Of a stretch of DNA of 64,000 nt, positions 1 to 64,000 are shown in pieces. A program made the position numbers and the translations under genes. Source of the stretch: Bacteroidota bacterium. Lineage in GTDB: Bacteria; Bacteroidota; Rhodothermia; Rhodothermales; UBA10348. The notes below the pieces were generated by a model. That model was not told the DNA's origin and did no database searches. It saw only the letters and a list, made by a program, of their open reading frames with translations. Numbering within the stretch: the stretch's first letter is position 1; each line of letters starts with the position of its first letter. Location of the stretch: assembly GCA_029262835.1 (NCBI GenBank), contig JAJCYQ010000031.1, forward strand, positions 1 to 64,000, in the 5' to 3' direction.

Positions 1-297
1 GGTGCTGGTTTTTTTTTTCTTCTTCGCTTTCTTCTCCGTGCGCTTTTGGTGGGGGGGGGGGGGGCCCCGGTCGCCCGCGCCCCCCCCCCGACCGTTCTCC
101 AGGAGGTACAAAGCTGCGGAGAGGCAGCAACACAGCAATGAACTGCATAACGCCTACTCCAAGATTATGCCAAAAAAAATAAATCATCCATGAAGCACCC
201 AAATTAGACGATTTATTCCGTACTGCACACAATCCGTCTCAAAATGATAAGCGAATTGATACGCATTGGCACCGGTAACCGGCTTTGCCAGAAGCGG
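1..297. other. Low-complexity window edge and intergenic stretch
   Basis: The first 90 bases consist of homopolymer blocks: T10 at 9-18, G14 at 51-64 and C10 at 80-89, with almost pure C/T or G sequence between them. This is unlike anything else in the window and looks like a contig-end or low-quality read artefact. Positions 100-297 are ordinary, moderately AT-rich sequence downstream of the symporter gene. A 63-codon open frame across 2-193 has no recognisable protein character. I see no gene here. Confidence 0.6.
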
Positions 298-1602
298 TTA
301 CGCTGCCGCTGACGGTATCGGACCCAACTGATTCTCGCTCGCGGCAACCATAGTCGCTACCGCCGCATCGCCCGTCACATTGGTAACCGTACGAAGCATA
401 TCCAGTATGCGGTCTACACCGAGGATGAGTGCAATCCCTGCGCTCGGCACGCCGACCGCCTCCAGGATGATAACAAGCATCACAATGCCGGCGCTCGGCA
501 CGGCCGCCGTACCAATCGATGCCAGGACAGCCGTGAAGACAATCGTAAGCTGGGCAGCCAGGTCAAGCCCCATCCCGAGCGTCTGTGCAATGAATACGGC
601 CGCGACGGCCTGATAGAGCCCCGTGCCGTCCATGTTGATTGTCGCGCCGAGCGGGAGTACGAACGAGGACACCTCTTCGGAAACCCCCAGCTCTTTTTCG
701 CATCGTTCCATCGTCACGGGCAGCGTCGCGCCACTCGACGACGTCGAAAACGCCACGAGCTGCGCCGGCCCAATAGCACGATAGAACTGTCCAAGCGTCC
801 TCGGCGTGAAAAACTTGACCATGCCCGAGTAGGTGAACAGCATGTGCAGCATCAGGCCCAGGATGACGGCAATCATGTAGTAGCCGAGCGCCGCCAGCAG
901 TTCCAGCACCTGCGCAATATTATCTCCCGCAATACTCGATATGGTATCGGCCAGGAGAGCGAACACCCCCACGGGCGCCGTGATCATGATGATCTCCACC
1001 AGCTTGATCACCAGATCGTTCAGGCTGCTGAAAAACGAAATAATGGGTTCGGCGCTCTCGCGCGGAATGAGCAGTAGCCCGATCCCTGCAAAAATGGCGA
1101 AAAACACGACCTGGAGCATGTTGCGGTTGCTACCTGCTGCACCCACGATATTCTCTGGCACCATGTCCACGATAGGCTGAAGCGGTCCCCGTTGCTTGGC
1201 TTCGTCGGCCAACAACGTCCGCGCCGAGGCATCGCCCGAATAGGTTGCCTCCAGCTTCTCGCGCATTTCAGGTGGAACGGTCTTGCCAGGCTGCATCACG
1301 TTCACAATCGTGAGCCCGATGACGAGTGCAATCACCGTCGTGCCCATATAGATGGCAATCGTCTTACCCCCGATCCGGCTCAGTTTCTTGAGATCCGAAA
1401 GCGACGTAACGCCGGTAATAAGGGACGCAAGAATAAGCGGCACGGCAATCAGCTTCAGCAGATTGATGAAGATGGTGCCGAACGGAGCAATCCACGCCGT
1501 TGTGAACGCCCCCCAGCCCATGACAGCCGAAACAACGCCAAAAATGAGGCCAAGAATCAGACCAATGATGATCTGCCAGTGCAGCTTTTTATACCAGGGC
1601 AT
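298..1602 (-). CDS. Dicarboxylate/amino acid:cation symporter (DAACS, GltP type)
   Basis: A 434-residue inner-membrane secondary transporter of the SLC1/DAACS family, expected to import C4-dicarboxylates or acidic amino acids with Na+ or H+. About eight hydrophobic segments are visible, starting with the typical KLHWQIIIGLILG opening. Family signatures include the serine-rich STSSSGATLP reentrant loop and the NMDGT motif, and the length fits the family. Substrate cannot be assigned from sequence. It is the last gene of a tight minus-strand run: only 9 bases separate it from the DUF92-like gene upstream. Confidence 0.93.
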   Translation of the reverse strand: MPWYKKLHWQIIIGLILGLIFGVVSAVMGWGAFTTAWIAPFGTIFINLLKLIAVPLILASLITGVTSLSDLKKLSRIGGKTIAIYMGTTVIALVIGLTIVNVMQPGKTVPPEMREKLEATYSGDASARTLLADEAKQRGPLQPIVDMVPENIVGAAGSNRNMLQVVFFAIFAGIGLLLIPRESAEPIISFFSSLNDLVIKLVEIIMITAPVGVFALLADTISSIAGDNIAQVLELLAALGYYMIAVILGLMLHMLFTYSGMVKFFTPRTLGQFYRAIGPAQLVAFSTSSSGATLPVTMERCEKELGVSEEVSSFVLPLGATINMDGTGLYQAVAAVFIAQTLGMGLDLAAQLTIVFTAVLASIGTAAVPSAGIVMLVIILEAVGVPSAGIALILGVDRILDMLRTVTNVTGDAAVATMVAASENQLGPIPSAAA

Positions 1603-1611
1603 GGGGAGATG

Positions 1612-2958
1612 TCAGATAGTGATGAAATGGACGGGAATCGCCCCCAAGAACGCGCCGAAAAACGTACAAATCAAGTTCTGCGTCGTAATCGTCATCAATC
1701 CCTCCCGGTGCCGCGCCAGGGCCTGTATTGACAGGGCCGCCATCGCGCCACCCAGCACGAGCCAAACCATGGCGCCCGGGTGCGCCGAGCCCGGCATGAC
1801 CCACCATCCGGACGCGGCCACCACAGCCGCCACGAGTATCTGTTGCCAGAGCGTCCCCCGGGTAGATGCCGCCGCTGCAGCCGACGAAGCCACGAGCGCT
1901 GCACTGAAAAAGAGTACGCCCGGTGTATTGGACGCCCCGGAGAAGGCTACGCCGAGAGCCGCCAGCCACGAAGCAACGTGGAAGGACAGCAATTCGCCCG
2001 ACGTGCGACCTCGGGCAAGTACAGCCGCCAGAAGGACCGGCAACAACATCGGCCAGCCCCCTATCCACCATACAAAGGTCGTCAGCAGGCCCGCTGTCGT
2101 TGCGCCCCGGCGGGTTACCTTGTCGTAGCGAATTCCCATCCACGCCACGATCGATCCGAGCAGGGCGGCCAACAGCAAACCAGTAAAGCTGTCCGGGAAA
2201 ATGGCGAAAAGAAGCGCGGCCGCCGCCGTCACTACGGCCACCGAGAAATCGTCCCAGCGCCCGGCCACAACCCGTTCCGCGGACGTGGCGGCGGCCGCTA
2301 CAACAATGACGCCAGCCCACGCCATGGATCCGTCCAGCGTTCCAAGGCCATGGCGCATGGCAATCGCGCCGTTGAGCGTCAGCAGTAGAATCGACGCCAC
2401 CAGAAAAAACCCGATGCTACCGGCCGTAGACTTCTCGGACGCGCCCCGATGCCGGCCCACCAGGGTAGCCATCGGATCGGCCACGGCCACGAGCAGAAAC
2501 GCGGCCTGGATGGCATACATGCCCGCGCCATCTGGAATTCCAACGGCCCGGCGAAGCAGGAACGTCTCGACGGCCGACTCTACAGACCTGGCGCCGGGTA
2601 TCCAGCCGCCATCACCGGTGAATTCCCAACAGAACGGCAGCAACAGCAGCAACGCCAGCGACCCCGGCACGGCTCCCGTCAGCCATGTCCAGTCTCTCGG
2701 CGCAGCGGGTCTGGCCATCCAGACGAGTGAAAAAAGCAGCACGGCAGACGAGACAGCATAGAGCATCCCGGCCCGCGGAACCACGTGTACGGCCAGCACC
2801 ACGGAAAGCGAGGCACCCACCTGTACCCACTGCCGCATTGTTTCGGCGCTCAAAAAACCCCTCGTCCAAAGAAGTCTCCATCCGGCGACCCAGCATACTA
2901 CGCCCACGAGTAGCAGGAAGCTGGCAATGACCGGTCCCGAAGATAGCATGTGCGTCAC
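1612..2958 (-). CDS. Membrane protein: prenol/dolichol-kinase-like half fused to a DUF92-like half
   Basis: A 448-residue, very hydrophobic protein with a dozen or more predicted membrane segments. Around residues 155-190 it carries VADPMATLVGR followed by KSTAGS, the CTP-binding pattern of the SEC59/VTE5 dolichol/phytol kinase family. The C-terminal half resembles DUF92/TIGR00297 (VTE6-like) in hydrophobic layout and ending, but the DTxASExG motif of that family is not recognisable, so this half may be degenerate. A role in prenyl alcohol or polyprenol phosphorylation is inference. The GTG start at 2958 overlaps the stop of the TlpA gene (GTGA), which implies translational coupling. Confidence 0.65.
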   Translation of the reverse strand: MTHMLSSGPVIASFLLLVGVVCWVAGWRLLWTRGFLSAETMRQWVQVGASLSVVLAVHVVPRAGMLYAVSSAVLLFSLVWMARPAAPRDWTWLTGAVPGSLALLLLLPFCWEFTGDGGWIPGARSVESAVETFLLRRAVGIPDGAGMYAIQAAFLLVAVADPMATLVGRHRGASEKSTAGSIGFFLVASILLLTLNGAIAMRHGLGTLDGSMAWAGVIVVAAAATSAERVVAGRWDDFSVAVVTAAAALLFAIFPDSFTGLLLAALLGSIVAWMGIRYDKVTRRGATTAGLLTTFVWWIGGWPMLLPVLLAAVLARGRTSGELLSFHVASWLAALGVAFSGASNTPGVLFFSAALVASSAAAAASTRGTLWQQILVAAVVAASGWWVMPGSAHPGAMVWLVLGGAMAALSIQALARHREGLMTITTQNLICTFFGAFLGAIPVHFITI

Positions 2959-3623
2959 AGATACGGAACAACGGCCTTCTCAAAGAAGCCATAGTTCCGA
3001 TTTCCGAGAAGGTAGCGGCGTACTACGCCGTCGCGGTCTATGATGTAAGACGTTGGACGCACGTCAAACGCTCCGGTGAACGGCGTCGGAAGATCAACTC
3101 CAAAGGGCATGTAGGCCGCGTCCACGTCAAGGGGCACGCGCTCTCTGAATGCCGTCAGTTCGGCTGGCTCCTCATCCGATATGGCCACCACCCGAAGTCC
3201 CTGCTCCCCATACGTCTCCTGGAGCCGGTTCAGCGCCGGCAGTTCCTCGAGGCAGGGTGCGCACCATGTCGCCCAGAAATTGACCACGACAACCTGGCCG
3301 CGGTACGACGCGACGTCGCGCATCTGGCCAGAATCCAGGAGTTGGAACTGGAAGTTGCCCGCAGGCACCTCAAGGGACATATCCTGGAACGCCGAAGCCG
3401 TTGCCGCGACTTCGCGCCGGAGTTCATCGCTTGCTACCTGTTGCCTGGAGAGTACCAGGAGCGCAACGGCAAACACCATGAGCAGCACCGACAGCACGGT
3501 CCCGAGCCATTCCATGCTGTCGCGTGGCCAGCGGGCCTCATTGTCACGGAAGAGCAGGTACAGGAACCCCGCCCCCACAACGATCATGACCAGCCCCATG
3601 GCGAAAATCAGGGTGCTGTTCAT
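2955..3623 (-). CDS. Membrane-anchored TlpA/ResA-type thioredoxin-like protein
   Basis: A 222-residue protein with two N-terminal hydrophobic segments (about residues 3-23 and 40-58) and then a periplasm-facing thioredoxin fold. The VVNFWATWCAPC motif supplies a redox cysteine pair at Cys121 and Cys124, and a cis-proline region (RPTSYIID) follows. TlpA-family proteins reduce or isomerise disulfides in exported proteins or in cytochrome c maturation. The gene lies 9 bases after porV and overlaps the next gene by 4, so it may serve exported substrates or a membrane partner; this is inference. Confidence 0.88.
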   Translation of the reverse strand: MNSTLIFAMGLVMIVVGAGFLYLLFRDNEARWPRDSMEWLGTVLSVLLMVFAVALLVLSRQQVASDELRREVAATASAFQDMSLEVPAGNFQFQLLDSGQMRDVASYRGQVVVVNFWATWCAPCLEELPALNRLQETYGEQGLRVVAISDEEPAELTAFRERVPLDVDAAYMPFGVDLPTPFTGAFDVRPTSYIIDRDGVVRRYLLGNRNYGFFEKAVVPYL

Positions 3624-3632
3624 GCGCAGGTA

Positions 3633-4784
3633 CTATTTTTTGAAGTCCACCAGGAGCGAAAACCGCATGGTGTTGGACAGTGGGGAGTCCTCTTCAAGCG
3701 CATAGATGTAGGAGAAATCGACACCGATGATGTTAACGCGGACACCAGCACCCAGCGTAAGGAACTTCCGGTTGCCATTGTTCGGGTTCTCGTAGAAATA
3801 CCCGGAACGCAGGGCGAACTGACTGTTGTACCAGTATTCAATGCCGGTTCCAATGGTCATCTGGTCCAGCACGGACAAGGTCTCAAACTCCGCCTCGTCC
3901 TCAGACAGTGAGTTGGTCTGAACCTTGACCGACTTCCACGAAGAGAAAATAGCCTCGTAGAACGGGTCAGCCTCCCGGTCAGCACCTTCACCCGAGAAGG
4001 ACACCATGTCCTTGTTGAAGTCCGTAACGAGCGTCAACGAGTTGAACTCGTCAAAATCGACCTTGAAGGCATACCCGAGCCGGAGGTTCGTCGGAATGGG
4101 ATCGGCCTGGGCATTGTCCGAATAGCTGATTTTAGACCCCATGTTGGCCAGGTTGAAACCAAGCGACAGCGTGCCCTTCGCCTCGCCACCGAGGCCAAAC
4201 TGGCCGCTGCGATACAGACCGGCCACGTCGAACGCCGTCGCCACACCGGCTTTCGTCTGCTCCGCACCAATGGTCTGACCGGGTGCCAGGTTTGAGTAGA
4301 TGAACCGCAGGCTCGTACCAATGCCGAAGCGCTCTGTGACCTTGACGCCATAGGAAAGCCCCGTGGCCAGGTCATAGGACCGGAACGTTCCCGTAGGATT
4401 GTTCTGGTCGTCACGCCCGTCGTGTTCACCAAGAAACAGGTACGTCAGGTGCCCACCGAACGTACCAATACCCGGTACGTGGTGCTTCGCCGTGAGGTAC
4501 TCGTAAAAGAGCCCTGCATTGAACTCCGGCAGCCAGTTCGAGTGCGTGATTGCGGCTTCGGTGCCCGTCTGGAAGGCCAGTCCGGCCGGATTCCAGAAAA
4601 TGGCACTGGCATTGTCGGCGAGTGCGACACCCGCGTTACCCATGCCAGCCGCACGGCTGTCCGGCTCGATTTTCAAAAATACAACAGCGGATGTACCCGC
4701 CTGGCCTTGCGCCGACGACGGCATCATGGCGACTGCCACCAGGACAGCACATGCGATCACAATCCGGTTGAACCCCGTTTTCAT
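3633..4784 (-). CDS. porV: Type IX secretion system outer-membrane protein PorV (PorV/PorQ family)
   Basis: A 383-residue outer-membrane beta-barrel protein with a cleavable signal peptide (cleavage probably after SSAQGQA, about residue 28). The stretch FLKIEPDSRAAGMGNAGVA followed by NASAIFWNPAGLA is the hallmark N-terminus of PorV/PorQ (FadL-like, UPF0164). In T9SS, PorV shuttles cargo from the translocon to the sortase PorU. The gene directly follows porU, an arrangement common in Bacteroidota. The protein ends in SLLVDFKK, a plausible last strand. PorQ is the main alternative, but linkage to porU favours PorV. Confidence 0.9.
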   Translation of the reverse strand: MKTGFNRIVIACAVLVAVAMMPSSAQGQAGTSAVVFLKIEPDSRAAGMGNAGVALADNASAIFWNPAGLAFQTGTEAAITHSNWLPEFNAGLFYEYLTAKHHVPGIGTFGGHLTYLFLGEHDGRDDQNNPTGTFRSYDLATGLSYGVKVTERFGIGTSLRFIYSNLAPGQTIGAEQTKAGVATAFDVAGLYRSGQFGLGGEAKGTLSLGFNLANMGSKISYSDNAQADPIPTNLRLGYAFKVDFDEFNSLTLVTDFNKDMVSFSGEGADREADPFYEAIFSSWKSVKVQTNSLSEDEAEFETLSVLDQMTIGTGIEYWYNSQFALRSGYFYENPNNGNRKFLTLGAGVRVNIIGVDFSYIYALEEDSPLSNTMRFSLLVDFKK

Positions 4785-4868
4785 ACCCTTACCAGGTTTG
4801 TTTTGCGTATTGAAATGTCTTCGAGAGCCGCCAAGCAGCCCGTTTGTAACGCTTCGTTCAATAAGGAT

Positions 4869-7800
4869 CTACCGTATTATGGCCAGTTTTTCTATATGGT
4901 CGCTCGCCTGTCGCGAGCCGTCCGGGGCGTCAGTTTCAATACGCACCCTGTAGAGGTATACACCCGTTGCGGGTCTGCCGAGATCGTCGTCCCGGCCATC
5001 CCACACGACCTGTACCGGACCGGAGCCCAGTATGCCTTCGGGTAACGCCTCTTCCGTGGGTATGGTTCGGATAACCTGTCCGTTGAGTGTGAAGATACGA
5101 ATCTCCACTCGAGCAGGTGTGCCAGCAGGTTGGTTATGCTCAAACACGAATCGGGTTTCCCGATTCATGGGGTTGGGATAGTTATACACATTACGTACGT
5201 CGAGTACCTCATCGTTTGCGATTTCAAACGAAATTTCGGCCGTCGACGAATTGTTCAGTACGTCCCACACGCGGACCCGCGCCGTATGCAGCCCCGGCTC
5301 CAGGTCCGTCAGTGGCCACTCGACCTCCCCGCTCTGGAACGAATTCTCGTCCGCCACGAAGGCAGAGGCCAGATCGACCGCCGCATCGTCGTTTTCATCC
5401 ACGACGAGCAACATTTCGTGACCCACCCCGGCACCCACCGTGTTGATACCGCTTTCGTCAAAGAGTCGGACGAGCAGGGTTGGATCCTGCCCCGTCGTGC
5501 CCCCATCCACAAACGTGGAGTCGTTAAGGAACAGGTCTACACGGGGGCCCTGCGTATCGTTCGGTGGATTGTCCGACGTTCCTCCGACAATGAACGACTC
5601 GGTGAACCCAAGGGCGTGGCCTTCACTGTCGAACGCGTAGACGGAAATGCGCCCCGGTTCATTGGAATAGCTGATATCCTTGGGCACCACGAACTCGGCC
5701 TCGAACGCGCCGCCTACAGCCTGCACATTCCCACGCCAGATCACATCTTCCCGCTGATTGTAGAAGGGCGTCGGCATATTGCGCTGCACCTCGACCGGAA
5801 CGCGGCGAAGGGCGTCGAACACGGTGATCTGCACGCGGCCATTGAAATCGGTAATGAATGCGCCGTCCGCACGCTGCAGGCGCCCCCGGATCCGCACGCG
5901 GTCCAGCGCCTTGAGCTGCCCGTCGGATGCCGACAGATCCGTGTCCCCCAACTGCTCTACAACAGCCTTGTTCGTGGGAAGCCCAACGCGCAACGTCGGG
6001 TCGCCCAGCAGATTGAACTTCCGGCTGTTGCCCTGGAATCCCACCGATGTATTCTTCGTCTCCCGAAGTACATCGCCCAGTCGTTTTGGACGCCCGGCTT
6101 CGTCCTTCGTGAAGAGCGAAATGTTGAGCGCCCGGTTCAATCCGGCATTGAGTGTGGTGTTGGACCCCGACGTATAGACCAGTCGCACGGTCGTGAGCAG
6201 CGCCACGGCGCCGCCGTTCGGGTTCGTCAGCAGCACCTCCGCCCCACTCTGCGTATCCTCCAGGTCCCACCACCCGAACGAGCACGTCGCCGTCAGGAAA
6301 ATCGTAAGCCGGTCCCCGTTGGTCAGCGCGGCAGCGTCTTCCTTCGTGAACATCTCTTCCTGCGCCAGCCCCTCGGGTCCGCCATGGCCAGAGTAGTTGT
6401 AAATGAGCCCGCCCCGGTTCATGGATGCCAGGATCTCGCGCCGCGCTTCGGGAATCTTGAATCCGTTGAGGAAAACGCGGTCAAAGCTCTCCCCATAGAT
6501 CTTGTCCATGTTGATTTCGGGGTACAGCCCGCCGCGGATGAGTTCAGCCACCTGATCCACGTTCGCCATGTGCAGATCCAGATCATTCTGAATACCCGCC
6601 AGTCCTGTCGGCCCGTCGTCGGCGATGGCGGTATACACATTCCGCCACGGCCCGAACGTCGCCGGATCCTCGTACGTCTCGATCTTGTCCACCATCAACT
6701 CGGCCTCAGCGGCCGTCTGAACTGGAAAGCGCCCTATTCCCAGGTCGAGCCGCTCGAAGGTCGTGCCCGTGAACCCCGTGTATTCCCAAATGCCCTCGTT
6801 GTCGTCGAGCAACCCGAAATAATCGTCGGACGTATACGATCCATCCGTGAAAATCGTGTTTTCCGTCTCATACGGTGGGATATGGTTCGCGAGCGCCCCC
6901 TGGAAGCCCGACAACCCCCGATAGTCGTAATGTCCGTCGCCGAGCAGCAGCGCATAGCGAAGCCGCTGGGCATCGGTCGGCGCCTGGTCATACACAAATT
7001 TGAACAGGTCCCGCATGGCCCGCATGTCTGCGACGCCCCCTGAGAATTCGTTGTACGTTTCTTCGATAGATACGACGGCCACTGACAGCCCCTGGCTGCG
7101 ACGCCGGTCGGCCAGCCTGTTGGCGGCGCTCCGGAACGGCTCGGCGGTGACAATAATGAACTCGGGCAGTCCTATCGTGCCGCGAATATTCTGGTTGGGA
7201 ACGGGCGCGGCGTCCGATGCGCCGAGCGGCGTGGCCGAGCCCGGCACGAACGCCACGAGGCGCCGCGGTCCACCCGCCATATCGGCGGCGCGCACCTGCA
7301 CGCGCCACGCGCCTCCGGCCTGCCGGACTTCGAGCGCCCGTGTCGCCTGCCCACCGGTTACATCGAGCACGACAGGCTGCTGGGAAAAGCCATCGAGCAC
7401 ATACTCATGGTCGCCCGCCGCACCGGCGCGCGTAAAGAACAGCAACCGGTCGTTTTCTGCCGTAAGGCGCCGCTCGTAGAACACGCGGATCCAGTCGAGC
7501 GCCGCCTCCGGCTCGTTCGTCTGCGGAAGCAGCCGCATGGTCAGGTTCAGCGGTTCGCCGGCCGCCATGGACCGGGTAAACTCGAGCTCCGTATGCACGG
7601 CTGACGGGTTCTCGGCGCCCGGCCGCGTAATGCCTGGTGCCGTGCGCTGGCCAAGTACCACACCGTCGGACTCGAACGCCACCGTAGCTGCCGGATTTGA
7701 GCTGACAGCCGTCAGCGCCTGGATCCGTATGCTACCCGCCACAAGACCCGGAAGCACCTCATTCGTCAGGAAGCGGCGCTCGCTGCCCGAACGAATGGGG

Positions 7801-8876
7801 TTCGACACCCAGTCCTGCCCCGATCCGTGCTCGCGCGACCAGTTGAATTCCTCCACATCACGCGCGAAAAACCCGTCCACGGTTTCGAACGGTGTCGCCG
7901 CCACATCCGGAAACGGCTCGGTTGTGGTGAGCGGCCCAGGCACAGGAGCAATCTTTATGAAGTACACATTGTCGTTCGAGAACGGGTGCACGAAGTGATC
8001 GAATTCGAGCGAATCCCGGTTGTAGAACCAGCCCCTCGGCGCGTCGGCAAAGAAAACGACCGCATCCGATGCGTCAAAGCGGCCATCGCCAGCTCCCGTG
8101 CGGATGGCGGCCTGCTCCAGCAGGTCCACGGGCCGCGGCGCGCTGTTGAGCGCCGGAAGAGGCCGCCCGCCATTGCCAAGAATGCGGACCTGGGCCGGAT
8201 CTATCACATTGGGATCCAGGCCGAGCGCGGACAGCGTATTGCGATCCACGCGGAGCACTCCCTCTTCCTGCACGCGCACCTTGAAGAGCGCACCATCGGC
8301 CAGCTTACTGTCCACGACGACGCGCGAAGAACGCGCGGCAACGGCCGATCCCGGCATGGCGCCGGATACTTCGGGGCGCGTCACATCCACGCGTATTCGC
8401 CTGACCCGCTCCAGGACGCCGCGTTGCCTGTTGAGGCGCACAAGTCCCACCACGACGTCGGCTACCGGACGCTTGCGGTACATGCCAAGGCCCACCAGGT
8501 CCACTTCCGGAGCCGAGTAGCCGGGCGCGGCCGGATCTGGCTCCAGCACCTGCACTTCGTCGTACTGACGGCTCAAGACGCGCACCGAGGGCGCCTCGAG
8601 CAGCGGCAAATCGACCGTATGGGACGCCGTCGCAAGGCCTGCCGCGAATACGTCCAGTTCAGCCGGAGACCACGCTGAAATGCCCGACGAATCGACGGCC
8701 ATTACGAGCGAACGCGGCCAGTCCACACTGAATTCGAGGACGAGCCGCGAGCCATCGTCCTCAATGACCGTGGATTTGAGCTCCTGGGCCATGAGCGACG
8801 TGGCCGGAAGCAGAAGTACAGGAAGCAAGCCCGTCAGAATCGAAAAAGCACGCACAAAACGGCCCATGGGTCGCAT
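4869..8876 (-). CDS. porU: Type IX secretion system sortase PorU (C25 gingipain-type)
   Basis: A 1335-residue exported protein with an N-terminal signal peptide and a peptidase C25 domain in the middle. The catalytic pair is visible as His831 in YSGHGGP and Cys865 in LTATCSFGWW. The C-terminus (from about 1235) has the YNYPNPMNRET motif and an FlgD-like/CTD sandwich. PorU removes the C-terminal signals of T9SS cargo at the outer membrane and attaches them to A-LPS. The length is in the family's range of about 1100-1300 or slightly above. It is followed by porV after 84 bases. The intact catalytic residues suggest a working sortase. Confidence 0.93.
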   Translation of the reverse strand: MRPMGRFVRAFSILTGLLPVLLLPATSLMAQELKSTVIEDDGSRLVLEFSVDWPRSLVMAVDSSGISAWSPAELDVFAAGLATASHTVDLPLLEAPSVRVLSRQYDEVQVLEPDPAAPGYSAPEVDLVGLGMYRKRPVADVVVGLVRLNRQRGVLERVRRIRVDVTRPEVSGAMPGSAVAARSSRVVVDSKLADGALFKVRVQEEGVLRVDRNTLSALGLDPNVIDPAQVRILGNGGRPLPALNSAPRPVDLLEQAAIRTGAGDGRFDASDAVVFFADAPRGWFYNRDSLEFDHFVHPFSNDNVYFIKIAPVPGPLTTTEPFPDVAATPFETVDGFFARDVEEFNWSREHGSGQDWVSNPIRSGSERRFLTNEVLPGLVAGSIRIQALTAVSSNPAATVAFESDGVVLGQRTAPGITRPGAENPSAVHTELEFTRSMAAGEPLNLTMRLLPQTNEPEAALDWIRVFYERRLTAENDRLLFFTRAGAAGDHEYVLDGFSQQPVVLDVTGGQATRALEVRQAGGAWRVQVRAADMAGGPRRLVAFVPGSATPLGASDAAPVPNQNIRGTIGLPEFIIVTAEPFRSAANRLADRRRSQGLSVAVVSIEETYNEFSGGVADMRAMRDLFKFVYDQAPTDAQRLRYALLLGDGHYDYRGLSGFQGALANHIPPYETENTIFTDGSYTSDDYFGLLDDNEGIWEYTGFTGTTFERLDLGIGRFPVQTAAEAELMVDKIETYEDPATFGPWRNVYTAIADDGPTGLAGIQNDLDLHMANVDQVAELIRGGLYPEINMDKIYGESFDRVFLNGFKIPEARREILASMNRGGLIYNYSGHGGPEGLAQEEMFTKEDAAALTNGDRLTIFLTATCSFGWWDLEDTQSGAEVLLTNPNGGAVALLTTVRLVYTSGSNTTLNAGLNRALNISLFTKDEAGRPKRLGDVLRETKNTSVGFQGNSRKFNLLGDPTLRVGLPTNKAVVEQLGDTDLSASDGQLKALDRVRIRGRLQRADGAFITDFNGRVQITVFDALRRVPVEVQRNMPTPFYNQREDVIWRGNVQAVGGAFEAEFVVPKDISYSNEPGRISVYAFDSEGHALGFTESFIVGGTSDNPPNDTQGPRVDLFLNDSTFVDGGTTGQDPTLLVRLFDESGINTVGAGVGHEMLLVVDENDDAAVDLASAFVADENSFQSGEVEWPLTDLEPGLHTARVRVWDVLNNSSTAEISFEIANDEVLDVRNVYNYPNPMNRETRFVFEHNQPAGTPARVEIRIFTLNGQVIRTIPTEEALPEGILGSGPVQVVWDGRDDDLGRPATGVYLYRVRIETDAPDGSRQASDHIEKLAIIR

Positions 8877-8944
8877 GTTGAAAGTGTATAAAGTGCCGTA
8901 ACGCTTCGTGTCGATAGACTGTTGCTTGTTTCAGAGGGTAAAAA

Positions 8945-9217
8945 TCAATCCACTTTCGATTCCAGTTCGGAAAGCAGGCCGCGAACCACGAGCAGGCGGT
9001 CAATCGAGTCGCCAAGTCCGTTGACGGCCTCGAGCATGTCGGTGAGCGGTTCGCTCAGTTCGTCTTCCATGCCGAGGGCCGCGACCAGTTCCTGCAGCAG
9101 CTCTACATTGCCCGAGAGCACCGACAGCGGATTGTTCACGTCGTGGTGAATGCGCGAGAGCAGGCCGCGCACTTCGGCAATGGCCTGTTTGAGCTCGGAT
9201 GACGTCTGTACATTCAT
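8945..9217 (-). CDS. Orphan histidine-phosphotransfer (HisKA/DHp-like) domain protein
   Basis: A 90-residue, almost wholly helical protein with no membrane segment. Residues 24-42 read HHDVNNPLSVLSGNVELLQ, matching the H-box of histidine kinase dimerisation domains, with His25 as the predicted phospho-acceptor. A second helix (about 50-85) would complete a DHp hairpin. There is no ATP-binding domain (no N, G1 or G2 box) here or in the next frames. The gene sits 35 bases after a membrane sensor gene, so the two probably form one system. A phosphotransferase or docking role is inference. Confidence 0.7.
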   Translation of the reverse strand: MNVQTSSELKQAIAEVRGLLSRIHHDVNNPLSVLSGNVELLQELVAALGMEDELSEPLTDMLEAVNGLGDSIDRLLVVRGLLSELESKVD

Positions 9218-9252
9218 GGTGTACCTGCTTTCATGGCGACGTTAAATCGCTG

Positions 9253-10665
9253 TCAGATGATGGGTTCCGCAGATGCTTTCTTTTCGGGCTCGACGGCCCA
9301 CAAAAAGCCTGCCTCGCGCCCCCGGAAAAGAATTTCGGAGGCCTGCCACGTGAGAGGCCCCACCAGCGCGCGACCCATCCGGAGCGAGAGCGGAATACTC
9401 GTCTCGTCGGGTCGCTCCTGCAGCCAGGAGGCAAACGCGTCGCGGTCGCTCTCCGACACCAGGCACTCTTCCCGGAATGACCTGAGGTCAGTCGCCTCCA
9501 GCCCCGCCGTCTGGAAAAGAAAGCGTCCTTCTTCGTCAAATACAATGGCGTGTACTCCCGCGGCGCGCAGGATATCGACAAATCCGTCGCCATCGGGCTG
9601 TTCCAGGTCGACCGGCTCGGACAGGCAGGCCATGACGGCAGCCCTCCCATTCCAGGCTACAGGCTGTAGTGACAGCATCCTGTTTCCGTCGACCGCGACC
9701 TGCTCCACACCGGCCCCGGCGCCCCGAGTACGCCGCATCCACCGGCGGATTGGGGCCGTTGGAAACACGTCGTCAAGCGCCGCGAGCGATTCCGGGAAGG
9801 GTGCGCCCTGGCGGGCATCCATGACGCGGCGCCCTACAGCCAGCACAGACTCGTCTCCTGCGAGAACGACAACATGACCCGGCAGCCCATCGAGAATGGA
9901 CTGCAGACGTTTCTCGAGGTCGCGTACGCGGGTCGTGCCGAGCGTGACCTGTCTGATCACGTCGATAACGCTCGTAGCGTGCCCCCCAAGCCGGGGCACG
10001 AGTCGCGCCTCCAGTCGGTCAAGAGACGACGACGACAATTCTTCCCGCCGAAGCGCTGCGTGCAGCGCACGGTCGAGCTCCTTGAGTGGAGCGTGAAGCC
10101 CTCGACGTACGACAACGAACACAAGTGTCACGCAAACGAACCACATCAGAAGACCGACGCCGGGCAGAATCAGCCATATATACGGCAACGAACCACTGGT
10201 GCTCTTCGCGTCAGCCACGGCAATGACCCAGCGGCCGAGCGATGCGTCGTGCCGGGTAATGAGTGCCATGTCGGCGGCTCCGTAGCGTACGCGCCGCGCC
10301 TGGAAGCCGTCTGTTGCCTCAAGGGTCTGGTTCCACCACCAGGCGTCAAGCGGCTTGCCGACATCTGCCCGGAGCGACGAGGCCAACACGCCCCCCGTCG
10401 CATCGACCACCCATATACGCTCAAAGCCGCTGCTTGCGGCGAGTTCTGCAAGTTGCGGCCGGGTCCCCGTAATCATGTCATGGGAATGGAAAATGGCATC
10501 GACGGTCGCGCGCTCCATGGACCACTCGTTCAATTCAAGGCCGCGTTGCAGCTGCCAGGCCAGACCCGAAGCAACGAGCAGCACAATGGCCGTGCCGGGA
10601 AGTATCCATTTCAGAACGGCGTGTCTCAGAGAGAGACCGGTTTCGAGGGCAAACGTACTATTCAC
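9253..10665 (-). CDS. Membrane sensor protein with extracytoplasmic domain, no kinase domain
   Basis: A 470-residue protein with a GTG start. It has a membrane helix at about residues 18-38, a periplasmic sensory region (about 40-150) containing IWVVDATGGVLASS, and a second membrane helix (about 152-176). The cytoplasmic region has a HAMP-like or coiled-coil stretch (about 180-250) and then two PAS-like segments (about 255-360 and 370-465). No histidine kinase, diguanylate cyclase or methyl-accepting signature is visible. It looks like the front half of a sensor kinase, and the following gene supplies a lone DHp domain. Confidence 0.65.
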   Translation of the reverse strand: MNSTFALETGLSLRHAVLKWILPGTAIVLLVASGLAWQLQRGLELNEWSMERATVDAIFHSHDMITGTRPQLAELAASSGFERIWVVDATGGVLASSLRADVGKPLDAWWWNQTLEATDGFQARRVRYGAADMALITRHDASLGRWVIAVADAKSTSGSLPYIWLILPGVGLLMWFVCVTLVFVVVRRGLHAPLKELDRALHAALRREELSSSSLDRLEARLVPRLGGHATSVIDVIRQVTLGTTRVRDLEKRLQSILDGLPGHVVVLAGDESVLAVGRRVMDARQGAPFPESLAALDDVFPTAPIRRWMRRTRGAGAGVEQVAVDGNRMLSLQPVAWNGRAAVMACLSEPVDLEQPDGDGFVDILRAAGVHAIVFDEEGRFLFQTAGLEATDLRSFREECLVSESDRDAFASWLQERPDETSIPLSLRMGRALVGPLTWQASEILFRGREAGFLWAVEPEKKASAEPII

Positions 10666-10750
10666 GGCGGTCAGGCGGAAGACAGGTTGGAAATCAGTTT
10701 CCCTATAGATTCGTCAAAAATCGTGCCGGAGTACGTCATTCGCCGCCAGA

Positions 10751-11392
10751 TCAGAGCGTATCGCCGGGCAGCGGGAAATCCGGGAAGTGGCCGTTCGACG
10801 TGATTTTGCGGCGCAGTTCTTCTGCTTCTTCAACGGCTGGAATGAACGCCTCCAGATGGCCGACGAGGTAGTGGATCCGCTGCGCCTCGTCCCGCATTTC
10901 AAGCAGCATCTGGCGCTGCTCGACCGACAGCCCCGCATTGCGGCCCACGAAGTAGGAAAGTCGGCGGCGATCCTGGTATGAACTGGGGGATGGAATGCGC
11001 CCGGCCAGCTCGAGCAGTTTGATATGCTGCGCCACGAGGCGTTCGCGCTCCTCCTCGTTGACCACGGGCGGTGTATCGGCGAGCACATCCACATCTGCCG
11101 TCCGGTAGAGCCGGTTGCCGTAGAGCTGCGCAATACGGAAGCGCTCCTCCCCGACCACGATGATGTCGCTCGACCCGTCGGCGTGCGTCTCCACCATGTC
11201 CTTGATGCGCGCCGTACAGCCCACGTCCTCAAGCCGGCTGTTGGCGTAGCGAACGACGCCGAACGGCATATCCTCGCTCACGCAGTCTTCCAGGAGCTTG
11301 CGATAGCGATCTTCGAAAATATGCAGGGGCATGCCCTCGTCCGGAAAAAGGACAATATCGAGTGGAAAAAGTGGGAGGCCTGTGAGCGGCAT
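10751..11392 (-). CDS. Lon protease substrate-binding (LonN) domain protein
   Basis: A 213-residue protein covering only the N-terminal substrate-binding domain of Lon. It opens LPLFPLDIVLFPDEGMPLHIFEDRY, the typical LonN start (LPLFPL then PLHIFExRY), and continues with VVGEERFRI. There is no AAA or protease domain, as usual for this stand-alone family (PF02190). Its cellular role is not established; peptide or substrate recognition is inferred from Lon. It is the first gene of the long minus-strand block and is divergent from the outer-membrane protein gene at 11439. Confidence 0.88.
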   Translation of the reverse strand: MPLTGLPLFPLDIVLFPDEGMPLHIFEDRYRKLLEDCVSEDMPFGVVRYANSRLEDVGCTARIKDMVETHADGSSDIIVVGEERFRIAQLYGNRLYRTADVDVLADTPPVVNEEERERLVAQHIKLLELAGRIPSPSSYQDRRRLSYFVGRNAGLSVEQRQMLLEMRDEAQRIHYLVGHLEAFIPAVEEAEELRRKITSNGHFPDFPLPGDTL

Positions 11393-11438
11393 TATTTGTA
11401 CGTTGTGTTGAAATCAGATCCTTGTTCCAGTCCCCGTC

Positions 11439-12827
11439 ATGATGCGTCTGAATCCGGTTGCCAGCACGCGGACTGCCGTCCGCGTCCTCACGGGCCTGCT
11501 GCTTGTGGCCTGCGGGGCACTGCCGGGCGCGGCCCAGATACATACGTTCGGATCGCTCGATGATCCCGCCGAATACAATGCACTGGCCTGGTGGGATACG
11601 GAGGCCCAAATTACGACATACGGCGGGTTTTCCCTCATGGGCCCACAGTGGCGGACCGCCACGCGCCTCTCGGCGCAGGTCAAACGCTCGCAGGCCAGCC
11701 TCCGGATCGATGCCGGCGCGAGGACGGGCATCTACGGAACCTTTGATGAGGACTTTGACGAGTGGCGCGATGCGCTGCGCATTATTGATCACGCCCGGTG
11801 GACACCGCGCGGTTCGGCCACGTACCTCCGGCTGGGCCCCCTGGACCGGGGGCGGCTTGGCGACGGCCATCTCGTCAACTTTTTTTCCACGCAGAACGCG
11901 TGGGATACGCGGTCGGCGGGAGTCGAGGCGTCGTTTGGCGCGCGCACTGTGCAGACGCAGATCCTGGTCGAAGACATTACGCAGTCCCGCCTGTTTGCCG
12001 GCCGCATAGCCATGCGGCCATTTGCGGCTCTCTCTTCGCGGCTTTCCACCCTCTGGATCGCGGGCTCGGCGCTGACCGACCGCTCGGCGACGGGCCGGGC
12101 CGGAGAGCCGCTCGTGGCCTGGTCGGCGGACGCCCGCATGACGGCCTTCGAAGCGGGCTCGTTTTCGTTCGAACCGTTTGCGTCGGTCGCGCAGATCCAG
12201 ACCATGGGCCGGGGCGTCCTCGTGGGAGCGGACCTGGTGAATGAGAACTTCATTGACATGGCCAGGCTGCAGTTCCGCCTGGCCCTCCACTTCAATGGGG
12301 CCGCCTTCCAGCCCGGTTATTTCGGCAGTTTCTACACCGTCCGCAGCCGCCGCGCGAACCTGATTGCCGACCCCGAAGCCGCCGCCGGAGGCATAGTCCT
12401 GCCCGGCGATGACAACGAGTTCCTGGCGGGCGTCCCCATTGAATTCGTATTCCGTGACAACTCGGTCTGGACCGAGCTGCGCATCCACTTTTTTCAGCGG
12501 TTCGAGCTCTGGTACCAGTTCCTGCGCCATCACGGCGTGCAGGATCTGAGCGAATACCACCTGCGCCTGTTCCTGCGCCTGGAACGGATGGAGTTGTCCG
12601 TGGGTCAGGACCGCGCTGGACTGGACGGCTTTTTCTCGCTTTTCAGCGCCGCAGGCGACGAAAACGCGCTCGTGTTCGACTTCACCTACAATATCCGCGG
12701 CGCGCTCTGGGCCCGGACCGAAGCCCGCTACACGTTCGTTCCGTCCGGCCTGGGGCCCGGCGGCCGCGAGCAGTTCGTGGTCCAACGCCGCTTCGAACCC
12801 CTCCTGGGGCTGCGGTTTGGTTTCTAA
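11439..12827 (+). CDS. Predicted outer-membrane beta-barrel protein, function unknown
   Basis: A 462-residue exported protein with a signal peptide ending near GALPGAAQ (about residue 33). The rest alternates polar and aromatic residues in strand-like segments, with many Arg/Tyr/Phe positions, and ends LLGLRFGF, a terminal phenylalanine typical of outer-membrane barrels. I do not recognise the family. It stands alone on the plus strand between two minus-strand blocks, with only 27 bases to the convergent nadA stop. ATG at 11442 is an equally good start. Confidence 0.65.
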   Translation: MMRLNPVASTRTAVRVLTGLLLVACGALPGAAQIHTFGSLDDPAEYNALAWWDTEAQITTYGGFSLMGPQWRTATRLSAQVKRSQASLRIDAGARTGIYGTFDEDFDEWRDALRIIDHARWTPRGSATYLRLGPLDRGRLGDGHLVNFFSTQNAWDTRSAGVEASFGARTVQTQILVEDITQSRLFAGRIAMRPFAALSSRLSTLWIAGSALTDRSATGRAGEPLVAWSADARMTAFEAGSFSFEPFASVAQIQTMGRGVLVGADLVNENFIDMARLQFRLALHFNGAAFQPGYFGSFYTVRSRRANLIADPEAAAGGIVLPGDDNEFLAGVPIEFVFRDNSVWTELRIHFFQRFELWYQFLRHHGVQDLSEYHLRLFLRLERMELSVGQDRAGLDGFFSLFSAAGDENALVFDFTYNIRGALWARTEARYTFVPSGLGPGGREQFVVQRRFEPLLGLRFGF

Positions 12828-12854
12828 CGGGTGTGACCTTGGCGCAGACCGTCT

Positions 12855-13835
12855 TTATACGACGGCCGCGCTCATCTCGAGCATGCGCTCTATCGGCACG
12901 AGCGCCCGACGGCGGATGTCCTCATCCATCGTGATCTCAGGGGCTTCGTGCCGGAGGCAGAGGTAGAGCTTCTCGATCGTGTTCAGGCGCATGTGCGGAC
13001 ACTGGTTGCAGTTGCATCCGCTGTCAGGAGGCGCCGGAATGAACGTCTTTCCGGGAGAATCCTTCTGCATCTGGTGAAGAATGCCCTCCTCGGTGGCCAC
13101 GATGAACGTTTCCAGGTCCGACTCGCGCGCGAATTTCCGGATCTGACTGGTCGATCCGACAAAGTCCGCCTGCCGGAGCACCGGCTCATCACATTCTGGA
13201 TGCGCGAGCACCGGAGCCCCCGGATACCGCATTTTGAGGCGCACGAGCTTCTTCTCCGAAAACGTCTGGTGCACAATGCAGACCCCATCCCAGAGAACCA
13301 TGTTGCGCCCCGTCTGGCGATTGAGCCACGCCCCCAGATTGCGGTCGGGCGCAAAAATAATGGGTTCGTCTTCCGGAAGGCTGCGAACCAGGTGCTCGGC
13401 GTTCGATGATGTGCAGATAATGTCCGACTGCGCTTTTGTTGCCGCGCTACAGTTGATGTAGGAAATCACCGTGTGGCCGGGATGCTGGGCCTTGAACGCC
13501 GCAAACTCGTCCGCCGGACAGGCATCGGCCAGCGAACAGCCTGCGTTGAGGTCCGGCAACAGGACTTTTTTCGATGGATTCAGGATCTTGGCCGTTTCCG
13601 CCATGAAATGGACGCCCGCGAACACAATAATGTCGGCGTCGGTTTCGGCCGCCTGGCGGGCCAGTCCGAGGGAATCTCCGATGTAGTCCGCCAGATCCTG
13701 GATGGGCGCTTCCTGGTAATAGTGCGCCAGTATGACCGCGTTCTTTTCCGTGCGGAGGCGGTCAATCTCGTCGCGGAGGTCAAGTGTCGGATCCACATCC
13801 TCGTTCACATACCCGATATCAGCATCAATCAGCAT
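12855..13835 (-). CDS. nadA: Quinolinate synthase NadA
   Basis: Condenses iminoaspartate with dihydroxyacetone phosphate to quinolinate in NAD biosynthesis, using a [4Fe-4S] cluster. The 326-residue protein shows [20 protein letters not shown] near the start, [11 protein letters not shown] around residue 115 and the C-terminal CNCNQCPHM cluster region, so the conserved cysteines are present. I prefer the ATG at 13835 ([10 protein letters not shown]); a GTG at 13862 would add nine unrelated residues. No nadB or nadC is next to it in this window. Confidence 0.95.
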
Positions 13836-13867
13836 GGAAGGCCTCTTTGAGTCTGGACGCACAACGT

Positions 13868-13886
13868 CCCCCGATCAGGTCGGGGG
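13868..13886 (-). terminator. GC-rich hairpin between glyS and nadA
   Basis: A perfect 7-bp stem (CCCCCGA / TCGGGGG) with a 5-base loop lies 32 bases upstream of the nadA start and downstream of glyS. No T-run follows on either strand, so it is not a classical intrinsic terminator. It may act with Rho, stabilise the glyS mRNA end, or sit in the nadA leader. Confidence 0.35.
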
Positions 13887-13962
13887 CTCGTGACCGTAAA
13901 TACCACAGCCGCACCCGACGTTCCATATTACGCAGATATTAACACGACATGCGGCGGCGGCG

Positions 13963-15396
13963 CTATGCCTTCCAGTTCCGCAGCTTCTCGAACAGATATG
14001 TCGCCAGGTTATCGGCGGGAATCCGCTCCTGCGCCATCGTGTCACGATCCCTGACCGTCACCATACCGTCTTCCAGCGAATCGCCGTCGACGGTCACGCA
14101 CCAGGGCGTCCCTACCTCATCCATCCGGCGATAGCGGCGCCCAATGGCGCCCTTTTCGTCGTAGAACGTGTGGAAATGCTCCTGCAGGTCGGCTTCAATG
14201 GCGTGCGCCATCTCGGGCATGCCGTGCTTCTTGACGAGCGGCAGAATGCCCACCTTGATCGGCGCCACGGCCGGGTGGAATTTCAGGACCGATCGCATGT
14301 CACCATCGACCTCCTCTTCCTCGTACGCATCGCAGAGCGTCATCAGGAATGTCCGGTCGAGACCCGCCGACGTCTCGACGACGTACGGGATGTAGCGCTC
14401 CTGCGTCTGCGGATCGAAGTACTCCAGTTTCTTGCCCGAGAGTTCCTGGTGGCTCGACAGGTCAAAATCTGTCCGACTGTGGATGCCTTCCACCTCCTGC
14501 CATCCGATGGGAAACTTGTACTGAATGTCCCACGCCGCGTCGGCGTAGTGGGCCAGCTTCTCGTGCTCGTGCCAGCGCAGCCGCTCGGCCCGGATGCCGT
14601 TATCCATGTGCCACTGCATGCGCTTCTCGCGCCAGGCCTCGAACGCTTCCATCTGCGACCCTGGCTTTACGAAATACTGCATTTCCATCTGCTCGAACTC
14701 CCGCATGCGGAAAATGAACTGGCGCGCCACGATCTCATTGCGGAACGCCTTACCCATCTGGGCAATCCCGAACGGAATCTGGTGCCGCGCCGTCTCGCGC
14801 ACGTTGTGGAAGTTTACGAAAATGCCCTGGGCCGTCTCCGGCCGCAGGTAAATTTTGTTGTCCGCCTCCTGGATGGGGCCCAGGTGCGTGGCAAACATGA
14901 GGTTGAACTGGCGCACGTCCGTCCAGTCGGCCACGCCCGAATCTGGCGACTTGATTTCTTCGGCAATAATAATGTCATAGAGCCCTTTCGACATGTCCTC
15001 GGCGTTGAGCGCCGCGACGAGCGCTTCGTAGACGCGCTCTGCCTCCTCGTCCTTCCCCTTCTTGCGGAGCCGCTCAATATGATTCTCAATCAGCTGATCG
15101 GCCCGGTAGCGATTCTTCGACGTTTTGTCGTCGATCATGGGGTCGTTGAAGGCATCGACGTGCCCCGACGCCTTCCAGACGCTCGGGTGCATGAGGATGG
15201 ATGCATCGATCCCCGACACATTCTCATGCCGATAGACCATGGCCTGCCACCAGCGCTGCTGCAGGTTGCGCTTGAGCTCCGAGCCGAGTGGGCCGTAGTC
15301 GTACGTGGCGGCAAGTCCCCCGTAGATCTCGGACGACTGAAACACAAAGCCACGCCGCTTGGACAGGGAGACGATTTTTTCGAACAGGTCACTCAT
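13963..15396 (-). CDS. glyS: Glycyl-tRNA synthetase (homodimeric class II type)
   Basis: Charges tRNA-Gly. At 477 residues it has the size of the alpha2 (GlyQS-like) enzyme. It begins with KIVSLSKRRGFVFQSSEIYGG, a diagnostic N-terminus, and shows the class II motifs RPETAQGIFVNF and FRNEIVARQFIFRMREFEQ (motif 2) and, near the C-terminus, GLDRTFLMTL. The C-terminal anticodon-binding domain (VGILPLVKKHG) is present. It lies downstream of radC on the same strand, 116 bases away. Confidence 0.97.
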   Translation of the reverse strand: MSDLFEKIVSLSKRRGFVFQSSEIYGGLAATYDYGPLGSELKRNLQQRWWQAMVYRHENVSGIDASILMHPSVWKASGHVDAFNDPMIDDKTSKNRYRADQLIENHIERLRKKGKDEEAERVYEALVAALNAEDMSKGLYDIIIAEEIKSPDSGVADWTDVRQFNLMFATHLGPIQEADNKIYLRPETAQGIFVNFHNVRETARHQIPFGIAQMGKAFRNEIVARQFIFRMREFEQMEMQYFVKPGSQMEAFEAWREKRMQWHMDNGIRAERLRWHEHEKLAHYADAAWDIQYKFPIGWQEVEGIHSRTDFDLSSHQELSGKKLEYFDPQTQERYIPYVVETSAGLDRTFLMTLCDAYEEEEVDGDMRSVLKFHPAVAPIKVGILPLVKKHGMPEMAHAIEADLQEHFHTFYDEKGAIGRRYRRMDEVGTPWCVTVDGDSLEDGMVTVRDRDTMAQERIPADNLATYLFEKLRNWKA

Positions 15397-15512
15397 GGAT
15401 GCGCAGGGGTTGGGTTGGCTCGGGCCTTACTGGATGACTGAGCTGGAGTCCGTAGCCTGCCAAAGTAGCCCGCTCGGGGTTTCCATCAAAAAAAGGCGGG
15501 GTGAAACGTGCG

Positions 15513-16232
15513 TCAAATCAGCCCGCGCTCGGCGAGGCTCGTCCACGTATCCCCGGCCACGATCAGGTGGTCGCGCAGGGGAATACCCACAACGCGGCCC
15601 GCATCCACAAGCTGCCGCGTGATCTGACAGTCCTCCCGGCTTGGCTCCGGATTGCCCGAGGGGTGATTGTGCAGGCAGATCACCGCGGCCGCATGATCGA
15701 GGATGGCGCGACGAAATACGAGACGGGGCTCGACGACGCTCGCGGCGAGCCCGCCTTCCGAGGCCGTAAACTCACCTATACACCGGTGCGCCGTATTGAG
15801 CAGCACGACAAGGAACACTTCCCGGTGCAGGTCACGAATGCGATGCCCGAAATGGGCGTAGACGTCGTGGGGCCGGCGCAGGGCAACGCGCGCCGCACGC
15901 GGCGCCGATCCAACCCTTCTACCCAACTCAAACGTCGCGGCCAGCCGCGCGGCCCGCGCCGGCCCCACACCGTCTACGCCCGTGAACTCCCGGGCCTCGC
16001 GTGCCGCCGCCTGTCGCAGTGAGCCATACCGGGCCAGCACCTGCCGCGCCAGGCTCATCGCCGTGAGCGATCCCTGCCTACCCCGCACGCCGCTGCCGAG
16101 GACAATGGCCAGCAGTTCGGCATCCGAGAGCGCCGAGGGGCCGCGCCCGAAAAGGCGCTCACGCGGGCGCTCGCTTTCTGGCCATTGCCGGAGGGGGGAC
16201 GACGACTCGAAGGGTACGGGCAGTAGAGACAT
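15513..16232 (-). CDS. radC: RadC family JAB-domain protein
   Basis: A 239-residue protein with the RadC layout: an N-terminal helix-hairpin-helix region (LARYGSLRQAAAREAREFTGVDGVG, about 65-90) and a C-terminal JAB/MPN metalloprotease-like domain. The domain has the metal-binding pattern LHNHPSGNPEPSREDCQIT. Historical links of RadC to DNA repair are disputed and its biochemical function is unsettled. It follows rho on the minus strand, but an unusual phased array of palindromes lies in the 258-base gap upstream, so it probably has its own regulated promoter. Confidence 0.93.
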   Translation of the reverse strand: MSLLPVPFESSSPLRQWPESERPRERLFGRGPSALSDAELLAIVLGSGVRGRQGSLTAMSLARQVLARYGSLRQAAAREAREFTGVDGVGPARAARLAATFELGRRVGSAPRAARVALRRPHDVYAHFGHRIRDLHREVFLVVLLNTAHRCIGEFTASEGGLAASVVEPRLVFRRAILDHAAAVICLHNHPSGNPEPSREDCQITRQLVDAGRVVGIPLRDHLIVAGDTWTSLAERGLI

Positions 16233-16281
16233 GGCTCGGCTGGGCTTGCCGTCTGCGCGCGGGCCGGAGTGAATTTTCCGT

Positions 16282-16335
16282 GTGATATATCACTGGCTTA
16301 CCCGTGATATATCATAGATATATCTATAATATATC
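16282..16335. promoter_or_regulatory. Phased array of GATATATC palindromes upstream of radC
   Basis: Three exact GATATATC palindromes start at 16284, 16306 and 16317, and a degenerate AATATATC starts at 16328. Their spacings are 22, 11 and 11 bp, so all lie on one face of the helix. The first extends to the 12-bp palindrome GTGATATATCAC. The block is strikingly AT-rich between two GC-rich genes and ends about 50 bases upstream of the radC start. It has the look of an operator array for a cooperative dimeric regulator, or of a promoter/bending region. The regulator is unknown. Confidence 0.6.
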
Positions 16336-16490
16336 AGCGTTTTTGGCACCAAGAAAGCGCCCCCACGCCGGAAAGCGGCCCGGCCACGCAGATTCAGCTT
16401 GATGGGCTTGACTTGATTGTGGCACGTTCCCCTATCAGACCCGGAAATCACTCGGGCATAACCTGTAATTTTCCAAAGCGTCCGTGGACG

Positions 16491-17624
16491 TCAAGCGTCC
16501 GAGGTCGTCGGAATCAGGTCATTGAGCAGCTGCTCGTTGGTCGGCGACTGCTGCATGTGGCGCAGAAGCGCCTGCATGGCATCGAGCGGACTGCGGCTGT
16601 TGAGTACGCGCATGAGTCGGCGGTGCTGCTCTATCTGATCACCGATCAGGATTTCCTCGTTCCGCGTACCACTCTTTCTGAGGTTGATGGCCGGGTAAAT
16701 GCGTTTGTTGGCCATTTCGCGGTCCAGCACGATTTCAGCGTTCCCCGTTCCCTTGAACTCCTCGAAGATCACCTCATCCATGCGCGAACCGGTATCAATG
16801 AGCGCTGTGGCAATGAGTGTCAACGAGCCCCCTCCCTCAATATTGCGGGCCGCGCCGAACAGTTTGCGGGGAATGGTCAGCGCCCGCGCATCGAGCCCGC
16901 CCGAAAGCGTACGTCCACTGCCTTCGCTGTAGATGTTGAAGTTGCGACCGAGCCGCGTGAGCGAATCGAGCAGAATGACCACGTCGCGCCCCATTTCGAC
17001 GAGTCGTTTGGCGTATTCGAGCGAGAGCTGGGAAACACGTACGTGATTGTCCTCCTCCCGGTCGTTCGAACTCGCAAACAGCGTAGCCGACGTCGAGCGC
17101 CTGAAATCCGTGACTTCTTCCGGCCGCTCATCCACGAGCAGCGCCACCAGGTCCACTTCCGGATGATTCTGCGTGATGGCGGCCGCGATCTCCTTCAGAA
17201 TGTAGGTTTTCCCGGTCCGGGGAGGCGCCACGATGAGCGCGCGTTGCCCCTTTCCGATGGGAACTACCAGATCAATGACACGCTGCGTGAAATTGCCAGG
17301 AGACGTGACCAGATTCAGCTTTTCATCCGGAAAGACCGTATTCCCCTTCTCGAACTTGCGGCTCTGTTTCCACTCATTCAGGTCGACACCCATGACCTTG
17401 TCAATGTGGTGGACCTGCATGTCTCCCTTGCGCCCCGGACGCAGCGTACCCTCGAGGACCACGCCGTCCCGGAGTTTGTGCTTTCCTACCACGTTCGGGG
17501 AGCAGAACGGATCACTGTCTCCCTTGGGAATATCGGACTGGAACTGGCGGATGAAACCGAATTTCTTGCCACCAATAAGTTCAAGGATGCCTGAGAAGGT
17601 CTTCGGATTCGAATTGCGAGCCAT
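16491..17624 (-). CDS. rho: Transcription termination factor Rho (short form)
   Basis: Hexameric RNA-dependent ATPase that terminates transcription. From ATG at 17624 the protein is 377 residues and starts MARNSNPKTFSGILELIGGK. The cold-shock RNA-binding domain is present (KFGFIRQ, then DPFCSP), as are Walker A (APPRTGKT), Walker B region (VVILLDSLTRLGR) and the Q/R-loop region (GGGSLTLIATAL). The N-terminal helical Rho_N domain found in E. coli Rho (419 residues) is missing. The open frame extends upstream to 17858, but those 78 codons are not Rho-like and overlap the divergent hydrolase gene. Confidence 0.95.
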   Translation of the reverse strand: MARNSNPKTFSGILELIGGKKFGFIRQFQSDIPKGDSDPFCSPNVVGKHKLRDGVVLEGTLRPGRKGDMQVHHIDKVMGVDLNEWKQSRKFEKGNTVFPDEKLNLVTSPGNFTQRVIDLVVPIGKGQRALIVAPPRTGKTYILKEIAAAITQNHPEVDLVALLVDERPEEVTDFRRSTSATLFASSNDREEDNHVRVSQLSLEYAKRLVEMGRDVVILLDSLTRLGRNFNIYSEGSGRTLSGGLDARALTIPRKLFGAARNIEGGGSLTLIATALIDTGSRMDEVIFEEFKGTGNAEIVLDREMANKRIYPAINLRKSGTRNEEILIGDQIEQHRRLMRVLNSRSPLDAMQALLRHMQQSPTNEQLLNDLIPTTSDA

Positions 17625-17712
17625 TACCTGCGGGTATTGATTATCTTCCCGACCAACGACGCCACCAGAAGGCTGTTGGACAGTACGCACGGAATATAGA
17701 GGGTATCGGGGC

Positions 17713-18591
17713 TTGGCACAACGAATTTCAGATGGACTGCCGGTGGAGTTGATGGGCAGGGACATCGGCCCGACCGTTCTTCTGCTGCACGGGTGGGGCA
17801 GTTCGAAGGAGCATATGCGTCCCTTCGCCGCGCGTCTGCAGGATGAGTTCCGCGTCATCCTGGTCGATTTCCCGGGTCACGGTTCGGCGCCTGAGCCGCC
17901 GCAGGCGTGGGATATGGATGCGCACGCCGACTTCGTCCAGGACGTACTATCGACGCACGCCGAGGGCCCTGTGCTCATCGTCGGACACTCCAACGGCGGC
18001 CGCGTGGCCCTCTTCGCCATGGCCCGCTTCACATCGCGACTTCACACGCAGGCGTCCTTCGACGCGCCGAGGGGATTACACCGCGTCATCGGTCTTGTTC
18101 TCCTGGCGCCAAGTGGCACGCGCCGCGAGCGCTCGACATCCTTTCATTTCAAGTCATGGCTGGCGCGCGTCCTCAAAGCGCCGTTCCAGATCATGCCCGG
18201 GCCGCTCGGCGAAGCAGGACTCGATTGGCTGCGTCATTCCCTGCTGTGGCGCGCCCTGTCCAGCTCCGACTATGCGGCCGTGAGCGGCGTCATGCGCGAA
18301 ACGTTCGTGCGCTGCGTGACAGCCTACCTGGAAGAGGAGCTGCCACGCGTCATGGTGCCGACCGTCATCCTGCGGGGCTCCGAGGACGAGGCCATTTCCG
18401 CCGCCCAGGTGGACACCATGGTCCGCCTCTTGCCGGATGCCGGCGCCTTCGAGGTGGCAGGCGCCGGGCACTACGTCCAACTCGACGCGCCGGACGTGGC
18501 CGCCGCCGCCGTAAGGAAAATGGCGAGCACGGCGAACCGCGACACCCCTTCGGAAAGACCGCTGGATTCATCCCAGACAGATACTCCATGA
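17713..18591 (+). CDS. Alpha/beta hydrolase fold protein
   Basis: A 292-residue (TTG start) alpha/beta hydrolase. The oxyanion region LLLHGWGSS is at about residues 25-33, the nucleophile elbow GHSNGG at about 92-97 (Ser94), a late acidic residue lies in GSEDEA, and the catalytic His in GAGHYVQLDAP. GTG at 17743 or ATG at 17752 are alternative starts. Substrate is unknown. It is the first gene of a coupled operon and its stop overlaps the MurF-like start (ATGA), so a cell-envelope role is possible but inferred. Confidence 0.88.
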   Translation: MAQRISDGLPVELMGRDIGPTVLLLHGWGSSKEHMRPFAARLQDEFRVILVDFPGHGSAPEPPQAWDMDAHADFVQDVLSTHAEGPVLIVGHSNGGRVALFAMARFTSRLHTQASFDAPRGLHRVIGLVLLAPSGTRRERSTSFHFKSWLARVLKAPFQIMPGPLGEAGLDWLRHSLLWRALSSSDYAAVSGVMRETFVRCVTAYLEEELPRVMVPTVILRGSEDEAISAAQVDTMVRLLPDAGAFEVAGAGHYVQLDAPDVAAAAVRKMASTANRDTPSERPLDSSQTDTP

Positions 18592-20303
18592 CGCTCGCGT
18601 GGTACACAATCGTGGTCCTCTCGGCGGCCGGCGCGCGGGCGGCGGCATTCGCCGCGTGGCGCGCCGGCCGCCGAGAGGTGTTTTTCCTGCACATGGCGCA
18701 GCTCGAGGGCTACAAACCGGGCCCATATGGCCGGTGGATGGGAGCGCGCCTTTTTGACGTCCTGTTGCGCCCGAGCCATGCCGCCGGCGGCCTGCTGCTG
18801 GTGGGCCTCATCCTGGTCCGTCCGAGCGGCCTGCTGCTGGCTGCGCTCCTCGCCGCCTGGGCGCTCGCATTCATCTCGAGCCGCCGGTACCGCCGCGACA
18901 GGCCGAAGAAACCACTCTCCTGGACGCCGCGCATGAAGCGGCTCGCGGCCATTTCGGTGGCCCTCTCGCTGCTGTTTGCGGCGCTGGCGGCAGCCGTTGC
19001 CAGTTCAACGGTGACCACATTGGGCCCGGCGCAGGCGGCGCCCTGGTCCGTGCGCGTCGTACTCCCTGTACTTGCGGCCCTTTTTGCCGCCGACCTGCTC
19101 GCCCCGCTCGCCGTTCTGGCCGCGCTGCTCGTGGCCATGCCCCTGGAGCGCCGCGTCCACAAGGGTTTCATCCGGCAGGCGCAGGCGCGGCTTGCGCATC
19201 GACCCGATCTCGGAATTGTGGCTGTTACGGGCTCCTACGGAAAGACATCCACCAAATTCGCTGTCCAGGAGGTACTCGCCCAGCGACACCCGGTGCTCGC
19301 GACGCCCGGAAGCTACAATACGCCGATGGGGATCTGCCGCGTCGTGAACCAGATGCTGGAGGACGATCACCGCTGGCTGGTGCTCGAGATGGGCATCCGT
19401 CACGCGGGCGATATTGCCGAGCTGTGCCATGTGGCGCGGCCGGACATAGCCGTCATCACCTCGGTCGGCGTCGCCCACCTCGAGACCATGGGCAGCGTGG
19501 AGGCCATTGCCCGCGAGAAGGGAAGCCTGCTCGATTTTCTTCCGCCTGGAGGGACGGCCATCCTCAACCGCGACGATGCGCACGTCGCCGCCATGCGCGC
19601 GCGCGAGGATGTACATTATATATATGTATCGGCCGCCGGCGCGCCCGACGCCGATATTCGCGCCGAAAACGTGACCTACGACGCCAACGGATGCGCCTTT
19701 GATGTCATTCTGCGCGCAGACCGGAGCGGCACCGTGGGCCGTGGAGGTGGAACGCCCCATACGAGTCTGCGCGTGCAGACACCGCTTCTCGGGGAGCACA
19801 ACATCACGAATCTGCTCCTGGCCATCGCCGTGGGCCACGCTGCGGGGCTTGCTCTTCGGCAGATGGCCCCGGCACTCGGCCGCATGCGGCCCGTCCCGCA
19901 CCGGCTCGAATTACGCCGCGAGGGCGGCCTGACGGTCCTCGACGACGCGTTCAACAGCAACCCGGTAGGCGCCCGGAGTGCGGTCGATGTGCTCTCGCGC
20001 TTCACGGACGGCCAGCGGATTGTCATCACGCCGGGCATGGTGGAGCTCGGTGCGCGCCAGCATGAGGAAAACCGCGCCTGGGGCCAGTTCATGGCATCCC
20101 GGGTCGATACCGTGCTCCTCATTGGCCCCGAGCGTACGCGCCCCATTGCCGAAGGGCTCAGCGAAGAAGGCTTTCCGGATGACAAGGTTGTTCGGCTGCG
20201 CACGCTCTTCGATGCCCGCACCTGGCTTCGGCAGCACGCCCAGCCGGGCGATACGGTACTCTATGAGAACGACCTCCCGGACCAGTATACGGAGGCCCCA
20301 TGA
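18588..20303 (+). CDS. Membrane-anchored MurF-like Mur ligase
   Basis: A 571-residue protein with about 200 N-terminal residues rich in membrane segments, in place of MurF's usual substrate-recognition domain. The Mur ligase core follows: VAVTGSYGKTSTK P-loop (about 210-222), SYNTPMGICR, LEMGIRHAGDI, ITSVGVAHLE, LNRDD, and the C-terminal LDDAFNSNPVGA. This is closest to UDP-MurNAc-tripeptide:D-Ala-D-Ala ligase, but the substrate may differ. The start ATG at 18588 overlaps the hydrolase stop by 4 bases and the stop overlaps rnhB by 4. Confidence 0.82.
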   Translation: MTLAWYTIVVLSAAGARAAAFAAWRAGRREVFFLHMAQLEGYKPGPYGRWMGARLFDVLLRPSHAAGGLLLVGLILVRPSGLLLAALLAAWALAFISSRRYRRDRPKKPLSWTPRMKRLAAISVALSLLFAALAAAVASSTVTTLGPAQAAPWSVRVVLPVLAALFAADLLAPLAVLAALLVAMPLERRVHKGFIRQAQARLAHRPDLGIVAVTGSYGKTSTKFAVQEVLAQRHPVLATPGSYNTPMGICRVVNQMLEDDHRWLVLEMGIRHAGDIAELCHVARPDIAVITSVGVAHLETMGSVEAIAREKGSLLDFLPPGGTAILNRDDAHVAAMRAREDVHYIYVSAAGAPDADIRAENVTYDANGCAFDVILRADRSGTVGRGGGTPHTSLRVQTPLLGEHNITNLLLAIAVGHAAGLALRQMAPALGRMRPVPHRLELRREGGLTVLDDAFNSNPVGARSAVDVLSRFTDGQRIVITPGMVELGARQHEENRAWGQFMASRVDTVLLIGPERTRPIAEGLSEEGFPDDKVVRLRTLFDARTWLRQHAQPGDTVLYENDLPDQYTEAP

Positions 20304-20914
20304 TGGCGGCTACCGAGGGCGCGGCAACACTCGAGATGGAGCAGTACCTCTTTACTCGCGGCTACCGGGCCATTGCTGGCACGGATGAGGCGGGCCGTGG
20401 CTGTCTGGCCGGCCCGGTCGTGGCAGCGGCTGTGATTCTTCCTCTCGACGCGGACCTCCACGCGGTCGCCGATTCCAAAACGCTCTCGGCCGAGCGGCGC
20501 ACGGCACTGGCCGAGGACATCAGGCGCCATGCCGTATCGTGGGCCGTGGCCAGTTGCAGCCCGGAAGAAATTGATCGGCTGAACATCCTCTGGGCCTCCA
20601 TGGAAGCCATGCGGCGTGCGCTCGCCGCGCTGGACGTGCCGCCCGATTATGCGCTCATTGACGGCCGCACGCTCATTCCGTCGTGTCCCTGTCCGTCGAA
20701 AACAGTCGTGCATGGAGATGCCCGCAGCCGATCCATAGCCGCAGCGTCGATTCTCGCCAAAACGCACCGCGACGGCATCATGCATGACCTGCACGCATGC
20801 TGGCCCGTATACGGCTGGAAATCTAATGTCGGCTACCCGACGAAAGCCCACTACGAAGCGCTGCGGGAGCACGGGCCGACCCCGCTGCATCGCACATCAT
20901 TCCGTCTCCAGTGA
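20300..20914 (+). CDS. rnhB: Ribonuclease HII
   Basis: Removes ribonucleotides from DNA and RNA primers by cleaving RNA in RNA-DNA hybrids. The 204-residue protein shows GTDEAGRGCLAGPV (catalytic Asp and Glu), DSKTLS, YALIDG and HGDARSRSIAAASILAK (further catalytic Asp), which completes the family's acidic set. The start (ATGATGG) overlaps the upstream stop and its stop overlaps the GTG start of the glycosyltransferase. It is translated as part of the four-gene coupled operon although its role is unrelated to the neighbours. Confidence 0.96.
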   Translation: MMAATEGAATLEMEQYLFTRGYRAIAGTDEAGRGCLAGPVVAAAVILPLDADLHAVADSKTLSAERRTALAEDIRRHAVSWAVASCSPEEIDRLNILWASMEAMRRALAALDVPPDYALIDGRTLIPSCPCPSKTVVHGDARSRSIAAASILAKTHRDGIMHDLHACWPVYGWKSNVGYPTKAHYEALREHGPTPLHRTSFRLQ

Positions 20915-22080
20915 GTACTGCCACCTTGACACCACCCGTGACACACCCCGTGCCCCACTCCCCGCAGGCCGACGTGCCTCCTCAGCCGCCGCGAGTCGTA
21001 ATCGTCATCGTGTCCTGGAACGCGCTGCCGCTCCTCCAGAAGTGTCTGCCGAGCGTGATGGCGACGGATTATCCGGATTTTGAGGTCGTGCTCGCCGACA
21101 ATGCGTCGACAGACGGGTCCGCCGACTGGGTGCGCCGGCAGTATCCGCGTGTCCATGTCGTCACGCATGCGGAGAACTGGGCCTTCGCCCGGGGCAACAA
21201 CGAGGCCGTTCGGGATGCGCGCGTCCAGGCGCTCGGCGCCGATTATTACGTCTTTCTGAACAACGATGTGGAGGTGCCTCCGGACTGGCTGACGCCGCTC
21301 GTGCGCCGCATGGAGCAGGAAAGCGGGCTCGGCGCCCTGCAGCCGAAACTGCTGCGGCACGACGACCGCAGCGCGTTCGAATACGCGGGCGCAGCCGGCG
21401 GATTCATTGACGCGCTCGGCTATCCGTTCACGCGAGGCCGCGTACTCTTCACGATGGAGCGGGACGAAGGGCAGTATGACGAGGCGCGCACGGCGTTCTG
21501 GGCGACGGGCGCGGCGCTCATGGTGCGCCGCGCGGCGTGGGAGGCATCGGGCGGCTTTGACGAAGCGTTCGTCATGCACATGGAGGAAATTGATCTCTGC
21601 TGGCGGCTCCAGCACCGCCGGTCACCGGGCACTCCCCCCTGGCGCGTGGGCGTCGAGCCGCGAAGCCGCGTATTCCACATCGGCGGCGCGTCGCTCCCGC
21701 AGGGCAGCCCCGAGAAGACGTTCCTGAACTTCCGCAACAACCTGCTCATGCTCTACAAGAACCTACCGCCGGGTCGCTTCCTGCCGGGCCGGTTTTACTG
21801 GATACTCGCCGTGCGCACACCGCTCGACCTGCTGGCGGCGGGGCGCGCCGCGCTCGCTGGCCGCTGGGGCGAGGCGCTGGCCATTCCACGCGCCTATCTG
21901 GCGGCGCACCGGCTCAAGCACCAATACTGCGCGGCGCGCCCCGCCGCGGACGCTGCCGCCCCGCTTCCCTGGCGTGGAGTACTCGCCTGGCACTACATGG
22001 TGCGCGGCCGCCGGACCTTCACCGCGCTTGTGCACGCACGCGCCATGGACGGAGGACCTCAAAAGGAAGCAGGAGCATGA
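20911..22080 (+). CDS. Glycosyltransferase family 2
   Basis: A 389-residue GT-A fold glycosyltransferase of the rhamnosyltransferase-like GT2 subgroup. VVIVIVSWNALPLLQKCL opens the nucleotide-binding fold after about 30 proline-rich residues, ADNASTDGSADWV follows, and FLNNDVEVPPDW supplies the metal-binding acidic motif. GSxxEKTFLNFRNNLLM near 270 is typical of the group. It probably adds sugars to a cell-surface polymer; donor and acceptor cannot be read. The GTG start at 20911 overlaps rnhB; it ends the operon, before a strong terminator. Confidence 0.9.
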   Translation: MSTATLTPPVTHPVPHSPQADVPPQPPRVVIVIVSWNALPLLQKCLPSVMATDYPDFEVVLADNASTDGSADWVRRQYPRVHVVTHAENWAFARGNNEAVRDARVQALGADYYVFLNNDVEVPPDWLTPLVRRMEQESGLGALQPKLLRHDDRSAFEYAGAAGGFIDALGYPFTRGRVLFTMERDEGQYDEARTAFWATGAALMVRRAAWEASGGFDEAFVMHMEEIDLCWRLQHRRSPGTPPWRVGVEPRSRVFHIGGASLPQGSPEKTFLNFRNNLLMLYKNLPPGRFLPGRFYWILAVRTPLDLLAAGRAALAGRWGEALAIPRAYLAAHRLKHQYCAARPAADAAAPLPWRGVLAWHYMVRGRRTFTALVHARAMDGGPQKEAGA

Positions 22081-22191
22081 CGACCAGGGCGTGTAAAAAC
22101 ACTACCTGAGAGGGCCCTGTACCTGTCAGAAATGCCGTTAATCAAGGCGTGAGGAGCGAAGTATGGCAACGTCTTCTGGCGAAATATTTAC

Positions 22192-22230
22192 CCAGAAGTG
22201 ACGAATAGCGCAGAGACGCGCCACTTCTGG
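22192..22230. other. Imperfect stem-loop in the intergenic gap
   Basis: Nine-base arms CCAGAAGTG and CACTTCTGG enclose a 21-base loop in the 277-base gap between the GT2 gene and the secreted-protein gene. It precedes the main terminator and has no T-run. The remainder of 22081-22255 shows no coding sequence that I can support. Confidence 0.3.
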
Positions 22231-22255
22231 TGCTACCCATGGGAACGGGACATTG

Positions 22256-22290
22256 AAAAGGGGCGGCGCCCTGCAGGCGCCGCCCCTTTT
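22256..22290. terminator. Bidirectional intrinsic terminator
   Basis: A perfect 15-bp inverted repeat (AAAAGGGGCGGCGCC / GGCGCCGCCCCTTTT) with a 5-base loop, flanked by A4 and T4. It lies between two convergent genes, the plus-strand GT2 operon and the minus-strand secreted-protein gene, and can stop transcription from both sides. Confidence 0.92.
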
Positions 22291-22357
22291 CATGTTGACC
22301 CGTTTCGGGGTCGCTGTGCCTCCACCAAGGCATGCTGGCGTATCCGCTGGAGGCGGA

Positions 22358-22831
22358 TCAGTTTTTCGTAATCGTGTAGGTCACGGTGCGGGTCACGTTG
22401 TCGGGATCGGCTTCGACCGTTGCGACGGCTTCGTAGGTCAGGCCAAGTCCCGTTCCGCGGACCTGCTCAATCTTGGAGACGAGATCAACCGCTGTCTTCG
22501 AGAGGGCCTTCTTGCCGGCGGACGTAGCGCCCTCGGGGGCATCCATCGTGGCATTCAGCGTGAGGCCTTCGGGCATGTCGGTGTCGAGCTCGGCCGTGAT
22601 TTTCTTGTCTTCTCCGTTGGTCGTCACATTGTAGCTACTCTTGGCAGAGACAGGATCGGGCGCCTGGCCCGCTGTGGCGGTTGCAATGCGCATGCTGACG
22701 TCGCCGCTAACCGAGATGACGGCGATTTCTGCGACGTTGACTGAAACGGTGTGGGTAGCCTTGTTTGACTGGGCAAAGACAGCCGTGGCGGAGAGAAAGA
22801 GAACGAGGGTGAGCGTGAAGAGGTTTTTCAT
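22358..22831 (-). CDS. Secreted protein of unknown function
   Basis: A 157-residue exported protein. A clear signal peptide (residues 1-20, ending SATAVFAQ) is followed by a beta-rich, Thr/Val/Ala-rich domain with no cysteine. The mature part begins THTVSVNVAEIAVISVSGD and ends TRTVTYTITKN, resembling small periplasmic or fimbria-like immunoglobulin-fold domains, but I do not recognise a named family. It is monocistronic, with a terminator downstream and a 252-base divergent gap to the TonB-domain lipoprotein gene upstream. Confidence 0.7.
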   Translation of the reverse strand: MKNLFTLTLVLFLSATAVFAQSNKATHTVSVNVAEIAVISVSGDVSMRIATATAGQAPDPVSAKSSYNVTTNGEDKKITAELDTDMPEGLTLNATMDAPEGATSAGKKALSKTAVDLVSKIEQVRGTGLGLTYEAVATVEADPDNVTRTVTYTITKN

Positions 22832-22850
22832 GGCGAGTATCTGTTAGAGG

Positions 22851-22878
22851 TTGTGAGGCGCTTGGCCCATTATGTTTG
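22851..22878 (+). promoter_or_regulatory. Possible Bacteroidota-type promoter before the TonB-domain gene
   Basis: TATGTTTG at 22871-22878 fits the Bacteroidota -7 consensus TAnnTTTG, and a TTG at 22851-22853 lies 17 bases upstream, near the expected -33 position. It points toward the TonB-domain lipoprotein gene but would leave a 5' leader of about 200 bases. Only the consensus match supports it. Confidence 0.28.
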
Positions 22879-23083
22879 AGTTACACTTCCTCCAGATACA
22901 ATCCGCGTGCCAAACGCGTTATCTGATGCGCTGGGCCCTATTCCATGCTCGACAGTGTTTCGCTGGCGAAACAGCGATGTGTCCCGCGCGCGACGAGCGA
23001 CTTTTATTACTTCATCGTGTCTTAACCATACGCGCACAACACGAGCATACGCGCGCATCATTAAACCAGAACGGAAATCCATC

Positions 23084-23635
23084 ATGACAACGAGCCTGAA
23101 TCGCATCCCACAAGTATCCCTCCTCGCGGCCATTGTGCTGCTCACCGCATCGGGCCTTCTGATATCTGCATGCAGCGACTCGGGATTGGACGCCATGACC
23201 GAGAGCACGGACGCGGCCAGCCAGGCGGCTCCTCCTCCGCCTCCTGCACCGGCGACCAAACTCCCATCCGCCAGGAACGCCGCACCGAATGAAGAAGGCG
23301 TATACATCATTGTCGAAGAAATGCCGGAGCTGATTGGCGGACTGGCCGCCGTGGCCAAGCACGTGACGTACACACCGATTGCCAAACGAGCAGGCGTCGA
23401 GGGACGTGTCTACCTGCAGTTCGTCGTATCGAAAGAAGGCGTGCCGGAGAATATTCGCGTCATGCGGGGCGTCGGAGCCGGTCTGGATGAAGCGGCTGCC
23501 GAGGCCGTTTCCAAGGTTCGTTTCATTCCCGGACGTCAGCGCGGCGAAGCGGTACCGGTAAAGATGAGCCTGCCTGTGACGTTCAAGCTCGATAATGACG
23601 CGGCCACAGCACCAACACCACCGCGCCCAGAATAA
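23084..23635 (+). CDS. Lipoprotein with TonB C-terminal domain
   Basis: A 183-residue protein starting at ATG 23084. Residues 1-29 form a lipoprotein signal peptide ending LLISAC, with Cys30 as the lipidation site. A linker (about 45-58) contains APPPPPAPA, shorter than classical TonB proline spacers. The C-terminal domain (about 85-170) has GRVYLQFVVSKEGVPENIRVMRG and LDEAAAEAVSKVRFIPG, typical of TonB_C (PF03544). Anchoring by lipid rather than by an N-terminal helix argues against a classical energy transducer. The 3' end overlaps the convergent EamA gene by 53 bases. Confidence 0.82.
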   Translation: MTTSLNRIPQVSLLAAIVLLTASGLLISACSDSGLDAMTESTDAASQAAPPPPPAPATKLPSARNAAPNEEGVYIIVEEMPELIGGLAAVAKHVTYTPIAKRAGVEGRVYLQFVVSKEGVPENIRVMRGVGAGLDEAAAEAVSKVRFIPGRQRGEAVPVKMSLPVTFKLDNDAATAPTPPRPE

Positions 23636-24485
23636 CCAGCATGACACCTACAGCCGCGAGGGCAGGGACTTCGCTGAAAAACAGCCAGGCGAATGTGGAA
23701 GCGCCGACGGGCTCAAGCAGGCTGGCGACGCCGAGCGTGGCCGCCGGAAACCAGCGTATGGCGTAGTTAAGCGCGCCGTGCCCCATGAGCTGCGGCACGA
23801 TGGCCATAGCCACGCACAGCGCGTAAACGTAAAGCGGCCAGCCCAGCAGCGGCACGTCCCGGATCAGCGCGACAGCCAGCGTGGTGAGCGCCGTAAAGGC
23901 ATACACGGGAGCCACATACGCGAGCCAACTGCGGTTTTGCCGGACGACACGTCCAATCAACAGGTAGATCGATACCATGAACGCCGCCGAGAGGGCGAGA
24001 CTGTTTCCAAGAATGGGGTGTGGCGCGGCGCCCGCGCCATGCCCGGAGTCCACGACCTGCAGCGCCACCGTACCCGCGATGGCAACGGCAATACCGACCA
24101 CTTCGATGCGGCGCAGCCGTTCCCGAAGTACGAAATAGCCGATGACGCCCATGAAAATGGGGCTCAGCGACACAAGCACCGATGCACTGGCAATCGTCGT
24201 GTAGTAGAGCGACGATATCCAGAGCACGAAATGCAACCCCAGAAAAACTCCCGATGCAGCAATCAGAAGCCACTCTCGGCGGCTGAAACTCGCCATTTCC
24301 TGTCGAGACTGAGACCCCACGATGGCCGGTATGCCCAGCATGAGGGCCGCCGACACCGTTCGCCACACGGCAAGCACTTCCCCCGGAGCTTCGCTCGCAT
24401 AACGGATGAGTATGGCGCTGACCGAAATGGCCAGAAGGCCCATGCCAAGCACGGCATAAACGTGCAGCGGGCGAGATTCGATCAT
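23583..24485 (-). CDS. EamA/DMT family transporter
   Basis: A 300-residue inner-membrane protein with about ten hydrophobic segments and the two-repeat EamA architecture: the first repeat near residues 10-140 (AVWRTVSAALMLGIPA, LHFVLWISSLYYT) and the second from about 155. The second repeat ends with the typical ATLGVASLLEPVGASTFAWLFF. Substrates of this superfamily are small metabolites and cannot be inferred here. ATG at 24485 (MIESRPLHVYA) is preferred over upstream extensions that overlap DUF4293. The last 53 bases overlap the convergent TonB-domain gene. Confidence 0.9.
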   Translation of the reverse strand: MIESRPLHVYAVLGMGLLAISVSAILIRYASEAPGEVLAVWRTVSAALMLGIPAIVGSQSRQEMASFSRREWLLIAASGVFLGLHFVLWISSLYYTTIASASVLVSLSPIFMGVIGYFVLRERLRRIEVVGIAVAIAGTVALQVVDSGHGAGAAPHPILGNSLALSAAFMVSIYLLIGRVVRQNRSWLAYVAPVYAFTALTTLAVALIRDVPLLGWPLYVYALCVAMAIVPQLMGHGALNYAIRWFPAATLGVASLLEPVGASTFAWLFFSEVPALAAVGVMLVILGAVVLVLWPRHYRA

Positions 24486-24511
24486 CGGTTCTGACGTAGT
24501 GTTGACGGACC

Positions 24512-24937
24512 CTACCGGAGCCGGTCCATGGATTTGACCAGTCGGATGTCGGCGTCTATGCCACGCCGGGCAAGGTACAGAAACACATACGACGCGAGCG
24601 GAATCACAAGCACCATCCACTCCCCGATCCACTCTCCGCTGGCCGATGCATCGGGCAGCGTGCCCGCCATGACCTGCCCCCCAAACAGAACAGCAATACC
24701 AACGAGCAGCAGCACCTGGATGCCCGTCACAAATGTGCGCTGAAACGTGCGGTTACCGTAGAGGAAAATGCTGAGAAAGGAGCCCACTGCGACGAGACCC
24801 AGCAGGGCCATCGACACCGGAAGAAACCAGACCTGGGTCGTAGCCGCCGGGCCGGTCCACACCTCATCGACAAAAAAGGCGCCACCCAGAATAAGGGACG
24901 CTGCAAGGAGATAAAGACTTTGTATCCGCTGAATCAT
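24512..24937 (-). CDS. DUF4293 family membrane protein
   Basis: A 141-residue protein with four membrane segments. It starts MIQRIQSLYLLAASLILGG and ends IRLVKSMDRLR, both strongly reminiscent of the Bacteroidota-specific DUF4293 family (MIQRIQ at the start, LVRSADRLR at the end). Its function is unknown. It is 26 bases upstream of the EamA gene on the same strand and downstream of the exb operon terminator. ATG at 24937 is preferred because the upstream 24 codons lack family similarity. Confidence 0.88.
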   Translation of the reverse strand: MIQRIQSLYLLAASLILGGAFFVDEVWTGPAATTQVWFLPVSMALLGLVAVGSFLSIFLYGNRTFQRTFVTGIQVLLLVGIAVLFGGQVMAGTLPDASASGEWIGEWMVLVIPLASYVFLYLARRGIDADIRLVKSMDRLR

Positions 24938-25010
24938 CGGCACGTGGGTTGGAGGGGCAAAACGGCAGGACCGCCGTCCAGCAAACTCAAGGATAACGGA
25001 CTGCCACAAA

Positions 25011-25041
25011 AAAAGAGCCGCGCCAGGGGCGCGGCTCTTTT
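25011..25041 (-). terminator. Intrinsic terminator of the exbB-exbD operon
   Basis: A perfect 14-bp stem (AAAAGAGCCGCGCC / GGCGCGGCTCTTTT) with a 3-base loop lies 57 bases beyond the last exbD stop. An extra A-run at 25008-25014 gives a T7 tail in the minus-strand transcript. Transcription from the plus side would also be stopped. Confidence 0.9.
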
Positions 25042-25097
25042 GATTTCCACTTCAATTCACGAGGAGGCTTCAATGGCCAGTAGCCACAGGTCCGCTC

Positions 25098-25550
25098 TCA
25101 GTTCGCGAGCTGACGTTTCGTTGAGTAGTTGATCCGAAGTGTATTGGCCTCGCGCAGTTCCTGTTGGACATCCAGGACCTTACCCATCTCGGACGTTTCG
25201 TCCACGCGAAGTGATACGATCAGTCGCGGCTGTTCAACCAGTTTGCGATACATGACCGTTCGAATGGTGCCCACGTCTTCGATCAGGGCATCGTCTATCT
25301 GGACGGCCGTTTCGCCAAGGCGGTTGCCATCCAGCTTCATGGGCCCGATCCAGACATACGATACCAGACGCTTCTGCTCAATCTTCGAAATGGCTTCCGC
25401 CTGTGGCAGAATGGTACGAACCTGCACCGTCTGCTCACGAAGCACCGTACTCACCATGAAGAAAATCAGCAGCATGAAGATGATATCCGGCAGCGAGGCT
25501 GTTGGGATATCTTCCTTCGTCTTGGCCTTTTTCTTGAAATGTGTGCTCAT
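25098..25550 (-). CDS. exbD: ExbD/TolR family biopolymer transport protein (second copy)
   Basis: A 150-residue inner-membrane protein with one N-terminal membrane helix. The sequence IPTASLPDIIFMLLIFFMVST includes the conserved Asp facing the proton channel, followed by a periplasmic domain. ExbD/TolR work with ExbB/TolQ to turn proton flow into work on TonB or Tol partners. It lies 15 bases after the other exbD and is the last gene of the operon. The two ExbD proteins differ clearly in the periplasmic domain, which suggests a heteromeric complex, as seen in other Bacteroidota. Confidence 0.92.
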   Translation of the reverse strand: MSTHFKKKAKTKEDIPTASLPDIIFMLLIFFMVSTVLREQTVQVRTILPQAEAISKIEQKRLVSYVWIGPMKLDGNRLGETAVQIDDALIEDVGTIRTVMYRKLVEQPRLIVSLRVDETSEMGKVLDVQQELREANTLRINYSTKRQLAN

Positions 25551-25565
25551 GGATGATTCCTCGTA

Positions 25566-26129
25566 TCAGTTCTGGTCGGGTTCAGCGATGGATATCTGTG
25601 CCTTGATCTTTTCACGGATGGCATTATCCGCATCCTGACCTTCGACCACAACATCCACGTACTGCTGGTAGTTCTCGTATCCGAGACTGCGGGCTTCTGA
25701 GTCCCACATCTCGAAATAACCCATCCAGACCTCGTCCAGCACATCCACGTACGCATTGTACGGGGTTTCCCGCGATGTCTTGATGGACACGAGCGCATTA
25801 CCCGGAGATTCCGCGTATCGCGGATCCTGCCCGTTATTCAGAACGTGTGTTTTCACGACGTCCCGAATAAGTTGCACGGACGACGGTTCGTCTTCGACGA
25901 GGACCATGCCCTGCTCGTTCACCAGGATTTTGAGCACGTTGCGCTCCTTGATCGGTGGCGGCTCCACATCCTCTTCCAGCTTGGGCGGTAGCACCATACC
26001 AATGCCCGTGTCGACATCGATCGTGGTGGTCACCAGGAAGAAAATGAGGAGCAGAAACGCGATATCCGCCATGGATGACGTGGGGATTTCCGCTTCCTTG
26101 CGACCTCTCTTCTGCATTAATTTTCCCAT
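25566..26129 (-). CDS. exbD: ExbD/TolR family biopolymer transport protein (first copy)
   Basis: A 187-residue relative of the next gene. The charged N-terminus (KRGRKEAE) precedes IPTSSMADIAFLLLIFFLVTTT, which holds the channel-facing Asp in SMADIAF. The periplasmic part is longer (about 145 residues) than in usual ExbD and includes DVVVEGQDADNAIREKIKA near the end. It sits between a small three-helix membrane protein gene (19 bases upstream) and the second exbD (15 bases downstream). Confidence 0.92.
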   Translation of the reverse strand: MGKLMQKRGRKEAEIPTSSMADIAFLLLIFFLVTTTIDVDTGIGMVLPPKLEEDVEPPPIKERNVLKILVNEQGMVLVEDEPSSVQLIRDVVKTHVLNNGQDPRYAESPGNALVSIKTSRETPYNAYVDVLDEVWMGYFEMWDSEARSLGYENYQQYVDVVVEGQDADNAIREKIKAQISIAEPDQN

Positions 26130-26148
26130 GGGTTGCCTCCGCTATGGT

Positions 26149-26421
26149 TCAGCCGAACAATCCACGAACACCCGACAGCAGGAGTGCTCCTGCTGCGAGT
26201 CCGAGCGAGATCAGACACGCCATGATGGCTGCTTCCGACCACGAGTCCATGACGAGCCCCAATATGCCCAGAATGGCAAATGGAATCATGGTCAGGACCA
26301 TGGTCACCGGATTGATCTTGCCTTGCACCATGGACCGGATACCGAAGAGTCCGATGGCTACAAGGCTGAGCCCGGTAACAGCGAGGACGGCCCAGATGGC
26401 AATAGGTACTAAACCTTCCAT
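26149..26421 (-). CDS. Small three-helix membrane protein in the exb operon
   Basis: A 90-residue protein that is almost entirely membrane: hydrophobic segments at about 5-27, 40-58 and 65-86, separated by short charged loops (RSMVQGKIN and DSWSEA). I recognise no named family. Position between exbB (21 bases upstream) and the two exbD genes (19 bases downstream) argues that it is an accessory component of that ion-driven motor. No signal peptide or metal-binding motif is visible. Confidence 0.75.
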   Translation of the reverse strand: MEGLVPIAIWAVLAVTGLSLVAIGLFGIRSMVQGKINPVTMVLTMIPFAILGILGLVMDSWSEAAIMACLISLGLAAGALLLSGVRGLFG

Positions 26422-26442
26422 TGTCTTTCCGTTTTGGGTTCG

Positions 26443-27141
26443 TCAGTTATTGGACGTCGGGCGACCTGCATTGAGCAGCACGAGCGAGTCAATAAGCTCG
26501 ATCGATGCTTCCTCCATGTCCACCACGATCCGATCAATCTTGGACGTAACGTAGTTATAGAAGAACTGCAGGATGATGGCCGTAATGAGTCCGAACACCG
26601 TCGTAAGAAGAGCCACCTTGATACCACCGGCAACGAGACTTGGCGAGATGTCACCCGCCGCCTCAATGGCGTCAAAGGCCTCAACCATACCGACAACGGT
26701 ACCGAGGAACCCGAACATTGGAGCCAGGGAGATGAACAGGGAGAGCCACACCAGGCCGCGCTCCAGGAAGCTCATTTCGATGGATCCATAGCTGACAACC
26801 GCCTTCTCGACGGCTTCAATACCTTCGTCGTGGCGCAGAAGGCCAGCCTGGAATACGGAGGCCACCGGGCCACGCGTACCTGCACAGACTTCCTCTGCCG
26901 ATGAAATGCCACCCTCCTCGAGAGCGCCTTTCACCTTGACAATGAACTTACGCGTGTTGATATCCGCGCGATTGAGGGTGATGATTCGCTCGAAAGCGAT
27001 GGCGAGCCCAACGATCAACGAAATGAGCACAGGCCACATGTACTGGCCGCCTTCGTTGAAGCGCTGGACGAGAACGTTTACAAGACCTTCGTTGGCCGCC
27101 GCTTCCTGCGGCAACATCAGAAGCAAACTGATAAGCTTCAT
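26443..27141 (-). CDS. exbB: MotA/TolQ/ExbB family proton channel protein
   Basis: A 232-residue inner-membrane protein. The first membrane helix (about 33-53, VLISLIVGLAIAFERIITL) is followed by a cytoplasmic loop and two further helices, including the conserved LAPMFGFLGTVVGMVEAF and the GGIKVALLTTVFGL pair that line the channel in ExbB/TolQ. It is the first gene of the exbB-small protein-exbD-exbD operon, which would energise a TonB- or gliding/secretion-like process. A canonical promoter is visible about 110-135 bases upstream. Confidence 0.94.
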   Translation of the reverse strand: MKLISLLLMLPQEAAANEGLVNVLVQRFNEGGQYMWPVLISLIVGLAIAFERIITLNRADINTRKFIVKVKGALEEGGISSAEEVCAGTRGPVASVFQAGLLRHDEGIEAVEKAVVSYGSIEMSFLERGLVWLSLFISLAPMFGFLGTVVGMVEAFDAIEAAGDISPSLVAGGIKVALLTTVFGLITAIILQFFYNYVTSKIDRIVVDMEEASIELIDSLVLLNAGRPTSNN

Positions 27142-27248
27142 GAACTAATCCCTCCTCGTAGGAACAGGTTTCTTGACAATACGGAACAACCTTTCAGTCA
27201 AACGGCCGCGTCACCTTCGATGATGAACGGCCGTCGAATACAGATCGA

Positions 27249-27277
27249 ATAATATCCATTACTCAACCTATTGTCAA
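27249..27277 (-). promoter_or_regulatory. Sigma70-like promoter of the exbB operon
   Basis: On the minus strand, TTGACA (27277-27272) is separated by exactly 17 bases from TATTAT (27254-27249). This is a near-perfect housekeeping consensus, rare in this GC-rich genome and unlike the Bacteroidota TTTG/TAnnTTTG pattern. The expected transcription start is near 27242, giving a leader of about 100 bases before exbB. Confidence 0.7.
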
Positions 27278-27343
27278 TCAAAAGACCGGACGAATCCCCG
27301 GAAGTTGCCCGGTGACGCGAAGATAAATGGAAGATTTTCAGTT

Positions 27344-29020
27344 TCACCGGGCCTCCGAGTAGGAAACGGCCAGGTCGCGGGCCGATTTCCAGAGTTTCTG
27401 GGACTCCAGAATGGTGTGATCCACGTCCGACCATACCTCAAACCAGGCGCTTCGGTCCCAGAGCCGCGTCGCCAACCGACCCTTGATGAGCGCTCGGACG
27501 AGGTGTGCGTCCACTGCAAGCTCCTCGTTCGAAAAAGCACGCTGCTGCTCGTCGGGAATGTCTTCCGGGATGGGCCGTTCGCCGACAGCAACCCCTTTTG
27601 TCGAGAGCCATTCCAGGAATTCGTCTTCGAGCGCCGCATCGACCCGGAACTCATCTACAAACCGGTCGGGGCTCGCGCCCCAGGACTCCTTGAAAGCCGC
27701 GCCGTTGGCATCGATCCAGTGGCGCGCGAATTCGTTTCCGAGTCCGCGGCCCAGCACCGCCCGCATGAAGGGTGAGAGGCTGTCCGGGGCCACGAGGTAG
27801 TCCGGGATGATGCCACCACCCGCGATCACTGTACGCCCCCCATCTGTCTGGTAGGTCAGCGAGTCAGCAATGCCTTCCAGCAGGTCGGCGGCGTTCATGG
27901 CCCCGTCTTCCTGCCGGATATCGGCTTTTCCGGCGTAATAATCGTTCCGGTCGCCATCTTCGTAAGGTGTCTGGATGAGCCGCCCGGACGGGGTGTAATA
28001 GCGCGCCATGGTCAGCCGAATGGCGCCACCATCGCGCGTCCTGTATTGCCGCTGTACGAGCCCCTTGCCGAACGTACGCCGCCCCACGATAAGCCCCCGG
28101 TCATGGTCCTGCAGCGCACCGGCCACGATCTCGCTGGCCGACGCTGAATTGCCGTCCACCAGCACCATCACAGGCCGGTCCTCCCATAATCCCCCGCTTG
28201 TCGCGAGGAAGGTTTCATTGCTGCCATTGGCACGCCCTTTCTGCGAGACAATGACCTGTCCATTCTTCAGGAACTCATCGGCCATCTGGACCGCCATGTT
28301 CATGAACCCTCCCCGGTTGCCCCGAAGATCCAGGACGAGTTCCTCCATACCCTCCGCCATCAGCGTCTGCATGGCGGTACGCAGTTCCTCATGCGTCGTG
28401 CGCGCGAAACGGTTTATCCGGATGTACCCCGTACGCTCGTCGAGCATATAGGCCGCATCCATCGTATAAATTGGGATTTTGTCGCGCGTAATGGTAAAGC
28501 TCAGGCGACCGGGCACGCCCGGACGATCGACACCGATGGTCACAGTGGACCCACCAGGGCCTTTGAGGTGGTTCTGGACGTCGGCGGTTTTGAACCCGAT
28601 GGTGGATTTGCCATCTACTGTCATGATCCGGTCGCCCGACTGCAGGCCGATTTCCTCACTCGGTCCGCCCGGCAGGACGTTCAGGACGGAGAGCGTATCC
28701 TGCCCGTCAGCCCCCGGAAGCAGTTCGAAGGAAATGCCTATGCCTTCGTATCCCGCGTTGAACTGCTCGTTCTCGATCTTCATCTGCTCCGCCGTGAAGT
28801 AGACGCTGTGTGGATCGAGCTTCTCGAGAATGCTCACCACCGCGGCCTCGGAGAGCGCGTCGTAATCGACCTCATCTACATACTGCTGGTCAATGAGGAA
28901 GAGCGTGTCTTCTATTTTCTGAAGGGCCTCCCTCGGGTCATCCGACATGAAGCGGACGGAAATATCGAATCCGAGAAGCAGGATGGCGACCGTAACGAGG
29001 CCGAGAGTCAGTTTGCGCAT
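27344..29020 (-). CDS. S41 family C-terminal processing peptidase (CtpA/Prc type)
   Basis: A 558-residue periplasmic serine protease. The N-terminal signal/anchor is at residues 1-24 and is followed by a region typical of the family (LEKLDPHSVYFTAEQ). The PDZ domain spans about 80-170 (SEEIGLQSGDRIMTVDG) and the peptidase domain about 175-345. The Ser-Lys dyad is visible as NSASASEI (middle Ser) and RRTFGKGLVQ. A long C-terminal region, about 200 residues, is usual in Bacteroidota members. ATG at 29020 (MRKLTLGLV) is preferred; the frame is open upstream but overlaps the divergent PolX-like gene. Confidence 0.93.
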   Translation of the reverse strand: MRKLTLGLVTVAILLLGFDISVRFMSDDPREALQKIEDTLFLIDQQYVDEVDYDALSEAAVVSILEKLDPHSVYFTAEQMKIENEQFNAGYEGIGISFELLPGADGQDTLSVLNVLPGGPSEEIGLQSGDRIMTVDGKSTIGFKTADVQNHLKGPGGSTVTIGVDRPGVPGRLSFTITRDKIPIYTMDAAYMLDERTGYIRINRFARTTHEELRTAMQTLMAEGMEELVLDLRGNRGGFMNMAVQMADEFLKNGQVIVSQKGRANGSNETFLATSGGLWEDRPVMVLVDGNSASASEIVAGALQDHDRGLIVGRRTFGKGLVQRQYRTRDGGAIRLTMARYYTPSGRLIQTPYEDGDRNDYYAGKADIRQEDGAMNAADLLEGIADSLTYQTDGGRTVIAGGGIIPDYLVAPDSLSPFMRAVLGRGLGNEFARHWIDANGAAFKESWGASPDRFVDEFRVDAALEDEFLEWLSTKGVAVGERPIPEDIPDEQQRAFSNEELAVDAHLVRALIKGRLATRLWDRSAWFEVWSDVDHTILESQKLWKSARDLAVSYSEAR

Positions 29021-29169
29021 GGAGTCAGGATGTTCTGGAATGACTGGCTGAAAACGGAGCCGGGACGGGCAATGATCCCGGGGCCGGCTCATTCCAATGT
29101 TCTGGGCACATTCCCGTCGGCCCGTCGTTTCACGGCGCCTACCCGGAAATTGAGCAGTCTGCCACACCC

Positions 29170-30831
29170 ATGACGAACAAGGACATTGCGCGCCTGTTGA
29201 AAGAGACGGCCGCCCTCTTGGAGCTTTCCGGCGCCAATCCGTTTCGAATCCGGGCTTTTTCGGGCGCTGCGCGCACCATTGAACGCATGCCGCAGCGGCT
29301 CGCCGATGTCGATGACCTGACAGAAATCCAGGGCATTGGCAAGGGGCTGTCCGCACAGATACAGGATATCCTGGCGCGGGGCTCGTTCGACGTTCGCGAT
29401 GAACTCCTGGGTGCTGTGCCGCCAGGCGTACTCGATGTGCTGTCGGTGAAGGGGCTTGGTGCAAAGAAGGCGCGTGTGCTGTGGCACGAACTGGGCGTCA
29501 CATCGCTCGATGACCTTGAACACGCCGCGCGTGCAGGGCGCGTTGCGGAGCTCGATGGATTCGGCCCGCGCAGCCAGACGACGATCCTCGACGGCATAGC
29601 CACGCTGCGCCGCTTCATGGGACGGCTGCGCCTGGCCGATGCCGCGCGCATGGCCGCCCAGCTCGCCGAGCAAATCCGGGACGGAAGTGCTGCCGTCCGT
29701 GATGTGCAGTTTACTGGCGGTCTTCGCCGGTGCCTGAATGACGTGGGCCGCGTGGACCTGCTGCTCGTAACGCCCGATGGCTCCATCCCGGATGCGCTGC
29801 CAGAAGCACTTCAAGGGGCGACGAAATGCACGAAAGGCGGACTCCAGGGCGCTGAGGCCGTTCTCGATTCTGGAATCCGGGTCCACCTCCTGGCCACACC
29901 GCCCGAGACGGCGGGCTGGGCGCTGGCCTGGAGCACAGGACCCGATGCCCTGCGAAGCGCCTTCCCCGACAGCATGCCAGGCAGCGAAGAGGATGTTTTC
30001 CGAGCGGCAGGGCTGTCGTGGATAGCTCCTGAGCTCAGGGACGTGCCTCAGGTAGCGACGCGGACCCATGCGCTCGCCGCACTCCGCCTCGTGACCCTCG
30101 ATGACTTTCAGGGATGCCTGCACAACCATTCGACGTACAGCGACGGCGCGCACACGCTGGAAGAAATGGCCATAGCCGTTCGTGAGCGTGGGTACACGTA
30201 TTTCGGGATCTGCGACCACAGCCAGACGCTGCGCGTTGCAAACGGCATGTCGCCGCAGACCGTCCGCCGGCAACAGCAGGAAATTGGGCGGCTGAATGAG
30301 AAGTTCGCCTCGGATGGTGGCCCACCCTTTCGCATTTTCAGTGGCGTAGAGAGCGACATCCTGGCCGATGGCAGCCTGGATTACGAAGACGACGTGCTGG
30401 CCTCTTTCGATTTCCTGGTAGCCAGCATCCACACGGGATTCAACATGACCCGGGAGGAGGCGACGTCGCGACTCATCACGGCAGTTGCAAACCCCTATAC
30501 GCGTATTCTGGGTCACCCCACTGGGCGACTTATTCTTCGCCGGGACGGGTATGACATAGACCATGAGGCGGTACTCGAGGCCTGCGCTCGCCACGACGTA
30601 GCCGTTGAGCTCAACGCCAATCCCTACCGGCTCGACCTGGACTGGACCTGGGTGGAGCGGGCGCGGCAGCTGGGCGTCCGCGTGGCCATCAACCCGGATG
30701 CCCATTCCACGGACCAGCTGGATCTCACGGAGTGGGGCGTCCGGGCCGCGCGCAAGGGTGGACTGGAGGCTTCCGAGTGCCTGAACGCCCTCTCGGCCGA
30801 TGATTTCGCCCGCTGGGCGTCCCGTTCGTGA
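29170..30831 (+). CDS. polX: PolX-family protein with degenerate polymerase site and intact PHP domain
   Basis: A 553-residue protein with the bacterial PolX layout: N-terminal helix-hairpin-helix 8-kDa region (IQGIGKGLSAQIQDIL), palm/fingers (about 150-300) and a C-terminal PHP domain (about 315-550). In the palm the catalytic acids are damaged: VGRVD has Arg194 where an Asp is expected and Asp196 is kept, and VHLLATPPE has His239 where the third Asp is expected. The PHP motifs (HNHSTYSDG, CDHS, SGVESDI, HPTGR, NPDAHS) look complete. I infer a nuclease without polymerase activity. Its stop overlaps the next gene. Confidence 0.85.
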   Translation: MTNKDIARLLKETAALLELSGANPFRIRAFSGAARTIERMPQRLADVDDLTEIQGIGKGLSAQIQDILARGSFDVRDELLGAVPPGVLDVLSVKGLGAKKARVLWHELGVTSLDDLEHAARAGRVAELDGFGPRSQTTILDGIATLRRFMGRLRLADAARMAAQLAEQIRDGSAAVRDVQFTGGLRRCLNDVGRVDLLLVTPDGSIPDALPEALQGATKCTKGGLQGAEAVLDSGIRVHLLATPPETAGWALAWSTGPDALRSAFPDSMPGSEEDVFRAAGLSWIAPELRDVPQVATRTHALAALRLVTLDDFQGCLHNHSTYSDGAHTLEEMAIAVRERGYTYFGICDHSQTLRVANGMSPQTVRRQQQEIGRLNEKFASDGGPPFRIFSGVESDILADGSLDYEDDVLASFDFLVASIHTGFNMTREEATSRLITAVANPYTRILGHPTGRLILRRDGYDIDHEAVLEACARHDVAVELNANPYRLDLDWTWVERARQLGVRVAINPDAHSTDQLDLTEWGVRAARKGGLEASECLNALSADDFARWASRS

Positions 30832-32507
30832 TGCGACGTATTGCTGGTCCCCTGTCCGGAGCCGCACTCCTCCTGGTAGCCCTTTTTCTGATCATTCGGT
30901 ACCTCACCTTCGGGGCCGCCGCCGGTGAAAAACACATCGATGCCGCGTCCCTTCCGCATGCACTGGAAGGGTTGGGCCACCTGCACGCCGAGCACGCTCC
31001 CTGGGTGACATTTTACCTTCGTCAGGTGGCCCTCTCGGAGTCGGCGGCGTGGCTCGGATCCGGTGCCCTGCCCTCCGATATCCGCACCGCCGAGTTGCAC
31101 TTTGCCGACCGGGCACGCGCCGCGTGGGATCTGCTGCCAGACGCCGACCAGCGCCTCGTTGAGGCCTATACGCGTGGCGTAAACCGTGCACTTTCCACGC
31201 GGAAAGTGCGCCTTGCCGAAGGATTTGTGCTGCTCGATGTCGCACCGGAGCGCTGGGAGCCGTGGCACTCGCTCGCTGTCGAACGCCTCGTCCTCTGGCT
31301 CCAGGCCGACCCCATGTCACCGGCCGATTCCCTGCTTCAACAGCATGTGGGCTGGTACGGAGGGTCGTGGAATGTGGCCTGGGGTGGCAGGAACGGTGCT
31401 ACGATGGGACGATTCCTGATGGGACATACGTCACTTCCCTTCCTGCAGGAGGTCCTTCTCGACTGGCCAGATACGTCCGTTACGGCCCTTACCGTACCCG
31501 GTACGCTCATGATTCCGGCCGCTCGCCACGAAACAGCCTCGGACGCAAGCTCCTGGACCTATTTGTTGCAGCCCGACGTATCGCCTGCGCCCGACTCCGC
31601 CCGCGCGCGCCCGGACGTCGACTGGGCACGACTGCACACGGGCCGGCGCGACACCGTCATCACCGTTCATTCCCCCGAGCTGCGCTGGCCTGGCTTCACG
31701 GCAGAGGCCGATACGGACAGTTGGCTTGACCTGTGGCGGGGCGCGGACGTGCCACGAGCATGGCAACTCATGCGGCCGGACGGACTGTCCTGGCGCCGAA
31801 GTCGTGGCGCCTGGAAGGTCGAGGGCGCCCCTGCGACCCACATTCAGTCGGACGACGTCGTCATGGTCGCAGCGCAGCCACGCGAGCAGACACCGGCCGA
31901 TGTCATCGACCGGTTTTCCCCGGTCGAGTTCCCGGCCTCGCTCTACAGCGGAGCCGCAAACGCGCGCCTTCAGGAATACCTCGAGGCACTGCCGGACTCA
32001 TCTGTTCTGCCCCAGCGAACGCGGCAGGCCGTAACATACCTGGCCAATTGGAATACGCGTTTTGATGCCAATGAAATCGGTGCCACACTGTACGATGCCA
32101 TGACCGCTCACATGGATTCGCCAGTGGCTGGCGGCGCCGAGCGGCGCCTGACCCGCGCGGTGTCGGACGTCGAGCGCGCGCTCGGGCCCGACATGAGCCT
32201 CTGGCGCTGGAGCGAATCCCGAACCGGCCAGCTCCGGATCCCCGGCTGGCTCCACCCCACCGACACCATGCCGCGACCCCTTCGTATTTTCATGGAGCAC
32301 TACCCTCTCGTCGAAATCCGGACGGGCGGGCACCCGACCACCATGGTCTGGCGCCAGGCCGTCGGCGCCCCGGCCCCCAACGCATGGGAAGGCCTCTTTC
32401 GAACGGATGGTTCCATGACGTATCGGAGTCGCCGTGTTCCTTATCAGCAGTTCCTGGCTGAACATGCCGTCATCAATGAAATCCATGACCTACGCCGTCG
32501 GAATTGA
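30828..32507 (+). CDS. Divergent penicillin-acylase family (S45, Ntn hydrolase) protein
   Basis: A 559-residue protein anchored by one N-terminal helix (about 8-28). LVEAYTRGVNRAL and the following APERWEPWHSLAVERLVLW match the S45 alpha-chain region. GGSWNVAWGG around Ser180 aligns with the GSNxW autoprocessing site but with the Asn and Trp exchanged. LANWNTRFDANEIGATLYD matches the later LxxWDG region. Members usually run 700-800 residues, so this one is short and may be inactive or have changed specificity. GTG at 30828 or ATG at 30831 both overlap the PolX stop. Confidence 0.65.
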   Translation: MMRRIAGPLSGAALLLVALFLIIRYLTFGAAAGEKHIDAASLPHALEGLGHLHAEHAPWVTFYLRQVALSESAAWLGSGALPSDIRTAELHFADRARAAWDLLPDADQRLVEAYTRGVNRALSTRKVRLAEGFVLLDVAPERWEPWHSLAVERLVLWLQADPMSPADSLLQQHVGWYGGSWNVAWGGRNGATMGRFLMGHTSLPFLQEVLLDWPDTSVTALTVPGTLMIPAARHETASDASSWTYLLQPDVSPAPDSARARPDVDWARLHTGRRDTVITVHSPELRWPGFTAEADTDSWLDLWRGADVPRAWQLMRPDGLSWRRSRGAWKVEGAPATHIQSDDVVMVAAQPREQTPADVIDRFSPVEFPASLYSGAANARLQEYLEALPDSSVLPQRTRQAVTYLANWNTRFDANEIGATLYDAMTAHMDSPVAGGAERRLTRAVSDVERALGPDMSLWRWSESRTGQLRIPGWLHPTDTMPRPLRIFMEHYPLVEIRTGGHPTTMVWRQAVGAPAPNAWEGLFRTDGSMTYRSRRVPYQQFLAEHAVINEIHDLRRRN

Positions 32508-33390
32508 CCTCGGAGGCACAAAAACGGATATCCTGGTGCGACGGGGAACCGTAACACGGGCGCTCAGCACCGAAGGCGGTAATCTTCGGCTGGACGACGC
32601 GGCGACTACCGCCCGGCGTCTGGCGAGCGCCATTGGAGAGGTCACGACACAGAACGCACCCGTGGGTTTATGCATGGGAGCCGCTGGCGGCGATGACGCC
32701 ACCGCACGAAATGCCCTCCGCGCAGAACTGTTCAACCACCTCCCCGGGCTCGAGCACGCAACCATTCTGTCGGACCAACGCATTGCCTGGGAATCCGCAT
32801 TTGGCGGGGCAGCCGGCGTTCTCGTCATCGTTGGAACAGGATCGGGCTGCTTTACGGTCGATGCGTCGGGGTGCGAACACCGGACCGGGGGGTGGGGCCC
32901 GCGTGTCGGAGATCCCGGCAGCGGCCGCTCCCTCGGCGCGGCCGCCCTTCGCTTGGCACTCGCCGCGGCCGAGTCAGGGGCGTACTCTGCTCTCGCCGAA
33001 CACGTGGCGCGGCATCTGGCTGGCCGCGCGACGCTCTTCGGACCGGACCGGATGGACCCCCACGACCTGCTCCGATTTGTTTACGCACGGGATTTTGACG
33101 TTTCCACGCTGGCGCCCGTGGTCCTTTCGTTGGCCGACCAGGACGGCTCCGATGCGCTCAACCTGGCCATGGATGAAGCGAATGCGCTTGCCGCGCAGTG
33201 CCGACGGCTCGTTGACGCCGCCCCTCCATCCCAGGAACGCATTGCCCTCATGGGCGGGCTCACCCGCTCTGCCGCGTATGTCGGCATTCTTGAGGCGGCA
33301 CTGGGTCGGGTTCTTCCCGGCTATGACATTGTAACGCCGGACACAAAACCCGTTATGGGAGCACTACGCATGGCCCTGGAAGGCTGTTGA
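32485..33390 (+). CDS. BadF/BadG/BcrA-BcrD ATPase family (N-acetylglucosamine kinase-like)
   Basis: A 301-residue ASKHA-fold kinase. It begins VGIDLGGTKTDILV (phosphate-1), then shows IVGTGSGCFTVD (phosphate-2) and MGGLTRSAAYVGIL (adenosine motif). The size fits eukaryotic-type GlcNAc kinases and other BadF relatives that phosphorylate amino sugars; the true substrate is unknown. The start (ATG 32485, or 32476) lies within the last 30 bases of the S45-like gene, so the three genes from 29170 form one coupled operon. Two palindromes lie just beyond its stop. Confidence 0.82.
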   Translation: MTYAVGIDLGGTKTDILVRRGTVTRALSTEGGNLRLDDAATTARRLASAIGEVTTQNAPVGLCMGAAGGDDATARNALRAELFNHLPGLEHATILSDQRIAWESAFGGAAGVLVIVGTGSGCFTVDASGCEHRTGGWGPRVGDPGSGRSLGAAALRLALAAAESGAYSALAEHVARHLAGRATLFGPDRMDPHDLLRFVYARDFDVSTLAPVVLSLADQDGSDALNLAMDEANALAAQCRRLVDAAPPSQERIALMGGLTRSAAYVGILEAALGRVLPGYDIVTPDTKPVMGALRMALEGC

Positions 33391-33404
33391 AGGAGTGGTC
33401 GGCC

Positions 33405-33429
33405 CTACGTGTAGCAGTCCTACATGTAG
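33405..33429. repeat. Pair of CTACRTGTAG palindromes between convergent genes
   Basis: CTACGTGTAG (33405-33414) and CTACATGTAG (33420-33429) are near-identical palindromes in the 50-base gap between the kinase gene and pckA, which converge here. There is no T-run. They could form small hairpins at the mRNA ends or be a protein-binding site. Confidence 0.4.
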
Positions 33430-33440
33430 CGGACCCTACT

Positions 33441-35018
33441 CTACATCACGGGGCCGGCACCACGAATGGCGTCTGAGCACCCGTCTTCAAACTGCTTGAA
33501 ATTGTCGCGGAACAGACCTGCCAGTTTTTTTGCCGTGGCATCGTACTGCTCCGGCACATCCCACGTATCGCGCGGAATCAGCACGCTGTCTGGCACACCC
33601 GCGACCTTCGTTGGAATATCCATCCCAAACACCGGATCTTTGACAACCGGCGCGCCGACCAGCGAGCCGTCATGGATGGCATCGATAATGGAGCGCGTGT
33701 ACCTCAGACTCATCCGCTCGCCCGTGCCGTACGCCCCTCCGGTCAGGCCGGTGTTCACCAGCCACGCGTTCGCGCCGTGCTTCTTCATTTTCTCCGCCAG
33801 CATGAGCGCATATTCGTTCGGATGCAGGATAATGAACGCGGCCCCAAAGCAGGCTGAAAAAGTCGCTTCAGGCTCCGTAACACCCACTTCTGTGCCCGCC
33901 ACCTTGGCCGTGTATCCGCTTATGAAGTGGTACATGGCCTGTTCGGGCGTCAACCGGGATACGGGCGGCAACACGCCGAACGCATCGTAGGTCAGGAAAA
34001 TGATGTTGTTCGGATGGCCCGCAACACAGGGGATCCTGGCATTGTCAATGTGCTCGATCGGATAGGATGCCCGCGTGTTCTGTGTAATGCTGACGTCGTG
34101 GTAGTCCACCTCATGGGTTTCCTCGTCGTAGACCACGTTCTCCAGCACGGTTCCGAACCGGATGGCGGAGAAAATTTCGGGCTCCTTCTCCGCTGACAGG
34201 TCAATGGCCTTGGCGTAGCACCCTCCTTCGATGTTGAATACGCCGTCCTCGGACCAGCAGTGCTCGTCGTCGCCTATGAGCGCGCGGTCCGGATCGGCCG
34301 AGAGCGTGGTTTTGCCGGTTCCGGAGAGCCCGAAAAACAGGGACACGTCCTTTTCCGGTCCTTCATTGGCACTGCAATGCATGGACAGCACGCCTTTCTT
34401 GGGCATGATGTAGTGCATGACACTGAAAATCCCCTTCTTCATCTCCCCGGCGTACTCCGTGCCCAGAATCACGAATTCGCCGGTGTTGAAGTTCAGGTCC
34501 ACACTTGTCTTGGACGTCATGTGGGACGTGTTCTTGTTGGCGGGAAATTTACCCGCGTTGTAGACGATATAGTCCGGATCTCCGAACGAGGCCAGCTCTT
34601 CCTGATTTGGCCGCATAAGCATGTTGTGCATGAACAGTGCGTGGTAGGGACGCGTGCACACAATCCGGACCTTGATCCGGTAGCGGGGATCCCATCCAGC
34701 GAACCCATCCACCACGTAGAGGCGCGGCAGCGTATTCAGGTAGTCGACCGCGCGTTCGCGGTTGATATCGAACGTGTGCTCATCGAGTTCGATGTTGATC
34801 TTGCCCCACCACACGTCGTCCCGCACGTCGGGCGTGTTCACAATCCGCTTGTCGAGCGGACTACGGCCTGTTTTCTTTCCCGATCGGACCATGAGCGCGC
34901 CCACGCTCGAAATGGCGGCACCTTCGTCATATTTGATGGCTTCGTCGTAAAGCCGTGCAGGCGCCGCGTTACGCACCAGGTTCTTGACCGTTATTCCGTA
35001 CTTTTCGAGCGTAAACAT
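33441..35018 (-). CDS. pckA: Phosphoenolpyruvate carboxykinase (ATP)
   Basis: Converts oxaloacetate and ATP to PEP, CO2 and ADP at the start of gluconeogenesis. The 525-residue protein has the ATP-type PEPCK signatures: [16 protein letters not shown] (P-loop), the adjacent [20 protein letters not shown] and, upstream, [16 protein letters not shown]. Length and motifs are normal. It is a single gene, divergent from gluQ (60 bases between starts), and fits a metabolism that also uses acetate (acs is nearby). Confidence 0.97.
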
Positions 35019-35078
35019 GAGTCACAGGGAGTTGGTTGTCGCTATGCTCCAATGTAGCACCTGCCACAGTCCGGGTCG

Positions 35079-35918
35079 ATGAAGATGAGTAAAAAGATCA
35101 TTACACGATTTGCACCGACGCCGAGCGGATTCCTGCACATGGGAAACGTCTGGAACCTGCTCATCGCCGAACAGCTCGCCCGCGGTGAGGATGGAGCGCT
35201 TTGGCTGCGGATTGACGACCTTGACCGGGCCCGCTACCGCCGCGCCTATGCCGAGGACATATTCCGTGTGGCCGAGTGGCTGGGGGTCACGTTCGATGGT
35301 GGTCCCCGGAGCGTGCGCGATTTCGAAACCAACTGGTCGCAGGCCCGCCGAATGGACCGCTACCGGGAGGCGCTCCGCACTCTGGCCACAAGCGGCCATC
35401 TGTTCGCGTGTACGTGCTCGCGGCGCGACATCGCCACGCAGTCGGTGGACGGCGACTACCCGGGGACGTGTCGGGACGCAGGCATCCCGCTTGACGCGCC
35501 ACGGGCCGCGTGGCGCTTCCGCCTGGATGCAGGGCCGCACGCACTCCATCCGGCCGCGCATGCCGACCCCGTTGTGCGCCGGCGCGACGGAAGCCCCGCG
35601 TACCACGTCGCGACCATCGTCGACGACGTCGACATGGGAATGACGCACATTGTCCGGGGGCGCGACCTTGAAGCATCGACCCATGTACAGCGCGTCCTGG
35701 CCAGCGCCATGGGTGACGCATTCAGCCGCTTCTGCCAGATCACCTTCCTGCACCACGACCTGCTCCTGGCGCCCGGTGGCGAAAAGCTGTCCAAGTCGGC
35801 AGGCGCAGGCGCCGAAAGCCTGCTCACGAGCCGCCGCCTGTCAGCGGCCGGTGTGCGCCAGCAGTTCGACGCGTGGCGGCGCACCCACGGCCCGGTCACC
35901 GATTCGCCTCACTCCTGA
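35079..35918 (+). CDS. gluQ: Glutamyl-Q tRNA(Asp) synthetase-like protein
   Basis: A 279-residue paralogue of the GluRS catalytic core without an anticodon-binding domain, which fits GluQ-RS, the enzyme that glutamylates queuosine in tRNA-Asp. [14 protein letters not shown] carries the HIGH-type motif, [10 protein letters not shown] the EDxD-like region, CTCSRRD...YPGTC the zinc ligands, and KLSKSAG the KMSKS-type loop. The last 10 bases overlap the convergent acs gene. ATG at 35085 is an alternative start. Confidence 0.9.
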
Positions 35919-37849
35919 CGCCGGTTCGTGACCAGGTCGGTGACGACATCCGGATCGGCGAGCGTCGACGTGTCGCCCAGCGCTTCGTGCTCGCCGGCGG
36001 CAATCTTGCGCAGAATGCGGCGCATGATCTTGCCGCTTCGGGTTTTTGGAAGCGACGGCGCAAACTGGATGAAGTCGGGCGAGGCAATGGGTCCTATCAC
36101 GCGGCGCACCTGGTCGCGCAGTTCCTTTCTGAGCGCATCGTCCGGCGTGACGCCCCTGTTCAGCGTCACGTAGCAGTAAATACCCTGCCCTTTAATATCG
36201 TGCGGCATGCCCACGACGGCGGCCTCGGCCACCGTATGATGGGCGACGAGCGCACTTTCAACCTCGGCCGTTCCCATCCGGTGGCCGGACACATTGATCA
36301 CGTCATCGACCCGGCCCGTGATCCAGAAGTACCCGTCCGTGTCGCGACGGCATCCATCGCCCGTGAAATAATAGTTGTCAAACGCCGAGAAGTAGGTCTG
36401 CATGAAGCGTCCGTGGTCGCGATAGATGGTGCGGGCCTGCCCCGGCCAGGATGCCTTGATGGCCAGGATGCCTTCGGCCTCCCCTTCCATCTCCTGCCCA
36501 GAGGCATCCAGAACAACGGGCTGGACACCGAAGAACGGCAGCGTAGCCGACCCCGGTTTCTGCGGAATGGCCGCGCCGAGCGGCGTGATCATGATGCCGC
36601 CGGTCTCTGTCTGCCACCACGTATCGACCACCGGGCAGCGCCCCTCCCCCACCACCTCGTGGTACCACCGCCAGGCTTCCGGGTTTATGGGCTCGCCGAC
36701 CGTGCCAAGCAGCCGCAACGACGAGCGGTCGGCCCGCTCCACGAACTCATTTCCCTGCCGCATGAGCGCCCGAATGGCCGTTGGTGCCGTGTAGAACTGG
36801 TTCACACCATGCTTCTCCACCACCTGCCAGAAGCGCGACGCATCGGGCCACGTTGGAACGCCTTCGAAGAACACCTGGGTCGCCCCGTTGATGAGCGGTC
36901 CATAGACCATATACGTATGCCCGGTAATCCAGCCGACGTCGGCCGTGCACCAGTAGATGTCGCCTGCGCGGTAGTCGAATACGTATTCATGTGTAATCGA
37001 TGCGTAGACCTGGTACCCGCCCGTCGTGTGGAGCAGTCCCTTGGGTTTCCCCGTCGATCCGGACGTGTACAGAATGAAGAGCGGGTCCTCGGCGTCCATG
37101 GGCTCGGCCACACAGATGGCGCTTGCCGCTTCACGGGCCTCATGGTACCAGACGTCGCGTCCTTCCTGCATGGAAACGTCGCGCCCACTGCGTTGCACTA
37201 CGAGCACCGTGTGTACATCCGGACAGTCGTCCAGCGCTTTGTCCGTATTCGACTTGAGCGGCACGAATCCGCCCGCCCGAAGCCCTTCATCGGCCGTAAT
37301 GACGACATGGGACGCGCCGTCCTTGATTCGGCTCGCCAGGGCGTCCGGCGAGAATCCACCAAAAACAACCGAGTGCACGGCCCCGATGCGCGCGCACGCG
37401 AGCATGGCGACGGCAGCTTCCGGGATCATGGGAAGGTAGATGGTAACCCGGTCTCCCTTCGTGATCCCCCTCTCCTTCAGAATGTTGGCCATGCGGCAGA
37501 CGTCATCGTGCAACTGGCGGTACGTGATGTGCCGGGCGGCCTCATCCGGGTTGTCGGGCTCGAAAATGAGCGCCGTCCGGTCGGCGTGCTGATCCAGGTG
37601 CCGATCGAGCGCATTGTAGCAGGCGTTCGTCTTCCCGCCCCGGTACCAGGAAATGTGTACGTTGCCCGGCGCATAACTCACATCGCGCACGACGTTGAAC
37701 GGCTCAAACCACACAATCCGATCGGCCTCACGCTTCCAGAACGCATCGGGCTCTTCCACGGACTGCCGGTACAGGTCGTCATAGTCCGCTCGGCGCTTGA
37801 TGTGAGCGTGCTCGCGGTAGGCATCACTTGCTGAAAACAGGTCTGTCAT
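35909..37849 (-). CDS. acs: Acetyl-CoA synthetase (AMP-forming)
   Basis: Activates acetate to acetyl-CoA through acetyl-AMP. The 646-residue protein has the normal Acs length, the ANL core motif [11 protein letters not shown] (about residue 240), WQTETGGIM, the [23 protein letters not shown] hinge region in two parts, and the C-terminal SGKIMRR with the acetylatable Lys. ATG at 37849 ([15 protein letters not shown]) is chosen; the frame extends upstream but overlaps the SDR gene on the other strand. Convergent overlap with gluQ is 10 bases. Confidence 0.96.
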
Positions 37850-37886
37850 GGCGTATGTTGGATTCGATTTACATGGACAAGATAGT

Positions 37887-38669
37887 ATGCGGACTGTTGT
37901 TGTGACCGGAGCCGCCTCGGGTGTTGGACGGGGCCTTGCCGAGCGCTTTCTGGCGGCCGGTGACCGCGTAGTGGGCATCGATATCCAGGAGGCTGAGCTG
38001 CGGGCCATGGCAGGTGCGTGGCCGGGCGCATTCCATGCGGTCACCTGCGACCTGACCCGGCCACACGACCTCGAGCGTGCGGCGAAGGAGGCCGAATCGG
38101 CCACTGGCAGTGTCGACATTCTCATTCACAGCGCCGGCATCGTAGCCGGAAGGGCAGTCGCCGAGGTCGACAACGATACGCTGGAGCGTATTTTCCGCGT
38201 CAACGTGTTTGCCCCGTTCACGCTCACGCGGCTCCTGCTCCCCGGCATGCTCCGCGCGGGACGAGGCCACGTGGTCACGGTGGCATCGGCCGGCGGTCTG
38301 GTCGCTACAACGCGCATGGCCGCCTACGCATCGAGCAAATTCGCGGCCGTCGGCTTTGATGAAGCCCTCCGCCTCGAACTCGGCCGCCTCGGCGCGCCCA
38401 TCGCGACGACCGTCATCTGCCCCTATTATATTGACACGGGCATGTTTTCGGGCGTCCGGACCCGATTCTCATGGCTCCTGCCCATACTCTCGACAGACGA
38501 AGCGGTAGCGCGCATGTACCGCGCCATAGAAAAGCGCCGCAAACGGCTCATTATGCCGCGCTTCGTCTACGCCGTGTTCCTGGCCCGCCTGCTGCCGGTC
38601 ACCTGGTTCGATACACTCATGTCCTTTCTCGGCGTTACGTCATCCATGGATGAATTCCGCGGGCGCTGA
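37887..38669 (+). CDS. Short-chain dehydrogenase/reductase (SDR16C-like)
   Basis: A 260-residue classical SDR starting at ATG 37887. [10 protein letters not shown] is the nucleotide-binding glycine motif, IHSAG the NxAG equivalent, and Ser plus YASSK the catalytic residues. [13 protein letters not shown] after the active site resembles retinol/17-beta-hydroxysteroid dehydrogenases of the SDR16C group, so a lipid or isoprenoid alcohol substrate is plausible but not shown. A late hydrophobic segment ([13 protein letters not shown]) may associate with membrane. Its 3' end overlaps the convergent pabBC gene by 30 bases. Confidence 0.88.
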
Positions 38670-40583
38670 GCCGACGATGGCATTGGTCAGGACAATCTCA
38701 TCGGCGCTGGCCACGTCTTCCGGCGTGAGAGGCACTTCCTGGACGCACTGCCCGTCGCGGGCGTGCCGCTCGGCCATGAAGGCGGCGCGCGCCGTACCCG
38801 GGAGCAGGCCGCTTTCGACGGGCGGCGTCATCCACCGCTCGCCACGCCGGATGAACAGGTTTGTAATGCTCCCCTCGGTCACGTGCCCCGCCTCGTTGAC
38901 GAGCAGCGCGTCGAACCAGCCGCGATCTACCGCGACGCTCCGAGCCCTGTCATATTCGGGTCGATGCGTCGTTTTGTGTCGGAGGAACACGCTCTGCCCT
39001 TCGACCCGGACGCCCGCAAGTCCTACCGCGAGGCGCTTACCGGCCACATTCCGACCATCCGGCAGCGACTGCACCTGGAAATCGAGGTCTCCCCTCGGCC
39101 CGACCGTGAGGCGAAGACGCACGGCGCTCGGGCTCTCCTCGTTCCTGGCCGCCTCGTTCCTGGCCGACTCACGTGCCACGCGCTCCACAGCCAACCGGAT
39201 ACCCTCCACCCCGATATCCCAACCAAAATACCGGGCCGATGCGTCGAGCCTGTCCATGTGCGCGCCCAGCCGGCACACCCGCCCGTTCTCCAAGCGCATG
39301 GTCTCCAGCAGCCTGAACGGCGGACGGGGCGCGGTCAGGAATCGGGTTTTGAGAAGCGTCTCGTCATACTCCTCCGCGGCATTGGAGTCCCATACAATAC
39401 CTGCCCCGGCGCCCAGCCGCAGGCGACCATCGCGCACGAGCGCCGTGCGGATGGCCACATTGAAACAGGCCGAGCCATCCGGCGCCACGTACCCGATGGC
39501 TCCGCAGTAGACGCCGCGCGGCGCGCCTTCGAGCTGATCAATCCGCTGCATGGCCCGCTGCTTCGGCGCGCCCGTCACCGATCCGCAGGGAAAGAGGGCG
39601 CTGAATACATCGGCCAGCGGGACACTGGCGCTACTACCAGTCGCTCCGCCACGACCGCCCCCCTTGCCCGTCGCTGCGCGCCCCGCCCGCTCCAGGTCAC
39701 CCTCCACGGTCGACGTCATCTGGAGCACCGAGCCGTACGTCTCCACCTCAAAAAGCACCGGTACGCGGACCGACCCCGGCGTGCAGATGCGGGAGAGATC
39801 ATTGCGCAACAGGTCCACGATCATCAGATTTTCGGCGCGACTTTTCGCATCGGCGCGCAGCCAATCGGCGCGCTCGGCATCCTCCGCCACGGTAAGCCCG
39901 CGCGCGGATGTGCCTTTCATGGGACGCGTCCGAATACGCTGCCGACCGGCGTCCATCTCGAAAAACAGCTCGGGCGACCAACTGAGAATTTCCGTGCGAC
40001 CACCCCCACCGTCACTACCGTCCTCGCTTGGGCCTTCGTCCCCATAAGCAATCCGCGCTGCATACGGCACCGGATGACGCTCCAGGATATGGGCGTGAAG
40101 CGTTTCGGGGGCGGCGTGGAGCGGGCCTTCAAACGCCGTCGTGTAGTTGATCTGGTACACATCCCCCTCGCGGATGAGCGCGCGGACCCGCTCCACGCCG
40201 CCCATGAACGCTTCACGCCCCGCCAGTTCTTCAAGGGGACCTACAAAGTCCTTCTGTAAGGGCGACGCGCCTCGGAACGTGTCCGGCGCAGCCTCACCAG
40301 TCGGCGCAGCCTCGCCAGCCGGCACGCCGCGATCCACATCGGCATAAATCCCGAACCACGCGTACGGCACGCGCCACTCGGGCGGTCCCGCGTCGTAGGA
40401 CACATGACCCGCGGCGTAGTACCCGTCGGCTACGTACGCATCGACCCGGTCCAGCAACGGCGCCACCTCGGCACGCGTGTCGGCGCGGAGCACATGTATT
40501 GGCGCACGGAATGCCAGTGGGCCCCATGCCCCATGGAGTACAACCGTCCCGCGGCCATCGGAAGCAGGTTCAATAGCTGTCAT
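38640..40583 (-). CDS. pabB: Aminodeoxychorismate synthase PabB fused to aminodeoxychorismate lyase PabC
   Basis: A 647-residue bifunctional folate enzyme. The PabB half (about 1-400) has GDVYQINYT, the RPMKGT motif of chorismate-utilising enzymes, ENLMIVDLLRNDLSRIC, GSVTGAPKQRAM and EEYDETLLK. The C-terminal PLP fold-IV half (about 410-645) has the PabC-type LGAHMDRLDASARYFG, a catalytic Lys in RHKTTHRPEYD and NEAGHVTEGSITNLFI. Together they would turn chorismate into p-aminobenzoate, with a PabA amidotransferase encoded elsewhere. ATG at 40583 is preferred to TTG at 40592; it overlaps the GH109-like gene by 14 bases. Confidence 0.93.
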   Translation of the reverse strand: MTAIEPASDGRGTVVLHGAWGPLAFRAPIHVLRADTRAEVAPLLDRVDAYVADGYYAAGHVSYDAGPPEWRVPYAWFGIYADVDRGVPAGEAAPTGEAAPDTFRGASPLQKDFVGPLEELAGREAFMGGVERVRALIREGDVYQINYTTAFEGPLHAAPETLHAHILERHPVPYAARIAYGDEGPSEDGSDGGGGRTEILSWSPELFFEMDAGRQRIRTRPMKGTSARGLTVAEDAERADWLRADAKSRAENLMIVDLLRNDLSRICTPGSVRVPVLFEVETYGSVLQMTSTVEGDLERAGRAATGKGGGRGGATGSSASVPLADVFSALFPCGSVTGAPKQRAMQRIDQLEGAPRGVYCGAIGYVAPDGSACFNVAIRTALVRDGRLRLGAGAGIVWDSNAAEEYDETLLKTRFLTAPRPPFRLLETMRLENGRVCRLGAHMDRLDASARYFGWDIGVEGIRLAVERVARESARNEAARNEESPSAVRLRLTVGPRGDLDFQVQSLPDGRNVAGKRLAVGLAGVRVEGQSVFLRHKTTHRPEYDRARSVAVDRGWFDALLVNEAGHVTEGSITNLFIRRGERWMTPPVESGLLPGTARAAFMAERHARDGQCVQEVPLTPEDVASADEIVLTNAIVGSAPAEFIHG

Positions 40584-41967
40584 CGAGGGCAAAAACCGGC
40601 TCGCGGGTCATCCACCGGCCGCGCGTGAAGTCCGGGAACGGCTGCACGGCGCCTCCTGCTGCAATAGACAATTCCGACAGCGGTGTAATCGCGCTCCAGG
40701 CGGCCGCATCGTAGGCGTCGAGCGGCGTATCGGCACCCGCCTTGATGGCTTCCACGAATGCATGATCGACGAAGAAGTCCATTCCGCCGTGCCCGGCGCC
40801 CGTCGCGCGGTCCTCGTATCGTTTCCACAGCGGGTGGTCGTACTTCTCGAGCCAGGCGTTCGCATCCTCCCATTGATGCTTCGGGCTGCGGCCTTCTATG
40901 TGGAGTTTGTCCATGACATCCATCCAGAGCCCATCGGTACCCTGCACCCGGAATCCGAGCGAGTACGGCCGCGGACTATTGGTGTCATGCTTCACAATAA
41001 TGCTCTCGCCATGCTGCGTCTGGATGGTGGAGGTGACGATGTCGCCGAGCTTGAAACGCACCTTCGCATTCGGGTGGTCCGTTCCGGCCTGATCCACAAT
41101 GTATTTGTGCAGACCGCGGGATTTGGTCGCCACCGATGACATGGCCGTGAACCGGTTGCCGCGGTTGATATCCAGGTAGACGCCCACCGGACCAATTCCA
41201 TGCGTCGGGTAAATGTCCCCGTTGCGGTGCACCGAGTGCCAGGTCCGCCATTTGGCCTCGGAAAACCCCTTCTCACCAAACTCTACCCCACCGCCGTAGG
41301 GCTGCCGCCCGTTGTTGAACTTGACTTCGCGCAGGTCATGCTGGTAGCCGCACTCGAGGAAGAGCAGTTCGCCGAAGAGCCCCTCACGCACCATCTGCAG
41401 AATGGCCATCACGTCGCGGCGGTAACAGACATTCTCCATGATCATGCACGGCATGCCGGTCGATTCATACGTATTGACCAGGTCCCAGCACTCTTCGAGC
41501 GTGTTCGCCGCGGACACTTCCACGCCTGCATATTTACCCGCCTGCATGACGCCCACGGCCATTCGCGTGTGCCACAGCCAGGGTGTCGATATGATGACGC
41601 CGTCCAGGTCGTCGCGCGCAATCATATCCTCCCAGGCATGGTCGCTGCCCGTATACACCTCGGCGCCAGGCCGACCCGCGTCTACCAGGAGCTGCTGCGA
41701 CGCTGCAATGGCATCTGGATCTATATCACAGATGGCGGGAATCTCGGTGTCGCTCCGCAGACTCACGAGGCGCAGGTGCTCCCGGCCGCGAAGCCCTGTG
41801 CCAATAAACCCGATACGGGCCTTCGCGCGGGGCGTTCGGGTGAAGCGGGCATTGCTGGATGCCGGAGCCGACGCCAGATCACGCGTGCCGGCCAGGACGC
41901 CGCGGGCGCCGAGCGAAGCGCCAGCGCCAGCCACAGCGCCAGCCGATAAGAAGGTTCTACGGTCCAT
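40570..41967 (-). CDS. Gfo/Idh/MocA protein of the GH109 glycosidase type, Tat-exported
   Basis: A 465-residue NAD-dependent protein with a Tat signal (MDRRTFLSAGAVAG). The Rossmann motif IGFIGTGLRGREHL (about 53-66) is followed by WLWHTRMAV and ENVCYRRDVMAILQMVREG. GGGVEFGEKGFSEAKWRTWHS, THGIGPV and DINRGNRFT are features of glycosyl hydrolase family 109, whose known members are alpha-N-acetylgalactosaminidases acting by a transient NAD redox step. Periplasmic sugar release is likely, but the exact sugar is not known. It overlaps pabBC downstream although the roles seem unrelated. Confidence 0.88.
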   Translation of the reverse strand: MDRRTFLSAGAVAGAGASLGARGVLAGTRDLASAPASSNARFTRTPRAKARIGFIGTGLRGREHLRLVSLRSDTEIPAICDIDPDAIAASQQLLVDAGRPGAEVYTGSDHAWEDMIARDDLDGVIISTPWLWHTRMAVGVMQAGKYAGVEVSAANTLEECWDLVNTYESTGMPCMIMENVCYRRDVMAILQMVREGLFGELLFLECGYQHDLREVKFNNGRQPYGGGVEFGEKGFSEAKWRTWHSVHRNGDIYPTHGIGPVGVYLDINRGNRFTAMSSVATKSRGLHKYIVDQAGTDHPNAKVRFKLGDIVTSTIQTQHGESIIVKHDTNSPRPYSLGFRVQGTDGLWMDVMDKLHIEGRSPKHQWEDANAWLEKYDHPLWKRYEDRATGAGHGGMDFFVDHAFVEAIKAGADTPLDAYDAAAWSAITPLSELSIAAGGAVQPFPDFTRGRWMTREPVFALDDSY

Positions 41968-42099
41968 ATTGAATGGCGATGTCTGTAAGATTCGAGTGAC
42001 AGGAAGCCGTCAATCTACGACGTGGAGGCGTTTCGAGGAACCGAGCCGTAACCACGCCTCTGCTTTACACGTCCCATCCGGTGGCGTAGATTGCGCCCC

Positions 42100-43905
42100 A
42101 TGCAGTTCTCTCCACTCGACTGGGCCGTGATGGCGGCGTTTTTCGCCGTATCCATCGGAATAGGACTTTCCGTTGCGCGGAAAGCGGGCCGTGATTTCGA
42201 TTCGTTTTTCCTGGGTGGGAGGAACATGCCGTGGTGGCTGCTCGGTGTGTCGATGGTCGCTACAACGTTCAGCACCGATACGCCGAACCTGGTCACCGAC
42301 CTCGTTCGCAGTTCGGGTGTCGTCGGGAACTGGGCGTGGTGGGCCTTCCTGCTGACCGGGATGCTGACTGTTTTCCTGTATGCGCGGCTGTGGCGGCGCT
42401 CCGGGGTCGTGACAGATGTCGAGTTCTACGAAATCCGGTATTCCGGCAGGCTTGCCGCCTTTTTGCGAGGGTTCCGGGCGGTGTACCTGGGCATCCTGTT
42501 CAATATCCTGATCATGGCATCGGTGACGCTTGCCGCCATAAAGATCGGCAGCATCATGATGGGCTGGTCGCCGCTCCAGACGGTCGTCATTGCTGCGAGC
42601 GTGACCATGGTCTACTCGGCCGTCGGTGGCCTGAGGGGCGTCGTGCTGACAGATCTGATCCAGTTCGCCATGGCCATGACCGGTTCCATCTGGGCGACCA
42701 TCCACGTCCTCGGACTGCCCGAAGTCGGCGGACTCGGCGCGCTGCTCGAGCACCCCAACGTCGTCCCGAAACTGGACTTCCTGCCCGACTTTTCCACCAT
42801 GCGGATGGATGACCTCGTGCCGCTCTTCATTATACCGCTGGCCGTGCAGTGGTGGGCGGCCTACTATCCGGGAGCGGAACCCGGCGGTGGTGGATACATC
42901 GTGCAGCGCATGCTCTCGGCCCGTGACGAGAAGAACGCCCTCGGCGCGACGTTCCTTTTCAATGCGCTGCACTATGCGCTTCGACCGTGGCCCTGGATAT
43001 TGATTGCGCTGGCATCCATGATCGTCTTCCCCGACCTGGCATCGATTGCCGAGCGGTTTCCGGATGTCCCCGAACAGGTGGTGCGTAACGACCTGGCCTA
43101 CCCGGCCATGCTGACCTTCCTGCCCGCTGGCCTGCTCGGACTCGTCGTGACGTCGCTGGCTGCGGCGTACATGTCGACCATGTCCACACAGGTCAACTGG
43201 GGTGCGAGCATTATTGTCAATGATATATATGAGCGGTTCGTGAACCCAACGGCATCGGAAGAGCGGCAGGTTTGGATGGGTCGACTCTGGACGGTCATTC
43301 TGATGACGGTCGCGTGTACACTCGCCCTGTTTTTGGAAAATGCCCTGCAGGTCTTTGAAATCCTGGTCCAGATCGGGGCCGGAACCGGACTGTTGTTCAT
43401 CCTGCGCTGGTACTGGTGGCGCGTGAACGCCGCCTCGGAACTCACAGCCATGATCGTGTCGTTTCTCGTGGCCGTTGTCTTCCAGGTATTCGACGGCTTT
43501 GGTATGCCAACCTGGGGGCAACTCGTCTCCGGCGTCGGCATTACGACGCTCGCCTGGGTCTCGGTGGCGTTTTTCGGCCCAAAAACGGAGATGAGCACAC
43601 TGGTCTCCTTCGTACAGAAAATCCGTCCAGGTGGGCCCGGGTGGACGGCCGTTACGAGCGTCATGGAACAGCGTGGACAGGAGTCCGGCTTCTACGGCGA
43701 GAGCGGCCAGCCCGGGTCCGCAGACGGTGAACTGCCTGCCTCTTTATTGGCGGCGTTCCTTGGCGTTGTGGCCATCTACGGCGTGCTGTTCACAACTGGA
43801 TACGCCCTCTATGGGCAATGGGGCGCCGCCGCGCTGACCGGTACGCTGGCCCTTGCCGCCGGGCTTTGGCTCGCGCGACTGTGGCGGCGGATTTCATTTC
43901 TGTAG
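42100..43905 (+). CDS. Sodium:solute symporter (SSS family)
   Basis: A 601-residue inner-membrane transporter with about 14 hydrophobic segments. The first helix (DWAVMAAFFAVSIGIGLSVA), the DFDSFFLGGRNMPWWLLGVSM stretch in two parts and ATTFSTDTP are typical of SSS/SLC5 proteins in Bacteroidota clusters for sugars or polyols. The substrate is unknown. It is divergent from the GH109-like gene with 132 bases between starts, so it may import the sugar that enzyme releases. ATG at 42100 is preferred to TTG at 42091. Confidence 0.92.
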   Translation: MQFSPLDWAVMAAFFAVSIGIGLSVARKAGRDFDSFFLGGRNMPWWLLGVSMVATTFSTDTPNLVTDLVRSSGVVGNWAWWAFLLTGMLTVFLYARLWRRSGVVTDVEFYEIRYSGRLAAFLRGFRAVYLGILFNILIMASVTLAAIKIGSIMMGWSPLQTVVIAASVTMVYSAVGGLRGVVLTDLIQFAMAMTGSIWATIHVLGLPEVGGLGALLEHPNVVPKLDFLPDFSTMRMDDLVPLFIIPLAVQWWAAYYPGAEPGGGGYIVQRMLSARDEKNALGATFLFNALHYALRPWPWILIALASMIVFPDLASIAERFPDVPEQVVRNDLAYPAMLTFLPAGLLGLVVTSLAAAYMSTMSTQVNWGASIIVNDIYERFVNPTASEERQVWMGRLWTVILMTVACTLALFLENALQVFEILVQIGAGTGLLFILRWYWWRVNAASELTAMIVSFLVAVVFQVFDGFGMPTWGQLVSGVGITTLAWVSVAFFGPKTEMSTLVSFVQKIRPGGPGWTAVTSVMEQRGQESGFYGESGQPGSADGELPASLLAAFLGVVAIYGVLFTTGYALYGQWGAAALTGTLALAAGLWLARLWRRISFL

Positions 43906-43947
43906 AAGCCCGTTGAAAAACCATCGCACACCCGTCTTCGGCGCGGC

Positions 43948-44113
43948 GCAGGTTCAGCCTTCAAAACCCGGGCAGGTGATATATGGGTTGAAGACACGCT
44001 GCACCAAAGAAGCAGGCTCATCTTTCAAAGTCTGAAGGATGAGCCTGCTTCTCAGGCCAACCCTCGCCAGCGCAATGGTGTTACTTTCTCGATTTATGCA
44101 GGCTCAGCCTTCA
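43948..44113. repeat. Dispersed 16-base repeat GCAGGYTCAGCCTTCA
   Basis: Two copies at 43948-43963 and 44098-44113 match at 15 of 16 bases. A shorter related piece, GCAGGCTCAT, forms part of the hairpin arm at 44012-44021 and reappears inverted in the other arm. The repeats flank the hairpin and may be the remains of a small mobile or terminator-like element. Confidence 0.5.
44009..44051. terminator. Long hairpin at the end of the symporter gene
   Basis: Positions 44009-44027 pair with 44033-44051 in a 19-bp stem with one G-U pair and a 5-base loop. The core arms are GAAGCAGGCTCATC and GATGAGCCTGCTTC. It lies about 100 bases beyond the symporter stop. No T-run follows, so it is either a terminator of unusual type or a repeat-element hairpin. 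Confidence 0.5.
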
Positions 44114-44203
44114 TGGGCCGGGAAGCCAGGAAATCGGGCGCCACCCTCGGATCCGAGCGCTATAGCATCTTGGCGCACTGGCGCACTGGCGCACGTTGGA
44201 TCT

Positions 44204-44767
44204 TCAACCAGATCCCGTCCGCGGCCCTCCCGACGGCCTCTTCCGCGGCCCACCGCCCGGCTTGTTTTTCCGGCGCCGAGAACGAAAGGGCAGAATGAAC
44301 AGCCACAATCCCGTAACGAGCAGTACCAGCAGGCCCACGCCGCTCGGTAAAAACAATCCCAGTTTCGTCCAGTCACCCCCGAACCAGGACCCGTCATGCA
44401 ACGCCTCTATGACATCGCTCCGACGGTAGGCGGTATGCAGCACCTCGCCTGTACCCAGATCAATCTGGACCTCCCAGTCGCTGTGCAGACGGACTTTCAC
44501 GACGCCCTTGCCGGGCCTGACGTCGAGGCGATCTATATCGTCCCACGACGCGACGTCAAACTGCGGATGGTCCCGCATGACCGCCAGGATGTCGCTGAGC
44601 TCCACCACCGGTTCCGTGCCCGTGCCGCGGAATTCATCCGGCTGCACCCAGGACGACTGCTTCTTGATCTGGAGCAACAGTCCGGTCACGACGACGATCA
44701 GCATGGGCACGAGTATGCCAATGCCAATCCAGTAGTGGATTTTGCGGGTCGACCTGTTGAGATTCAT
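44204..44767 (-). CDS. PepSY-associated membrane protein
   Basis: A 187-residue protein with an N-terminal helix (about 11-32, IHYWIGIGILVPMLIVVVTG), an exposed PepSY-like domain (about 55-125) and a second helix (about 137-160) followed by a basic, proline- and glycine-rich tail. The RKIHYWIG start and TGLLL turn are typical of PepSY_TM proteins found with iron uptake or redox systems. Function is unknown. The start overlaps the icd stop by 4 bases, so it is the downstream partner in a two-gene unit. Confidence 0.83.
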   Translation of the reverse strand: MNLNRSTRKIHYWIGIGILVPMLIVVVTGLLLQIKKQSSWVQPDEFRGTGTEPVVELSDILAVMRDHPQFDVASWDDIDRLDVRPGKGVVKVRLHSDWEVQIDLGTGEVLHTAYRRSDVIEALHDGSWFGGDWTKLGLFLPSGVGLLVLLVTGLWLFILPFRSRRRKNKPGGGPRKRPSGGPRTGSG

Positions 44768-46215
44768 TCCCCCTGGCCGAGCGAGTATCCGCGTACACCG
44801 TCGAACGTGTACAGGTGTTCGGTCTTGATGACGTCAAGACCAGCCCCATGAATGGCCGCGAGCAGAGCCAGCACGTCATCGAACGTCAGCTTTGTCTCGG
44901 GCGCAACCGGTACAAAGCGACACCGCCAGTGGTCGGACCAGAACGTCTCCGGCAACCCGTCCGGATAGACCTTCACGCCACGGTTCGTGATCATTTTGAG
45001 CTTCAGTGTGGTCCCGGCAGCTGCCGATTCGAGCGCCTTCCCGAGCACATCCGGATGGCGATCGCCTTCGTCCCAGTCCAGAAAAACGTCAATGCCTTCG
45101 AGTACCTTCGTCGACGTTGTCCTGCGCGGCTTCGGCACGGTAATGGCCCCTTTACGGTATTTCACGCGGCGGAGCTTCCTGGGCTCATTGCCGAGGTTGG
45201 CGATCACCGCATCGGTGAACCCGAACGTACCCACCTCGCGCTCGGAGAGTCCTTCCCGGTAGATGTCGGCCGTATGGATGCCCGACTCCAACGCGCACAG
45301 CCACGCGTTTTCAATGCGCTCTGCCACGTCTCCGAGTCCCAGATGAACCAGCATCTGGGTAGCCGCCACCAACAGGCCCGACGGATTGGCGATTTTCCGG
45401 CCGGCAATATCGGGCGCCGACCCGTGGATGGCCTCGAACATGGCGACTTCGTCTCCGATGTTGGCCGATCCCGCCAGTCCCACGGAACCTGCAATCTGAG
45501 AAGCAATGTCCGAAAGGATATCGCCATACAGATTGAGCGTACAGATCACGTCGAACCGCTCGGGCTGCTCGGCAACGCGCGCCGCACCAATGTCAATGAT
45601 GTAGTGGTCCGACTCTATGTCTGGATACTCGGCCGCGATTTCGTCGAACACCTTGTGGAAGAGCCCGTCCGTGTGCTTCATGATGTTATCCTTCGTCATG
45701 CACGTGACGGTCTCGCGCCCGTAGGCCCGTGCATATTCAAAGGCATACCGGACGATACGCTCTGTGCCGGGACGCGTAATCAGCTTCAGCACCTGGGCAA
45801 CCTCGTTGGTCTGCTGGTGCTCAATGCCCGCGTAGAGGTCCTCCTCGTTCTCGCGCACAATAACCAGGTCCATCGTCGGATGCTGGCTCGTCACGAACGG
45901 CGCATACGATTTTGAAGGACGCACATTCGCATACAGGCTGAGCGACTTGCGAATGGTCACATTCAAGCTCTTGTACCCACCGCCCTGCGGCGTCGTGATC
46001 GGCGCTTTCAGGAACACCTTGTTGCGACGAATCACATCCCACGCATCGGGAGCCAGACCCGATGTATAACCGGCCTCGAACATCTCCTTGCCCACCTTGA
46101 TCTCCTCGTAGCGGAGCGGCGCCCCGGCCGCATCCAGAATACGGAGCGTGGCCTCCATGATTTCGGGTCCAATCCCGTCTCCGCGGGCAATGGTGATGGG
46201 AATCTGTTGTGACAT
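44764..46215 (-). CDS. icd: Isocitrate dehydrogenase, probably NAD-dependent
   Basis: Oxidises isocitrate to 2-oxoglutarate in the TCA cycle. The 483-residue protein has the beta-decarboxylating dehydrogenase fold (GDGIGPEI; the isocitrate-binding SLNVTIRKSLSLYANVRP; NLYGDILSD) plus a C-terminal extension of about 140 residues, as in Rickettsia and Thermus enzymes. In the cofactor loop GSAPDIAG, Asp269-Ile270 replace the Lys344-Tyr345 pair that binds NADP in E. coli Icd. Asp-Ile at this place is the pattern of NAD-using relatives, so I predict NAD specificity. The stop overlaps the PepSY gene. Confidence 0.92.
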   Translation of the reverse strand: MSQQIPITIARGDGIGPEIMEATLRILDAAGAPLRYEEIKVGKEMFEAGYTSGLAPDAWDVIRRNKVFLKAPITTPQGGGYKSLNVTIRKSLSLYANVRPSKSYAPFVTSQHPTMDLVIVRENEEDLYAGIEHQQTNEVAQVLKLITRPGTERIVRYAFEYARAYGRETVTCMTKDNIMKHTDGLFHKVFDEIAAEYPDIESDHYIIDIGAARVAEQPERFDVICTLNLYGDILSDIASQIAGSVGLAGSANIGDEVAMFEAIHGSAPDIAGRKIANPSGLLVAATQMLVHLGLGDVAERIENAWLCALESGIHTADIYREGLSEREVGTFGFTDAVIANLGNEPRKLRRVKYRKGAITVPKPRRTTSTKVLEGIDVFLDWDEGDRHPDVLGKALESAAAGTTLKLKMITNRGVKVYPDGLPETFWSDHWRCRFVPVAPETKLTFDDVLALLAAIHGAGLDVIKTEHLYTFDGVRGYSLGQGE

Positions 46216-46313
46216 GGAAGTTGCGTTCAGGTGGTTGACGGTAGATGCAGCCGTAGCAGCATACGAATACGGAATCAGCCCATAGTCACGCCACGGAACC
46301 GCCTCCGGTTCCC

Positions 46314-47648
46314 CTACCCGGCAAGCAGAGCGGACAGTGACGCGGGAGCACCCAGCACTTCAGCACCCTCTGCCGGCTCATCCGTGAAGAAAACGGAGCG
46401 GACGCGGTGCTCCGGACAGGCCGTCTCGTAGGCTGCCCGCCAGCGCTCCAGTACGGTTTCAGCGCCCTCCTTGCGGGCGATGGCCCACGCCGCGCCCCCG
46501 AATCCCGCCCCAAACGACGACGCGGCCACCGCTCCGGCCTCAAGTGCCTGCGCCACGAGCCGGTTCGTTTCGGGCACCTGGTTACCCAACCATTCGTCGG
46601 CCATCTGTTGGCTGCGCGCCACATACCGGCCAAACGCCGACCAGTCGCCTGACTGCCAGGCGTCGACGACGCCAGGAATGACCACCGTGCATTCATCGTG
46701 GAACTGGGCGAACCGGTGCCAGAGCGCCGTTCTGTCTTCTGCACTCGTCGCGATAGCGTCAATAAGTTCAATAATGCGGCCCTCCTCGAACGCCTCGCTC
46801 TCCATGGCGGCCCCGATCACGGGCGGCGACGTACCGTGTCGCCGCGCAAACTCCTGGCCAATGCGCGCGGCCAGGTCCGATGCTGTATTGTAGCGCTCGC
46901 GGGCAGATGTCGCCTTGGGCGCCGCGACGCCGCTTACGCCGATCAGGAGTTGCATGTCACCGGGCCACGCAAGCGTCAGCAGGCGCTCGACCGGGTGATA
47001 GCCGAACAGGCCGACCTCGCCTTCGCGCCCCATGACAATAGCCGTATGATCCTGTGAGCCACCCCGCAGTCCGACACCACTGCCGCCCGTCATCGACCCG
47101 AAATCATATCCCGACTCGACAGCACCCAGAAAAGCACACCAGTCACCCACGGAACGGACCGACTCCTTCAGGCGCGGATTCGAGGCCACCTCCGGCACCA
47201 TGAAAAGTGCCAGTGCCGACAGCACGAGGAGCGCCGACGACGAACTCATGCCCGATGCAGATGGTATATCGCCCCGGAACACGAGCCGGACGCCCGAAGA
47301 GGGTGTGGGGGCGTGCGACAGAAGCCGGCGGGCCGCCGCCGACGGGTAGGCATACCAACCCTGCATTTCCGGAGGTGGGGCCAGTGGCAGCGCCATGCGC
47401 TGACCGCTCGAGAGGTCCATCATCTCAAATACAGGCTCGTCCGTCCGGACCGCTATTCCGGTCATTTTCCGGGTCGATGCGCACGTCAGACTGATGCCAC
47501 CGGCATAGTCGGTGTGTTTACCGAGCAGTTCCACACGTCCCGGAACACGAAGGGCCATGGCCTCTACATCTCCGGACACATCCTCGAGCAGGGGCAGCAG
47601 GTCCAGGATCCAGGCATTCCTGCGGTGTCGAATATCAGTCAGCGTCAT
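46314..47648 (-). CDS. Galactokinase-like GHMP kinase
   Basis: A 444-residue GHMP-superfamily kinase. VPGRVELLGKHTDYAGG (about 34-50) is the galactokinase signature, with Lys in place of the usual Glu in GEHTDY. IPSASGMSSSSALLV (about 130) is the ATP-binding motif 2 and FGAGFGGAAWAI the C-terminal motif 3. Galactose or a related sugar is the probable substrate. No galT or galE is next to it. It is divergent from nuoJ with 111 bases between starts. Confidence 0.85.
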   Translation of the reverse strand: MTLTDIRHRRNAWILDLLPLLEDVSGDVEAMALRVPGRVELLGKHTDYAGGISLTCASTRKMTGIAVRTDEPVFEMMDLSSGQRMALPLAPPPEMQGWYAYPSAAARRLLSHAPTPSSGVRLVFRGDIPSASGMSSSSALLVLSALALFMVPEVASNPRLKESVRSVGDWCAFLGAVESGYDFGSMTGGSGVGLRGGSQDHTAIVMGREGEVGLFGYHPVERLLTLAWPGDMQLLIGVSGVAAPKATSARERYNTASDLAARIGQEFARRHGTSPPVIGAAMESEAFEEGRIIELIDAIATSAEDRTALWHRFAQFHDECTVVIPGVVDAWQSGDWSAFGRYVARSQQMADEWLGNQVPETNRLVAQALEAGAVAASSFGAGFGGAAWAIARKEGAETVLERWRAAYETACPEHRVRSVFFTDEPAEGAEVLGAPASLSALLAG

Positions 47649-47697
47649 CCTTCGAATATACGATCAGGCATGCTTCTACTCTTTACCGGATTTTTTC

Positions 47698-47741
47698 TTG
47701 CCGCCCAACGGACAGGTCGCTAACTTCGACCCCGATATATC
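47698..47741 (+). promoter_or_regulatory. Possible promoter region of the nuoJ-N cluster
   Basis: TTGCCG at 47698-47703 and TAACTT at 47721-47726 are separated by 17 bases; TAACTTCG also resembles the Bacteroidota TAnnTTTG element. A GATATATC palindrome, identical to the boxes upstream of radC, follows at 47734-47741, just before the nuoJ start. The match is modest. Confidence 0.3.
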
Positions 47742-47759
47742 TGACCGGACCCCACCAAC

Positions 47760-48269
47760 ATGGCTGCCCAGATTCTGTTTTTCGTGCTCGCCACCGTCGC
47801 CATTGCTGGCGCGCTCGGCATGCTCGTCTCCCGCAACCCGGTCAACAGTGCCCTCTGGCTGATCCTGAACCTGTTTTGCGTGGCAGGACTCTACCTCACG
47901 CTGAATGCAACGTTCATTGCTGTCATCCAGGTGCTGGTCTACGCCGGTGCCATCATGGTCCTCTTCCTGTTCGTCATCATGTTGCTCAATCTGGCGGCAC
48001 TTCCCGACGTACGGCGCTTCGAGTGGCGAAAAGGTGTTGCATACGTCTTGAGCATGGGCCTGTTGTCCATGCTTTCGTTTGTAGTGGCATCGAGCCTCGG
48101 CGTTCTTCCCGAGCCGCAGTCACTACAGGCGGCGGCAGACAGTGGAACCGCCAATACACTTGCCAAGTCGCTGTTCGTTGAATTTGCCCTGCCGTTTGAA
48201 ATGATCGGCATTCTGCTGCTCGCGGCGACTATCGGTGCTGTCATGCTCTCCAAACGCAAGCCTGTCTGA
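47760..48269 (+). CDS. nuoJ: NADH-quinone oxidoreductase subunit J
   Basis: A 169-residue membrane subunit of complex I with five hydrophobic segments. The [21 protein letters not shown] and [23 protein letters not shown] regions are diagnostic of NuoJ/Nqo10, the latter with the pi-bulge helix. It opens the membrane-arm gene set. nuoA-I, encoding the peripheral arm and nuoH, are not in this window. The nuoK start shares one base with its stop (TGATG). Confidence 0.96.
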
Positions 48270-48574
48270 TGGAAATCACCCTCAATTGGTATCTGTATCT
48301 GAGTGCCATCCTGTTCACCATGGGTGTGATCGGGTTCCTGTTCCGCAGGGATGTCATCATCATGCTCATGTCCATCGAACTCATGCTCAACGCGGTCAAC
48401 ATCACGCTTGTCGCCCTGAGTCAGACCATGGGCAGTCCGGCGGGCCAAATCCTGGTGTTCTTCGTCATGGCGGTCGCAGCGGCAGAAGCCGCCATCGGCC
48501 TGGCGCTTGTCATTGCGGCCTTCCGCAACAAGCTGACCATCGACGTGACCGAGTTCAACCTCTTCAAATACTAG
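48269..48574 (+). CDS. nuoK: NADH-quinone oxidoreductase subunit K
   Basis: A 101-residue, three-helix subunit. [35 protein letters not shown] (with the conserved membrane Glu) and [14 protein letters not shown] (second conserved Glu) match NuoK. It forms part of the proton path between NuoJ and NuoN. It is coupled to nuoJ by a one-base overlap and followed by nuoL after about 7 bases. Confidence 0.97.
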
Positions 48575-48581
48575 AAGCGTG

Positions 48582-50564
48582 ATGGATTCAGCTTCCCTGA
48601 TTTACGCCATTCTGCTCTTTCCGCTTGCCGGGGCAGCCATCAATGGGCTGTTGGGGCTGTTCATGCCCTCGTGGAGGAAGCAGGAACGCCTTATCGGCAT
48701 TCTTGGAACGGCTATGGTTGCCCTTCCATTCGCGGCTTTCGTGGTTCTTTTCCTGTCATTTGACGGAAACGCCAGCATTACGCGCTTCTTTACGTGGATG
48801 GCCGCCGGTGATCTGACCATTGACTTCGCCTACAGGATAGACCAGTTGTCCCTGCTCATGGGCCTCGTGGTGACGGGCGTTGGCAGTCTCATCCACGTGT
48901 ATTCCATCGGCTACATGCATGGCGATGACGGGTTCTGGCGCTTTTTCGCCTATCTGAACCTGTTCATTTTCATGATGCTCAACCTCATTCTCGGTGACAA
49001 CCTTGTGGTTCTGTTCCTTGGATGGGAAGGCGTGGGACTGTGCTCCTACCTGCTGATCGGTTTCTGGTACAGGAACCTGGCCAACAGCGCCGCCGCCAAC
49101 AAGGCGTTCATCATGAACCGTGTGGGCGACTTTGCCTTTCTTGTGGCCATGTTCATCCTGTTCCGGGAAGTTGGTGCACTCGACATGAGTTCGCTGATTG
49201 CAGCTGGTTCGAGCATGGATCCGACCATGCTGTCGCTCGCCGTCTTCCTGCTCTTCATGGGAGCGACAGGCAAATCGGCACAGATTCCGCTCTTTACGTG
49301 GCTTCCGGACGCCATGGCCGGCCCCACCCCTGTATCGGCCCTCATCCATGCGGCCACCATGGTAACGTCCGGACTGTACCTGCTGGCCCGCCTTTCGCCA
49401 CTCGTCCTCCTGGCACCCGGCGTCATGACGCTGATCGCCATTGTGGGCGCGACGACCGCGCTGGTGGCGGCTACCATTGCCATCACGCAGAATGACATCA
49501 AGAAGGTACTTGCCTATTCCACGGTGTCACAGCTCGGCTACATGTTCGTTGCAACGGGTGTCGGCGCCTTTTACGTAGCCATCTTCCATGTCATGACGCA
49601 TGCCTTTTTCAAAGGCTGCCTGTTCCTCGGGTCGGGGAGCGTCATCCATGGCATGCATCACGTGGAGCACGAGCTTGCCCACGATGGCCACGGCCACAAA
49701 CTGGACCCGCAGGACATGCGCACGATGGGGGGACTCAAACAGTTCATGCCAGCTACGCGCATGACCTTCCTCATTTCAACACTCGCCATTGCCGGTATTC
49801 CCCTGCTGGCCGGGTTCTTCTCCAAGGACGAGATCCTGTTCAAAGCCTTTGAGGCCGCGTCGTTCGGCTTCCCCGCCGCCTGGTTCGTGTGGGGAGTGGG
49901 TCTCATGACGGCGCTCCTCACAGCTATCTACATGATCCGGGCCTACGTACTGACCTTTGAAGGGTCGCCGCGCTGGCCACATGCCGATACGCTGCACCCG
50001 CACGAATCGCCCGCTTCCATGACAGTGCCCCTGTGGGTGCTTGCCGGACTTTCCGTAGTTGGTGGTTTCCTGGGCATTCCGGCGGTCATTGCGCACGGCG
50101 ACCTGAACTGGATCCACCATTGGCTCGCTGGCGATCATGGCCCTGTTGCTGAACGGCTTTTCGACGGTCACGTCGCACTCGCCATGGAGTGGGCCTTGAT
50201 TGCACTCGGCTCGGGAGTCGCCATCGTGGGCGTTACGCTCGGCTGGCGATGGTACACGCGGCAGGGCCTCGCCTTTGATGACGCGCTGGCCAGCCGTTTC
50301 GGCGGCCTCTGGAAACTCTTCCAGGGAAAATACTTCGTGGACGAAGCCTACGACAAGGCCATCGTCCGCCCCATCATCGGAGGCGCCCGGTATGTATTCG
50401 CCCCGTTTGACAAATATGTGGTTGACGGACTCGTCAATGGTACGGCATTTTTGACCCGTGCCCTCAGTTTCGTGCTGAAGTACTTCCAGACCGGGCTTGT
50501 TCCTTCCTATGCCGTCGGTATTGTCTTTGGCGTCGTTCTCATCGTCTGGCTCATGCTATTCTAG
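48582..50564 (+). CDS. nuoL: NADH-quinone oxidoreductase subunit L
   Basis: The distal antiporter-like subunit of complex I, 660 residues with about 16 membrane segments. Signatures include GWEGVGLCSYLLIGFWY, TGKSAQIPLFTWLPDAMAGPTPVSALIHAATMV in parts, and NDIKKVLAYSTVSQLGYM. The long C-terminal part (LFQGKYFVDEAYDKAIVRP) corresponds to the lateral helix and last membrane helix. ATG at 48582 is preferred over GTG at 48579. Confidence 0.97.
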   Translation: MDSASLIYAILLFPLAGAAINGLLGLFMPSWRKQERLIGILGTAMVALPFAAFVVLFLSFDGNASITRFFTWMAAGDLTIDFAYRIDQLSLLMGLVVTGVGSLIHVYSIGYMHGDDGFWRFFAYLNLFIFMMLNLILGDNLVVLFLGWEGVGLCSYLLIGFWYRNLANSAAANKAFIMNRVGDFAFLVAMFILFREVGALDMSSLIAAGSSMDPTMLSLAVFLLFMGATGKSAQIPLFTWLPDAMAGPTPVSALIHAATMVTSGLYLLARLSPLVLLAPGVMTLIAIVGATTALVAATIAITQNDIKKVLAYSTVSQLGYMFVATGVGAFYVAIFHVMTHAFFKGCLFLGSGSVIHGMHHVEHELAHDGHGHKLDPQDMRTMGGLKQFMPATRMTFLISTLAIAGIPLLAGFFSKDEILFKAFEAASFGFPAAWFVWGVGLMTALLTAIYMIRAYVLTFEGSPRWPHADTLHPHESPASMTVPLWVLAGLSVVGGFLGIPAVIAHGDLNWIHHWLAGDHGPVAERLFDGHVALAMEWALIALGSGVAIVGVTLGWRWYTRQGLAFDDALASRFGGLWKLFQGKYFVDEAYDKAIVRPIIGGARYVFAPFDKYVVDGLVNGTAFLTRALSFVLKYFQTGLVPSYAVGIVFGVVLIVWLMLF

Positions 50565-50570
50565 GGACTC

Positions 50571-52127
50571 ATGGTTTCTTTGGTCATTTTTCTTCCGCTC
50601 GTCGGAGCCGTGTTGACGATGCTGGCACGCAGTGAGTCGGCCATCCGCTGGTCGGCACTCCTTGTAACATCGGCAACATTCCTGCTGTCACTCGGACTTT
50701 ATTTCCAGTTCGACCCCGGTGTATCGACCCAGGCCGTCCCCCAGATGGCGCAGATCAGCGATCTCTGGTTTCCAGACAGCATGGACATCAAGTATTTCGT
50801 GGGTATTGATGGGCTGAACCTGCTCCTCATCATGCTCACGACGCTGCTTGGCCCCATTGTCGTGCTCTCTTCCTGGACGTACATCGGAAAGAACCACAAG
50901 CCCTATTACACCCTCTTGCTCGTACTTCAGACGGGCGTAACCGGTGTTTTTGCGGCATTCGACATCTTCCTGTTCTACATCTTTTTTGAGCTGACGCTGA
51001 TTCCGATGTACTTCATCATCGGCATATGGGGCGGCGAGAATCGCGTCTACGCGGCGGTCAAGTTCGTCATCTATACGCTCGTCGGTTCGCTGCTCATGCT
51101 TGTGGCGCTGATCTTCCTTGGCTATGCGGCCGGCGATGCCATCAACGCCGGTGTGTTCACGACCGACTGGTACAAACTGGTCGCCTTCAACATGCCGCTC
51201 GGCACGCAGAACTGGCTGTTCCTGCTTTTTGCGCTGGCCTTCGCCATCAAGGTGCCACTCTTCCCGCTGCATACCTGGCTTCCCGATGCACACGTCCAGG
51301 CGCCCACAGGCGGCTCGGTTGTACTGGCCGGGGTGTTGCTGAAAATGGGTACATACGGACTTGTCCGATTCTGCTTACCGTTTTTCCCGAATGCCGCACA
51401 GGACTACGCCATGCTGTTCGCCGTGCTGGCCGTCATTGGCATCGTGTACGGGGCGCTCGTCTCACGCGCCCAGACCGATGCCAAGAAACTCGTGGCCTAC
51501 TCGTCCGTGAGCCACCTCGGATTCGTCGTCCTTGGCATTTTTGCCTTCAATGTCGAAGCCATGCAGGGCGCCATGATCCAGATGATCAACCACGGCATTT
51601 CGACCGGCGCGCTCTTCCTCATTGTGGGCATGCTCTATGAGCGCCGCCACACACGGGAAATGTCCGATTACGGCGGAATTGCCAAATCCGTACCGGTCCT
51701 GACGTTTTTCATGGTCGTTTCGGTGCTGGCATCGGCCGGTCTGCCGGGACTCAACGGTTTCGTGGGCGAATTCCTCATCCTGATCGGTTCATTCAGCAGT
51801 ACTTCGCTGGCCAGCCCATGGCTGGTAGTCGTTGCCACGACGGGTGTCATCCTGGCTGCGGTCTACCTGCTCTACATGGTCTACGCCATGTTCTGGGGTA
51901 CGCTTGACCGCGACGAGAACCGGGACATGAAGGATCTCAACAAGCGGGAACTCGGCCTGCTTATTCCTCTGGCCGTTCTTATGGTTGTCATGGGCCTGGC
52001 ACCCTCGCCGTTTTTAGCCAAAAGTGAACCAGCCGTAAAGGATCTGCTCGAAACCATTGAGACCAAACGCCTGGCGGCTGAAGAAATGGCCAGCTCCGCG
52101 CAGGCGCTCCCGCTGACTATCGATTGA
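50571..52127 (+). CDS. nuoM: NADH-quinone oxidoreductase subunit M
   Basis: A 518-residue antiporter-like membrane subunit with about 14 helices. FFELTLIPMYFIIGIWGGENR contains the conserved Glu and FAIKVPLFPLHTWLPDAHV the conserved Lys of the proton channel. DAKKLVAYSSVSHLGFVV is the broken-helix region. It starts 6 bases after nuoL and is followed, unusually, by an nhaD-type gene instead of nuoN. Confidence 0.97.
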   Translation: MVSLVIFLPLVGAVLTMLARSESAIRWSALLVTSATFLLSLGLYFQFDPGVSTQAVPQMAQISDLWFPDSMDIKYFVGIDGLNLLLIMLTTLLGPIVVLSSWTYIGKNHKPYYTLLLVLQTGVTGVFAAFDIFLFYIFFELTLIPMYFIIGIWGGENRVYAAVKFVIYTLVGSLLMLVALIFLGYAAGDAINAGVFTTDWYKLVAFNMPLGTQNWLFLLFALAFAIKVPLFPLHTWLPDAHVQAPTGGSVVLAGVLLKMGTYGLVRFCLPFFPNAAQDYAMLFAVLAVIGIVYGALVSRAQTDAKKLVAYSSVSHLGFVVLGIFAFNVEAMQGAMIQMINHGISTGALFLIVGMLYERRHTREMSDYGGIAKSVPVLTFFMVVSVLASAGLPGLNGFVGEFLILIGSFSSTSLASPWLVVVATTGVILAAVYLLYMVYAMFWGTLDRDENRDMKDLNKRELGLLIPLAVLMVVMGLAPSPFLAKSEPAVKDLLETIETKRLAAEEMASSAQALPLTID

Positions 52128-52150
52128 CCCAGGACTGAACCATATTTTCC

Positions 52151-53656
52151 ATGCGCCACGCTGCCCTGACGTTGATTCTTGTGATGACGGCCCTTGCACT
52201 GGGGCCCGCACTGCCCGTAGCGGCGCAGCAGGCGGCGGCGCCAGCCGATACGGCCGAGCTGCATGATGAAGAAGCGGGGGCGTCGCATGTGGAGTCGGCG
52301 CAGGAGCACGCCGCCGACGATGAACACGCCGGCGACCACGGCCCGCTCCCCCCTGTATGGCTGGTACTCCCCTTTGCGGCGCTGCTGGTCATGATTGCCA
52401 CCGGTCCGCTGTTTTTTGCGCACCACTGGCACCATCACTACCCGAAATACTCCGTCGCGTTGGGCGTTTTCGTCAGCCTCTATTACGTTTTTGTACTCAA
52501 GTCGCCCATCGCCGTGGAGCACGCGGCGACCGAGTACATGTCGTTCATTGCGCTCGTGGCCTCGCTCTTCATTGCAGCCAGCGGCATCTTTGTGAGCATC
52601 AACGCCAAGGGCACTCCACTGAACAACGTGGTCCTGCTCTTTGCCGCGTCGGTCATTGCCAACCTGATAGCCACGACCGGGTCGGCCATGCTCTTCATCC
52701 GTTCCTACATGCGGCTGAACAAGGGGCGCCTCAAGGCCTACCATATCGTCTTCTTCATTTTCCTGGTCGCCAACGTAGGCGGTGCCCTCACACCAATTGG
52801 CGATCCCCCGCTGTTCCTCGGCTTCCTGCGCGGCGTTCCGTTCTTCTGGACGTTCACGCACGTCTGGTACATCTGGCTGCCGGCGACAGCGATGATCCTC
52901 TTCATCTTCTACGTGCTCGACAGCCGCAACAAGGCTACCTCGCCCGACCCTGTCCCGGGCAAATCCATTGTATCTCTCGAAGGATCGAAGAGCTTCTTCT
53001 GGGTTGCCATCATTATCGTGTCGGTGTTCATTGACCCGAACGTCTTCCCCTGGGTGCCCGATCTGCATGCCATGCTCGGCGTTCCGTTCGGGATCCGTGA
53101 GATCATCATGTTCACGGTCGCCTTCCTGGCCTACAAGACGGCCGACAAGACGGCCATGGAGAAAAACGAGTTCAACTTCGAGCCCATCCGTGAGGTTGGC
53201 TGGCTCTTCCTGGGTATTTTCGCGACCATGCAGCCGGCACTCCAACTCATCTCCAATTTCGCCTCTCAGAATGCCGACTCCCTCACGGTCGGCCTGTTCT
53301 ATTGGGGCACGGGTGTGCTCTCAGGCATTCTTGACAACGCGCCGACCTACCTCAACTTCCTGGCCGCCTCGATGGGCAAGTTCGGTATGGATGTAAACGA
53401 CCCGGCATCGGTCAGAGCCTTCGCCGAATCGCTCGACTCCGCCATCTACCTGCAGGCCATTTCCGTGGCCGCCGTGTTCTTCGGGGCCATGTCCTATATC
53501 GGGAACGCCCCCAACTTCATGGTCAAGGCCATAGCTGAATCCAACGGCGTCGAAACCCCCTCTTTCATGGGCTACATCGTTCGCTACTCGCTTCCCATTC
53601 TCCTGCCAGTCTACTTCATCATTTACGTCATCTTCTATAGCGGGTGGATACTATGA
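52151..53656 (+). CDS. nhaD: NhaD-type Na+/H+ antiporter within the nuo cluster
   Basis: A 501-residue ion-transporter-superfamily protein with about 11 membrane segments. It has an N-terminal signal-like helix (1-25) and then a His/Asp/Glu-rich segment (about 37-68) before the first core helix. The GGALTPIGDPPLFLGFLRG and GILDNAPTYLNFLA motifs are typical of NhaD/UMF2 proteins. The location between nuoM and pcd-nuoN matches what I recall for Rhodothermus marinus complex I genes. It would link Na+ gradients to respiration. Its stop overlaps the pcd start (ATGA). Confidence 0.88.
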   Translation: MRHAALTLILVMTALALGPALPVAAQQAAAPADTAELHDEEAGASHVESAQEHAADDEHAGDHGPLPPVWLVLPFAALLVMIATGPLFFAHHWHHHYPKYSVALGVFVSLYYVFVLKSPIAVEHAATEYMSFIALVASLFIAASGIFVSINAKGTPLNNVVLLFAASVIANLIATTGSAMLFIRSYMRLNKGRLKAYHIVFFIFLVANVGGALTPIGDPPLFLGFLRGVPFFWTFTHVWYIWLPATAMILFIFYVLDSRNKATSPDPVPGKSIVSLEGSKSFFWVAIIIVSVFIDPNVFPWVPDLHAMLGVPFGIREIIMFTVAFLAYKTADKTAMEKNEFNFEPIREVGWLFLGIFATMQPALQLISNFASQNADSLTVGLFYWGTGVLSGILDNAPTYLNFLAASMGKFGMDVNDPASVRAFAESLDSAIYLQAISVAAVFFGAMSYIGNAPNFMVKAIAESNGVETPSFMGYIVRYSLPILLPVYFIIYVIFYSGWIL

Positions 53657-53943
53657 GCCATGCCTTATCACACGATGAAATCGCAGAAAAGCTCGATGGG
53701 CTCCCTGGCTGGACGCACGAAAACGATGCGCTCGCCAGGACCTTCACGTTCGGCTCCTTCAAGGAGGCCGTCAGCTTCCTGGTCCGTGTGGCTTTCGAAG
53801 CCGAAGCCCTCAACCATCATCCTGAGCTGGCGAATGTCTACAACAAGGTGGATGTCCGGCTCACGACGCACGACGTGGGCAACAAGGTATCTGACAAGGA
53901 CATCGAACTGGCCGGACGCATAGACTCTCTGAGCTGGGTATAA
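53653..53943 (+). CDS. Pterin-4a-carbinolamine dehydratase
   Basis: A 96-residue PCD/DCoH protein from ATG 53653. EALNHHPELANVYNKVDVRLTTHD contains the paired active-site histidines, and the WTHENDALARTFTFGSF start is typical. The classical role is recycling tetrahydrobiopterin after aromatic amino acid hydroxylation. Here it is coupled to nhaD (4-base overlap) and lies 3 bases before nuoN. In R. marinus a pcd gene is likewise within the complex I genes, so an accessory role in the complex has been considered. Confidence 0.93.
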   Translation: MSHALSHDEIAEKLDGLPGWTHENDALARTFTFGSFKEAVSFLVRVAFEAEALNHHPELANVYNKVDVRLTTHDVGNKVSDKDIELAGRIDSLSWV

Positions 53944-53946
53944 ATT

Positions 53947-55401
53947 ATGGATCTTTCGCAGGCATATTCCTCCATGTGGGCCGACATTGCCGCTGCCCTG
54001 CCGCTCGTCATCGTTTCGCTGGCGGGGCTGGTGGTGGTCGTCTTTGACGCCTACCGAAACCGGCACGCTGCGACCCCGCTCATTACGCTCGCGGCGCTCG
54101 TCCTTGCCTTCGCCGTTGAAATCCCGGCCCTTTCGGCGGACGGTACAGCATTCCATGGCATGCTGCGGATTGGCGGCGCGGCGGCCTTCGTCAACCTGCT
54201 CATCCTTGGCAGCGGCATACTGACCGTCATGCTGGCCATGCCGTACCTGAAACGGCTCGACATGCACATCGGGGAGGTCTATTCGATGGTGCTTTTTGCT
54301 ACAGCGGGCATGCTCATGCTGGGCGCGGCAAACCACCTCGTGACCATCTTCGTGGGCCTTGAAACGATGTCCGTGTGTCTCTACATCCTGACAGGCCTTG
54401 TTCGAAAGAACCAGGGCGCCATTGAGAGTGCACTCAAGTATTTCCTGCTGGGTGCCTTCTCCACCGGCTTCTTCCTCTACGGCATGGCGCTCCTCTATGG
54501 CGCGACAGGTACAATGAGCCTGTCCGACATGCAGGTTGCCGCTGGCAGTGGATCGGTCATGTTCTGGGCGGGTGTGGCGCTCCTGCTCGTCGGGTTTCTG
54601 TTCAAGGTCAGCGCCGTCCCGTTCCATATGTGGACGCCCGACGTGTACCAGGGCGCCCCAACCCCGCTGGTCGGATTCATGTCCACGGCGTCCAAAGCCG
54701 CTGCCTTTGCTGCGCTGATCACCGTACTCGTGCTGGCCCTGCCGCCCGAGCGATGGACCGGCGTGTTGGCCGTATTTGCAGTCATCACGATGGTGATTGG
54801 CAACGTCCTCGCCCTCTCACAGTCGAACGTCAAGCGGATGCTCGCCTATTCATCTATTGCCCACGCCGGCTACATCCTGGTGGCACTCGCGGCAGGGACT
54901 CCGGAAGGCTACTCGGGCGCACTGTTCTACCTGCTCGTCTATACGGTCATGAACATCGGCGCCTTTGGCGTCATGAGCCAACTGGAATGGGACGACGCCC
55001 AGGGCAGTACACAGAGCCTTGATTCGCTCGCTGGCGTCGGCTACCGCCGGCCACTTCTCGGATGGACAATGGTATTTTTCATGTTTTCCCTTGCCGGGTT
55101 TCCTCCGCTGGCCGGTTTCCTCGGCAAGTGGGCTGTCTTTGCTCCAGCCATCGATGCCGATCTTGTCTGGCTGGCCATCACGGGGGTCCTGGCAAGCGCC
55201 GTGTCGGCCTATTACTACCTGCGCGTGCTCGTCGTCTTCTTCATGAAGAGTGCCCGCGATGGTGAGCCCGGAACCGCCGCCGGTGAAGCCTTCGTTATTC
55301 CGACCATGACGCGCGGCGTACTCATTTTCTGCACCGCACTGCTCGTCGTGCTCGGCGTCACCACGTTCGCCTGGGATTTGACGGGGACTTTCTTCGGTTG
55401 A
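53947..55401 (+). CDS. nuoN: NADH-quinone oxidoreductase subunit N
   Basis: A 484-residue antiporter-like subunit with about 14 membrane helices. FVGLETMSVCLYILTGLVRKN carries the conserved Glu, FLFKVSAVPFHMWTPDVYQGAPTP the conserved Lys, and SNVKRMLAYSSIAHAGYILVA the discontinuous helix. It closes the nuoJ-K-L-M-nhaD-pcd-N cluster. A 138-base gap separates it from sodA. Confidence 0.97.
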   Translation: MDLSQAYSSMWADIAAALPLVIVSLAGLVVVVFDAYRNRHAATPLITLAALVLAFAVEIPALSADGTAFHGMLRIGGAAAFVNLLILGSGILTVMLAMPYLKRLDMHIGEVYSMVLFATAGMLMLGAANHLVTIFVGLETMSVCLYILTGLVRKNQGAIESALKYFLLGAFSTGFFLYGMALLYGATGTMSLSDMQVAAGSGSVMFWAGVALLLVGFLFKVSAVPFHMWTPDVYQGAPTPLVGFMSTASKAAAFAALITVLVLALPPERWTGVLAVFAVITMVIGNVLALSQSNVKRMLAYSSIAHAGYILVALAAGTPEGYSGALFYLLVYTVMNIGAFGVMSQLEWDDAQGSTQSLDSLAGVGYRRPLLGWTMVFFMFSLAGFPPLAGFLGKWAVFAPAIDADLVWLAITGVLASAVSAYYYLRVLVVFFMKSARDGEPGTAAGEAFVIPTMTRGVLIFCTALLVVLGVTTFAWDLTGTFFG

Positions 55402-55539
55402 TGGCGCCCAGCGAAATTCCGCCTCCGAAGCGAATTGACGCCATTCTTAAAACCGTCTTGAAAACAAGAGCGGGGCGCCCATCGTACGACAGGCCTGAAT
55501 AAACACTGGAATACATCATTCAACGGCCCACCAAGACCA

Positions 55540-56145
55540 ATGGCACATACTTTACCTGATCTTCCCTACGCCCACGACGCTCTCGAACCCCACATTGATG
55601 CCCGCACCATGGAAATTCACCATGGGAAGCACCACGCCGGTTACGTGGCGAAACTGAACGCCGCCCTTGAGGGCCACGATGCACTGCTGGCCAAGTCCGT
55701 GGAAGACCTGCTCGGCGGCATTGACAGCGTCCCGGAAGGTATCCGCGGCGCCGTCCGCAACAATGGCGGTGGCCACGCCAACCACTCGCTGTTCTGGAGC
55801 ATACTTTCTCCAAATGGAGGCGGCAGCCCGTCTGGCGACCTCGGGGCGTCCATTGACAGTGCATTCGGTTCATTCGATGCGTTCAAGGAGGAGTTCTCAA
55901 ATGCCGCCGCGACGCGGTTCGGCTCCGGCTGGGCCTGGCTTGTCGTCTCAGGCGGCAAGCTCAAGGTCTATTCGACCGCCAACCAGGATTCTCCCCTCAT
56001 GCAGGGCGATACCCCGGTTCTCGGGCTCGATGTATGGGAGCACGCCTACTATCTGAACTATCAGAACCGCCGCCCGGACTATATTTCGGCTTTCTGGAAC
56101 GTGGTCGACTGGAATGCAGTAGCGGCACGTGTCAACGCAGTTTGA
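55540..56145 (+). CDS. sodA: Superoxide dismutase (Mn/Fe family)
   Basis: Dismutates superoxide. A 201-residue protein with no signal peptide. The metal ligands appear as His in [10 protein letters not shown], His in [10 protein letters not shown], and Asp plus His in [19 protein letters not shown] with Gly and the later DTPVLGLD fit the Mn-type or cambialistic group, but the metal cannot be fixed by eye. The 3' end overlaps the GTG start of the phosphopantetheinyl transferase by 17 bases. Confidence 0.95.
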
Positions 56146-56848
56146 CGTTGCGCTTCCACGGGACATTCCCGCGGATATCCAGGTTCTGTCAGGTTCGCTC
56201 AGCGATCTTGACGATGGTTCGTGGGTGGACGTTCTGACGCATGAAGAACATGACCGGCGGGCCTCGTTCAGGAACGAGGCCCGCCGTCGTCTTTTTACGC
56301 TCGGCCGCCTGGTATTGCGCCAACACCTGGGCGAACGGCTTGACCTGGATCCGGCGCAGGTGCCGATTTCCATCCACGAAAGCGGACGCCTCGTGCTGGA
56401 CGCTGGCGGAGTCCGTGGCCGCCCCGGTGCCCAATCCTCCCACCTGCAGATTTCCCTTGCCCACTCGGGTGAGCGTGCTATCGCCGCGAGTGGCAACCGG
56501 CCGCTCGGCGTGGACATTGAGATCATGAAGCCGCGTACGGAGCGCCTGCTCGACTACATCACGCACGCGGACGAGCGGCCGCTCCTGGGCCTCCTGGCGC
56601 CGACCGCGCACGAACAACTTCATGCTGTCTGGACCATCAAGGAAGCCGTTCTGAAGGGCTCGGGCACGGGACTTCGCACGGGACCCCGCCACCTTCGTAT
56701 CACAGCCCGGAATCCCGTGCCGACTGCGGCCATGGCAACTTCCCCCAAGAATTGGCGCCTGGCTGCCGTCCAGGATACCGGCGGCCAGACCTGGAACGGC
56801 ATCTACCATTTTAGCGACGACTATGCCGTAGCCGTGGCGTGGGGATGA
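56129..56848 (+). CDS. 4'-phosphopantetheinyl transferase (Sfp type)
   Basis: Transfers phosphopantetheine from CoA to carrier proteins. The 239-residue length and motifs point to the Sfp/Gsp class rather than Acp[28 protein letters not shown] with the Mg-binding Asp and Glu, and [15 protein letters not shown]. It may serve fatty-acid ACP or a secondary-metabolite carrier; no such genes are in the window. The GTG start lies inside the end of sodA. Confidence 0.9.
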
Positions 56849-56879
56849 TACGGGTCGTGACCGGCGAATGGCGGGCGAG

Positions 56880-58286
56880 CTACACTTCCGTCGCCTTCCA
56901 CCGGCCGAGGCGAAACTGCCAGATGCTGATCAGGGCGGCCGAGGCCTGGCCCGCCACAATGCCCCAGAATACGCCTTCAGGCCCCAATCCGGCATACAGC
57001 GCCAGATACCACGCAACGGGCAACTGGATAACCCAGAAAGCAAACAGGTGAATCCACGTCGGGGTCGTCGTATCGCCCGCTCCATTGAACGCCTGGATGA
57101 GCACCATGCTGACAGCCCAGATCGGGTAGGCGGCTGTCAGGATCCGGATACTCTCGACGCCCACCGACACGGCTGCCTCATCGACCACGAACCAGAGAAC
57201 GACGGCGTCTGCGAACCACCAGATAGCAGCGCCCATTGCAGAAAGAAAGACCGCGTCGACCGCCGTACAGTACCACACCGAGCGCACGGCGCGGTCGGGT
57301 TGTTTTGCCCCCAGGTTCTGCCCGACGAGCGTGGCCGCCGCGTTGGCAATACCCCAGGATGGGAGCAGTGCAAATACGATAATGCGGATGGCCACCGTGT
57401 ACCCCGCGAGCGCCTCGCTGCCGAACTCGGCCATGATACGCATGAGGGCGAGCCAACTGGCCGTTCCCACGAGATATTGCATCATGCCGGGCAGCGAGAT
57501 ACGGATCAGGCGCCGAAGCACGGATCCATGGACGACCATGTGTCGCCGAAGAACCTGCAGACGGCCCCGCCCCCCCATCAGTACCCAGATCTGGTAGGCT
57601 ACGCCGGTACCGCGTCCAATCGCGGTTGCCACGGCGGCACCTGTCACACCCATCGCCGGTACCGGTCCCCATCCAAAAATCAGGATCGGGTCGAGAATGA
57701 TATTCAGGATATTGGCCATCCAGAGAGCGCGCATGGCCATCGAGGCGTCGCCTGCGCCGCGGAAGACGGCGTTGAAGAGGAAAAGCAGCAGGATCGTGGC
57801 ATTCGTACCGAGCATGACCTGGGCATAGCCGGTTCCGACCTCCACGACGGCAGGTGACGCACCCATGAGCCGCAAAAGGTCATCGGCAATGAAGACGCAC
57901 AGTAGCCCGACTGGAATGGCGATGCCGATTGTCAGGAGAAAGGCCTGCCACACGGTCGCCGACGCTCCGTCCGGATCGCCCTCCCCCGTGCGCCGCGCGA
58001 CCATGGCGGTCGCAGCCATACTGAGGCCGAGCCCGATGGCAAAAATGATGATGATGAGGCTCGCCGTCAGCCCAACGGCTGCAACCGCATCAGCACCGAG
58101 CCGCCCCACAAAGTAGATATCCACCACCTCGAGCACCGACTGCATGACCATCTCGAGCACCATCGGAATGGAAAGCACGATGATGGCGCGCCAGAGGCTG
58201 CCGGAGGTGTAGTTGAACGAATTGCCGCGCATGGCGGCAGAGATGTCGCGCCAGAGCGACGACCTGGAATTGGAATCAGAATGCAT
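56880..58286 (-). CDS. MATE family efflux transporter
   Basis: A 468-residue inner-membrane antiporter with 12 predicted helices and an amphipathic N-terminus. IPMVLEMVMQSVLEVVDIYFVGRLGADAVAA in parts is the typical MATE opening, repeated in divergent form near residue 250 (RISLPGMMQYLVGTASWLALMRI). The family exports cationic drugs or metabolites with Na+ or H+. It is a single gene converging on the PPTase gene, with 31 bases between stops. Confidence 0.93.
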   Translation of the reverse strand: MHSDSNSRSSLWRDISAAMRGNSFNYTSGSLWRAIIVLSIPMVLEMVMQSVLEVVDIYFVGRLGADAVAAVGLTASLIIIIFAIGLGLSMAATAMVARRTGEGDPDGASATVWQAFLLTIGIAIPVGLLCVFIADDLLRLMGASPAVVEVGTGYAQVMLGTNATILLLFLFNAVFRGAGDASMAMRALWMANILNIILDPILIFGWGPVPAMGVTGAAVATAIGRGTGVAYQIWVLMGGRGRLQVLRRHMVVHGSVLRRLIRISLPGMMQYLVGTASWLALMRIMAEFGSEALAGYTVAIRIIVFALLPSWGIANAAATLVGQNLGAKQPDRAVRSVWYCTAVDAVFLSAMGAAIWWFADAVVLWFVVDEAAVSVGVESIRILTAAYPIWAVSMVLIQAFNGAGDTTTPTWIHLFAFWVIQLPVAWYLALYAGLGPEGVFWGIVAGQASAALISIWQFRLGRWKATEV

Positions 58287-58514
58287 GAATCGCCGTGTTA
58301 CTGGGCGACTCGTTCACGATCAAGTTTTCGTGGAATGCGAATCGCCCGCCTGCTGAATATTGGTCTTCACTGGTCTTGAGGCCTGGCGACGATGTACATG
58401 GTAGAGCACCTGATATCTGGGGTCTGACAAGAGACCATGGTCTGGATGCGCCCGGAACTGGGCAATGGGAAACATACACGCGGTCTGGGCTGGGTACCCA
58501 AGAATAAAATCGGC

Positions 58515-58549
58515 CGGGAAGCTGTTCCACCTCAGTCGGGAAGCTGTTC
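58515..58549. repeat. 13-base direct repeat at the abiEii 3' end
   Basis: CGGGAAGCTGTTC occurs at 58515-58527 and 58537-58549, spaced 22 bases start to start. The second copy encodes the last residues of the AbiEii-like toxin (EQLPD) and the first lies just beyond its stop, so the tail of the gene seems to have been duplicated. The rest of 58287-58514 shows no gene. Confidence 0.6.
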
Positions 58550-59326
58550 GACCAGAGCCATCATCACGAGGCTGACGGCAGCGGTCATGTCCCAGTTCGT
58601 TCCCGTGGCGAGCAACGGACTGATATCCGCCGTGAATCCTCGGTCCCTCATCTTTTCAAGCAGATTTTGTTGAAAACGAAATCGACTGACGCCGTTATTT
58701 TCATGTTCCATATACGCCATAAATGCGTCAATTATGGCGTGCGTGTCAACTGGCCACTCATTCAATGCTACCGCGAGGTCAAAAAGATCTCGGCCCTTCT
58801 TCCGTTGATATAGTGCGCGCAACTTGGTGGCCAATAATTCCTCCAGTGAATAGCTGCATATATCGGCCTCTCCGCTGAACCAGCGCGACGCCATCTCGAA
58901 TCGTTCCTGCCGATATCCAAAAACTGAAAAGTGTTCTCGCGTGTTGATTTCAACCTTTAGCCTCAGCGGAATCGGGGGTTGATCCTCAGAATCGAATCGG
59001 AAATTCAGTGTTACTCGGCCGGCACTCTGCTTCCACTGCGCCTGTCCAAGCCACGGTTCAAGGACCTCTCGGAGGGCGGTCATCACGGGTCCGGCTGGTT
59101 CGGGACGAATCTGCACCAGGTCTATGTCTTCCGAGTACCTATAGGGAGGTCGGAAATGCAGTTTGTACAGAGCGGTCCCCCCGCGGAAGGCCAATGACGT
59201 GCCAATAACGGGGTGTGAAAATATTTCGACCAACGCCCTGCTGATGACAAGGTCCTGTTCTACCTGGTAATCCTGCACCCATGGTGCTTGGGCTCGCCAT
59301 TCCGTGATGTAATCTCTTGGGATCAT
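58532..59326 (-). CDS. abiEii: AbiEii/AbiGii-type nucleotidyltransferase toxin (type IV TA)
   Basis: A 264-residue DNA-polymerase-beta-fold nucleotidyltransferase. FRGGTALYKLHF (about 47-58) and RYSEDIDLVQI (about 62-73) supply the GS-like and DxD motifs, and LEELLATKLRALYQR and KGRDLFDLAVAL complete the family pattern. AbiEii-type toxins block growth, and some modify tRNA ends with nucleotides; the partner AbiEi represses the operon. The start overlaps the antitoxin stop by 4 bases. Base composition is lower in GC than the neighbours, which suggests acquisition by transfer. Confidence 0.92.
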   Translation of the reverse strand: MIPRDYITEWRAQAPWVQDYQVEQDLVISRALVEIFSHPVIGTSLAFRGGTALYKLHFRPPYRYSEDIDLVQIRPEPAGPVMTALREVLEPWLGQAQWKQSAGRVTLNFRFDSEDQPPIPLRLKVEINTREHFSVFGYRQERFEMASRWFSGEADICSYSLEELLATKLRALYQRKKGRDLFDLAVALNEWPVDTHAIIDAFMAYMEHENNGVSRFRFQQNLLEKMRDRGFTADISPLLATGTNWDMTAAVSLVMMALVEQLPD

Positions 59327-60132
59327 GAATCGACCTCAATTTCAGTATTGACGCCCACTTTCCATTCGTCGTCCCGGTCCGTCAATGAGTCCGTTGATCC
59401 TGGCAATAGAAGGGTATACTCACGGGCGTATTTCGAGACAAACGACCTGAGCTCCCTCATCTGACTGCTGGCGTCAACCAAGTCCATCAAGTAACCCAAT
59501 CGCTGCGACCATGCAATGGGAGACAGTTTTGCGGACGCTACCAATTTTGTGGGATCAATTTTCTCTGCCAGATCAGCCAGCACCGAAGCCACGTTGTCGA
59601 GCCCTCCGGAGCGATCATAGTATCCGACCAGGTCGAGTGCCGTTGCCTCAGGCGTCGAGACGGCAATGAATCCGCGGGGAGTATTGAATTCTTCGACGGA
59701 TATCCGACTCGCGTTCCGCCGCTGGATGAATGCGATACGAACACGACCGCATGTAATGGGCCGTCTGGTTTTTTCAAGTACGACCTGGAACTCCTGGGGT
59801 CGATGATGCGCCGCGCCGTGGAATTGGGCAGCAGACAATAAGCCAACGTAGTACCGGGCGCCCACGAAATCCATGAGTGCCGGGATGAAGTGATCGGCTG
59901 GCAGACAACCGACAGAGCGATACTCAGGCGGAACGATGACGTAAAACCCGCGCGCTGGAGATGCAATGACGTTCTGCTGCAAAAGCCTATGCATAGCCAT
60001 CCGGGTGGCTTGCGCTGAGACTCCCAATGCTGCACGTACTTCTCCAGATAAGAAGTGGTACCGGCCAGACGCGGCGAGTGCATCCACGTATGTCCGTGCA
60101 TTTGGAGCGTGATCTTCCGATTTCATACGCAT
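59323..60132 (-). CDS. abiEi: AbiEi-type antitoxin/transcriptional repressor (type IV TA)
   Basis: A 269-residue protein. The N-terminal winged helix (about 12-70, with GVSAQATRMAMHRLLQQNVI) is followed by AbiEi_4-type sequence: YYVGLLSAAQFHGAAHHRPQEFQVV and TPEATALDLVGYYDRSGG are characteristic. It should bind the inverted repeat directly upstream and counter AbiEii without forming a stable complex, as described for type IV systems. ATG at 60126 is an alternative start. The operator abuts the first codon, leaving no Shine-Dalgarno, so translation may be leaderless or begin further in. Confidence 0.9.
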   Translation of the reverse strand: MRMKSEDHAPNARTYVDALAASGRYHFLSGEVRAALGVSAQATRMAMHRLLQQNVIASPARGFYVIVPPEYRSVGCLPADHFIPALMDFVGARYYVGLLSAAQFHGAAHHRPQEFQVVLEKTRRPITCGRVRIAFIQRRNASRISVEEFNTPRGFIAVSTPEATALDLVGYYDRSGGLDNVASVLADLAEKIDPTKLVASAKLSPIAWSQRLGYLMDLVDASSQMRELRSFVSKYAREYTLLLPGSTDSLTDRDDEWKVGVNTEIEVDS

Positions 60133-60155
60133 ATAGTAACGATAGTTGTTACTAT
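60133..60155 (-). promoter_or_regulatory. Inverted-repeat operator at the abiE start
   Basis: A perfect inverted repeat, ATAGTAAC and GTTACTAT, with a 7-base spacer directly abuts the abiEi start codon. AbiEi antitoxins are known to repress their own promoters through inverted repeats. The position next to the first codon suggests negative autoregulation at this site. Confidence 0.65.
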
Positions 60156-60220
60156 GTGCAAATGATTTCTAAGCTATTCCAGGATTGAAACCATCCCGCT
60201 CTTTTCCGTAGGCCGGAAGG

Positions 60221-60952
60221 ATGAAAAGGAAAAAGATCCTCGTATTCCTGGCCGTCATCGTGATCGGGTTCATCATGTTCGCCGCGCCTGCCATCTTCTT
60301 CCAGATGGGTGGCTTGGGTGGCTATCAGGGTCACAATTTCGCCCTGCTCGGCATCATCCAGTTGGTGCTGGTGGTCGGCGTTCTGCGCGTCGGAACGCGC
60401 ATGCTGGGCATGAACTTCCACGACATTGGGCTGCGCGCGCCGGACTTCAGGTCCCGGCCGTTCCGGCGCGACCTTCTACTCGGCACCGGGGCAGCGGCCG
60501 TCTGGTTTGTCGTCCAGTTTTTGGTCCTGTTCCCGCAGACCGGCGGCGCCAGCCGCCCCGATATCGCTGAAATCCTGCAGATGGTGGATGGCCGGTGGGC
60601 GAACGTGTTGTGGTATCTGCCACTGGGGGTGCTCGGCGGTGGCGTGGCCGAAGAGCTGTACAACCGCGGCTTCTTCATCACGGTGCTGCGCGGCATCCTG
60701 GGCGGCGACAGAACGTTGGCCGGTTCATCAGGCGGTATGGGTTGGCCCGCCCTTCTCGCAGCCACTCTGTCTGTGGTGTTCTTCGCCGCGGGGCATCTGC
60801 CGTCTGGTTTCATCGAATGGGTGGACATCCTCATCCCGAGTATCGGATATGCTGCGATTTTCCTGTACACCGGCCGCCTGACCGCGTGCATTGTGGCCCA
60901 CTCGATCTGGAACAGCATGGCGGTCGCCGGGATTTCCCTGGTTTATGGATGA
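60221..60952 (+). CDS. CPBP family intramembrane metalloprotease
   Basis: A 243-residue inner-membrane protein with about seven hydrophobic segments. All three CPBP/Abi motifs are present: EELYNRGFF (EExxxR), FFAAGH (FxxxH) and HSIWN (HxxxN). These bind the catalytic metal in Rce1-like proteases. Bacterial members act in bacteriocin immunity or maturation or have unknown roles, and the target here is not known. It is a single gene, divergent from the abiE pair. Confidence 0.9.
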   Translation: MKRKKILVFLAVIVIGFIMFAAPAIFFQMGGLGGYQGHNFALLGIIQLVLVVGVLRVGTRMLGMNFHDIGLRAPDFRSRPFRRDLLLGTGAAAVWFVVQFLVLFPQTGGASRPDIAEILQMVDGRWANVLWYLPLGVLGGGVAEELYNRGFFITVLRGILGGDRTLAGSSGGMGWPALLAATLSVVFFAAGHLPSGFIEWVDILIPSIGYAAIFLYTGRLTACIVAHSIWNSMAVAGISLVYG

Positions 60953-61048
60953 TGCCGCGATCCGGCCGCACCTTTGGGAAGCGCCGCAAAACCTCCCTCC
61001 GTTAACGGCGTTAACAGGCACCTGACCGAACGCCATTACACGGAACTC

Positions 61049-64000
61049 ATGCCCACTGCCCCCGAAGCAAAAGCCCAGGACCCCAGGAACTCCGCCCCCG
61101 CCGACGAGCCCCAGGGCGTCCAGTCGCAGGATGTCTATACGCCGCAGCACCCCGTCCGCTTCGTGACGGCCGCGAGCCTGTTCGACGGGCACGATGCGGC
61201 CATCAACATCATGCGGCGCATACTGCAGGCGGCAGGTGCCGAGGTCATCCACCTCGGACATAACCGCTCGGTCCAGGACGTCGTCGACACGGCCATCCAG
61301 GAAGACGTGCAGGGCATTGCCGTGTCGTCCTACCAGGGCGGCCATATGGAGTATTTCAAATACATGAACGATCTGCTCCACGAACGGGGCGCGGGGCACA
61401 TCCGGATTTACGGCGGCGGAGGTGGCGTCATTGTGGCCGAAGAGATCGAAGAGCTGCACGCATACGGCATTGCCCGAATTTTTTCGCCCGAGGACGGCCT
61501 GAAACTCGGTCTTCGCGGCATGATCGACGTCATGATGCGCGAATGCGACTTTTCAACCGCCGAGCTCCCTGACGCGCCGGACAGCTCAAACGCTGACCAG
61601 AACCACCTCGCCCGCGCCCTGACCCGCGTCGAGTCGGCGCCCACGGGCGGCGATGGCGCCCCGGCCGAGCGCACGACAAACATCCCTACGATCGGCATCA
61701 CGGGCACGGGCGGCGCTGGCAAGTCGACGCTGACAGACGAGCTCATCCGCCGCTTCGTCAACGACTTCGAGGATGTTCACATCGCCGTCCTCTCGGTCGA
61801 TCCCACAAAGCGCTCTACCGGCGGCGCCCTGCTTGGCGATCGCATCCGCATGAACGCCATCTACGATGCCGCCGGCGGCCGCGTCTACATGCGCTCCTTC
61901 GCCACGCGGCAGGCACACCGCGCCACATCCAATGCGCTCCGTGAAGCCATCCGCGTTTGCGAGGCCGCCGGTTACGACCTCATCATCCTTGAGACCGCAG
62001 GCATAGGCCAGAGCGATACCGAAATCGCGGACCTCACCGACCTCACGCTCTACGTCATGACGCAGGAGTTCGGCGCACCCACACAGCTGGAAAAAATCGG
62101 CATGCTGGACGTCGCCGATTTCGTGGCACTCAACAAGTTTGAAAAGCGGGGCAGCGAAGATGCGCTGCGCGACGTGCGCAAACAGATGCAGCGCAACCGC
62201 ATGGCCTTCGACCAGGCACCGGATGCCATGCCCGTCTACCCGACCATGGCCAGTCACTTCAACGACGCCGGCGTTACGGCCCTCTACCTTGCCCTCCTCG
62301 AAAATCTAAACGCCGACTACGACTTCGGCCGCACATCTACCCAATATGCGGGCCAGGACGCGCCCGAGGCCGCAGCCAACGCGCCCGAAGCCGACGCCAG
62401 CCAGAGCGCTCTCATTCCCGGCAAGCGCCAGCGCTACCTTGGCGACATTGCCGACACCTGTCGCTCCTACCGCGAGCACGCCGAAGAACAGGTCCACCTG
62501 GCCCGAAAATGGGGTCAGGCCGTGGGCGCCCTCCAGCAAATCGAGGAGTGGAATCCCGAAGACCGGGACGTACTTGAGGGTCGCCTCCGCACCATGGCCG
62601 AGCGGTGGTGGAAGCGTCTCGACCACCCCTCCCGCAGCATTCTCGAAAAGTGGGATGAAACAGCGGCCACATACACCGCCGACGCCTTCACCTACACCGT
62701 CCGCGGCCGCGACTTCACCGTTCCCCTCTACACGGAATCCCTCTCCGGCACGCGCATTCCCCGCGTCGCCCTCCCCCGCACGGAAGATCCCGGCGAGCGC
62801 CTCCGGTTCGCCCTCCTCGAAAACGTCCCGGGCTACTTTCCGTACGCCGCCGGCGTCTTCCCCTTCAAACGCACCGGAGAAGATCCCACGCGCATGTTTG
62901 CGGGCGAAGGCAGTCCCGAGCGCACCAACCGCCGCTTCCACCTCGTATCCGAAGGTCTGCCCGCCAAGCGCCTCTCGACCGCCTTCGACTCGGTCACGCT
63001 ATACGGCTTCGACCCGCACGAGCGGCCCGACATCTACGGCAAGGTCGGCAACGCCGGCGTCTCCATCTGCACGCTCGACGACATGAAAAAGCTCTACTCG
63101 GGCTTTGATCTGTGCAGCCCCACGACGAGCGTATCCATGACCATCAACGGCCCGGCTCCCATGATCCTGGCCATGTTCATGAATACCGCCATCGACCAAC
63201 AGGTGGAGAAATACCTGCGCGCCGAGGGGCTTTTCGACGAGGTCCGAAAGCGGGTCGATGCGAAGCTCGGCGACAATGCGCCCACCTACGCCCCCACAGG
63301 CCCGACCGGGCCCACAGACGCCATGCCCGCCACCAACGACGGCTTTGGACTCGGCCTGCTGGGCACCTCAGGCGCCGAACTCGTCGAGATGGATCTTCTG
63401 GATGCGGACGCCTATGCCCGGCTCCGCGATGAGGCGGTGAGCGTCGTGCGCGGTACCGTTCAGGCCGACATCCTGAAGGAAGACCAGGCGCAGAACACCT
63501 GTATTTTCTCGACCGAATTCGCCATGCGGATGATGGGCGACGTGCAGGCGTGGTTCATCGACCATGCAGTCCGCAACTTCTACTCGGTGTCCATCTCCGG
63601 GTATCACATCGCCGAAGCGGGCGCCAATCCCATTTCGCAGCTCGCCTTCACGCTGTCCAACGGCTTCACGCTCGTCGAGTACTATCTCGCGCGAGGCATG
63701 GACATCGACGATTTTGCACCCAACCTCTCGTTCTTCTTCTCGAACGGCATGGATCCAGAGTACAGCGTGATTGGCCGCGTTGCGCGCCGCATCTGGGCCG
63801 TGGCCATGCGCGACCGCTACGGCGCGAATGAACGCAGCCAGAAGCTGAAATACCATATCCAGACGTCGGGACGCAGCCTGCACGCCCAGGAAATCCAGTT
63901 CAATGACATCCGGACGACGCTGCAGGCGCTGATGGCCATCCAGGACAACTGCAACTCGTTACACACCAACGCCTACGACGAAGCCATCACGACGCCGACC
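61049..64000 (+). CDS. icmF: IcmF: fused B12-dependent acyl-CoA mutase with G-protein chaperone (partial)
   Basis: Open from ATG 61049 to the window end without a stop (984 codons visible; the family has about 1090). Order: a short N-terminal tail; a B12-binding domain ([16 protein letters not shown], with the cobalt-ligand His, then GHNRSV and SSYQGGH); a MeaB-like GTPase domain ([11 protein letters not shown]-loop, [19 protein letters not shown]); and the substrate-binding mutase barrel, ending in [11 protein letters not shown]. IcmF interconverts isobutyryl- and n-butyryl-CoA or related acyl-CoAs and repairs itself with its GTPase part. Substrate choice cannot be read by eye. Confidence 0.95.

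What the first reader, a model, noticed from the sequence alone, without database searches (positions are those of the whole stretch)
8945..10665. Split sensor: membrane sensor plus orphan DHp protein, no ATPase domain
The 470-residue sensor has two membrane helices, an exposed domain and PAS-like cytoplasmic segments but no kinase core. The next gene, 35 bases away, encodes only a DHp-like hairpin with HHDVNNPL. Together they look like a histidine kinase that has lost its HATPase domain, or a phosphotransfer/docking module that borrows phosphate from another kinase, reminiscent of Spo0B/ChpT-like logic. They sit directly upstream of porU.
Basis: partly seen in the sequence, partly recalled or inferred. 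Interest (0 to 1): 0.65.

Follow-up and report, generated by a model that had tools for sequence, protein, structure and literature searches.

The report
Kinase remnant: sensor plus lone phospho-histidine hairpin
Two neighbouring genes encode a membrane sensor with no enzyme part and a tiny 90-residue protein that is only the phosphate-accepting hairpin of a bacterial kinase; relatives show how a complete two-protein signalling system shrank step by step to this stable remnant, which probably moves or removes phosphate on a regulator protein that is not yet identified.

Summary
The window encodes a TM-Cache-TM-PAS-PAS sensor with no kinase core (9253-10665, minus strand). After a 35-base gap comes a 90-aa HisKA/DHp hairpin (8945-9217) with H25, D26 and N29, then porU and porV. 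It is not a local frameshift. The hairpin is a single-copy gene in 85 of 114 genomes of the order; none of the 85 aligned homologues has room for an ATPase domain. The phospho-His is kept in 84/85 and the phosphatase-type Asn in 82/85; the kinase-type acid next to the His is lost in 14. dN/dS between close relatives is about 0.05-0.10.

In two families (f5, f16) the homologous sensor is a complete histidine kinase followed by a receiver-DHp protein without ATPase. In f12 the sensor lost its core and the receiver decayed; in the window's family only sensor plus bare DHp remain. A tree separates this DHp from the sensors' own HisKA. So it is the partner's domain, not the sensor's.

Most likely it is a stand-alone phosphatase/phosphotransfer module acting on a receiver elsewhere. 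PorX is a candidate, untested. Adjacency to porU is weak evidence, since the same gene block exists without the DHp.

The parts
9253..10665 (-). Non-catalytic membrane sensor, 470 aa: TM - Cache-like periplasmic domain - TM - helical linker - PAS - PAS, stop; no HisKA, no HATPase
10195..10485 (-). Periplasmic Cache-like alpha/beta domain (aa 61-157)
   Evidence: AlphaFold2 secondary structure; a sub-threshold dCache_1 hit in relative L067; DctB among fold matches
9619..9876 (-). PAS domain 1 (aa 264-349)
   Evidence: model; PAS Pfam hits in relatives; fold matches to PAS proteins
9292..9588 (-). PAS domain 2 (aa 360-458), followed by 12 residues and stop
8945..9217 (-). DHp-only protein, 90 aa, two-helix hairpin (aa 6-48 and 51-88)
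   Evidence: HisKA 7.2e-8; structure; 85 homologues
9143..9145 (-). Codon of His25, the phospho-acceptor position; kept in 84 of 85 homologues
9140..9142 (-). Codon of Asp26 (+1 acid, required for kinase activity in HisKA kinases); D/E in 71 of 85 homologues
   Evidence: role from PMC3510030
9131..9133 (-). Codon of Asn29 (+4, phosphatase position); Asn in 82 of 85 homologues
   Evidence: role from PMC3510030
4869..8876 (-). porU, T9SS sortase, 68 bases downstream of the DHp gene (neighbour)
   Evidence: NF033707, 2.6e-285
3633..4784 (-). porV (neighbour)
   Evidence: NF033710, 4.7e-90
10751..11392 (-). LON substrate-binding-domain protein, upstream neighbour of the conserved block
   Evidence: PF02190, 1.2e-28; synteny

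Best explanation
SHOWN BY SEQUENCE: The 90-aa protein is the surviving DHp domain of a receiver-DHp partner protein that once worked with a full PAS-histidine kinase. In the window's family the kinase lost its catalytic core (keeping TM-Cache-TM-PAS-PAS) and the partner lost its receiver. The hairpin is under strong purifying selection and keeps the phospho-His and the phosphatase-type Asn. INFERRED: It cannot autophosphorylate. It works as a small, presumably homodimeric module that docks the receiver of some response regulator and dephosphorylates it (as isolated EnvZ and NtrB DHp domains do) and/or accepts and passes its phosphoryl group (Spo0B/ChpT-like logic). The upstream sensor, where present, probably gates it without covalent linkage. 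The target receiver is unknown; PorX, encoded elsewhere in this genome, is one candidate.
For: HisKA match above cut-off; hairpin model. Present in 85/114 genomes of the order, one copy per genome except one fragmented assembly. At most 29 aa follow the DHp in any of the 85 aligned homologues, so none has an ATPase domain. H25 84/85, N29 82/85, G36 85/85, but the +1 acid only 71/85, lost in several families. dN/dS 0.05-0.10 among the window and two sisters, similar to porU. Series: full HK + canonical receiver-DHp in f16 and f5; core-less sensor + decayed receiver-DHp in f12; core-less sensor + DHp only in f1. Tree: window DHp groups with receiver-DHp partners, while the f5/f16 sensors' HisKA groups with ordinary kinases. 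The DHp persists where the sensor is absent (G008, G014). Literature: EnvZ and NtrB DHp alone suffices for phosphatase activity in vivo; +1 E/D is needed only for kinase, +4 T/N only for phosphatase activity (PMC3510030).
Against: No biochemical data and no identified receiver partner. His is not strictly needed for phosphatase activity, so its near-invariance points towards phosphotransfer; the two activities cannot be separated here. One homologue (G328) has Glu in place of His. Adjacency of sensor and DHp does not prove interaction. The sensor's PAS2 is followed by only 12 residues, without a signalling helix. The deepest forks of the tree have modest support (89/77).
Confidence: 0.58

Rival explanations
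1. Split histidine kinase: a CA (ATPase) domain supplied by another protein phosphorylates the DHp in trans, as in CheA3/CheA4 or the artificially split EnvZ.
For: DHp and CA of EnvZ remain active when split, and CheA3/CheA4 is a natural case (PMC3591291). The genome has dozens of HATPase-containing genes.
Against: No small CA-only gene was found near the locus or among the genome's HATPase hits that I inspected, apart from two RsbW-like genes and a HATPase fragment at a contig end. The +1 acid needed for kinase activity is lost in 14 of 85 homologues across several families.
Confidence: 0.12
2. Phosphorelay hub: the DHp takes phosphate from one receiver and gives it to another (Spo0F-Spo0B-Spo0A logic), its original receiver having been fused to it in f5, f16 and some f13 genomes. 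This is a sub-case of the best explanation, in which phosphotransfer rather than phosphatase activity is the function.
For: Near-invariant His; ancestral receiver-DHp fusion next to a full kinase, an arrangement like LvrA-LvrB minus the CA domain (PMC13269768).
Against: No terminal regulator is linked to it; the fused receiver has decayed or vanished in most lineages while the DHp stayed.
Confidence: 0.3
3. Dedicated T9SS regulator: the sensor and DHp control PorX phosphorylation, i.e. they replace a PorY-type kinase.
For: porU and/or porV lies downstream within 2 kb in 70 of 85 genomes; PorX is encoded in the genome (NF052313, 3.2e-208) and PglZ-domain genes of PorX size occur in nearly all 60 relatives searched.
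Against: The LON-MBL-porU-porV block exists without the DHp in f4 and f15; f3 has the DHp away from porU; most f13 genomes lost porU but kept the DHp; in f16 and f5 the receiver-DHp is not next to por genes; PglZ/PorX-like genes are also present where the DHp is absent.
Confidence: 0.2
4. Degenerate pseudogene-like remnants without function.
For: Progressive loss of domains across families.
Against: Open, essentially single-copy and strongly conserved in 13 family-level groups; dN/dS 0.05-0.10.
Confidence: 0.03

Closest known systems
Isolated DHp domain of EnvZ or NtrB (laboratory fragments)
   Same: A DHp hairpin without CA, with an H-[ED]-x-x-[NT]-P motif; the fragment alone has phosphatase activity (PMC3510030)
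   Different: Here it is a natural gene, conserved for its own sake, detached from the sensor and descended from a receiver-DHp partner
LvrA-LvrB of Leptospira (Rec-controlled histidine kinase)
   Same: f5/f16 arrangement: an upstream kinase plus a receiver-DHp protein; the f16 receiver-DHp matches the LvrB model over REC and DHp (9e-20, well below that model's cut-off)
   Different: LvrB has a CA domain and autophosphorylates (PMC13269768); these have no CA, and the window copy has no receiver either
Spo0B / ChpT phosphotransferases
   Same: A CA-independent DHp-type phospho-His module
   Different: Those have a second, degenerate CA-like domain; the window protein ends right after helix 2. 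Sequence similarity to Spo0B is only marginal (PDB 1f51, E=0.13, motif region)
CheA3/CheA4 split kinase of Rhodobacter sphaeroides
   Same: Phospho-His separated from catalysis
   Different: CheA P1/Hpt chemistry with a dedicated CA partner; none was found here
HisKA proteins lacking HATPase in databases (of 42,417 HisKA proteins, 1,556 lack HATPase and 711 of these carry the phosphatase motif, PMC3591291)
   Same: Same formal category
   Different: The category is a count; here a lineage-wide family, its origin and its residue pattern are described

Membership tests
HisKA / DHp domain | HMM match and invariant phospho-His in the first helix | tested here: met
   PF00512 7.2e-8 above cut-off; His in 84/85 homologues
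HisKA / DHp domain | Two-helix hairpin | tested here: met
   AlphaFold2 H6-48, H51-88, pLDDT 89.5
HisKA / DHp domain | Homodimer forming a four-helix bundle | not testable with these tools
   No complex prediction available; monomer model only
Histidine kinase | HATPase/CA domain in the same protein | tested here: not met
   Absent in sensor and DHp; at most 29 aa after the DHp in 85 homologues
Spo0B / ChpT histidine phosphotransferase | Degenerate CA-like second domain | tested here: not met
   Protein ends at aa 90 after helix 2
Spo0B / ChpT histidine phosphotransferase | Phosphotransfer between receivers | not testable with these tools
   Needs biochemistry
Split histidine kinase | Dedicated CA-only partner | tested here: inconclusive
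   None found near the locus; two RsbW-like genes and one contig-end HATPase fragment among HATPase hits inspected; not all 43 hits examined in detail
Rec-controlled kinase (LvrB type) | REC-DHp-CA architecture | tested here: not met
   REC and DHp without CA in f5/f16; DHp only in the window
PorX/PorY T9SS two-component system | Sensor is a PorY kinase acting on PorX | tested here: not met
   Sensor has no kinase core; PorX itself is present elsewhere; PorY was not searched for
Phosphatase-competent HisKA | Asn/Thr at +4 from the His | tested here: met
   Asn in 82/85 and Thr in one; role from PMC3510030

The most novel reading that the evidence does not exclude
A natural, lineage-wide, DHp-only protein class: the phospho-His hairpin of a two-component system has outlived kinase, receiver and often sensor, and now acts alone as a sensor-gated trans phosphatase/phosphotransfer unit on the T9SS regulator PorX.
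Probability: 0.15. Interest if true: 0.8.

Novelty: new variant of a known kind. Interest (0 to 1): 0.52.

Why it matters
CA-less HisKA proteins are counted in databases, but none of the papers found here describes a natural stepwise series. Here homologous loci show full kinase plus receiver-DHp, core-less sensor plus receiver-DHp, core-less sensor plus DHp, and DHp alone, with the hairpin the part that persists. That makes two questions testable: what the minimal DHp does without a kinase, and whether bare DHp domains are natural receiver phosphatases. If the target is PorX, it would also give a regulatory input for type IX secretion in this order, where no PorY-type input was identified here (it was not searched for).

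Tried and rejected
Local frameshift or assembly error: rejected, the same state occurs in sister genomes and across family f1, with conserved ends. DHp as the sensor's own severed domain: rejected by f5/f16 (sensor has its own HisKA) and by the tree. Hidden CA domain in the sensor C-terminus: rejected by the structure model. Adjacent CA-only gene: not found. Promoter/terminator scan: uninformative (no sigma-70 promoter-like site; terminator-like matches 4 against 2.0 expected), and such consensus scans do not cover Bacteroidota promoters. Two first regex controls for HisKA residues failed and were redone: recognisable HisKA domains of the genome's other kinases nearly all have E/D at +1. PDB fold search with the bare hairpin has no E below 0.33, as expected for a two-helix protein. 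Literature on the M. tuberculosis three-protein split system (Rv0600c-Rv0602c) was not found in usable form, so it is not used as evidence. Co-evolution with PorX was not attempted: too few independent pairs. PorY was not searched for in the genome.

Full report
OBSERVATION. The sensor (9253-10665, minus) has no Pfam domain above cut-off in the window copy. Its relatives have two PAS domains, and its model is TM - alpha/beta periplasmic domain - TM - helix - PAS - PAS, ending 12 residues after PAS2 (pLDDT 74, low pTM, so domain packing is not reliable). The best fold matches are multi-PAS proteins and the WalK-YycH integrative model. The 90-aa protein is a true HisKA domain (7.2e-8, above cut-off) modelled as a two-helix hairpin.

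NOT AN ACCIDENT. Two close relatives carry both genes at 72-78% (sensor) and 87-90% (DHp) identity. dN/dS between the window and these two is 0.05-0.08 for the DHp, 0.12-0.16 for the sensor and 0.05-0.07 for porU. Among 114 genomes of the order, 85 have the DHp, single copy apart from one fragmented assembly with two hits. In 247 genomes drawn from the phylum, strong hits in short frames occur only in this order and one sister family of the class, f16.

ANATOMY ACROSS RELATIVES. I extracted the locus from 83 genomes of the order plus two of f16. No homologue has more than 29 residues after the DHp, so a CA domain is absent everywhere. The receiver-like N-terminal part is canonical in f16 and f5 (Pfam Response_reg 2e-20 and 5e-17), partly decayed in f12 and some f13 genomes, strongly decayed in f3, f7 and f8, and gone in f1, f2 and most f13 (the grading of decay is by eye on the alignment). 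The sensor homologue is a complete kinase in f16 (766 aa, HisKA 2e-15, HATPase 3e-31) and f5 (HATPase 1.3e-20; the f5 gene is spread over two contigs that share the same coding stretch). It lacks the kinase core in f12 and f1, and is absent elsewhere. In f1 the DHp persists even where the sensor is missing (G008, G014). So the DHp is the part that stays.

ORIGIN. In a tree of DHp/HisKA domains, the window protein falls with the receiver-DHp partners (derived group 96/97), while the f5/f16 sensors' own HisKA domains fall among ordinary kinases (few columns, root by midpoint, deep split 89/77). The DHp is therefore most likely the partner's output domain, not a piece of the sensor kinase. The direction of change (full system first, remnant later) is inferred from the tree, the placement of f16 outside the order and the decay of the receiver. 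The nearest named architecture of the presumed ancestor is LvrA-LvrB of Leptospira, minus the CA domain of LvrB (PMC13269768).

MECHANISM. In HisKA proteins the acid next to the His is needed only for kinase activity and the T/N at +4 only for phosphatase activity, and the DHp of EnvZ or NtrB alone suffices for phosphatase activity in vivo (PMC3510030). In this family the His is kept in 84/85, the +4 Asn in 82/85, and the acid in 71/85, with losses to A, S, N, R or G in several families. Recognisable HisKA domains of other kinases in the same genome nearly all keep E/D at +1. This pattern fits phosphatase and/or phosphotransfer use without autokinase activity. The near-invariance of the His, which helps but is not essential for phosphatase activity, favours at least some phosphotransfer. 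Which receiver it serves is unknown.

T9SS LINK. porU and/or porV follows within 2 kb in 70 of 85 genomes, some others being at contig ends, and PorX is encoded in the genome (NF052313, 3.2e-208). But the LON-MBL-porU-porV block also exists without the DHp (f4, f15), f3 keeps the DHp away from porU, and most f13 genomes lost porU yet kept the DHp. Gene order is therefore only weak evidence for a T9SS role.

COMPARISON. It works like a bare DHp fragment. It is not a histidine kinase, not a Spo0B/ChpT member (no second domain), not an LvrB-type kinase and not PorY. HisKA proteins without HATPase are known as a category: 1,556 of 42,417, of which 711 carry the phosphatase motif (PMC3591291). This is a new, evolutionarily explained variant of that category.

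Noticed in passing
f13 loci, e.g. L078, L202-L226: Most Salinibacter-like (f13) genomes lack porU next to the DHp but keep porV there; one (G315, L208) still has porU.
   Followed up: partly
L073:6723-7733, L081:8277-9287 and f12 loci: A TPR protein with a C-terminal helix-turn-helix-like end sits between the DHp and porU in f9 and f12.
   Followed up: no
L174:5828-6448 and L176:5495-6076: Another CA-less DHp protein, with likely membrane helices and an H-[RE]-INNPLAIILGYTRL motif, next to a tadA-like gene in family f40.
   Followed up: no
L175:6066-6794: Receiver-DHp protein without CA next to an HSP70-like gene in a distant Bacteroidota genome (G186).
   Followed up: no
L221 (G328): The only one of 85 DHp homologues in which the phospho-His is replaced, by Glu.
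   Followed up: no
L133:4012-4770 (own genome): HATPase protein with Arg directly after the putative phospho-His (LRHRIGSLVSG), followed by an NtrC-like regulator.
   Followed up: no
window 11439-12827 (+): Conserved opposite-strand neighbour of the block across the order, without any Pfam match.
   Followed up: no
L072:8671-9525 and others: Metallo-beta-lactamase-fold hydrolase (nearest NCBIfam model YtnP-family lactonase, below cut-off) occupies the sensor's place in most other families.
   Followed up: partly
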